This document shows, piece after piece, positions 1 through 39,304 of a DNA stretch of 39,304 bases; position 1 is the stretch's first letter; each line of letters begins with the position of its first letter. The translations under genes were made by a program, and so were the position numbers. Source of the DNA: an uncultured Candidatus Saccharibacteria bacterium. Lineage in GTDB: Bacteria > Patescibacteriota > Saccharimonadia > Saccharimonadales > Saccharimonadaceae. The stretch is taken from assembly GCA_947306585.1 (NCBI GenBank), contig CAMZGX010000003.1, positions 1 through 39,304 of the forward strand. The letters are read 5' to 3'. The notes under the pieces are model-generated. The model worked only from the letters and a program-made list of their open reading frames with translations. It did no database searches and was not told where the DNA came from.

Positions 1-1
1 A

Positions 2-568
2 ACTCAAGTGTCGCTTGTCACAATGTTTACAATTGGTATTCCAAGCTTCTTCTTGGCTCAGATTCCAAATGAGAAACTAATCAAGGGCAACTTTATTCTT
101 AATGTGATCAAGAACGCCGCTCCAGCTGCTTTGACTGGTGTGACTTTAATCGCACTTGCAAGCTATGTCGGTAACGATATCTTTGGTCTAGCGAGACCGG
201 TGCTTTCAACTATTTGCACTTTCATTTGGGCAGTAGTTGGACTCACTTATCTCATCTTACTCTGTCGACCATTTGATCGTTGGAAGATAATGATTGTGTC
301 GGCTTGTATTACTGGCATGGTGCTCTTCTCAATCTTTTTAAAGGGTATCTTTGGTTTGGAACATGATTTAGGATGGCAAGCATGGTGTATCTTTGCTGGC
401 GCAGTAGTCTTAGTAGTTCCAGTTGGATTTATCAACGTAAAAATTATTAGCTGGGTTAATAATAAGTTCTATAACAGTGTTCAGAAAGAAATCACAAAAC
501 TACCATCAATCCAAGAAAAGATTGATAACCATAAAAAAGCTCGTAGAAAAAAATTATTATCTAAATAA
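2..568 (+). CDS. C-terminal part of a cation-transporting P-type ATPase (truncated by window edge)
   Basis: Frame is open from nt 2 (TQVSLVTMFTIGIPSFFLAQIPNEKLIKGNF...), matching the GIPSFFLALxPN membrane segment typical of P-type ATPase C-termini, followed by several TM segments. Confidence 0.75.
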   Translation, partial: TQVSLVTMFTIGIPSFFLAQIPNEKLIKGNFILNVIKNAAPAALTGVTLIALASYVGNDIFGLARPVLSTICTFIWAVVGLTYLILLCRPFDRWKIMIVSACITGMVLFSIFLKGIFGLEHDLGWQAWCIFAGAVVLVVPVGFINVKIISWVNNKFYNSVQKEITKLPSIQEKIDNHKKARRKKLLSK

Positions 569-1810
569 TTATTTACGCTTTAAAGCCTTCTTATAAACCT
601 TGAGAAGGTTTTTTATTTGAGTGCTTTGGAAGACTTGCTTGCGGTTTTTCATGGCAGCACGGCTCATCTTTTCAATAAGTTCTGGATTGTTGATGATGTC
701 CAAAATAAGTTTAGCCATCTGTTCTGGGGATTCGTCGTGGGCGCACATACCAGCGCCTTCGAGGACAACTTGTTTCATGTCGCGGTCACAGAAAATCACT
801 GGCAGGCCAGTAGCGGCAGCTTCAAGAATAGTGAGGCCTTGGGTATCAAAACCATAGGAATTGATGATTGAAAGATGTTCAGTCTTTAAGAGTTTCAAAA
901 CTTTCTCGTGTGGTACAGCACCGAGGAATTTAACGTTTTTCGAAAGACCATTTTCAAGGACAAATTTCTTAGCGGCTTCCATTTCGTTGCCGTCACCAGC
1001 TGCGGTGAAGAAGAAATTATCAGAATCAGCTTTAACAATCTTTAAAGCTTCAAGGAATGGCATGATACGCTTCTCGCGTGATAAACGACTAGTCCAAATA
1101 ATGCGTACAGGCTCGTTTTTGAGCTTTCTGACTTGCCAATCGTATGACAAAGCAACTTTGTCCTCAACGCCGTTAGAAACGGCTGTAATTGGCTTAGAAA
1201 CGCCATAGTGTCTAAGCTTGTCGGCGAAATGTTCGCTTGGTGTAATGACTTGGTCGGCACAGTTAGCTTCGCGAACCATTAATTCCCACATTTCACATTT
1301 GGCTTTAGTGTCGGCGAGATAGCGATCTTTTTTGATATGTTTAACCTTGGTGAACTTGCTAAGATAATGCTTGTGAATTGTGTTTAAGCCACTACCAGCG
1401 AAGGTTTTGAATGGATGTGGTACATTGACAGCAATTGCCATGTCTTCACGACCATGCATGGTCTGAACTAGCGGCATGTCGAGTTCTTTAGCAAGCATAA
1501 CGGCTGCAATTGATGCACCAGCTTCATAATGGGCATGAATTAAATCAAAGCGTTCTTTGAAATCTGGAAAATCACGATGGATATAATCAAGTACAATCTT
1601 CGGCCAACGTGCGGTTGGTGCGCCATTAATATTGATGTATTTAGCAGTAGGTAAAATCACCACATTCTTCTCTTTTGGCTGGGTAAAGCCTGGGCAGAAA
1701 ACCACAACAGTATGGCCGAGTTTTTCCAACTCTTTTTTCTGCGCAGAAATCGAGGATGGAATGCCACCCGCAATTTCAAGGTAAAGATCGGTGAAGACTG
1801 CAATTCTCAT
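569..1810 (-). CDS. GT4-family glycosyltransferase
   Basis: N-terminal MRIAVFTDLYLEIAGGIPSSI, DLIHAHYEAGASIAA, VSNGVE, TSRLSREKRI, EAAATGLPVIF motifs. TAATG overlap with the upstream DUF2207 gene. Confidence 0.9.
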   Translation of the reverse strand: MRIAVFTDLYLEIAGGIPSSISAQKKELEKLGHTVVVFCPGFTQPKEKNVVILPTAKYININGAPTARWPKIVLDYIHRDFPDFKERFDLIHAHYEAGASIAAVMLAKELDMPLVQTMHGREDMAIAVNVPHPFKTFAGSGLNTIHKHYLSKFTKVKHIKKDRYLADTKAKCEMWELMVREANCADQVITPSEHFADKLRHYGVSKPITAVSNGVEDKVALSYDWQVRKLKNEPVRIIWTSRLSREKRIMPFLEALKIVKADSDNFFFTAAGDGNEMEAAKKFVLENGLSKNVKFLGAVPHEKVLKLLKTEHLSIINSYGFDTQGLTILEAAATGLPVIFCDRDMKQVVLEGAGMCAHDESPEQMAKLILDIINNPELIEKMSRAAMKNRKQVFQSTQIKNLLKVYKKALKRK

Positions 1811-4533
1811 TACCAGCCTCCGCCGCCTCCGCCGCCGCCACCGCCGCCGGAGAATCCCCCTCCACCGCCGCCGGATGAGCCGGAGCTACTTGAGAAACCG
1901 CCAGAAGACCAGCCGCCGCTGCTTGATGATGAAGTATCAACTGGGCGGTAGGTTGCACTGTGCATGACTGAATTTAGAGCGGCATAGCTGAAGCCGGCAT
2001 CATACCAGGTTGGGGCGGTAATGTTTTCGAGTTGATAATATTTCTCGAGTTCTTTCATCCAAGATTTTTCAAGACCGAAAAGTGCTGCGTATGGTAATAA
2101 TTTTTCGTAAAGTTTAACGATTCCCTCTTCGCTAGTATCAACGCCTTCGACGCTTTGAAGGAACTTAAGACGATCGGCTTCAGCCATTTTGATGTAGAGT
2201 TTAAGACCATCAGTGTAGCGTGAAATCTCAAGACCACGTAAGGTACGAAGCTTGTATTTTTCGGTCTGGATTTGAAGTAATGGTGCAAAGGTTGTAATTG
2301 CGATTGCGAGTACGACCATAATTGGGATTAGCCAGCGGCCTTCGAAAATAGCGTATTGAGTAAACTTGGTGGTCGACATGTAGATGATGACGATACTTGT
2401 GGCAAGGGTAGCGAAGATTTGGACACCAAAGTAAATACCAACAACAATACCGATGCCTTTGAAAAATTTGGTAGTTGAATTATCTTTGAGGCGCTTAGAA
2501 TCTTTCTTGTCGTTTTTTTCGAGAAGTTCTGCGCTTTTTAGAGCGTGCTTGACGTGAAGATCGTAGTTATCAAAAGCATCTTCAAGTTTACTTGAATAAC
2601 CGTGCTGTTTAATCTCGATTTCTTCATCACTTGGCTGATCAATGCGCTTGCCGCCATTCAAGATAGCAAGTAAATCTTTTTGCTCGAGTGAAAGATTATT
2701 AGTGTCGATGACTTTGAAGAACCATTTATAGCCACGAGAAAGGAAGCCTGTTTTTTGTTCTTTTCTGAGCTCAATCTTTTTATTGATGATCAATTCAAGC
2801 ATGGTTGCGACTTTGAGGTTCTTGATTGGCTGGAGATAGTTCCGGCCAATTTCAGCAACCGTAAAGTCCTTGATTGGAGCGTATTGTGGTACGATTGGAA
2901 GATCTTTATAGTACTTAATTTTGTCAGCAACTTTACGATATGATTTGTAGTATGCAAAAACAGAAATGGCAATAGCAGTAGTTATGAAAATACCAAAAAT
3001 GTGCCAGATGAGATAGTTACGATTTGGCTCAGAAATAGTGAAAGTGCCGTCTTTGAAATAAACGACGAAAGCCATGGAATTTGAGCTTGAAATATTGCCC
3101 ATGACATAGGTATAGCCGTCTTCGGTTTCGGTGATTTCGCAACGATTAACATCATAGCTAAGAGCGCCACCTTCGAAACAAATAGTTTTAGCGTTGTGTG
3201 TTTCGTCAGCTTGATCAATGAAGGTGCCGGTCTCGATTTCAGAAATTAAATCTTCGTCGATATGAAGAGTGATTTTGGCGTTTGAAACGTCATATGCGAA
3301 ATTATTACCAAATGCATCGAATGATAATTGCTGGAGTCCTTCTGGGTCTTTGATTTGTTCAATTAAATCCTCCAAAGTGTATTCAAAAGTGAGTTTGTGT
3401 TCACCATGCATATAACCATCGTTTTCGTCGTGAATGGTGACATAGAAGAAACCATTATCGTTGGTTGTGATGTAATATGGCTCAATTACCCTGCCGTCCA
3501 TAGTGACGGTGACATCAAGTTTTTCTTGGCTTGGTGTAATAAAGCGGTTTTTGTCGGCGTTTACGAATGGGATGTAGCGTGAAAAGCCGCGATCTATATT
3601 GAGGGTTGGGAAAAGTGCAGTGAAATCTTCTTTAACTTTTAGGATGGCCTTGCCGTTTTCGTCGCGTGACAAATAATAATCAATTTTGGCATCTTTAAAA
3701 GTAAGATCTTTAGCGAAGTTGCTTTCTGGTACGACGAAGGTTTTGTTATTAAAATTCAAAACAAAAGTCATGTTTTCGCCGCCAGCAAGATTGGTGGACT
3801 TATACTGAATGCCATCATCAAGATCATTGATTTCACAGCGATCTTGATTTGAACTACCGTAAACACCAACATAACACCAAGTAGCTAATTGCTCAGAGGT
3901 CTTATTGTTTTTATGAATAGTAGTTTTTGATTTGTAGTTTGATGTATAAGAAATTTCGCGGTCTTTTAATATAGCGCTTTTGATTTCTTCATCCATGTGA
4001 AGATTAACGGTAACTTTTTCGAAATTCTGTGACCAACCGGTTCCATTCGAATCCCAATAAAGCTCTTGGTACGGATCGGTAGAATATCTTGATTCATCAA
4101 ACTCGGTAATGACGTTCTTGAATTTATATTTTAGAACGTAGACTTGCTCGCCTTTAACGTATTCATCAACACTGCCAATGCGGACGGTGAAATTATTGCT
4201 GCCGGTTTTGACGGTGTATGGTTCGGTATTGCCGTTTCTAGTGACTTCAATATTTAAATGATTGGCACTTTCCATAGTCAAGTTAGTGTCGTTTTGGTTT
4301 AAGAAAGGAATGATACGTTCGATGCCGTGGTTTTGGTTGTAGTTTGGAAATTCGGCGGTAAAGGTTTCGACGACTTCCATTTCACTGGTGTTTGCGGAAG
4401 TTTTGTGAAGACTATAGTCGATAGTTAAATCTTTAAAATGAAAACTGTTGGCGTCAGCAAAAACTGGAGCAACTGGAAGAATACTGGAAGCTAGAAGTAG
4501 CACCGTAAAAATAAGACTATGAAGTTTTTTCAT
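1810..4533 (-). CDS. DUF2207-type membrane protein with two tandem N-terminal domains and a Ser/Gly-rich C-terminus
   Basis: Signal peptide; two similar extracellular modules (FKDLTIDYSL...ERIIPF and FKDAKIDYYL...SRYIPF); TM segments; ends GGGGGGFSGGGGGGGGGGGW, as in DUF2207 proteins. Confidence 0.8.
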   Translation of the reverse strand: MKKLHSLIFTVLLLASSILPVAPVFADANSFHFKDLTIDYSLHKTSANTSEMEVVETFTAEFPNYNQNHGIERIIPFLNQNDTNLTMESANHLNIEVTRNGNTEPYTVKTGSNNFTVRIGSVDEYVKGEQVYVLKYKFKNVITEFDESRYSTDPYQELYWDSNGTGWSQNFEKVTVNLHMDEEIKSAILKDREISYTSNYKSKTTIHKNNKTSEQLATWCYVGVYGSSNQDRCEINDLDDGIQYKSTNLAGGENMTFVLNFNNKTFVVPESNFAKDLTFKDAKIDYYLSRDENGKAILKVKEDFTALFPTLNIDRGFSRYIPFVNADKNRFITPSQEKLDVTVTMDGRVIEPYYITTNDNGFFYVTIHDENDGYMHGEHKLTFEYTLEDLIEQIKDPEGLQQLSFDAFGNNFAYDVSNAKITLHIDEDLISEIETGTFIDQADETHNAKTICFEGGALSYDVNRCEITETEDGYTYVMGNISSSNSMAFVVYFKDGTFTISEPNRNYLIWHIFGIFITTAIAISVFAYYKSYRKVADKIKYYKDLPIVPQYAPIKDFTVAEIGRNYLQPIKNLKVATMLELIINKKIELRKEQKTGFLSRGYKWFFKVIDTNNLSLEQKDLLAILNGGKRIDQPSDEEIEIKQHGYSSKLEDAFDNYDLHVKHALKSAELLEKNDKKDSKRLKDNSTTKFFKGIGIVVGIYFGVQIFATLATSIVIIYMSTTKFTQYAIFEGRWLIPIMVVLAIAITTFAPLLQIQTEKYKLRTLRGLEISRYTDGLKLYIKMAEADRLKFLQSVEGVDTSEEGIVKLYEKLLPYAALFGLEKSWMKELEKYYQLENITAPTWYDAGFSYAALNSVMHSATYRPVDTSSSSSGGWSSGGFSSSSGSSGGGGGGFSGGGGGGGGGGGW

Positions 4534-4560
4534 AGTCTTATTATATCACGATTATAGTGA

Positions 4561-5493
4561 TTATGCTTCAGCAGTTGCTTCGTTAATTGCAGCTTTAATT
4601 GCGTTGATTGACTGTTGAAGTTTGATTCCCTCATCTTCGGTAGTTTTTACTTCGAGACGATCGATTACACCGTCGCGACCGATGACTGATGGCCAACCAA
4701 AGAAGGTATCAGTGAAGGCATCATAAGTTGAAACTGGCATGACACGACGTTCGTCGAAAAGAATGTTGTTGACGATGTCGGTTACGCATGAGCCGATACC
4801 ATAATAAGTTGCGCCTTTGCGGTTGATGATTTCGTAAGCGACGTTTTTAGTGTCTTCGGAAATTTGAGCTTGTTCTTCTGGGGTGAACATGCGATTAAGT
4901 GGCATGCCGCCAAGATCGCTAGTTGACCAAAGTGTGAATTCGGTATCACCATGTTCGCCGACTTGGTAAGCGTGGACGGACTTTGGTGAAACGTTGAGTT
5001 TCTCGGAAATCTTGAAGCGGAGACGTGCTGAATCGAGTACGGTTCCAGAACCAATGATTTGTTCAGTTGGGAGTCCAGAATATTTCCAGACGAGATAAGT
5101 CATGACGTCCATTGGGTTTGAAACGACGACAAAGATGCCGTTGAAGCCAGCTTTCATGATTGGCTCAACGATGCCTTGCATGATGCTTGCGTTCTTCTGG
5201 AGAAGTTGCATACGAGTCTCGCCACCTTTAGCTTGTGGGATGCCAGCAGTAATGATAATGACATCACAATCGCCTGCATCTTTTTCGTAAGTACCAGAAT
5301 GAATGTTGATGAAGGTTGGGCTAACTGCGAGGGTATCGCGAAGATCCATTGCTTCACCTTCTGCGTCTTCTTCATTAATATCAACAAGGACGAGTTCGTT
5401 GATTGGAGTTTTGCTGGTGACCATACAGTAGCCAATACTTGCACCGACGTTGCCTGTACCAACAATCATAACTTTTATGTTATCTTTTTGCAT
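4561..5493 (-). CDS. ldh: L-lactate dehydrogenase
   Basis: MIVGTGNVGASIGY, ITAGIPQAKGGETRMQLLQKN, VVSNPMDVMTYLVWKYSG, GEHGDTEF. Confidence 0.93.
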   Translation of the reverse strand: MQKDNIKVMIVGTGNVGASIGYCMVTSKTPINELVLVDINEEDAEGEAMDLRDTLAVSPTFINIHSGTYEKDAGDCDVIIITAGIPQAKGGETRMQLLQKNASIMQGIVEPIMKAGFNGIFVVVSNPMDVMTYLVWKYSGLPTEQIIGSGTVLDSARLRFKISEKLNVSPKSVHAYQVGEHGDTEFTLWSTSDLGGMPLNRMFTPEEQAQISEDTKNVAYEIINRKGATYYGIGSCVTDIVNNILFDERRVMPVSTYDAFTDTFFGWPSVIGRDGVIDRLEVKTTEDEGIKLQQSINAIKAAINEATAEA

Positions 5494-5518
5494 TTTTAAT
5501 CCTTATAGTTCTTATGGT

Positions 5519-6301
5519 TTAATTATACCACAAAGCGGATTGAGTAGCCTCAAAAGATTTACCTGGATTCCAGAGTTCGAGTGCGGCAACTTTTGAGGCG
5601 AGGTTGCCAACAAACAAAGCGATTGGTGTGTAGTCGGTTTTGTCAATTGAAGTTGTGATGACATTACCATTATTTGCTACGATAATTTTTTCTTGATGAA
5701 AAGTGAGAATGGTGACTGGATAGCTCAAGGTGAATTTGTGTAAAGTCTCGACGATTGGCATGAGCGGCGATGATAACATGATCATTTTTGGATAAAGCAA
5801 GCTACGGAAAAGTTTTTGAAGTTGAGGCATGGTAGCGACGAGAGTAATATTTCCCTTTTCGATAAATTCTTCAGCTGAATCTGCAACTGAATCGATCGCA
5901 TCGCGTACTAAAACTACTGGTTTGATAGTTTCTTTTAAGGCATTTGAAAGCGCGACGGATGTAGCGGAATTTTTTGAAAAATCACCAGAAAGTAAAGTAA
6001 TGTCGGCATCATCGATTGCAAACTTTAATTCATTAGACTTATCAAAGCTACCAGATTCGGTGCTAGGTGCAAAATTAATACCGGGAACTGGTGGGACTTT
6101 AGAACGGAGTGCGTCTGGAAGCAATAAACGAACTTCTTTTAACGGTAAAGAATTTAAATATTCAGCTTGTTTAATTTCGGTTGAAAAACTATTGGCGTTT
6201 CCACCAATAATTTGAATGACTCCAGTTTTTTGTTCTGGCACATTCCAGAAAATATTTGGATCAATTGCTTCGTCGAGTTTTTGCCAATAATCTAAATTCA
6301 T
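5519..6301 (-). CDS. Hypothetical protein, possibly a divergent ribokinase-fold/NnrD-like NAD(P)HX dehydratase
   Basis: IIGGNANSFSTEI start and LLSGDFSKNSATSV look like YjeF C-terminal/ribokinase-like folds; overlaps the xth start. Confidence 0.45.
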   Translation of the reverse strand: MNLDYWQKLDEAIDPNIFWNVPEQKTGVIQIIGGNANSFSTEIKQAEYLNSLPLKEVRLLLPDALRSKVPPVPGINFAPSTESGSFDKSNELKFAIDDADITLLSGDFSKNSATSVALSNALKETIKPVVLVRDAIDSVADSAEEFIEKGNITLVATMPQLQKLFRSLLYPKMIMLSSPLMPIVETLHKFTLSYPVTILTFHQEKIIVANNGNVITTSIDKTDYTPIALFVGNLASKVAALELWNPGKSFEATQSALWYN

Positions 6302-7098
6302 TTGTCCTCCAATTCGATGCTAATTGGGCAGTGGTCTGAACCAAAAATACTTTCATAAATTTCGGCAGATTTGAGTTTTGGCTGGAGTGACTTTGAAATG
6401 AAGAAATAATCGATGCGCCAGCCAACATTGTTTGCGCGAGCATTGCCCCAGTGAGTCCACCAAGTGTAACGTTCGGCAGTTGGATTGAGTTCGCGGAAAG
6501 TATCAATTAATCCTGCAGACAAATAATTATCGATGCCCTTGCGTTCTTCGATGGTAAAGCCGGCATTTTTCATGTTGTCTTTTGGACGAGCTAAATCGAT
6601 TTCTTCGTGAGCAGCATTAAAATCACCACAAATCACAACTGGTTTTTCTTGTTGTAATAATTCGAGGTATTTTTTGAGCTCAGGATCCCAAAGTTTTTCG
6701 CGAAGTTGAAGACGCTCAAGGCTGCGCTTAGAATTTGGAACATAAACGGTAATAATAAAGTAGTTTTTGAGCTCCAAAGTTAGAATGCGACCTTCATTCA
6801 ATGGATCGCCAAATACGTCTTTTTCGATTTTTAATTCTGGGTATTTTTCGAAATCGTGATATTCATTTAAAACTTTGATGCCGTTTCTGACAAAAATGGC
6901 AGTGCCAGCATAACCAGGACGTTCGGCAGAGTTCCAATATTCAACATAATCGCCAAAGTCGACTTCAACTTGATCACGTTTGGCTTTAGTTTCTTGAAGA
7001 CATAAAATATCCGGGTTTTCGTAAGCTAGGAATCTTTCTAAATCACCTTTTTTGAGGACTGCACGAATTCCGTTTACGTTCCAAGAATAAAGTCTCAT
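6298..7098 (-). CDS. xth: Exodeoxyribonuclease III / AP endonuclease
   Basis: MRLYSWNVNGIRAVLKKG, LCLQETKAK, CGDFNAAHEEIDLA, GWRIDYFFIS, GSDHCPI. Confidence 0.95.
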   Translation of the reverse strand: MRLYSWNVNGIRAVLKKGDLERFLAYENPDILCLQETKAKRDQVEVDFGDYVEYWNSAERPGYAGTAIFVRNGIKVLNEYHDFEKYPELKIEKDVFGDPLNEGRILTLELKNYFIITVYVPNSKRSLERLQLREKLWDPELKKYLELLQQEKPVVICGDFNAAHEEIDLARPKDNMKNAGFTIEERKGIDNYLSAGLIDTFRELNPTAERYTWWTHWGNARANNVGWRIDYFFISKSLQPKLKSAEIYESIFGSDHCPISIELEDK

Positions 7099-7532
7099 TA
7101 ATATAATCTCCTAGAATGTTCGCGATCTAAATCTTTTTGCTTGATGGATTGACGTTTGTCGTATTTTTTCTTACCTTCAGCAATTGCGATATCGAGTTTA
7201 ATGTAGCGTGAACCGCCATAAAGTTTGGTTGGGACGATGGTCATGCCATCTTGTTTGGCGCGTTCCATGGAATGGATTTGTTTCTTAGTAGCAAGTAATT
7301 TGATGTTGCGGGCAGTTTCTGGACCTAAGGTTAAGTTGTTGAGCCAGAGCTCGCCGTTTCTAAGCGTAACAAATGAACCCTTGAGTTGAACGTGGTGATC
7401 ACGGATTAAACGGACTTCTGGTCCATTTAGGCTCATGCCACATTTGATAGCTTCGCCAAGTTTGTAATCAAAAGCAGCGCGACGGTTAACGGTCACGGTT
7501 GATGCTGGCTTTTTTGATTTTTTTCCACTCAT
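7098..7532 (-). CDS. smpB: SsrA-binding protein SmpB
   Basis: VNRRAAFDYKLGEAIKCGMSLNGPEVRLIR, GSFVTLRNGELWLNN, PTKLY, GKKKYDKRQSIKQKDLDRE. Confidence 0.95.
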   Translation of the reverse strand: MSGKKSKKPASTVTVNRRAAFDYKLGEAIKCGMSLNGPEVRLIRDHHVQLKGSFVTLRNGELWLNNLTLGPETARNIKLLATKKQIHSMERAKQDGMTIVPTKLYGGSRYIKLDIAIAEGKKKYDKRQSIKQKDLDREHSRRLY

Positions 7533-7551
7533 AATCTATAATAATTATAAC

Positions 7552-8841
7552 ATGAAAATTGCAATTGCTTCGGACATCTATTATCCGCAGATTAACGGTG
7601 TTGCTGTGTTTGCGCACAATCTTGCTAATGGTCTTGCTAAAGCTGGCCATGAGGTGATCGTGATCGCCCCATCGTTCAACGGAAAATACCATGTTGATAT
7701 CGACAAAGAAACAAAAGTTAAAACCTATCATTTAACATCTATTCGCTTCCCATTTTATCCAGACCAAATTAATAAAGTTCCGGATAAAAGAAAAGTTTTA
7801 GGTCTTCCTGTTCCCCGCTTAGCTTATCGCCACGGCATTTGGTGGAGTGTAAACCCATGGACAGAAGTAAAACATATTTTGAATGAGTTTAAACCAGACG
7901 TAATTCACCTTCAGACTGCGGAGACTATTGCACTTGCAGTGATGAGTTATGTTCGTAAATATGACGTGCCTTTGGTTTCAACTGGTCACGCTTATCCGGA
8001 TAATGTAACTGGTCAATTCAAACTTTTGAAGCCTAAGATGATCAAGAAGCCAACTGATGCAGTTTTGCGTGCTTATATGGCAAGTTTCTTAAAACATGCT
8101 GAGTATGCTACTATGCCAACTGAGATGGCAATTGGTGACTTGGTACCAAAGAATCGTCGTCGTTTTAAGGTGACAGTTGAGGCTTTGTCAAACGGGGTTG
8201 ATCTTTCTGAGTATTATCCAGCAAAACCAGACGCAGAAGTTTTGAAGAAATATAATATTTCAGCAAACGCAAAGAAACGTGTACTTTATATCGGCCGTGT
8301 TGATCCAGAAAAATCAATTTCAAAAATTATTTTGGCATTTGAAAAAACTTTGAAAAAAGTTCCAGATGCCGAGATGTTAATTGTTGGTGACGGCATCGAT
8401 GCCAACCATTTGAAAAAGTTAGTGGCGGAGCGTAAGCTCGAAGCTAAAGTTCAATTTGCTGGAAAAATTTTGCCACCAGATCTTGTTGAAGTTTATCGTA
8501 CTGGTACTTTATTTGCGACTGCTTCTGAAACTGAAACACAAGGTATCGTTTTGATTGAAGCTGCAGCAACTGGTTTACCATTAATTGCTGTCGATAAAGG
8601 CGCAGTTGGCGAACTTTGTCAGAATGGCAAGAACGGCGAGCTTTGTCAGCCAGGTGATATTGATGGCATCGCCAACGCGATGGTAAAAATCTTAAGTGAT
8701 AAAGATTTACAAAAGAAATATTCTGAAGCTTCAATTGAAGTTTCAAAGAAACACGATCTAAATCGTACTTTGAAACGCTTTGAAGAAATTTACCACGAAG
8801 CTATTAAATTAAAATCTGAACATAATTCAGTTGAAGAATAA
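7552..8841 (+). CDS. GT4-family glycosyltransferase
   Basis: MKIAIASDIYYPQINGVAVFAHNLANGLAKAGHEV, LSNGVDLSEY, YIGRVDPEKSI, EAAATGLPLIAV. Confidence 0.92.
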   Translation: MKIAIASDIYYPQINGVAVFAHNLANGLAKAGHEVIVIAPSFNGKYHVDIDKETKVKTYHLTSIRFPFYPDQINKVPDKRKVLGLPVPRLAYRHGIWWSVNPWTEVKHILNEFKPDVIHLQTAETIALAVMSYVRKYDVPLVSTGHAYPDNVTGQFKLLKPKMIKKPTDAVLRAYMASFLKHAEYATMPTEMAIGDLVPKNRRRFKVTVEALSNGVDLSEYYPAKPDAEVLKKYNISANAKKRVLYIGRVDPEKSISKIILAFEKTLKKVPDAEMLIVGDGIDANHLKKLVAERKLEAKVQFAGKILPPDLVEVYRTGTLFATASETETQGIVLIEAAATGLPLIAVDKGAVGELCQNGKNGELCQPGDIDGIANAMVKILSDKDLQKKYSEASIEVSKKHDLNRTLKRFEEIYHEAIKLKSEHNSVEE

Positions 8842-8846
8842 ACAAA

Positions 8847-8874
8847 AAAGGACCGCTTGAAGCGGTTCTTTTTG
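8847..8874 (+). terminator. Rho-independent terminator of the glycosyltransferase
   Basis: AAAGGACCGCTTGAAGCGGTTCTTTTT hairpin followed by T-run. Confidence 0.8.
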
Positions 8875-8876
8875 AA

Positions 8877-9134
8877 CTAGATTGACTCAGCTACCCAAGT
8901 TAAATCTACCGAGTCGAAAGTGAGGCGATAGGCCGCATTTCCGGCTAGGACATCGAAGATGTGTTTTGCGCTTTTTCCGACAAAGCGGACTTGCGACTTT
9001 AATAGCTCAGTGACTTCAATTTCCTGCTCGCCGCGGCGCTTGAAAGTAAGCGGTTGGCAAGGGGTCATTGCATAGCCGAACAAAGCCATGACTTCGACGC
9101 GTTCTTCTTGATTGTTATTGATTTTCATAGACAA
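8877..9134 (-). CDS. Small hypothetical protein, paralog of the one at 31453-31716
   Basis: 85 aa with an AGGAG Shine-Dalgarno upstream; shares R.G..I.VTE....G...H.FD...G...YRL.FD...L.W with the dinB-linked small protein. Confidence 0.6.
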   Translation of the reverse strand: MSMKINNNQEERVEVMALFGYAMTPCQPLTFKRRGEQEIEVTELLKSQVRFVGKSAKHIFDVLAGNAAYRLTFDSVDLTWVAESI

Positions 9135-9159
9135 CTCCTAAAAATTTATTTGATTAGAA

Positions 9160-9262
9160 GTCATTTATGCGAGCCTGATTTATTGGCTCCTGGCGAAAGG
9201 TATAAATGACGATACCAGACGCTTTAATCTTTTTTTCTAACCCAGTGACCGAGGTATGGGTT
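9160..9262 (-). ncRNA. Candidate structured 5' leader of the 9134 gene
   Basis: Nested inverted repeats: GTCATTTAT (9160-9168)/ATAAATGAC (9202-9210), inner GAGCC (9171-9175)/GGCTC (9185-9189); second hairpin AACCCA (9239-9244)/TGGGTT (9257-9262). Confidence 0.35.
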
Positions 9263-9354
9263 GATGCTTTTATTTTAGCATAAATAGTTTGCATTTTTGT
9301 AAAAAAGTCGCTATAATGAAAATGTTTATTTTTAAACATAAGTAGGATGGTTTT

Positions 9355-11046
9355 ATGAGATTGCAAAGGGCTAGTATTTTTAGTGGTACCCTGAAGTACA
9401 CACCGATTGGACTAGCTTTTTTCACGCTCTCTTTTACCGTTGTTTCTTTATTTAATCCAATTAATCCGTCTAATGCAGATGATTTAACTGCAACTAGCGG
9501 AGCATCAATTTACTCAGCTTCGATCTCAAGTAGTAGCGGAGCTGAGATTATTGTTGATCCTACTTCTGAGCAAAAGATTTTTACTGGCAAGAATGAAATT
9601 TCCTATACTAATTCTTGTCCATATGGTTTTACGATTACACTTTCTTCAAGCAGTGAAGAAACTGCTTTGACGCGCACGGGGAGCGATTCCCTCACCAAAA
9701 CAATTCCTTCTATCGATACTGGGACTACGCTGTTGGATAATACATGGGGCTTTACTACGAGTAGTAGTGAGAATGCCTTTAGCCCCATACCTCCACTAGC
9801 GTCCCCAGTCGTACTTTTAGAGACGTCGGCAGCTACTAATGCACCTACGACTCTTACTGTGACTTATGGACTTAAGACTGATAATGAAATGCCTTCGGGC
9901 GTGTATACGAATGATATTGTTTATACGGTAATGGTGAAGCCGCAGTGTATGGGTTACACTTTAAAATGGGATCTTGATGGTGGCGATGACAAAGCTAATT
10001 CATATGAAGAAGCCCATGTTGATTATGGCACGACATTTGATCTTAGTGGCTATGCGCCAGTGAAAGAAGGTTATACTTTTGCTGGTTGGCAAACAGCTGA
10101 TGCATCGTTTATTGATTTAGCCGATATTACAGCGGTTGATGTTAATCCGAATAATAGCGATGTGGTGACGATGAAAGCGGTCTGGGCAAAGACGCTTCAT
10201 CAAATGTCGACCATGCAAGAAATGACTAGTTTGTCTTGTAAACTAACTACCACTCCAAATGTAGCTGCAACGACTTTTGACTGGGATGGTTCGCATCGTG
10301 GCGACAAGAATTATGTGCCAAGAAAAAGTTTGAAAGATACGCGTGATAATAATTATTATCTCGTTTCTAAGCTAGCGGATGGTAATTGTTGGATGTCCCA
10401 AAACCTTGCGCTTGAGCTTAGTAGCACCGAGGAGGTTGAGGCTTCAAATAATGATGGCACAACAATGATGGTTACTCCGGGAAATAGTACTCAACAAGGT
10501 ACGTTTGAAATTTGGGAACAGTACGATGATGTCTGGCATAGTTACCATCCGTATAATAGCGCTAGCTACTTGCAAGGTGGTACGAAGGTAGCTAGTACTC
10601 CAACTGGAAGTGGCGTAGAATACGATTGGGAGAAAACCGGAAATTATTATAACTGGCATGCGGCAACAGCTGGTACTGGTTTAAGCGTCATGTCTACGCC
10701 TAACGCAAGTGCTTCAATTTGTCCAAAAGGCTGGAGATTGCCAACTGATAATTCGAGCATCGCAGCTCAGAGGCAGTATGGATACTTGTTGAAGTCGATC
10801 TATAACTTATCTGGTACGGCTGGATCTACGAAAATGCTTCAGGCTCCATTAAACTTTAATATGGCTGGTTACTATAAATATAATACTGGCGAAGTAACGG
10901 CTCCCGGTTCGTATGGGAACTATATGATGGGTACTTCTATCGATAATATCTTTGCGATTCGTTTGAGTTTTACTCCGTCCGAGATTAACCCGTATACTCA
11001 AAGTACTAAGGGGCAAGGCTTTACGGTTCGTTGTATTGCAATCTGA
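9355..11046 (+). CDS. Secreted FISUMP-domain protein with an InlB-type (Listeria-Bacteroides) repeat
   Basis: Signal/TM N-terminus; YGTTFDLSGYAPVKEGYTFAGWQ repeat; DGNCWMSQNL, SICPKGWRLP, GFTVRCIAI FISUMP signatures. Confidence 0.85.
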   Translation: MRLQRASIFSGTLKYTPIGLAFFTLSFTVVSLFNPINPSNADDLTATSGASIYSASISSSSGAEIIVDPTSEQKIFTGKNEISYTNSCPYGFTITLSSSSEETALTRTGSDSLTKTIPSIDTGTTLLDNTWGFTTSSSENAFSPIPPLASPVVLLETSAATNAPTTLTVTYGLKTDNEMPSGVYTNDIVYTVMVKPQCMGYTLKWDLDGGDDKANSYEEAHVDYGTTFDLSGYAPVKEGYTFAGWQTADASFIDLADITAVDVNPNNSDVVTMKAVWAKTLHQMSTMQEMTSLSCKLTTTPNVAATTFDWDGSHRGDKNYVPRKSLKDTRDNNYYLVSKLADGNCWMSQNLALELSSTEEVEASNNDGTTMMVTPGNSTQQGTFEIWEQYDDVWHSYHPYNSASYLQGGTKVASTPTGSGVEYDWEKTGNYYNWHAATAGTGLSVMSTPNASASICPKGWRLPTDNSSIAAQRQYGYLLKSIYNLSGTAGSTKMLQAPLNFNMAGYYKYNTGEVTAPGSYGNYMMGTSIDNIFAIRLSFTPSEINPYTQSTKGQGFTVRCIAI

Positions 11047-11080
11047 TTACCGAATTATCAAATAATTTGTTTAAAAACTA

Positions 11081-11109
11081 TTTACAAAGATTTTAGATTT
11101 TCCTATAAT
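11081..11109 (+). promoter_or_regulatory. Sigma70-type promoter of candidate sRNA
   Basis: TTTACA (11081-11086), 17-nt spacer, TATAAT (11104-11109), not followed by a plus-strand CDS. Confidence 0.7.
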
Positions 11110-11115
11110 ATTTTT

Positions 11116-11266
11116 AAGCTTATTTATATAAGCTAGAGAAATTATTTTCTCGTAGATCCATACCTACAACAATGTACTGGGTTCACACTCGCACATGGTG
11201 AACCCAGCTACATGAATTTTACGAGAACAAGAAAATGAGACGGCAAGCTAGGCCGTCTCTTTTGTT
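11116..11266 (+). ncRNA. Candidate free-standing structured small RNA, family unknown
   Basis: Hairpin AGCTTAT/ATAAGCT; closing stem TTCTCGTA (11147-11154)/TACGAGAA (11220-11227); long stem ATGTACTGGGTTCAC (11172-11186)/GTGAACCCAGCTACAT (11198-11213); ends in a terminator. Confidence 0.6.
11237..11266 (+). terminator. Rho-independent terminator of candidate sRNA
   Basis: GAGACGGC-AAGCTAG-GCCGTCTC perfect stem followed by TTTTGTTGTGTT. Confidence 0.8.
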
Positions 11267-11280
11267 GTGTTGTGAATAAA

Positions 11281-11496
11281 TTACCATGCGGGTATTTCCC
11301 CAGTGCCGCCACAGCGTGAGCAGCTGATTTGAGAATTTCCGTATTCATGTCCAGTCCCATCGCAGGAAGGGCATTTTCTTTTGTTGCCACCAGAGCGGCA
11401 GGAGCAGTTTTCGGCTGCAGTTTGGTTAGGAAAACCTAACTTACCACATCTTGGACAACTCCAATTTCCTCCGTACTGAATATTCACATAAATCAC
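11281..11496 (-). CDS. Small stand-alone DnaJ-type zinc-finger protein
   Basis: 71 aa with CPRCGKLG, CSCRSG, CPSCDGTGH, CSRCGGTGE (CxxCxGxG motifs); AAGGGG SD-like sequence upstream. Confidence 0.75.
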   Translation of the reverse strand: MIYVNIQYGGNWSCPRCGKLGFPNQTAAENCSCRSGGNKRKCPSCDGTGHEYGNSQISCSRCGGTGEIPAW

Positions 11497-11535
11497 CCCT
11501 TTCTAAAGTGCTAGCACGTTTTTTGCGCTCTATAT

Positions 11536-11560
11536 AAAGACACCGGATGCCCGGTGTCTT
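11536..11560 (-). terminator. Hairpin terminator downstream of the helicase
   Basis: AAGACACCGGATGCCCGGTGTCTT inverted repeat; weak T-tract on the minus strand. Confidence 0.5.
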
Positions 11561-11603
11561 AACTATACTTATATTATACCATTTTTTGGTTATTTTAGCA
11601 ATA

Positions 11604-14600
11604 TTAGAATGATACTCTTCCCTCGGTCAGAAGTTCGACGAAGTTCTTAATATCTTTAATGCCGCGAGTGTTGTCGGACTGGATTGCGAGCTCAGAGTTC
11701 TCGTCAATAAAGTCGAGTGACTTAATGTGCTGATAGACGGCCTTCAGAAGCTCTTTAAAGTCATTCTCGTCCTTGTCGTTATAAATGTATACTTTGTCAT
11801 GGACGAGCTCGTTTTCGGTGCCTTCAATTTCGTTGATTGCGAGATCGCTGTTTGATGGACTGACAAAAAGAATGTGAGCGGCTTTGACTTTATACTTGCT
11901 ATAAGTTGGACTGAGGTTTAAGAGTAACTTATAGAAGATGAGCTGGAGCTGATATTTATATAAAGTAGCATGAGATTCCCATTTTTCTTTATGGAAGTTA
12001 CCAGTCTTGAAATCGTAGATTTCGATCGTCTTATTCTCTTCATCGATATTGATGTGGTCGATGATACCGGTGATTGGAATCTCACCAAACATGAGATGTT
12101 CAGCGTTCAAATTAACCTCGGCTTGAGCTTTGAGGCCTTCTGGAGCAAGAATGTAGCGGAAAGCTTTTAAGGATTCTTTGATGGCGATTTTGCCACGCTC
12201 TAAAGTTTCCTGTTTTTCGGTATCGGAAATGTCGAGTTTATCGAGTTCAGATTTGAAGAATTCAAAAGCTTCGTCGTTTGAAAGACGCTTATTAGTGACA
12301 GCTTCAAAAGTTGAGTGTACGAGCGTACCAAATTGCATGCTGCTGGTTGCGGGCTCGCTTGGACCATTGATGATATAGCGTTTATAGAACTCGATTGGAC
12401 CAGCGTAAACGACATCAATAAAGGTGGTGAGTGCAGAAGTGGTCATCTTGAAATGTTCGACCGATTTTTCGAGAATCGCTTTGAGATCTGGGTCGGATTT
12501 GAGATAGCTTGCCATCCAATAGCGTTCGATGTTTTCTTCGCGTTCGGTTTCATCAAGTACTTCGCTATGTTCAATTACGTCGGTATTCTTGAGATATGGT
12601 GAGCAGACTTCGCTGTCGTTGACTTCATACTCAGCGAGATATTCAAGACGTTTTGGTGTCTTGCCAGAGAAATCTTGTTTTGAGTTAGTCATAGTCAAAG
12701 TCTTCTTGGCGCGAGTAATGGCGACGAAGAAGAGGCGGATACACTCGTCATCGGTATGGCCGGTGTGGCGAATGAGTTCAAGGTTCTTTGGGAGAGAAAG
12801 TTTGTTGTTGTTTCCTTTGCTGTTACCCCAGCTGAGATCGTCGGTCGCGATGATGAAGACGTGCTTATATTCGAGACCCTTGGACTTATGTGCGGTGACG
12901 ATTTGAACTGAATCGGTAGCGTCTTGATATGGTGAAGTATTGAGAATTGCTTCACCAGCCGCCTCATAATCATCGAGGAAGTTAATGAAGTCTTTTAGTC
13001 GGGGCTTTTCAGCTTTGATATGAGAGCGGATGTGTTCGCGCAAAACGGAAAGATTTTCATAGAGATTGTAGGTTTTAAAATCGACATCGTTTCCAGAATA
13101 ATAAGTTAAGAAAGCGGACTTATATTCGATCTTAGAGCCGTCTTCGAGAGTAACTTTGAGCGGTGACATGCCAACGAGATAATCGAGGAATAGTTCGAGT
13201 GGGGTATTGAAACTTTTAGCGACCATTTCAGCTAGCCAGCAAGCGACAGTTTTGAGTTTTTCGCTGTCAGATTTTTGAAGATATTCGAGTGCGGCACGAG
13301 TGTCGCCATAATGGCTTTTGAGGGCTGAGATTGCTTCAATAGCTGGAATTTCAAAGAATGGGAAAGTTAGAATCTCAAGCAAGCGATATGCTGGATTCTC
13401 ACCGTTTGCGAGTTCATAAATAAAGCGCGCAAGAGTGGTAAGCTGGTGAATGTATTCGTCTTCAAGCACGTTCTCGCGTTTTTCATATGAGACACTAATT
13501 TCAGGATGAGCTTTTAGATATGGCAAAAGCGGAGTGATATATTTGTGCTTTGGTGTAATGATGGCGATGTCAGATTGTTTCTCACCGCTTTTGATGAGAT
13601 TTGAAATCTCGTTTGCAACCCAGGCATATTCAGTGTCTGAAGCTTTAAACTCGTGACGATTAACTTGAGGGATATCTAATTCAGAATGATCTAAGATTTC
13701 ATCGTTACGAACACTGGTGAGGGTTTTATTGACGTTACGTTTCTTTGCGAAGCTGCCCTCGATTTGGTCAGCGACTTTTCTGGAAAGATCAAGAATTTCG
13801 GAAGTCGAACGGTAGTTCTCGGTGAGGGTAATTTGGTAAGCGTTAAACTCGTTTTGGAAATCAATTAAGTTTGAAGCATTGGCACCTTGGAAAGCGAAAA
13901 TTGCTTGGTCGTCATCACCAACGGCCATAATGTCAGGTTTTTCGTCAGCGGCAAGCAAGCGAATTAATTCGAACTGTGATGGGTTGGTGTCCTGGAACTC
14001 GTCGAGTAAAATATATTGATAACGTTCTTTGAGCGTAAAACGGAAACCATCGTCTTCTTTCAAAATACGAACGGCTTGTTCGATCATGTCGGTGAAGTCG
14101 AAAAGTTTATTCTCGTTCAAATATTTTTCATACTCAGTCATTACATGAGAAAGGCTGAGAAGTTTTTTATTGGCAATGAAATTCTTCAAACGATAATTGT
14201 CATTTTGGTCTTTTTCAAAGAAAGCGTTGCGCCATTTAGTGAGACCAGAAATTGAAGGTTTTTCCTTTGCTTCTTCGGCTTTAATGGCATCGTCGAGTGC
14301 TAGAAGAAAGGCATTGGCCTCCTTTTCGATCTTGCCGGTAATTGGAACGCTTGAGGCATATTCAGCAATGACTGCACCAGCGCTTAAATAAAGTTCCTTG
14401 CCTTCATCAAACTTCATTCCCCTTCGGACGTCTTCGAGAATTTCGGAGAGTCTTGGATTCATTGCTTCAGAATCTTTGATGTTGGTCTCGGCGATCAATC
14501 TAAGATCGTCAGCATCAAGGCGAGCAGACTTAGCTTCGGAAATGGTTGAAATAATATCGCGAATGTCAGTGGTTTTTAAGATGTCAGTTTGCGGGAGTGA

Positions 14601-14969
14601 TTCTAGAATGTCAGAAATAATTTTATATTGAGTTACGGTGTCGATTGGTTCGTCGAGATTGCGGTCAAAATTCTCGGCATAGTTTTTATACATTGCTAAA
14701 ATATCAGAACCAAAAGAGTGATAAGTGTGAATGTTAACGCCACTAGCTTCTTGCCCAACCATGGAAAGTAAGCGCTCGCGCATATTGTTAGCGCCAGCCT
14801 CAGTAAAGGTAAGACATAAAATGTTTTCTGGAAGAGCGTCGGTAGCTTCAAGAATGTGGGCAACTTTAGCGGAAAGAAGTTGGGTCTTTCCGGTTCCTGG
14901 ACCTGCTAAAACTAGGAGTGGTCCGTTTAAATAAACTACTGCTTCTTGCTGTTTTTGATTAAGTCCCAT
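11604..14969 (-). CDS. UvrD/Rep-family DNA helicase with C-terminal PD-(D/E)XK nuclease domain
   Basis: LNQKQQEAVVYLNGPLLVLAGPGTGKTQ, CLTFTEAGANNMRERL, LLDEFQDTNPSQFEL, VGDDDQAIFAFQGA, TENYRST, TAHKSKGLEYKHVF; C-terminal GIIDHINIDEENKTIEIYDFKTG. Confidence 0.92.
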   Translation of the reverse strand: MGLNQKQQEAVVYLNGPLLVLAGPGTGKTQLLSAKVAHILEATDALPENILCLTFTEAGANNMRERLLSMVGQEASGVNIHTYHSFGSDILAMYKNYAENFDRNLDEPIDTVTQYKIISDILESLPQTDILKTTDIRDIISTISEAKSARLDADDLRLIAETNIKDSEAMNPRLSEILEDVRRGMKFDEGKELYLSAGAVIAEYASSVPITGKIEKEANAFLLALDDAIKAEEAKEKPSISGLTKWRNAFFEKDQNDNYRLKNFIANKKLLSLSHVMTEYEKYLNENKLFDFTDMIEQAVRILKEDDGFRFTLKERYQYILLDEFQDTNPSQFELIRLLAADEKPDIMAVGDDDQAIFAFQGANASNLIDFQNEFNAYQITLTENYRSTSEILDLSRKVADQIEGSFAKKRNVNKTLTSVRNDEILDHSELDIPQVNRHEFKASDTEYAWVANEISNLIKSGEKQSDIAIITPKHKYITPLLPYLKAHPEISVSYEKRENVLEDEYIHQLTTLARFIYELANGENPAYRLLEILTFPFFEIPAIEAISALKSHYGDTRAALEYLQKSDSEKLKTVACWLAEMVAKSFNTPLELFLDYLVGMSPLKVTLEDGSKIEYKSAFLTYYSGNDVDFKTYNLYENLSVLREHIRSHIKAEKPRLKDFINFLDDYEAAGEAILNTSPYQDATDSVQIVTAHKSKGLEYKHVFIIATDDLSWGNSKGNNNKLSLPKNLELIRHTGHTDDECIRLFFVAITRAKKTLTMTNSKQDFSGKTPKRLEYLAEYEVNDSEVCSPYLKNTDVIEHSEVLDETEREENIERYWMASYLKSDPDLKAILEKSVEHFKMTTSALTTFIDVVYAGPIEFYKRYIINGPSEPATSSMQFGTLVHSTFEAVTNKRLSNDEAFEFFKSELDKLDISDTEKQETLERGKIAIKESLKAFRYILAPEGLKAQAEVNLNAEHLMFGEIPITGIIDHINIDEENKTIEIYDFKTGNFHKEKWESHATLYKYQLQLIFYKLLLNLSPTYSKYKVKAAHILFVSPSNSDLAINEIEGTENELVHDKVYIYNDKDENDFKELLKAVYQHIKSLDFIDENSELAIQSDNTRGIKDIKNFVELLTEGRVSF

Positions 14970-14984
14970 ATGAAATTATTATAA

Positions 14985-15013
14985 CAAAAAACGCCTCCGT
15001 TTTATAGAGGCGT
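14985..15013 (-). terminator. Rho-independent terminator of gpsA
   Basis: Minus strand ACGCCTC-TATAAAACG-GAGGCGTTTTTT. Confidence 0.8.
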
Positions 15014-15019
15014 CATTAG

Positions 15020-15991
15020 TTATTGATTGACTGGTTGCGCAGGTTCAACGACTGGTTGATCAGGTTGAGTTTCTGGTTGTGCGGCTGGCTGTTCAGGTTG
15101 AGCTTCTGGTTGCTGTGGCTTAGCAGCTGGTTGTGCTGGCTGCGTCAAATCTTGTTCTTCGCCAGTGACGGTTGAGATAATTGGCTGGTTGTTGACTAAG
15201 GCAATGATGCGATCAAGAATTGGTGTATTAGCTGGTTTAGTGAAGCTTGGAGTTCTTGGAATAGCTCTAATTGCGCCAAGACCTTCAACGGTACCAACTT
15301 TAACTTTGCCGGCCATAACTTTTTCGCCAAGTTCTGGGTCTTTCTTAAGCTTTGCTCCAAAGTCGTAATTTCTAGAAGTTGGAGATGCACAAGTGATGAC
15401 GAGGTCACGGAGACCACAAGAGAGATCGACGGTTTCCGGTTTTGAGTCGTTAGCCTTCAAAATCACACGCATTTCATCGAGACATGAGTTGATGTAATCA
15501 TCGAAATCGGTAGTACCATATTTAAGGCCCCAATAGCCAGAACCAATGGCGTAGATGTTTTTGAGTGCGCCACAAATCATAACGCCTGTAGTGTCGTCAG
15601 TCTGGTCGAATTTGAGCCAGCTGGTTTCAAAGAGTTGGCGAATGAGTGGGCTAGTTGCGGTAAGAATAGTGTTGTTCTTTGCATTTAAGTCAGCTGCGAA
15701 AGCACCGCCGGATAAGACTGAGAAATTCTGGAATGGCTTAAATGATGCAGCAGTTAAGAAACCTTTACTTGAACAAATAAGTGGTTTGTCGTGTGGCAGA
15801 AATAGTAATAATTTTGGTGCAGCAGAAGATGGCACTGCAAGTAAGTAAATGTCGCTACCAACGATTGCGGAAGTTAATCCCTTTTCAGGATATTTTACAG
15901 GATCATAATATTCGATTGTGTGACCGTTTTCGACAAGGATATTTCCAAGTGCGGTTCCAAATGCGCCGGCGCCAAAAATTGTGACTTTCAT
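15020..15991 (-). CDS. gpsA: NAD(P)-dependent glycerol-3-phosphate dehydrogenase with Pro/Gln-rich C-terminal tail
   Basis: MKVTIFGAGAFGTALGNILVENGH, GALKNIYAIGSGYW, LSCGLRDLVITCASPTSRNYDFG; tail QPAQPAAKPQQPEAQPEQPAAQPETQPDQPVVEPAQPVNQ. Confidence 0.88.
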   Translation of the reverse strand: MKVTIFGAGAFGTALGNILVENGHTIEYYDPVKYPEKGLTSAIVGSDIYLLAVPSSAAPKLLLFLPHDKPLICSSKGFLTAASFKPFQNFSVLSGGAFAADLNAKNNTILTATSPLIRQLFETSWLKFDQTDDTTGVMICGALKNIYAIGSGYWGLKYGTTDFDDYINSCLDEMRVILKANDSKPETVDLSCGLRDLVITCASPTSRNYDFGAKLKKDPELGEKVMAGKVKVGTVEGLGAIRAIPRTPSFTKPANTPILDRIIALVNNQPIISTVTGEEQDLTQPAQPAAKPQQPEAQPEQPAAQPETQPDQPVVEPAQPVNQ

Positions 15992-16027
15992 GATGTTATT
16001 ATATCACGAAACGGTTATGTTTATCAA

Positions 16028-16053
16028 AAAAAGCCCACCCGAAGAACGGGTGG
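16028..16053 (-). terminator. Rho-independent terminator of the DegV-like gene
   Basis: Minus strand CCCACCCGTTCTTCGGGTGGGCTTTTTTT. Confidence 0.85.
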
Positions 16054-16059
16054 GTGAGG

Positions 16060-16947
16060 TTAGAATTCTGGATGAGGTTCCGCAATATACGCTTGAGCGT
16101 ATTTCGAAATTGCCGTAATGTTCTTTTTTGCGATTGCGCGCTTTTCCTCGATTTCTTTGATATGGCCGCTATTATGACTTAAGTCCGGCTCATCGGGGCG
16201 AACATTGCTACTTAAAAAGAAGCAAGAAATAACTTTGTTGGAAAAATCGTCTGAGATATTTGGCACGATTTTATGTGTCATGTCGATTTCGGAATCAGGG
16301 CAATTGTCCTTGATTTGTTTAGCAAGATTACGAGCTTCCTCGATATTTTTGCCGGCATGACAGACCCAAACCTTTCCCTCTTTGTGGTATGTTTGATCTT
16401 TAAATGTTTCGGCAAGGTAGCTATAAACAGCCTTATTGCCTTTAAACTTTCCACCATTAAAGTTAATCGTACCAGTGCGCGGAACATAAATAAGATTATT
16501 CCAACGCTTTGTGCTTGGCTCAATAAAGAAGTGAGCGATGTGATTCGCAAGGAATACCGCGTATCCGCTTGCTTCGTCAAATGACTTTTCGCCAGAATAA
16601 ATGAATTCTGAAAAAAGTGTAACGAAGAAACCAAGTCCACCGGAAAAAGATGAAGTATTAAATACTAATACTCTCTTGGTGGCGTTTAAGCTCTTGTCTT
16701 TCTCGTCGAGTTTCTCAGCTGCCTTTCTTATTACGCCATTGATAGGCGACAAAGATTGAGCGGTGCCGACGAAAAGGACAAATTCTTTTGATTTGAGCGT
16801 GGTCTTTAAAGTTTTCTTTGCTTCGCTAGCTGTAGCGTGATACGGAACTGTAATAACGTTAAGCTCTTGTAGTTCCTGGCTACTAAGACAACAACTGTCA
16901 TCAGTAATTAGCTGACAGTTATTTGGTGTGAAAATAACTTTCTCCAT
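16060..16947 (-). CDS. Divergent DegV-family (lipid-binding) protein
   Basis: QLITDDSCCLSSQELQELNVITVPY opening, FNTSSFSGGLGFFV, VCHAGKNIEEARNLAKQI; SD AGGAGG upstream. Confidence 0.55.
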   Translation of the reverse strand: MEKVIFTPNNCQLITDDSCCLSSQELQELNVITVPYHATASEAKKTLKTTLKSKEFVLFVGTAQSLSPINGVIRKAAEKLDEKDKSLNATKRVLVFNTSSFSGGLGFFVTLFSEFIYSGEKSFDEASGYAVFLANHIAHFFIEPSTKRWNNLIYVPRTGTINFNGGKFKGNKAVYSYLAETFKDQTYHKEGKVWVCHAGKNIEEARNLAKQIKDNCPDSEIDMTHKIVPNISDDFSNKVISCFFLSSNVRPDEPDLSHNSGHIKEIEEKRAIAKKNITAISKYAQAYIAEPHPEF

Positions 16948-17036
16948 AATCTGTCCTCCTTAATGTGCGAGATTTTACGGGTGAATTACCCATCTATATA
17001 AATATTATAATATATATTATGGATTAACGCAAGCGC

Positions 17037-18248
17037 TTATGCGAAGTCCAAAGAGACGAGGTTTTCGATATGTGGAGTGTGTGGGAAGAAGTTGAAAGCT
17101 TCAACAGATTTGAGTTTTGCGCCAGCAGAAATGAGGAGTTCGATGTCGCGAACCTGGGTGATTGGATTACATGAAAGATAGATGATTTTCTTTGGCTTTA
17201 CTTCAATTAATTTGTCGATTAATTTCTTGTCACAGCCAGCGCGTGGTGGATCAAGGATGACGACAGAATCTGGTGCAATATATTCAAGTGCTTCTTCAGA
17301 TTTAGCGAGCACTGGAGTTGCGGTCTCGATATCTTTACAGTTTGCTTCGAGTTCTTTGTAGGCGGATTTGTCGACTTCGACGAGGGTTAATTCTTTCTCC
17401 CCGGCAGTGCTGAGACCGATAGTGCCGACACCAGAATAAAGATCGATGACCTTTTTAGTTTCGGTGGTGTCTAAGATTTCTTTGATACGAGTGAGAGCGA
17501 TTTCATAGATCGGAAGGTTGATCTGGAAGAAGCCATTTGGTGAGTAAGAATAGGTTTTTCCAAGAATCTCATCGGTTAAGTTATTGAAAACTGGGTGAGG
17601 TTTACGTTTTTCAAAAAGGCCACCTTCGACGTCGCCGTTTTGGTTACAACGAAGAAGAAGCGAAGAATAATTCTTAGCTTCATCACCTGACTCATTGAGT
17701 TGCTTAATAATAGCTTCAGCTTTCTCGAAAATTTCTGCGCGTTCAATTGAGCTGGTTTTGATTGGCATTTTTGAATGAGAACCACGAGGATGGATTGCTA
17801 ATTCGATTTTTTCAGATGCAAAATTATAATAAAGCGAATATTCCATCTTGTTGCGATAGTGCCAGGTATCTGGGCTTTGATGGAAAGCGACTTCGTCTTG
17901 CCAAAGATTTCTAAAGAGTTCTTTAATGACGGCAGTTTTTTGATCGGCTTCATAGTCGTCAGTCATGATTTGCCATGGTGAAGTTGAAAGGTATTGCTCG
18001 TCCTTTGGCTCGGTACGATATTCAGAAGTTTTTACGAAATCTTTAGCAATACCTTCGTCGTAGCTAGACTTAGATTTGATCTGAATGAAAGATTTAACTT
18101 CTTCGTTTGGAAGAGTGTTCCAAAGGAAGATTTTTTTACCATCAGAAAGGGTGCCGATTCCCTGTCCGGTTGGAGTTAATTTCTCAATTATAAGTGGTGA
18201 ATCGAGAATAATTTCTTTTTGTTTAAACTTTTTTCTTCGTCTTGGCAT
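17037..18248 (-). CDS. TrmA/RumA-family RNA (uracil-5-)-methyltransferase
   Basis: KLTPTGQGIGTLSDGKKIF TRAM-like start, NGFFQINLPIYE, VIDLYSGVGTIGL, VILDPPRAGCDKK, YLSCNP. Start moved from 18293 to 18248 because TAAAAT lies 7 nt before the MPRRRKKF ATG. Confidence 0.9.
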   Translation of the reverse strand: MPRRRKKFKQKEIILDSPLIIEKLTPTGQGIGTLSDGKKIFLWNTLPNEEVKSFIQIKSKSSYDEGIAKDFVKTSEYRTEPKDEQYLSTSPWQIMTDDYEADQKTAVIKELFRNLWQDEVAFHQSPDTWHYRNKMEYSLYYNFASEKIELAIHPRGSHSKMPIKTSSIERAEIFEKAEAIIKQLNESGDEAKNYSSLLLRCNQNGDVEGGLFEKRKPHPVFNNLTDEILGKTYSYSPNGFFQINLPIYEIALTRIKEILDTTETKKVIDLYSGVGTIGLSTAGEKELTLVEVDKSAYKELEANCKDIETATPVLAKSEEALEYIAPDSVVILDPPRAGCDKKLIDKLIEVKPKKIIYLSCNPITQVRDIELLISAGAKLKSVEAFNFFPHTPHIENLVSLDFA

Positions 18249-18286
18249 TTTATATATTTTAACATATTTTTTGCGTTTTTCAAAAA

Positions 18287-18316
18287 TTGACATGATGAAA
18301 AATCTTATGCTAAACT
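18287..18316 (+). promoter_or_regulatory. Promoter of FISUMP paralog 2
   Basis: TTGACA (18287-18292), 18-nt spacer ending TGC, TAAACT (18311-18316). Confidence 0.6.
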
Positions 18317-18344
18317 AGAATTAGATTTAGGTTTTTATACTGCT

Positions 18345-19784
18345 ATGATTTATAAAGGTAGAATAAGTCCAATATTAAACTATGTTGGGATTTTTGCGCT
18401 CTCAATGTTTGTGGCAGCCTCTGCAGTTTATATTTATTCTCCAGTAGTTGGCTCACATGCGGATGAAACTGGGACCAGAAGTGTGACATCAACTATTCCT
18501 ACTGTTTCACTTAGTCTTGATATGTCGGAAATGGATTTTGAATTTACGCCAACTAGTTCAGGTGTGTTTGACTCGAAAACTGTGACAGTGACAGCAAATA
18601 CTGATAGTACTGGTGGTTATGAATTGTCCTTATTTGCGGATGGTGATTCGGCGGATATGTTGGCAGCTGGCTCAGACATGACGATTGCATCAGATTTTAC
18701 TGGTACAGTAACGAGTGTTACAATGGCGGCGAATAAATGGGGATACTCGACTGATGGTACGAATTTCTCGAAGGTTCCAGTCCAAGGTAGCGGGGCGATT
18801 ATTAGAGATCTAGACCACACTCCGTCTTCTTCTGAGCAAATCAATACAGTAACAATCGGCATGAAAGTCAACTCGACTCTTAAAACTGGTATCTATAAAA
18901 AAGATGTAGTATTTTCTTTACTTGCGCACGAACCGCTAATAACGATTCATGAGATTAGCACGATGCAAGAAATGACCAGTACGATCTGTGCAAATACTAA
19001 AACACCAACAACATCTGCTACGGCAATCGACTGGGATGGTTCGCATCGTGATGACGTGAATTATGTTCAAAGAGCAAGGCTAGAGGACACGCGTGACGGT
19101 AACTATTATTTAGTTTCGAAGCTTGCGGATGGCAACTGTTGGATGTCTCAGAGCCTTGCGCTTGATCTCACGGCAAATACAGCAATCGTCGCATCAACAA
19201 CGGCTGGTGATACAATAAGCGTAACTCCAAATAATACAACTCAAACCACAACTGGTACAGCCTGGGCTGAAGCAGATGATAACTGGCGAAGCTACAAGCC
19301 ACAGTCTAGCGAAGCATACTATCAATCCGGCACCGATAAATCCAGTTCCCCATCAGGTAGTGGCGTAACTTATGATTGGGAAAAAGCCGGAAACTATTAC
19401 AACTGGTATGCTGCAACAGCAGGCACCGGCACTAGTTCAATGACTGACTCAGATGCTACGGCAAGCATTTGTCCAAAAGGCTGGAGGCTTCCATCTAATA
19501 CTGGTACAAAGAGTTATTATAATCTCATTACTACGACCTATGATCTCACGTCATCCACCGATGGTACTCTCACGCTTCGTGCTAATCCTCTCAATTTCAA
19601 TTTGTCCGGCGTCTACGGCAGTGGTGCTATGGGCTATCAGGGCTCGAACGGCGTCTATTGGTCTAGTACGGCCTACTCACCTGCTACGCTCGCGCGCGCC
19701 CTGGAAATCACTACGTCGCCCGTCTACCCTCAGGGCCGCGGCCCCAAGGGCTACGGGGTCTCCGTACGCTGTGTGGCAATTTAG
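18345..19784 (+). CDS. Secreted FISUMP-domain protein, paralog 2, with compositionally distinct 3' end
   Basis: Signal/TM N-terminus nearly matching paralog 3 (LNYVGIFALSMFVAASAVYIYSPVVGSHADETG); DGNCWMSQSL, SICPKGWRLP, GVYWSSTAYSP, SVRCVAI. Confidence 0.88.
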   Translation: MIYKGRISPILNYVGIFALSMFVAASAVYIYSPVVGSHADETGTRSVTSTIPTVSLSLDMSEMDFEFTPTSSGVFDSKTVTVTANTDSTGGYELSLFADGDSADMLAAGSDMTIASDFTGTVTSVTMAANKWGYSTDGTNFSKVPVQGSGAIIRDLDHTPSSSEQINTVTIGMKVNSTLKTGIYKKDVVFSLLAHEPLITIHEISTMQEMTSTICANTKTPTTSATAIDWDGSHRDDVNYVQRARLEDTRDGNYYLVSKLADGNCWMSQSLALDLTANTAIVASTTAGDTISVTPNNTTQTTTGTAWAEADDNWRSYKPQSSEAYYQSGTDKSSSPSGSGVTYDWEKAGNYYNWYAATAGTGTSSMTDSDATASICPKGWRLPSNTGTKSYYNLITTTYDLTSSTDGTLTLRANPLNFNLSGVYGSGAMGYQGSNGVYWSSTAYSPATLARALEITTSPVYPQGRGPKGYGVSVRCVAI

Positions 19785-19799
19785 TTTGACAAACTTAAA

Positions 19800-19897
19800 A
19801 CGCTATAAAAAGGCGGCGTTATGGCACAACAGGTGTTACCGATGGAGCTGATTCTAACCGGAACCGTGGTTATTCAATTCGTTGCGTTGCGATTTAA
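19800..19897 (+). pseudogene. Residual 3' tail of a FISUMP gene
   Basis: In-frame ...GTTGVTDGADSNRNRGYSIRCVAI* at 19823-19897 lacks a gene body; GGTTATTCAATTCGTTGCGTTGCGATTTAA is nearly identical to the 3' end of paralog 3. Confidence 0.65.
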
Positions 19898-19949
19898 AAA
19901 AACTTATGTTAAGATCTAAATAGGTTTGGATCTAACGTAGGTTTTTGAT

Positions 19950-21407
19950 ATGATCTGTAAGAATAAAACGATAGGCTATGCAAAATCTTTAAACCACGTT
20001 GGTCTTTTTGCGCTTTCAATGTTTGTGACAGCTTCGGCGGTCTATATCTATTCTCCAGTGATTGGTTCGCATGCAGATGAGACTGGTGGATCGGCTGGTA
20101 CTACGCTTTCGATGAGTTTAAGTGACTCTGAACTTGGAATTGAGTTTACTCCAACCGAGGTGGGCGTATTTGATTCAAGCGCAGTAACTATAACAATTAA
20201 TACAGATAGTACTGGTGGTTATGAATTATCCTTTTCTTCGGACAGTGATACTGCGGACATGGTAGCAGCTGGTTCAGATATGGTAATTGCATCAGATTTT
20301 GATGGCACCGTAACAAGCGCTACGATGGCAGCAAATAAATGGGGCTATTCAACTAATGGTATAAGCTTCTCAAAAATTCCGGTGCTTGGCAGCGAGGCAG
20401 TCATCCGAGATCTAGATCATGCTCCATCTTCGGCTGAGCAAGCTAATGTTGTTACAATTGGTATAAAAGTCGATAATTCTTTGAAGTCCGGTATCTATAA
20501 AAGAGATGTGATCTTCTCTGCTTTGGCGCATGAGCCAAGAGATACGAGAAATATCTTTGATATTACTGAAATGCAAGAAATGACGTCGGCAATTTGTAAA
20601 AATACCACTACTCCACTTGCAAGCGCAACTCAATTTGACTATGGTAATACTCATGCTGGCGACAGAAGCTATGTACCAAGGACAACATTAGAAGATACAC
20701 GTGATGGAACTATGTATCTTGTTTCTAAGCTTGCTGATGGTAACTGTTGGATGAGTCAAAACTTGGAACTTGATCTTACGAAGGATGTACCAATTGAGGC
20801 GTCAACCATTAATGGCTCAACTATTCAAGTTACGCCAACATCTTCTACTCAAGTTTCAACTAAAACTGCACAGACTGGGGCTTCAGCACCTTGGGCAAGT
20901 TCTGGCACAGGATGGTATAGTATGAGACCATATACGGACATAAGTTATCTTCAAGGCGGTATAACTCCATCTAGTGCGGCAAGTGGCAGCGGAATTCAGT
21001 ATAACTGGGAAAAGACCGGTAATTATTATAACTGGTATGCCGCTACGGCTGGTAGTGGTGCAGATTCAGCTGAAACCGGCATAGCTGCTATCTCATTATG
21101 TCCTAAGGGTTGGAGATTGCCTGCGGGAACTGGCACTAAGAGTTACGCTATTTTAATGACACTTTATAGTTTGACTGGTACATCTGATTCGACGCCGATT
21201 AGATCTGACCCGCTTAACTTTGTATTCCCTAGCTCGGTCAATTATACTAATGGCGAAATCATTGCTAATGAGATTGGTGCAAAAGGTTTTTATAGGACAC
21301 TACAAGACGCTAAGACACTTTCTATTACTCAAACTTCAGTGACCGCTAATGCTGGCGTGTTGTTCAGAGAATATTTCGGCTATTCGATTCGTTGCGTTGC
21401 GATTTAA
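19950..21407 (+). CDS. Secreted FISUMP-domain protein, paralog 3
   Basis: LNHVGLFALSMFVTASAVYIYSPVIGSHADETG; DGNCWMSQNL, SLCPKGWRLP, GYSIRCVAI. Confidence 0.88.
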   Translation: MICKNKTIGYAKSLNHVGLFALSMFVTASAVYIYSPVIGSHADETGGSAGTTLSMSLSDSELGIEFTPTEVGVFDSSAVTITINTDSTGGYELSFSSDSDTADMVAAGSDMVIASDFDGTVTSATMAANKWGYSTNGISFSKIPVLGSEAVIRDLDHAPSSAEQANVVTIGIKVDNSLKSGIYKRDVIFSALAHEPRDTRNIFDITEMQEMTSAICKNTTTPLASATQFDYGNTHAGDRSYVPRTTLEDTRDGTMYLVSKLADGNCWMSQNLELDLTKDVPIEASTINGSTIQVTPTSSTQVSTKTAQTGASAPWASSGTGWYSMRPYTDISYLQGGITPSSAASGSGIQYNWEKTGNYYNWYAATAGSGADSAETGIAAISLCPKGWRLPAGTGTKSYAILMTLYSLTGTSDSTPIRSDPLNFVFPSSVNYTNGEIIANEIGAKGFYRTLQDAKTLSITQTSVTANAGVLFREYFGYSIRCVAI

Positions 21408-21445
21408 TTCTTGTGTTTTTGAAAAAGCCTGCTAGTATGTAGGCG

Positions 21446-22594
21446 ATGAAAAATGTTTTTAGAAAAGAAAACTTTTTGATCTTTATATCTATCTTTATCT
21501 TTTTCTATGCGCTGATTCTAAGTCTCTTCTTTCCTGTTCAGAGTGATAAAAAAGAATATAAATCTCAGATTCAAGAAACCGGGTTAAGAGCGGATTTTAA
21601 AACCGCAACCGAAAAATATATTTCAAGTGAAGTTTCGGGTCTGGCTTTTGGCTATCTTCTTGGTGATAAAGATGCACTGCCACCTGGGATGGATAATAAA
21701 ATGAAAGCGATTGGTATGGCGCATATTATCGTGGTTTCCGGGACACACCTTTCGATTATTATTGGCGCTTCAAGAAAGTTATTTGGTCGGATTTCACGAA
21801 TAGTGGCAGTATATGGCTCGATCTTTTTGCTAGCTGGTTATGTAATATTAATTGGTTTTACGCCTTCGATTATCCGGGCGTCATTTGTGGCGATATTGTC
21901 ACTTTTTGCGTGGTATTTTGGTCGTGAACAACGACCAATGCGGACGGTGATTTTGACTCTAGGTTTTTGTTTGAGCGTTAACCCGTATTTTTTAACTAAC
22001 GTTTCGTTTCAGCTCTCGATGCTGGCTTATTCGGGCGTAGTTTTGATAATGCCGCTGCTTGCTCGATATTTTTATGGTCTAGAGAAGCCAGGAGCGGTCG
22101 GTTCGCTGGTTTTAGCTTCGCTGTCGGCAATTATCGCATGCTTGCCGATTCAGTTGTATTATTTTGGCTCACTAAATTTGATTGCGGTGTTTGCGAATCT
22201 TTTAATTTTACCAACCATTCCCTACGCGATGGGGTTCTCGTTTTTGACTGGCATACTGGCGCTTTTAAACCTCGATTTTCTGGCGACGGGAACGGGTTGG
22301 CTAGCGGAGCAGATTTTAAAGTACCACGTTTATATTGTGAATTTACTGGAAGAGAAAACGGAGTTTTATTTTGAGTTTCCAAAAAACGAGCCAGTGTGGC
22401 TCGCTTTATATGTGGTGATAATTATTTTAATAATCTTCGCGGTACATCAGGATATCAAAGTAGGCAAAGGCGATACCAGTGACAACAATGATTCCCATTA
22501 CTTGTTCGGAGTTGATAACATTCAGGATGTCGGTAGAGAGGCTGTCGAGTGGGATGAAATAAGAGATACACCAGGAACAGATCGAAACAAGTAA
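21446..22594 (+). CDS. comEC: ComEC/Rec2-family competence protein (competence domain only)
   Basis: GLLLGDKDALPPGMDNKMKAIGMAHIIVVSGTHLSII-like core, GFTPSIIRASFVAILSLFAWYFGR, NPYFLTNVSFQLSMLAYSGVVL; overlaps the convergent gene by 168 nt. Confidence 0.88.
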   Translation: MKNVFRKENFLIFISIFIFFYALILSLFFPVQSDKKEYKSQIQETGLRADFKTATEKYISSEVSGLAFGYLLGDKDALPPGMDNKMKAIGMAHIIVVSGTHLSIIIGASRKLFGRISRIVAVYGSIFLLAGYVILIGFTPSIIRASFVAILSLFAWYFGREQRPMRTVILTLGFCLSVNPYFLTNVSFQLSMLAYSGVVLIMPLLARYFYGLEKPGAVGSLVLASLSAIIACLPIQLYYFGSLNLIAVFANLLILPTIPYAMGFSFLTGILALLNLDFLATGTGWLAEQILKYHVYIVNLLEEKTEFYFEFPKNEPVWLALYVVIIILIIFAVHQDIKVGKGDTSDNNDSHYLFGVDNIQDVGREAVEWDEIRDTPGTDRNK

Positions 22595-22885
22595 AGCTGA
22601 GAAGACGGCTGCTTCGATAATGCGAAGGATGCCAAAAAGTCCACCGCGACCAGAACGGATATAAAGTAAGAGTGGTAAACCTAGAACTAAAACTAAGAAA
22701 ACGATTACTTCAAGTAATCCTCTTGGAGCGGATTTAAGAAGATGTGCGGCGCCATCAACTAGGTTTTTACCAAAGGAATCATAAACGCTAATGCCAGCGA
22801 TCATGGCAAGATGAGCTGGTCCAACATGCTTCTTTAAGACGAAGAATAGAATAAAGAATACTACTAATGCGCCAATGATAATCAT
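22427..22885 (-). CDS. Hypothetical integral membrane protein
   Basis: Multiple hydrophobic segments. TGTTATAAT followed 6 nt later by ATG at 22885 supports that start over the listed GTG at 22891. Confidence 0.6.
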   Translation of the reverse strand: MIIIGALVVFFILFFVLKKHVGPAHLAMIAGISVYDSFGKNLVDGAAHLLKSAPRGLLEVIVFLVLVLGLPLLLYIRSGRGGLFGILRIIEAAVFSALLVSICSWCISYFIPLDSLSTDILNVINSEQVMGIIVVTGIAFAYFDILMYREDY

Positions 22886-22910
22886 AAGCACATTATAACA
22901 TATTTTTGAT

Positions 22911-22941
22911 AAAAAAGAACCTCTGTTATCAGAGGCTCTTT
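22911..22941 (-). terminator. Rho-independent terminator of the rimK-like operon
   Basis: Minus strand AAAGAGCCTCTGATAACAGAGGTTCTTTTTT. Confidence 0.85.
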
Positions 22942-22944
22942 GTC

Positions 22945-23853
22945 TTAAGCGCCAACGCGATCTTTGGTATTTCTACGAGTTGCGTTGTGTTCAATGTATT
23001 CAATAATTGGACCAGCGACGTTGCGGCCAGTAACGCGTTCGATACCAAATCCTGGTGAAGCGTTAACTTCGAGTACTAATGGACCGCGGGTTGAGCGCAT
23101 AAGGTCGACACCGGCAATATGAAGGCCCATAGCTTTTGCCGCACGGACGGCAATCTTCTTTTCGTGATCAGTAAGTTTAATTGCTTTGCCTTCGCCACCT
23201 TTGTGGAGGTTTGAACGGAAATCATCATCGAGTGATTGACGTTGCATTGAAGCAACTACTTTGCCACCAACTACGAATGCACGAATGTCAGTACCAGCAG
23301 ATTCCTTGATGTACTCTTGGAGAAGAATGTTAGTACCATCTTCGTTATAAAGGTAGAAAGCCTGAAGAGCAGACTTTGCAGCTTTCTTGGTATCGGCGAG
23401 AACGACGCCATTACCGTGAGTACCGGTAGCAAGCTTGATAATCATTGGGACACCAATGTGGTCAAGAAGTGCATCGATATCGGTAGTGTTACGTGAAACG
23501 AAAGTTCTTGGAGTATCAATACCGGCCTTAGTTAAAATCTGAGCAGCACGTAGTTTGTCACGAGCGCGGGTGATAGCGATAGAGCTAGAAGTAGTCCATG
23601 TTCCCTGCATCTCGAATTGACGAACGATTGCACAACCATAGCGGGTCATGCTGTTTGAAATACGAGGTAAAATTGCATCAAAAGAACCAAGCTTTTGGCC
23701 TTTATAGAATACGTCAGGATGTTTTTCGTCGAGTGACATGTAGCAGTTCTTGTATTTAATAACCGTTACGTCATGTCCGCGTTTTTCAGCTTCTTCAACG
23801 AGGCGTTTGGTTGAATAGTTCGCGTTACCGTTAGATAAAATGGCGATTCTCAT
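22945..23853 (-). CDS. rimK: RimK-family ATP-grasp ligase
   Basis: MRIAILSNGNANYSTKRLVEEAEKRGHDV, LPRISNSMTRYG, KLATGTHGNGVVLA, LLQEYIKESAGTDIRAFVVGGKVVASMQR, LEVNASPGFGIE. Confidence 0.9.
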   Translation of the reverse strand: MRIAILSNGNANYSTKRLVEEAEKRGHDVTVIKYKNCYMSLDEKHPDVFYKGQKLGSFDAILPRISNSMTRYGCAIVRQFEMQGTWTTSSSIAITRARDKLRAAQILTKAGIDTPRTFVSRNTTDIDALLDHIGVPMIIKLATGTHGNGVVLADTKKAAKSALQAFYLYNEDGTNILLQEYIKESAGTDIRAFVVGGKVVASMQRQSLDDDFRSNLHKGGEGKAIKLTDHEKKIAVRAAKAMGLHIAGVDLMRSTRGPLVLEVNASPGFGIERVTGRNVAGPIIEYIEHNATRRNTKDRVGA

Positions 23854-23864
23854 ATTAATGTTTC

Positions 23865-24392
23865 CTATTTACTCTTTTTGATATATTTGTTGTGGAATTT
23901 ATATGGATTTTCAATCAATTCCTTATTTAATTTCTTTGACTTAGCCTTGTGAGGTCTTTCAACATTAATTTTGCTGACATCTACTAGAAACTTTCCAGAG
24001 ATCGTGCGTCTTCCGATTAGTATCGGGAAGTTGTTGCGACTTCTATCGGCTAGAGTCAAGGCCGCCTTCACAGTGCATCCGTTGATTTTAATAGGAAGTG
24101 TGGTGCGGTAGCGGATTTGTTCATTGCCGTTACTACTTCTAACAACGGAGACTTTATATTCTTTACTTTCTAAAGTCTCGCCTGTGTAATAAGGACTTTT
24201 TGGCGCAAAGAGCTTAAAGGTGAGCGTTCCATCTCTTGATACTTCAATGTCTGAAGCCCAGATTGAAGATGAATCGGCACCCGTATCAATTTTTGCAGGT
24301 ATTTTATCTAACTTTCCAATCGAAACATACTCAGTGGACCCAATGATCCTGAGCTCGTCTCCTACCTGCATGGTTGATTGTGATTTTGCCAT
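23865..24392 (-). CDS. RimB/retropepsin-like ATP-dependent zinc protease family protein
   Basis: IGKLDKIPAKIDTGADSSSIWASDIEV, RYRTTLPIKINGCTVKAALTLADRSRNNFPILIGRRTISGKFLVDVS. Confidence 0.85.
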   Translation of the reverse strand: MAKSQSTMQVGDELRIIGSTEYVSIGKLDKIPAKIDTGADSSSIWASDIEVSRDGTLTFKLFAPKSPYYTGETLESKEYKVSVVRSSNGNEQIRYRTTLPIKINGCTVKAALTLADRSRNNFPILIGRRTISGKFLVDVSKINVERPHKAKSKKLNKELIENPYKFHNKYIKKSK

Positions 24393-24464
24393 GGCGATAT
24401 TATAGCATATTTTGCTAAAAATTTCAATACCCTAAAGCTTATATTAACAGAGAGGAAGCCACAA

Positions 24465-24487
24465 AAAACGCCTGATGAGTCAGGCGA
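24465..24487 (-). terminator. Rho-independent terminator
   Basis: Minus strand CGCCTGACTCATCAGGCGTTTTTT. Confidence 0.8.
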
Positions 24488-24528
24488 GATTTGCTAGATT
24501 GCGGAAATTCGCGAGTTTGCAGTATTTG

Positions 24529-24738
24529 TTAGAATGCGTCGATTGTTCTAATTAAGCTTCCACTGTAATAATCTTCGACGATAAGCTTATTACTGAGTTC
24601 GGCGTTGCGGATTTTGTATCTGGCAGTGCCAGAGCGATCACGGACGACCATGTATTGTCCGAACCCACCTTCGATGGTCATATCGTCACCGTACAAAAAT
24701 ACACCGTTGCGAAGCATTGCTTCCCTAATTGTACTCAA
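24529..24738 (-). CDS. Small hypothetical protein
   Basis: 69 aa; GGAGGT SD upstream and a terminator downstream. Confidence 0.5.
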   Translation of the reverse strand: MSTIREAMLRNGVFLYGDDMTIEGGFGQYMVVRDRSGTARYKIRNAELSNKLIVEDYYSGSLIRTIDAF

Positions 24739-24805
24739 ATGTACGTACCTCCATTTGGTTTACTCTAGTGTAGCACGGAGATTTTGAAAAAGAAAGTGGT
24801 TATGG

Positions 24806-25159
24806 TTAAATACCAAGTGATTCGTCGTCGAGGGCGTTGCCAGCGAATGGCTGCTCGTATTTTTTGACCTTATTGACGGTCTTTTTGTATTCTTTGAGAT
24901 ACTCGTTTAAGACTTCTTCGTCGACTTTACCGTTTTCGCTGAATTTATAAACGTCGCTACGATTATTTTCTTCGCTATCAGAGCGAGCGGATGGGCAATC
25001 AGCTTCTGGGAGTGAACAGTCAAGATAAATATCGCCTGAAGCGTGATAGATATAGAGTGAAGCACAGGCAGTGACGAAAGCCATCAAAACTGAACCAACG
25101 CCAAGGATGATGAGGTTTTTGTTTCCGGATTTCTTCTCGATATTTTCTTCAGTACTCAT
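24806..25159 (-). CDS. Hypothetical single-pass membrane protein
   Basis: One TM segment (LIILGVGSVLMAFVTACASLYIYH) then an acidic extracellular part; one-nt overlap with the upstream gene. Confidence 0.55.
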   Translation of the reverse strand: MSTEENIEKKSGNKNLIILGVGSVLMAFVTACASLYIYHASGDIYLDCSLPEADCPSARSDSEENNRSDVYKFSENGKVDEEVLNEYLKEYKKTVNKVKKYEQPFAGNALDDESLGI

Positions 25160-25704
25160 TATTCTTCCACCTTCAAATCAGTATTAGTCTTTAGTGAATC
25201 ACGAAGAAAAGTGACAGTCTGTTCTTGTTCGTCGATGATGCTATTTAAAATGCCAACAGTTTCAGCGACAGTTGCACGAGCGGAACGAGTTGCCTCGAGC
25301 TGCTGGTAGAATTCTTGAGGGTTAGCACTACAATCGATATCCATGAGAGTTTCGAGCTCTTGGCTATAAGTAATATAATTACGGTTGAAAGCTTCACGAG
25401 CAGAAGCGAAGCGGCTCTGGATGCTGGAAAGATCCGAGTTTGGATTATTATTCTTAACGAGACGAAGGTTTAATGGCGTAATATAATCGGCCATTACGAG
25501 CTGATAAGTCTGTCCAAGTGAAACACGGACGTTGCGATCAGAATTCTGGACGCGCTTTAATGACTGTTTAATATCGCGGCAGTTGGTTCTGATGTTGTCG
25601 AGCTTTTCTTCTGGAAGTTCGACGTCGGTTGCGTTTGCTGGAAAACCTAAAGCGATGGAAAAAATCAGGGATGAAATGATTAAGACTGATTTTCTCCTTA
25701 ACAT
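25159..25704 (-). CDS. Hypothetical secreted, helix-rich protein
   Basis: Signal peptide MLRRKSVLIISSLIFSIALGFPANA; TGATATAAT 6 nt before ATG. Confidence 0.6.
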   Translation of the reverse strand: MLRRKSVLIISSLIFSIALGFPANATDVELPEEKLDNIRTNCRDIKQSLKRVQNSDRNVRVSLGQTYQLVMADYITPLNLRLVKNNNPNSDLSSIQSRFASAREAFNRNYITYSQELETLMDIDCSANPQEFYQQLEATRSARATVAETVGILNSIIDEQEQTVTFLRDSLKTNTDLKVEE

Positions 25705-25723
25705 AAAAATATTATATCAGAAA

Positions 25724-26644
25724 TTAGTTGAAGAGACCACGTTTTTTAGAGCTTCCGCGGAATTCTTCGAGGATTTCTTTTTGCTTCTTAGAAAGTTTAG
25801 TTGGGGTATCAACAATAATCTCAACGATATGTGGACCACGATCGCCGTCAGCACGGAATGGAACGCCATGGCCACTGAGTTTGAATGGAGTGCCAGACTG
25901 AGTACCAGCAGGAACCTTCATAGTGATTGGGCCATCGATGGTTTCAACTTCGATTTCGCAGCCAAGGGCAGCGTCGACCATTGAAATGTGTTTGCTGGAA
26001 AGAATGATGTTACCGTCACGGGTGAGTGATTTGTGAGGTTTAACGCGAATAATGAGATAAAGATCGCCAGGTTGGCCACCTTTTTCAGGTGCTTCGCCAC
26101 CGCGACCGGAAAGACGGATAGCTTGGCCATCGTCGATACCAGCTGGAATCTTAACTTTGATGTCTTTACCCTCGACATTGATAGTCTTGGTAGTACCGAA
26201 AATAGCGTCTTTAAAATCGATTGCGACTGAAGCTCTGATGTCGCGACCGCGATTTTGACGGCCAAAGCCGCCACCGAATCCGCCGCCGGTGAACATGTTG
26301 AAGATGTCATTAAGATCGAAGTCACCAAAGTTGACGTTCTGGCCATTGAAAGAGTATGAATATGAACCGCCTTGGCCGAATGGATTGCCGCCACCGAATG
26401 GGTTACCACCACCAGCTCCACCAACACCGGCTTTGCCGAATTGGTCATAACGGGCACGTTTTTGTTTATCAGAAAGGACTTCGTGAGCTTCGTTTACTTC
26501 CTTGAATTTCTTTTCAGCTTCTTTGTCGCCAGGGTTACGGTCAGGGTGATACTTCAAAGCGAGCTTACGATAAGCCTTTTTAATTTCGTCATCAGATGCG
26601 TTTTTGGAAACGCCGAGAATATCATAATAAGATCTTTCTGCCAT
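25724..26644 (-). CDS. dnaJ: DnaJ-family co-chaperone lacking the zinc-finger region
   Basis: [49 protein letters not shown]-rich region, C-terminal substrate-binding domains; no CxxCxGxG. Start set at 26644 from motif and promoter spacing. Confidence 0.93.
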
Positions 26645-26650
26645 ACCATA

Positions 26651-26679
26651 ATTATACGTCTTTAGCACTCAAAATGCAA
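26651..26679 (-). promoter_or_regulatory. dnaJ promoter
   Basis: Minus strand TTGCAT, 17-nt spacer, TATAAT, then 6 nt to ATG. Confidence 0.75.
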
Positions 26680-26688
26680 GAGTGCTAA
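26662..26688. promoter_or_regulatory. CIRCE operator (HrcA binding site)
   Basis: TTAGCACTC-N9-GAGTGCTAA, exact consensus, overlapping the dnaJ -35 region. Confidence 0.95.
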
Positions 26689-26766
26689 TTTATTTTTAAA
26701 AGATTTTTTAAGTTTATTTATGCTATAATTATTAAGGTATATTTATTAGTTTTATTAGGAGAAAAA

Positions 26767-27972
26767 ATGAACAACGATCGCCTGATTCTCATTACGAATC
26801 CTGGAAGTTCTTCACGTAAATATGCTCTCTATAAAGGAAGTGAATTTGTTTGTTCCCTTCACTTTGAATTCGAGGGTAAGGAAATTGTCTGTACTCTAAA
26901 GCGTGCCGATGATACCAAGAAAAAGATTAAAACTGATTTTAAGGCTCTTACTTCAACCGTTGCAAACATCGAAGAAATCTTAACTCAAGAAGGTTATCTC
27001 GGTGGTATGTCAAAACTTGACGCCATCCTCGCACGTGTTGCTGCTCCTGGTGAATACTTCTCTCACGATCACATCGTTGATGAAGAATGTTTGAAGCAAC
27101 TTGAAGACGCAAAGAAAAAAGCTCCTCTTCACGTTCCTGTAGTTGCAGGTGAAATCGAACACTTCACAAAATCATTTAAGGGTACTCCTATTCTTACAAT
27201 CTCAGATTCTGGCTTCCATACGTCACGCCCAGAGCTCATGAAAGCTTACGCAATCGATCAAGAAGCTGCTGAGAAATATGACATCAAACGCTGGGGTTAT
27301 CACGGTCTTTCAGTTGGCTCAATCGTCAACTACATGAAGGGTGCTGATATCCTTCCTGAAAAACTTATCGTCTGTCACATCGGCTCAGGTTCTTCCCTCA
27401 CCGCTGTCTTTGAAGGTAAGTCACATGACACAACTATGGGCTATACTCCACTCGAAGGCTTGATGATGTCAACTCGCTGTGGTTCAATGGATCCAGCAGC
27501 TGCTCTAGCTCTTAAGCGTGGTCTCAAACTCGCTTCAGACGAAGCTCTTGAGAAATACTTGAACAAGCAATGTGGTCTTCTCGGTGTATCTGGTCAATCT
27601 GACGATATGCGTGAGATTATCCGCCTCCGCGACGAAGGTGATAAGATGGGCACATTCGCACACGCTCTCTATGTCTATCGTATTCAATCTGCGATCGGCC
27701 AAATGGCTGCTTCACTCGGTGGTGTAGATGCAATCGTCTTCACTGCAACAATCGGTGAACGCTCAGACGAAATCCGTCGTATGGTCTGCCAGAAGCTTCA
27801 ATATCTTGGCTTTGCACTTGACGACGAGAAAAATACTGGTGAGATGCCAGAACGTCATACTAATATCGCAGCAGAAGGTTCAAAGCCAATCTATGTTATT
27901 CGTACTGATGAATTCGAAGAAATGATTCGCCGTGCAAATGACATGCTCGAAGATGGTATCGAAGATCGCTAA
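26767..27972 (+). CDS. ackA: Acetate kinase
   Basis: LITNPGSSSRKYALYKG, VAAPGEYFSHDHIVDEE, RWGYHGLS, CHIGSGSSLTAV, DTTMGYTPLEGLMMSTRCGSMDP, VFTATIGERSDEIR; AGGAG SD. Confidence 0.95.
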   Translation: MNNDRLILITNPGSSSRKYALYKGSEFVCSLHFEFEGKEIVCTLKRADDTKKKIKTDFKALTSTVANIEEILTQEGYLGGMSKLDAILARVAAPGEYFSHDHIVDEECLKQLEDAKKKAPLHVPVVAGEIEHFTKSFKGTPILTISDSGFHTSRPELMKAYAIDQEAAEKYDIKRWGYHGLSVGSIVNYMKGADILPEKLIVCHIGSGSSLTAVFEGKSHDTTMGYTPLEGLMMSTRCGSMDPAAALALKRGLKLASDEALEKYLNKQCGLLGVSGQSDDMREIIRLRDEGDKMGTFAHALYVYRIQSAIGQMAASLGGVDAIVFTATIGERSDEIRRMVCQKLQYLGFALDDEKNTGEMPERHTNIAAEGSKPIYVIRTDEFEEMIRRANDMLEDGIEDR

Positions 27973-27983
27973 AAACTAGCAAT

Positions 27984-28014
27984 AAAAAATAACCCCAAAT
28001 CGGGGTTATTTTTT
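27984..28014. terminator. Bidirectional Rho-independent terminator between ackA and the ABC permease
   Basis: AAAAAATAACCCCAAATCGGGGTTATTTTTT. Confidence 0.9.
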
Positions 28015-28019
28015 ATGTT

Positions 28020-29336
28020 TTATTCATATCTCAAAGCGTCGATTGGATCTTTCTTAGCAGCTTTAAGTGCTGGAGCGGTACCAGCTACGAAAGCGATGGC
28101 CATGACGAGAACGATGATTGGCAAGATAACCTCAGGAGTGAACTTTACGAAGTGGAAAGTTGGGAGGTTTTCGAGGAACATGCCTTCTGAGTGAAGGAAG
28201 GTGTTGCCAGCGTAACCAATGGTCATTGAAACTAACATGCCAAAGATTGAGCCCCAGAATCCGAGTGAGATTGCTTCGACGGAGAAGCTAAGGAAGATCT
28301 TAGCTCTGCTCATGCCAAGTGCCTTCATGAGGCCGATTTCGCGTGTGCGTTCTTGGACTGACATGAAGAGAGTGTTAATGATGCCAATTGCGGCTGCGAG
28401 TAAGGCGATGCCACCAAAGACGTTAAGAATAGCAACCATAGCATCGAGGAAAGTGCGGAAGGTGCCAATCTCATCATCGATGGTCATAGCGGTAATATTC
28501 ATCTTCTTGAGTTCTTCCTTGATCTGGTCGATCTTATCTGGATCGACAAAGGCAGTAGCTTGGTAGGCAACGTCAGCATTTTCTGCAGGCATACCAATAC
28601 TATTAATACGGTGAATCTCGTTCAAGAGTGCTGCGTTAGCGCGAGCACCACCACCGATGGTAAGGATACCGTCGGCTTGAACGCCGGTGATAGTTGCTTC
28701 GACGACAGTTTGACAGTCGCTACGCTTTGCAACGGTATAACATTTAGCAGTTGATGGGACGCCGAATTGAATGGTTTTTCCTACGGCATCTTCGTTGTCT
28801 TTGAAACCAAGCAAAGTGACATATTTCTTGGTGATTGCGACCTCGAACTTAGTGTTGTCCTTTGAAACGTTTGGCATTTCACCGGTTTCCATGTCGAGCT
28901 CAAAACCTTCGACGGTACCATTCAAGCTAATCTCGTATTTCTTGTCGGTGTATGGGCTAGTGACATAGTCTTCCTGTGAAAGATAGATTGGATAGACTGA
29001 CTTAACGCCATCGATCTTTTTGATCTTCTCAAAATCTTCAGATTTAAATGAGATAGATTGGCTGGCATCTTTTTTCTCATCAGAATACTCTGAAACCTTT
29101 GAGCTCATCATCGATTCCATCATATCCATGGTTGCGGTCGGGGTCATTTCGAGATAACCTTCGCCACCCATAGCATTAATTTGGCTATCGATATAATCAT
29201 TAACGCCAGCATTGATAGCAGAGTTAAGAATGATAGTAAATGAGCCAACAAAGATAGCAAGAATAGTTAAGAAGCTGCGTACCTTGTTTTTGAGAAGGTT
29301 GCGGTTTGCAGCTGTAATGATATCAGTAAGTTTCAT
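28020..29336 (-). CDS. MacB/FtsX-like ABC transporter permease
   Basis: NRNLLKNKVRSFLTILAIFVGSFTIIL, periplasmic domain, IGIINTLFMSVQERTREIGLMKALG, ALKAAKKDPIDALRYE. Confidence 0.9.
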   Translation of the reverse strand: MKLTDIITAANRNLLKNKVRSFLTILAIFVGSFTIILNSAINAGVNDYIDSQINAMGGEGYLEMTPTATMDMMESMMSSKVSEYSDEKKDASQSISFKSEDFEKIKKIDGVKSVYPIYLSQEDYVTSPYTDKKYEISLNGTVEGFELDMETGEMPNVSKDNTKFEVAITKKYVTLLGFKDNEDAVGKTIQFGVPSTAKCYTVAKRSDCQTVVEATITGVQADGILTIGGGARANAALLNEIHRINSIGMPAENADVAYQATAFVDPDKIDQIKEELKKMNITAMTIDDEIGTFRTFLDAMVAILNVFGGIALLAAAIGIINTLFMSVQERTREIGLMKALGMSRAKIFLSFSVEAISLGFWGSIFGMLVSMTIGYAGNTFLHSEGMFLENLPTFHFVKFTPEVILPIIVLVMAIAFVAGTAPALKAAKKDPIDALRYE

Positions 29337-30124
29337 TATCTGTCCTCCTTTTGGCCTTCTTTAATAGCAGTGCGGCGGATATAGCCAGCCTTTTGCTTAC
29401 TTTCATTAACGACTTGGCCGTCGACGATGCGAATTTGGCGATCGCAAAGTGCAGCTAAATCTTCATCGTGGGTCACAATAATGAGAGTGGTTCCCTTTTG
29501 GTTGAGGCCGAAAAGTAAATCGATGATTTTTTTACCAGTGCCGGAATCGAGGTTGCCAGTTGGTTCGTCGGCGAAGAGAATCTTTGGATTATTAACGATG
29601 GCACGGGCAATACAAACACGCTGTTTCTGACCACCAGAAAGGTTGGTAGCTTTGTTTTTGGCTTTGTTCTCAAGGTCGACAATGTCGAGAGCTTTAAGAG
29701 CTAATTTCTTGCGTTTAAAACGGCTAACTTTGCCGATTTTGAGTGGTAATAAAACGTTCTCAAGTACGGTGTCATTACTGTTCATAAAGAACTGTTGGAA
29801 AACGAAACCAAAGTACTTGTTTCTGAGGCGGTTGAGCTTCTTGCCTTTGAGCTTTGAAGCGTTGATGCCGAGTACTTTGACGGTTCCGGAAGTTGGCTTG
29901 TCAAGCAATGCCATGAGGTGCATGAGCGTTGATTTACCAGAACCAGATTTACCAATAATAGCGACAGATTCGCCTGGGAAGATTTTAAGATTAATATTAT
30001 CTAGGGCCTTAAACGCAGTGGTGCGTTTGCCATAGGTTTTAGATAAGTGGCTAACTTCAATTACTGGAAAGGAAGCAGGAGCTTTCTTAGCCGTTGAAGC
30101 AGCCCTTGGACTTGCTTTTTTCAT
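29336..30124 (-). CDS. MacB/LolD-type ABC transporter ATPase
   Basis: Walker A GKSGSGKST, LSGGQKQRVCIARA, ILFADEPTGNLD. Start moved from 30148 to 30124 because TACAAT lies 7 nt before the MKKASP ATG. Confidence 0.9.
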   Translation of the reverse strand: MKKASPRAASTAKKAPASFPVIEVSHLSKTYGKRTTAFKALDNINLKIFPGESVAIIGKSGSGKSTLMHLMALLDKPTSGTVKVLGINASKLKGKKLNRLRNKYFGFVFQQFFMNSNDTVLENVLLPLKIGKVSRFKRKKLALKALDIVDLENKAKNKATNLSGGQKQRVCIARAIVNNPKILFADEPTGNLDSGTGKKIIDLLFGLNQKGTTLIIVTHDEDLAALCDRQIRIVDGQVVNESKQKAGYIRRTAIKEGQKEDR

Positions 30125-30137
30125 ATAATATATTGTA

Positions 30138-31481
30138 CTATTTTCCAATATTTTTGTCGAGATATCGCGTCGAGCCGAATGGGATTTTGGTATGCATGTC
30201 GTTAGTCTTTAAAGTATAAGCGGAGTGAACAGTGCGGGAACCAAAGCGCTGGTTAATCTCATCGATAACTTTGGCGACTTTTTCATTCTTTTCAATGCGC
30301 TCGTGCTCGAAACTAAGTTGCTTAGTTTCTTCGTCTTCTAACTTATAAAGCGAGACGCCGATAATGCGGGGATTCTCGGATTTACCACGGTTTTCTTCGA
30401 TGATTTCATCATAAAGATTTTTAGTGTACTCCATAATCTCGGCATCGGTATTAAAGGTTTCGTTTTTGAGAAAATTTTTGTGAGCGACAAAATGATGCTC
30501 GTTCATATTGAAACCGACCCAAACATAAATACCGCGGGCGTAGAGATCCTGGGAGCGCAAACGAAAGCCCACGTCTTCAGCGAGATGAGCAATGCGCATT
30601 TTGATGTCTTCCGGTTTGGAGTTTGGTGGCAAGACGAATTGACGGCCAATTGATTTGGTCTTGTCTTCCCTCTCGTCAACTTCGACGCCGCGAAGCCTAA
30701 AATACCATTTGGTGCCTTCGATCGAACCGAGGACTTGCACGCGCAAAGTTTCTTCTTTGGCATCGAGTAATTGCAGTGGTGTGAGAATGCCGTAGGTTCT
30801 CAGGCGTTTTTCGGTCTTTTTATTAATACCAGGAAGATCGGTAAGTTTGAGATGTGAGAAAACTTCGTGAATATTATCTTCGGTAATGCAATCGAGGCCA
30901 TCGGGTTTGTGGAGCTCGCCGGCAAGCTTAGCCAAGAAACGGTTGGATGAAAAACCAACATTGCATTTCATATAACTACCAACTTCAGTTCTTAACCGCT
31001 CCTTAATTTCGGCGCCGAGTTCTTTTGGGGTTTTGCTACGAGTCTCTTCGCTGGCTTCAGAAAGATCGACTAAGCCTTCGTCGATTGATTTCATGACTAC
31101 CTTTGGTGAGTAACTCTTTAAAATGTCTTTTAGCTTCTCGTGAACATAAATATATTTACTAGGCTCGGTTTCAGCAAAAATAATCTCCGGGACTAGGGAC
31201 TTAGCTTCTTCGATTCGCATGCCGACTTTAATGCCGAGGGCTTTAGCTTCAATGCTGGCCGCAATAATGGTAGCATGTTCTGCTACACGGTTTACGATTG
31301 CAACCGGTTTATTACGTAACCTTGGTCTGGCTTGCTGCTCGGTAGTAGCAAAACAAGAGTTTAGGTCGACATATAAAGTAGTGAATTTTAAATCACGAAT
31401 CGATTTATCTTCGATGCCAACTAAAGTATCACCAAGGCCTTCGACCTTCACTTTAGACATTTTGATCACCTTCCCATTCAA
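30138..31481 (-). CDS. dinB: Y-family DNA polymerase IV
   Basis: LYVDLNSCFATTEQQARPRLRNKPVAIV, AKALGIKVGMRIEEAK, KSIDEGLVDLS, NVGFSSNRFLAKLAGELHKPDGL, DLPGINKKTEKRLRTYGI. Confidence 0.93.
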   Translation of the reverse strand: MNGKVIKMSKVKVEGLGDTLVGIEDKSIRDLKFTTLYVDLNSCFATTEQQARPRLRNKPVAIVNRVAEHATIIAASIEAKALGIKVGMRIEEAKSLVPEIIFAETEPSKYIYVHEKLKDILKSYSPKVVMKSIDEGLVDLSEASEETRSKTPKELGAEIKERLRTEVGSYMKCNVGFSSNRFLAKLAGELHKPDGLDCITEDNIHEVFSHLKLTDLPGINKKTEKRLRTYGILTPLQLLDAKEETLRVQVLGSIEGTKWYFRLRGVEVDEREDKTKSIGRQFVLPPNSKPEDIKMRIAHLAEDVGFRLRSQDLYARGIYVWVGFNMNEHHFVAHKNFLKNETFNTDAEIMEYTKNLYDEIIEENRGKSENPRIIGVSLYKLEDEETKQLSFEHERIEKNEKVAKVIDEINQRFGSRTVHSAYTLKTNDMHTKIPFGSTRYLDKNIGK

Positions 31482-31716
31482 GGAACCATTCTAGGCGCTC
31501 AGTATCGAAGCTGAGACGATAATCGGAAGCGCCGTCGGTAAGATCGAACATGAAATGAGTTTTAATGCCGTCGAACTTAGGATGAATTAATCCAATCTCA
31601 GTAACAATGACTTCGCGGCCAGTTTTAGTGCGGAAAGCCCTAGGAATGCAGCGGTGCGGTAAAGTGACATCAAAAACCGCGTCAACAGAAATAGGTTCGT
31701 GTAACATGTTCTCCAT
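31453..31716 (-). CDS. Small hypothetical protein overlapping dinB
   Basis: 87 aa; 29-nt overlap with the dinB ORF; TGTTACAAT 7 nt before ATG; similar to the 8877-9134 product. Confidence 0.65.
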   Translation of the reverse strand: MENMLHEPISVDAVFDVTLPHRCIPRAFRTKTGREVIVTEIGLIHPKFDGIKTHFMFDLTDGASDYRLSFDTERLEWFLEWEGDQNV

Positions 31717-31721
31717 TAATA

Positions 31722-32951
31722 CTATTGTAACAGAGATTTAGCTTTATCGAGCTGAGGATCTTCACCCTTGTTGATTTGCTCGTAAGTACGCTCAACTTTT
31801 TCGTCTGGCTCAATACCAGTTTCGTTGATACCGTTGACATTTGTAGTGTACCAGTGAGAGGTAGTAACTTTAAGGATTGCGCCACCAGAAACATCAAGCA
31901 TGGTTTGGACAACACCTTTACCATAGGAAGTCTCGCCAACGATGGTAGCTTTGTTGTAATCTTTGAGTGCACCAACGACAATCTCAGATGCAGAAGCGGT
32001 TGTGCCGTTAATTAAGATGACGGTCTTCATGTCTTTAAGGATTGCGCTGCCGTGATATGCGACAGTGGTGACGTCGTTATAAGAGCGAGATTTTTGGGTG
32101 AGGATTTTTTCACCATCAACCCAGAGTGAGACAACTTTTCTAGCTTGTTCAACATAGCCACCGCCGTTACCACGAAGGTCAACAACAATGCCTTTAACTT
32201 TCTTTGAAACAGCTTCTTCAGCGAGGCTCTTTACGAGTGAACCGGTGTCGCTAGCGAAGCGATAGATTGAAAGAATTGCGATGTTGTTTTCATAAGTAAT
32301 GTCTGCAGAAACGTTGTTGATTTTTTCGCGAGTCAAATCGAAGTCGAGCTTGTTGTTGTCGCGAACGACGGTAAGTTTGACTTTTGTACCTTCAGCGCCA
32401 CGAAGTCTCTTGCTGATCGATTCAGCATCTTCCATCCATACTTCGACATCATCGATTGCATAGACGATATCGCCAGCAAGTACGCCAGCCTTTCTAGCTG
32501 GGTTGTCTGGTAAGGTGCGGATGATGCGGATATAGTCTTCACGCTTTGCAAGGCTGACGCCAACGCCGCCTTCTTCGATCTCGCCTTCGAGATCTTTCTT
32601 GTAGTCGGTTGCTTCATCTGCGGTCATGTAAGTAGTGTATTTATCGCCAACTGCCTCAACCATTCCCTTCTTTGCGCCTTCAATTACGGCATCTTTATCG
32701 ATAGTGCCGTCATAATTTTCAGCGAGAGTAGTATAGAGATCTTGAACTGGTTTGAGATTAAGAGTTTCGCCAGCAGTCTTCTTGAAACCTAAATATGGTT
32801 TGAAGTTAGCAAAAATACCGTCCCAGTTTGCACCGATGTAAAATCCCATTAAAAGAGTGATGACACAGCCACAAATGGTAGTACCGAGTGTTACTTCGGT
32901 AATCTTCTTTGGTTTTGGTTCAGTATTTTCTATTTCCGCAGTTTTCTTCAT
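31722..32951 (-). CDS. S41-family C-terminal processing peptidase
   Basis: TM N-terminus, PDZ GVGVSLAKREDYIRI...PARKAGVLAGDIV, VDLRGNGGGYVEQA, ILINGTTASASEIVVGAL, GETSYGKGVVQ. Confidence 0.93.
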   Translation of the reverse strand: MKKTAEIENTEPKPKKITEVTLGTTICGCVITLLMGFYIGANWDGIFANFKPYLGFKKTAGETLNLKPVQDLYTTLAENYDGTIDKDAVIEGAKKGMVEAVGDKYTTYMTADEATDYKKDLEGEIEEGGVGVSLAKREDYIRIIRTLPDNPARKAGVLAGDIVYAIDDVEVWMEDAESISKRLRGAEGTKVKLTVVRDNNKLDFDLTREKINNVSADITYENNIAILSIYRFASDTGSLVKSLAEEAVSKKVKGIVVDLRGNGGGYVEQARKVVSLWVDGEKILTQKSRSYNDVTTVAYHGSAILKDMKTVILINGTTASASEIVVGALKDYNKATIVGETSYGKGVVQTMLDVSGGAILKVTTSHWYTTNVNGINETGIEPDEKVERTYEQINKGEDPQLDKAKSLLQ

Positions 32952-32975
32952 TATTATATTGTATCACGGTTTTGC

Positions 32976-34106
32976 TTAAACGAAGTGAATAAATACGAGT
33001 CCGGCAGTTGAGACGCCGATACGGTAACCGAAGTCACCAGGAAGACCGGATGCTGATGAGTATGAGTTGTTGTACTCTGAAAGGTTGATAGTACCATTAG
33101 GGTTTACGGATTCAACCCACATAACGTGGCCATAGTAGCCGGCGTTAGAAACAGCGACGGTGCCAGCTTCTGGAATGTTGTCGACACGGAAGCCAACGGC
33201 ACGTGCTGCGTCATCCCAAGTGTTAGCATTGCCCCAACCTGATGGGAGGTAGCCGTAGCGTTCCCAGACCTTCCAACCAGTGTAAGAAACACACTGACAG
33301 ACATAGCCACCATAGAAGCTATAGCGAAGGTTATCGCCAGGGCATGCGCCTTGTTTTGGATAGGTGTTAACACCATTACCAATAGCACCGGTAGAGTTGT
33401 TTTTACGAATTGCATCAGCGATTTCAGCTTCCTTAATCTTACGAGCTTCAGCGGCTTCGGCGCCATAGGCAGCTTCGTTTGCACGATACATTCTAACGAG
33501 TTCTTCCTCGCGGCGCTTGGTTTCTTCGATAGCTTTTTGCTGAATCTCTTGGTCAGCGATTACACGATCGATTTCCTTTTTCTGAGCCTCAAGCTCTTCT
33601 TTGAGGTTTTGGACGGCTTGAGTCGAAGTGCTGATTTGATCTCTGGTTGCTTCTTGTCTTGCGCGTTTTTCAGCGTAGTCGGAAATTGAGTTTGAAGAAG
33701 CAAGAATAGTAAGCTCGTCGGTATCACCTTCGAGGTACATATCGATAAGCATGTCAGCTAAAGCTTCTTTTTGAAGATCAAGTTTTTTAGTATTCTCTTC
33801 GATTTGAACGCGGAGGTCTTCAGCTTTAGCGCGGTTTGCAAGAATACGAGATTCATACATGCGAACTTCCTGATTCAAGCGTTCGATTTCGCCGTCGAGA
33901 GTATCAGCTTGAGCAGATGCACTGTTAGCTTTTTCGGTTGCTTCACGCTCAGCTTTTTCAGCCTCTTTACAGCGATCAGAAGTACACCAGCTAATTGCCA
34001 TAGCGTTAGTTGAACGAATAATACCATATAATCCAGCAACAATAAGAGTAGCTGCCATTACGGATGCTCTGATTCTGAGGGATAGCTTAGTCTGTTTATT
34101 TTTCAT
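32976..34106 (-). CDS. Secreted coiled-coil CHAP-domain peptidoglycan hydrolase (PcsB-like architecture)
   Basis: Signal sequence; long coiled coil; C-terminal CQCVSYTGWKVWERYG...GTVAVSNAGYYGHVMWVESVNPNGTINLSEYN. Confidence 0.85.
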   Translation of the reverse strand: MKNKQTKLSLRIRASVMAATLIVAGLYGIIRSTNAMAISWCTSDRCKEAEKAEREATEKANSASAQADTLDGEIERLNQEVRMYESRILANRAKAEDLRVQIEENTKKLDLQKEALADMLIDMYLEGDTDELTILASSNSISDYAEKRARQEATRDQISTSTQAVQNLKEELEAQKKEIDRVIADQEIQQKAIEETKRREEELVRMYRANEAAYGAEAAEARKIKEAEIADAIRKNNSTGAIGNGVNTYPKQGACPGDNLRYSFYGGYVCQCVSYTGWKVWERYGYLPSGWGNANTWDDAARAVGFRVDNIPEAGTVAVSNAGYYGHVMWVESVNPNGTINLSEYNNSYSSASGLPGDFGYRIGVSTAGLVFIHFV

Positions 34107-34154
34107 GAGAATACTCCTGCTTAAATTTTAGCATAAGCGTATTCTTTAGTCAAA

Positions 34155-35165
34155 TTAGAACTTCTTGAGATACTTGTGAACAGCAAGACGTGATGAAAGA
34201 AGTGTAATAATCATACCAGTGCCGACTAAGGCGAGGAACAGCATGATGATGTTTCTTGGATCCATGAGGAAGTTATTGATGATGTCAACTTTGATATCGT
34301 ATGATTGGAGCTTTGGTGCGAGGGCGTTGTAGCCAGCGAGGCCAAGTCCACCGGCGATGACGCCAGCGAAGATACCAGACATCATGGCTTCAACGAGGAA
34401 TGGGCCGCGAATGAAGCTATTATCGGCGCCAACCAATTTCTCCATGTAGATTTCTTCAGAGCGGCTGAAGATTGCCATACGGATGGTGTTGAAAATGACG
34501 AGAGTTGAGATGACTAAGAATAAGACTGAGAGTGCGATACCGCCTTTAGTTGCGATGTCGGCCCAGCTGGAAATAGTTGCGATAGTTGAGCTGTTTGAAT
34601 CATAGGTTGGCTCTTTAGCTTTTGAAAGATGCTCTCTAAATTCTTCGTCGGTGTTGACGATGCGTTTGATGCTATCAAGATAGCTAGTGTCGTAAACTTT
34701 GACGCGCATGACAGCTGGCTGGTTTTTAGCAAGTAAGTCCATACCGACTAATTCATAAGCTGCAACGAGATCTTGTTTCCCCTTGTCTTTAGCGTCTTGC
34801 ATTTGCATTTCAGCCATCTCTTCGGATGTGGAATATTCAACATTTTTAACGTTATCATCTTTCTTCATGGTTGTAGCCATGCTTGCGAGTAAGGTTTTTG
34901 AAGTGCCTGGCTCGAAGAAAATTGAAATATCAATCTTTTCACGCATTGCATCAGCAGTTGAGTTCAAAACTGCACCAGCAACGATAGTTGCAAGCAAAAG
35001 TACCAAAGTCAAAGTAGTGACGATGGTTGCGGTAATTGAAAGCCAAATATTGCGTCCAAAACCAATCACACCATACTTAAAAATTCTACTAACATTACGC
35101 ATGTAATGATGATTAGAATTTTTAATCATGGATTTTAAACGAGATGTGGTTTTTTGTTTGTTCAT
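34155..35165 (-). CDS. ftsX: Cell-division ABC transporter permease FtsX
   Basis: Four-TM FtsX layout, RNIWLSITATIVTTLTLVLLL, AIFSRSEEIYMEKLVGADNSFIRGPFLVEAMM. Confidence 0.9.
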   Translation of the reverse strand: MNKQKTTSRLKSMIKNSNHHYMRNVSRIFKYGVIGFGRNIWLSITATIVTTLTLVLLLATIVAGAVLNSTADAMREKIDISIFFEPGTSKTLLASMATTMKKDDNVKNVEYSTSEEMAEMQMQDAKDKGKQDLVAAYELVGMDLLAKNQPAVMRVKVYDTSYLDSIKRIVNTDEEFREHLSKAKEPTYDSNSSTIATISSWADIATKGGIALSVLFLVISTLVIFNTIRMAIFSRSEEIYMEKLVGADNSFIRGPFLVEAMMSGIFAGVIAGGLGLAGYNALAPKLQSYDIKVDIINNFLMDPRNIIMLFLALVGTGMIITLLSSRLAVHKYLKKF

Positions 35166-35959
35166 TGAATCAATCTCCTTCTTGGTCTTGGAGTGTCTTT
35201 CTTTTCACGGATTAAATAAGTTTCTGGATGTAAGTGACCAGGCTGTGGTAATGAGATTCCGTCGTTGTCGCCATCGAGACGATAAATACCGTGATCCTTC
35301 TGATCGGAAACGATTTTACCATCACGAAGAGTAATCACACGTTTCTTTAAGTGGTTGACGGCGTTAGCATCGTGGGTAGTGATGAGAACGGTTGTGCCAT
35401 AGTCATTAATTTTCTGAAGTAAATCAAGAATGCCACGTCCAGTTTCGACGTCGAGGTTGCCAGTAGGCTCATCTGCGATCAAGATCTTTGGTTGTCTTGC
35501 AACAGCACGAGCAATTGAAACACGCTGGCGCTGACCACCGGAAATGTTGTCTGGGAATTTATAAGCAACATCAGAAAGTTCGACGAGATCAAGAACTTTT
35601 GGAACAGTGCGTTCGATTTCGCGATTACTCATACCAGCAATTTCGAGTGCGAAAGCAACGTTTTCATAAACAGTACGAGTTGGAAGAAGCTTGAAATCCT
35701 GGAAGACTACGCCGATACGACGGCGATAGTGAGGAATGTGGCGTTTCTTAACATAATCAAGGTCAATGCCGCCAATGATGATTTTACCATCATCAGGCAT
35801 TTCCTCTTTAGTAATCATTTTAATAAGAGTCGATTTACCAGCACCAGATTTACCAACGAGAAATACAAACTCGTTTGCTTCAATATGAAATGAAACATTA
35901 TCGAGCGCAGGATGCTTATCACGTGGATAAGATTTGGTGACGTGATCGAACAATATCAT
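35162..35959 (-). CDS. ftsE: Cell-division ABC transporter ATPase FtsE
   Basis: MILFDHVTKSYP, GKSGAGKSTLIKMI, RRRIGVVFQDFKLLPTRTVYENVAFAL, ISGGQRQRVSIARA, DEPTGNLD. Confidence 0.93.
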   Translation of the reverse strand: MILFDHVTKSYPRDKHPALDNVSFHIEANEFVFLVGKSGAGKSTLIKMITKEEMPDDGKIIIGGIDLDYVKKRHIPHYRRRIGVVFQDFKLLPTRTVYENVAFALEIAGMSNREIERTVPKVLDLVELSDVAYKFPDNISGGQRQRVSIARAVARQPKILIADEPTGNLDVETGRGILDLLQKINDYGTTVLITTHDANAVNHLKKRVITLRDGKIVSDQKDHGIYRLDGDNDGISLPQPGHLHPETYLIREKKDTPRPRRRLIQ

Positions 35960-35999
35960 ACCTATATAATAACATAAGCATGATAAAAATCAAAATGTT

Positions 36000-37082
36000 T
36001 TATTCGCCGATTTTGTTTTCGAGGTAAGCGTCAATGAAGCCTTGGATCTTGCCATCGAGGACGGCATCAGCATCAGTTTCCTCGTATTTGGTACGAGTAT
36101 CCTTTACGAGTTTGTAAGGCTGAAGGACGTAGTTACGGATTTGCTGACCCCACTTTGCGGATTCACCGGCACGAAGTTCGCCAAGTGATTCAGCTTGCTG
36201 TTCGAGTTTCATTTGAACGAGCTTAGCCTTCAAAATTTCCATAGCAGTGTCTTTGTTGGCGTGTTGACTACGTTCGTTTTGAATAGCGACAACAATGCCA
36301 GTTGGAAGATGGGTAATACGAACGGCAGAGTCGGTTGTGTTGACACCCTGACCACCGTGTCCAGATGCATGATAAACGTCGATACGAAGATCTTTTTCGT
36401 CGATTTCAATATCATTGTCGGCGTTCATAACTGGCAAAATTTCAACGAGTGAGAATGAAGTCTGACGAAGGTTGTCGGCATTGAATGGGCTAAGACGAAC
36501 GAGACGGTGGACACCGTGTTCAGACTTTAAGTTGCCGTAAGCATTAGTGCCGGAAACTTCATAAACAGCAGTTTTAATGCCGGCTTCTTCCCCGGTCTGG
36601 CGTTCAATTAATTTAGCTTGAAAATTGTTCTTTTCAAAGTAACGTAAATACATACGCTCGAGCATGCCTGCCCAGTCCATGGCTTCGGTACCACCAACAC
36701 CAGCAGTAATGCGAAGAATTGCGTCATTGCCGTCGAATTCACCAGTAAAGCGCAAAGCTTTTTTGAGCTCATCGAGTGAAGCTTCCATAGCGGTAAGTTG
36801 CATTTCAATTTCTTCTTCAAGATCTTTTTCTTGAAGCGCAATAATGTCATTTAAATCAGTGCACTGAGTTTTGAGCATTTGCCATGGATGGATTTCATCA
36901 GAAAGACGAGAGAGTTCCATGTTTTTATTTTTAGCCTCTTCAGGATTTTTCCAAATGTCAGGATTTGCGACTTCTTCTTCGAGATGAGAAAGCTTCTCGA
37001 TTTTTTGATCGAGTTTGAGCTTGTTCCAAGCATCATCTAAATTAGCCGCCAAAGTTTCGAGGCGTTTTTCATTTTCGTTCAT
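36000..37082 (-). CDS. prfB: Peptide chain release factor 2
   Basis: GVHRLVRLSPFNADNLRQTSFS (SPF), HASGHGGQGVNTTDSAVRITHLPTG (GGQ). Continuous ORF without the usual frameshift. Confidence 0.93.
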   Translation of the reverse strand: MNENEKRLETLAANLDDAWNKLKLDQKIEKLSHLEEEVANPDIWKNPEEAKNKNMELSRLSDEIHPWQMLKTQCTDLNDIIALQEKDLEEEIEMQLTAMEASLDELKKALRFTGEFDGNDAILRITAGVGGTEAMDWAGMLERMYLRYFEKNNFQAKLIERQTGEEAGIKTAVYEVSGTNAYGNLKSEHGVHRLVRLSPFNADNLRQTSFSLVEILPVMNADNDIEIDEKDLRIDVYHASGHGGQGVNTTDSAVRITHLPTGIVVAIQNERSQHANKDTAMEILKAKLVQMKLEQQAESLGELRAGESAKWGQQIRNYVLQPYKLVKDTRTKYEETDADAVLDGKIQGFIDAYLENKIGE

Positions 37083-37092
37083 ATCTCTTCAA

Positions 37093-37686
37093 TTATACCA
37101 TATAAAGATAGATGAGCGCGGCGATCGCAATAAGTGTTGCGAATGAAATTAGGCTTTTGGCTTTGAAACGATTTGGTCCGGAAATTAAAAGATAGAATAA
37201 AAGACCACCAATAATCTTAGTGCCGATTTCTGGTGTGAATTCAAAATGCTCGATGGTTTGTAAAATTTGGTTGATGCCATCGCCAGTGTAAATTGCTGGC
37301 AAGACGCTGATCGAACCGTAGCGAATAAATTGGTTGGTTGCGGAATGTCCGAGGTAAGCAGCGATGCCGGTGGCAGCGCCGAGTACTACGCCTAGTGCGG
37401 ACATTTTTGCCATTTCGTCAGTAAAAACAAAGGCTTCTTGGTTCTTAACCATGGCGGAAAGATAGTAAGTTGCGCCAGTTGCAAGTAGGGTGACAATTGC
37501 GATGATAATGGAGTCGCTTTGACGACGGCGAAGCGGCATGTTAAATGCGATCAGAAAGGCCGGAAGAAGCCAAATGATTTTAGTTTCGACTAGAAATTTC
37601 AGATTGTCTGGTAAATATTTTGCTGCGATGTGGGTCAAGAGTCCAAAGAGGATACCCACTACAATTGCCTCAAGTATTTTTCTCAT
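37093..37686 (-). CDS. Hypothetical integral membrane protein
   Basis: Several hydrophobic segments; start region identical over 27 nt to that of the 39187 gene. Confidence 0.6.
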   Translation of the reverse strand: MRKILEAIVVGILFGLLTHIAAKYLPDNLKFLVETKIIWLLPAFLIAFNMPLRRRQSDSIIIAIVTLLATGATYYLSAMVKNQEAFVFTDEMAKMSALGVVLGAATGIAAYLGHSATNQFIRYGSISVLPAIYTGDGINQILQTIEHFEFTPEIGTKIIGGLLFYLLISGPNRFKAKSLISFATLIAIAALIYLYMV

Positions 37687-37705
37687 GCTTATATTCTAGC
37701 ATAAA

Positions 37706-39187
37706 TTAGTCGTAGTAGTTGGTTTGAACGAGGCTGTCGACAGGATTATAATCGTCGGTCAGGACAATATCGCTATCTTCAAGGCTCAGCTCTACGGCTT
37801 GATCGGGTTTATACGAGTTGTTATCGGTCGCGATAACCATCCAGTTGAGATATTTATCTGAACTATAATTATTACGGTAAAGTGGAATGGTATAGACATG
37901 GTTAAAAACCGTCTTTAAAGTCTTTATTTCAGAGTGCAAGAATTTACCCTTTTCGTGGTTATCTGAGCCAAGCACGTTAGACATATAAACGCCATTTTCA
38001 TTTAAGTGGCTTTTGACAATTTTGGCAGCTTCTACGGTTGCTAATGTTCCGACTGGTACTTCACCAGAAAAAGCGTCATTTAAAATTGCATCATATTTTT
38101 TAGTAGTGTTTGACAAAAAAATTCTGCCATCCTCATTATAGAGTCCAAGCCTTTCGTTCCCGTAGTCTCGAATTAAATCATCAAGGAAAAAGTATTGTTT
38201 GGCAATCTCGGTTGATTTAGGATCAATTTCAATTACATCCATGGTCCTATCTTTGTAGTGTGAAATAAAATACTTTGGATATTGGTAGGCGGCACCGCCA
38301 ATCATAGCAGTGCTTTTTACGTCGAGAAAGTTAAACATTAAATCATATTTGGAAAGATAGGTTTGAACGAGATCGTATTTTTTATAGTCGTTTAAAAATG
38401 TAGCCGATGCATAGGCGCCACTTTGTCTATAAAACCGTACTGGTTCTCCGGCGACTATTCCCTCTTCAATGATGATGCGACCATATTCAGTATCGATGCT
38501 GATGTTCTCGGAAGCTGGATTTTTGATAACCGAGCTGAAAGAAAATATTCCAACTGCAGCAGCTATGATAGAAAACGCGACAAAAACGGCGGTAGCTTTT
38601 TTAGGACCAGTTTTAGTTTGAAATAGAATTGCTAAAGGAATAATAATGAGACCGAGTATTGAAAAGATGGTTTTGGTACCAAAGGTTGGAATAAAGAAGA
38701 AGCCGCCGAAAAAGGTGCCGAAAAGACTGCCGATCGAGATAATGGCAGTAATGCGGCCTGATTCCTTACCTTGATCGTTACTTTCACCAATTCTTTCTTT
38801 CATGATGACTGGCGTAATGGTGCCAAGGATAGTCGATGGAATGAGAAAGAAGATAATGCTGCCAACAACTGAGAGGATTTGAATACTAGTATTGGTGAGC
38901 TGAAGCGATTTTAAGATTGGCGCATCGACGAGTGGTGTAACGGTAATATAGATTGATGCAATAAGCAACAAAAGTCCGACAATGAATCTGGGGTTTTTAG
39001 CTGAAGAAATCTTTCCACCAAGTAAGTTGCCAAGGCTCATGGCGAGTAAAATAATACCAATGATTGCAGTCCATACAAAGTTACTGTTACCAAAATATGG
39101 AGACATTAAGCGGGCTGCAACGAGCTCCAAAACCATCTCGACGGCATTTAATAAAAACAGAATCGTATAGTCGGCGATTTTTCTCAT
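37706..39187 (-). CDS. Fused multi-TM/spermidine-synthase-like (SAM methyltransferase fold) protein
   Basis: TM N-terminal half; MIGGAAYQYPKYFISHYKDRTMDVIEIDPKSTEIAKQYF, NEDGRIFLSNTTKKYDAILNDAFSGEVPVGTLATVE. Confidence 0.8.
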   Translation of the reverse strand: MRKIADYTILFLLNAVEMVLELVAARLMSPYFGNSNFVWTAIIGIILLAMSLGNLLGGKISSAKNPRFIVGLLLLIASIYITVTPLVDAPILKSLQLTNTSIQILSVVGSIIFFLIPSTILGTITPVIMKERIGESNDQGKESGRITAIISIGSLFGTFFGGFFFIPTFGTKTIFSILGLIIIPLAILFQTKTGPKKATAVFVAFSIIAAAVGIFSFSSVIKNPASENISIDTEYGRIIIEEGIVAGEPVRFYRQSGAYASATFLNDYKKYDLVQTYLSKYDLMFNFLDVKSTAMIGGAAYQYPKYFISHYKDRTMDVIEIDPKSTEIAKQYFFLDDLIRDYGNERLGLYNEDGRIFLSNTTKKYDAILNDAFSGEVPVGTLATVEAAKIVKSHLNENGVYMSNVLGSDNHEKGKFLHSEIKTLKTVFNHVYTIPLYRNNYSSDKYLNWMVIATDNNSYKPDQAVELSLEDSDIVLTDDYNPVDSLVQTNYYD

Positions 39188-39206
39188 GCTTATATTCTAG
39201 CATGTC

Positions 39207-39235
39207 TTGAAAAAATAAAAAAATAGTGATAAAAT
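39207..39235 (+). promoter_or_regulatory. tRNA-Gln promoter
   Basis: TTGAAA (39207-39212), 17-nt spacer ending TGA, TAAAAT (39230-39235). Confidence 0.65.
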
Positions 39236-39245
39236 AGTTAGGTAT

Positions 39246-39304
39246 TGGACCTTCGCCAAGTGGTAAGGCAACGGGTTTTGGTCCCGTCATTCGCAGGTTC
39301 GAAT
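39246..39304 (+). tRNA. tRNA-Gln(TTG), truncated by window end
   Basis: TGGACCTTCGCCAAGTGGTAAGGCAACGGGTTTTGGTCCCGTCATTCGCAGGTTCGAAT: D-arm, anticodon stem-loop GGGTTTTGGTCCC, T-loop GGTTCGAAT. Confidence 0.9.

Follow-up and report, generated by a model that had tools for sequence, protein, structure and literature searches.

The 3' end of a FISUMP-domain surface protein gene from an uncultured Saccharibacteria bacterium (positions 19599-19784) is very probably the variable region (VR) of a diversity-generating retroelement (DGR) target whose VR-bearing FISUMP block was probably recombined later onto the gene from a paralog like the one on contig C16 of the same genome. The sequence analysed, here called the window, is a stretch of 39,304 nucleotides that forms contig C3 of a 709-kb draft assembled in 55 contigs and estimated to be 81% complete, in which about 20 FISUMP genes are encoded. 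An earlier note on this DNA had read the gene end as a DGR variable region acted on by a reverse transcriptase (RT) and template located outside the window. The first half of that reading is supported by differences at template adenines in comparison with the relative G034, by the codon-position pattern in comparison with C16, and by the complete FISUMP DGRs of the same genus; the second half is not borne out for this genome, as neither an RT nor a template was found in the 81%-complete draft. The features discussed are as follows.

18345-19784, + strand: chimeric gene for a FISUMP-domain surface protein of 479 aa.
18345-19120, + strand: 5' part of that gene, mostly 60-80% identical to the tandem paralog at 19950-21407 and just 42-73% identical to the C16 paralog.
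19125-19598, + strand: FISUMP block preceding the VR, 98-100% identical to the C16 paralog to about 19394 and 78-85% beyond.
19599-19784, + strand: very probable VR, GC-rich, A-poor and NNC-rich, differing from a related template mainly at template adenines.
19785-19820, + strand: 3' flank of the VR, similar in part to the C16 flank, with a weak 5-bp stem.
19823-19897, + strand: orphan FISUMP 3' end (YGTTGVTDGADSNRNRGYSIRCVAI, then a stop codon) without a start, the relic of a former 3' end.
19950-21407, + strand: tandem FISUMP paralog with an ordinary AT-rich 3' end, used as a control and not a VR.
9355-11046, + strand: additional FISUMP paralog with an ordinary 3' end, also a control and not a VR.

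Membership of the gene at 18345-19784 in the FISUMP family (TIGR02145/PF09603) is confirmed by matches of 49.4 bits to TIGR02145 (cut-off 41.65) and 39.5 bits to PF09603 (cut-off 33.9). The 479-aa protein consists of a membrane helix (residues 9-31), a beta-sandwich (54-194) and the FISUMP domain (about 205-479), and the segment at 19599-19784 finishes on the stop codon of the gene, so that the VR occupies its 3' end. The composition of this end agrees with what had been counted by hand in the earlier note, that is, about 63% GC and 15% A. The recomputed values are 62.8% GC and 15.2% A for 19621-19784, and 63.1% GC and 15.3% A for 19609-19784. The sharp contrast with the rest of the gene and with the 3' ends of the two paralogs also holds, the portion ahead of 19599 having 43.4% GC and 29.7% A, and the GC3 being 0.72 in the segment against 0.34 in the remainder of the gene and an ordinary 0.38 and 0.33 at the paralog ends. 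NNC codons, likewise noticed earlier, make up 46% of the final 61 codons and 17% of the remaining codons of the gene. The 176 nt from 19601 reach 64.2% GC, the highest value of any stretch of that length in the 39 kb, with a Gly-rich reading frame at 1777-1825 as the sole near rival. The natural left edge of the segment lies at about 19599, a little to the left of the 19609 given before.

A FISUMP gene on contig C16 has the same GC-rich end and scaffold (VR at about C16:11301-11490, 79% identical to the window segment), and the distribution of differences between the two genes changes abruptly where the VR begins. Counted by codon position (first/second/third), the differences within the VR number 20/13/3, while in the 68 codons upstream of it they are 8/4/25 (p = 1.5e-7 against the VR) and in the 90 codons before those 0/0/1; the differences in the 78-85% tract after about 19394 are mostly at third positions. 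Third-position divergence drops from 25/68 upstream to 3/59 in the VR, with the switch at about 19599 (p = 1e-5). The third base is kept in 22 of the 25 codons that differ between the two VRs, and 17 of these codons are NNC in both. This codon-position pattern is not given by drift or ordinary selection, but it is given when a single template, its AAC codons randomised, is written over both gene ends. As the C3 and C16 VRs are near-identical at third positions, the template that they shared would have existed well after their flanks diverged.

A template carrying the same scaffold is present in G034, which has two DGRs and whose ComEC is the most similar among the relatives (61%). The template repeat of the first bears the window scaffold, and that DGR is complete on contig C2 (locus L083):

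4422-6419: FISUMP target gene.
6590-7456: open reading frame of 288 aa between target and RT.
7458-8576: RT.
8637-8821, - strand: template repeat.

When this template is compared with its own variable region, 19/54 adenines and 1/131 other bases differ. The window VR was compared with the same template, which comes from a relative of the same genus and another species and not from the window genome, and 32/53 template adenines and 23/129 other bases were changed (p = 3.6e-8); the nearest template is that of another species, and 23 non-adenine mismatches persist. Between the window and C16 VRs, 26/53 of the adenine sites of the G034 template differ and 11/129 of the other sites (p = 4.8e-9). 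Species divergence alone does not produce an adenine preference, since a comparison of the G034 and G101 templates with each other gave 12/56 adenines and 26/132 other bases (p = 0.47). The AT-rich FISUMP paralogs of the window genome, used as controls, had no adenine bias (p 0.08-0.98). The window VR lacks two codons that C16 and both templates possess (a 6-nt deletion), and one of its codons, GAA, ends in a base other than C, which points to some drift since the last overwrite. A 7-bp stem-loop follows the C16 VR and merely a 5-bp stem follows that of the window.

The genome also has a third VR, at the end of a gene on C17, that fits the second template of G034 (31/58 adenines against 17/113 other bases, p = 2.4e-7):

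G000:C17:13146-15335 (locus L035): open frame of 730 codons with the VR of the second template type at its 3' end.

RVT_1 matches were found in 23 same-genus genomes in a search of 60 relatives, and most of the RT open frames inspected carry a DGR-type IGNxxSQ motif together with YVDD. Near these RTs are genes for FISUMP targets, together with template repeats that are A-rich and code for asparagine. Complete DGRs (RT with IGNLTSQ/YVDD, template repeat and FISUMP target) occur in many same-genus genomes. Summed over 21 template/variable pairs, 411/1165 template adenines were changed compared with 40/3433 other bases. A profile of 15 members built from same-genus DGR RTs detected a DGR-type RT in 96 of the 174 same-genus genomes examined. 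NCBIfam and PADLOC do not label the RT as DGR, and the assignment is based on its IGNLTSQ motif, on the pairing of templates with variable regions and on the FISUMP genes nearby. The 288-aa frame of G034 (L083:6590-7456) has no Pfam or NCBIfam family and is possibly a DGR accessory protein. In G102 (L191:7895-8451), two template-like A-rich FISUMP ends stand in tandem and adjoin one RT.

A search of the whole genome for a near-copy of the segment and for a DGR-type RT had been suggested in the earlier note. Queried with the DNA of the window VR and with a degenerate pattern allowing up to 3 mismatches, the 81%-complete draft returned solely the VRs of C3 and C16 and a short stretch of C17. These are variable copies, and no template repeat was recovered from the draft; the same DNA query does retrieve templates in other genomes, for example G101 and G034. 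The search for the RT returned nothing from the draft, either with PF00078 or with the 15-member profile, and no homologue of the open frame between target and RT in G034 was found there. Because 19% of the genome is unaccounted for, the missing RT and template do not decide between a DGR that is remote or unassembled and one that was lost.

The analysis adds to the VR itself that the gene is a chimera, with its displaced old 3' end directly downstream. Compared with its tandem neighbour in 60-nt blocks, the gene is mostly 60-80% identical over its first half and mostly 37-57% in the later part; with C16, identity rises abruptly at around 19120, from about 0.7 to 0.98-1.00. The relic at 19823-19897 lies immediately beyond the VR and its flank, and its last 30 nt share 93% identity with the end of 19950-21407. 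The simplest history would be that the gene formerly ended like its neighbour and that a C16-like gene donated the FISUMP block and the VR, pushing out the old end. The tract of 98-100% identity followed by one of 78-85% implies at least one later gene conversion. A comparable orphan FISUMP end of 26 codons is seen in G185 (G185:C2:39732-39809, locus L237).

The FISUMP pair (18345-21407) lies between genes named by inspection as RlmD-type and ComEC-type (region 17037-22594). These flanking genes adjoin without a FISUMP gene in G034, G188, G101, G087, G027 and G185, and in a seventh relative, G155, ComEC alone was recognised. Since the flanks adjoin in six relatives, the gene pair is probably an insertion of the window lineage.

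We propose that the RT of a DGR would copy the template-repeat RNA and misincorporate at adenines, mostly those of AAC codons, and that the cDNA would overwrite the end of a gene for a FISUMP surface protein. The outcome would be a fixed scaffold carrying NNC codons in which the first two bases are random. Recombination with a C16-like paralog would then have brought the variable FISUMP block into the window gene and pushed out the 3' end already there, which would survive as the relic. That overwriting preceded recombination, and that a DGR wrote the window copy in this lineage, is what we infer from these comparisons.

Two accounts of the present state of the system are held nearly equal; they differ only in that state, and in both the segment is a DGR VR. 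According to the first, which stands at close to an even chance, the DGR was lost from the lineage and the VRs are frozen ex-variants, which an enlarged FISUMP family retains as fixed members. In favour of such a loss, no RT or accessory gene was found in the draft, and G185 (97% complete, 10 contigs) is also without an RT while its FISUMP ends show GC-rich third positions and a template-adenine bias. Same-genus genomes without an RT are also richer in FISUMP paralogs: at a completeness of at least 90%, the median is 22 per genome compared with 10 in RT-bearing genomes (p = 4e-5), a comparison that is uncorrected for phylogeny, includes templates among the matches counted and scores at most 18 first-look candidates per genome. 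What speaks against this account is the near-identity of the third positions in the C3 and C16 VRs, as it suggests overwriting that was recent relative to the flanks.

The same near-identity, set against flanks that differ at 25/68 third positions, is an argument for the second account, which we place somewhat below an even chance and in which both VRs, on C3 and C16, are written in trans by a complete DGR lying in sequence that the draft lacks. The draft is just 81% complete and divided among 55 contigs, the RTs of many relatives sit close to contig ends, and remote targets diversified in trans are known in Thiohalocapsa (PMC10907252) and Trichodesmium (PMC8867640). This account needs no fewer than two types of template (A and B), however, and the draft would have to lack both. 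In addition, the C17 gene with the third VR runs on into sequence 92% identical to the C33 locus of G188, which has no RT, leading to an rpsO-like gene, and the window VR has its 6-nt deletion and weaker downstream stem.

Intact transfer of the segment from a high-GC organism would suit its GC content and GC3, but it is highly improbable and was rejected, as the closest scaffolds are in the same genome and genus, the differences track template adenines, and the segment has no match in phage records or viral contigs. Surface-exposed paralogs often evolve fast, so that a binding loop shaped by ordinary diversifying selection or by codon bias, with no retroelement, might be considered. That explanation is just as improbable: the third base is common to nearly all of the differing codons and most of these are NNC in both copies, the codon-position pattern switches sharply at about 19599, a relative has a matching template repeat adjoining an RT, and the template comparison contradicts it.

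The full-length protein was modelled at a pLDDT of 85.9 as a membrane helix, a beta sandwich and the FISUMP domain. Its fold search matched solely fimbrial-type sandwiches, the beta sandwich having a weak likeness to fimbrial subunits and TasA, with low TM-scores and an E of 2e-3 at best. The FISUMP domain alone (window 18942-19781) was modelled at a pLDDT of 94.9 and matched no PDB or viral structure at E <= 0.001, C-type lectins included. By inspection, the two helices followed by strands across the VR would be compatible with a C-type-lectin fold. The models suggest a membrane-anchored binder with a diversified tip, and the varied face may bind a ligand on a partner cell, a competitor or a phage.

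For the genus as a whole, we tentatively suggest, as a possibility that is rather unlikely at present, that the DGR supplies variants and is not a permanent editor, with newly varied FISUMP blocks recombining onto other paralogs and displacing tails such as the one at 19823-19897, and with lineages that afterwards lose the RT keeping a large, fixed repertoire of surface binders. If it is true that RT-less species retain ex-VRs in this way, the long-term fate of DGR diversity could be tested across the species of one genus. The window gene offers a concrete case of a DGR-diversified domain grafted onto another gene. With it, the Saccharibacteria, which live as epibionts and rely on recognition of partner cells, gain examples of variable regions that are remote or orphaned.

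It is already documented that FISUMP proteins are DGR targets and that CPR bacteria use DGRs; the least expected findings were the grafting, with the relic beside it, and the larger number of FISUMP paralogs in RT-less genomes. The G034 DGR shares its FISUMP scaffold with the window at the nucleotide level, with the difference that its target is beside the RT while that of the window has no such neighbour, neither an RT nor a template having been found in the draft. Targets located away from their RT have been described (PMC10907252, PMC8867640). In Thiohalocapsa PB-PSB1 (PMC10907252), as in the window, a VR is found at a locus without a complete DGR; there, RTs and templates are elsewhere in the genome and diversification is seen in reads, neither of which is established for the window genome. 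Roux et al. (PMC8144416) reported an enrichment of DGRs in CPR bacteria and a Patescibacteria RT clade (clade 2), and the window case is likewise a cellular DGR target of a CPR bacterium; by its own statement that survey would not detect targets distant from the RT, and RT-anchored surveys overlook targets such as this one. FISUMP (Fib_succ_major) domains were reported as DGR targets in human microbiomes (PMC4159848), where the example is a lipoprotein with an Mfa2 domain, while the window protein is membrane-anchored, comes from Saccharibacteria and belongs to a family of about 20 paralogs; in both, the diversified part is the C-terminal FISUMP domain.
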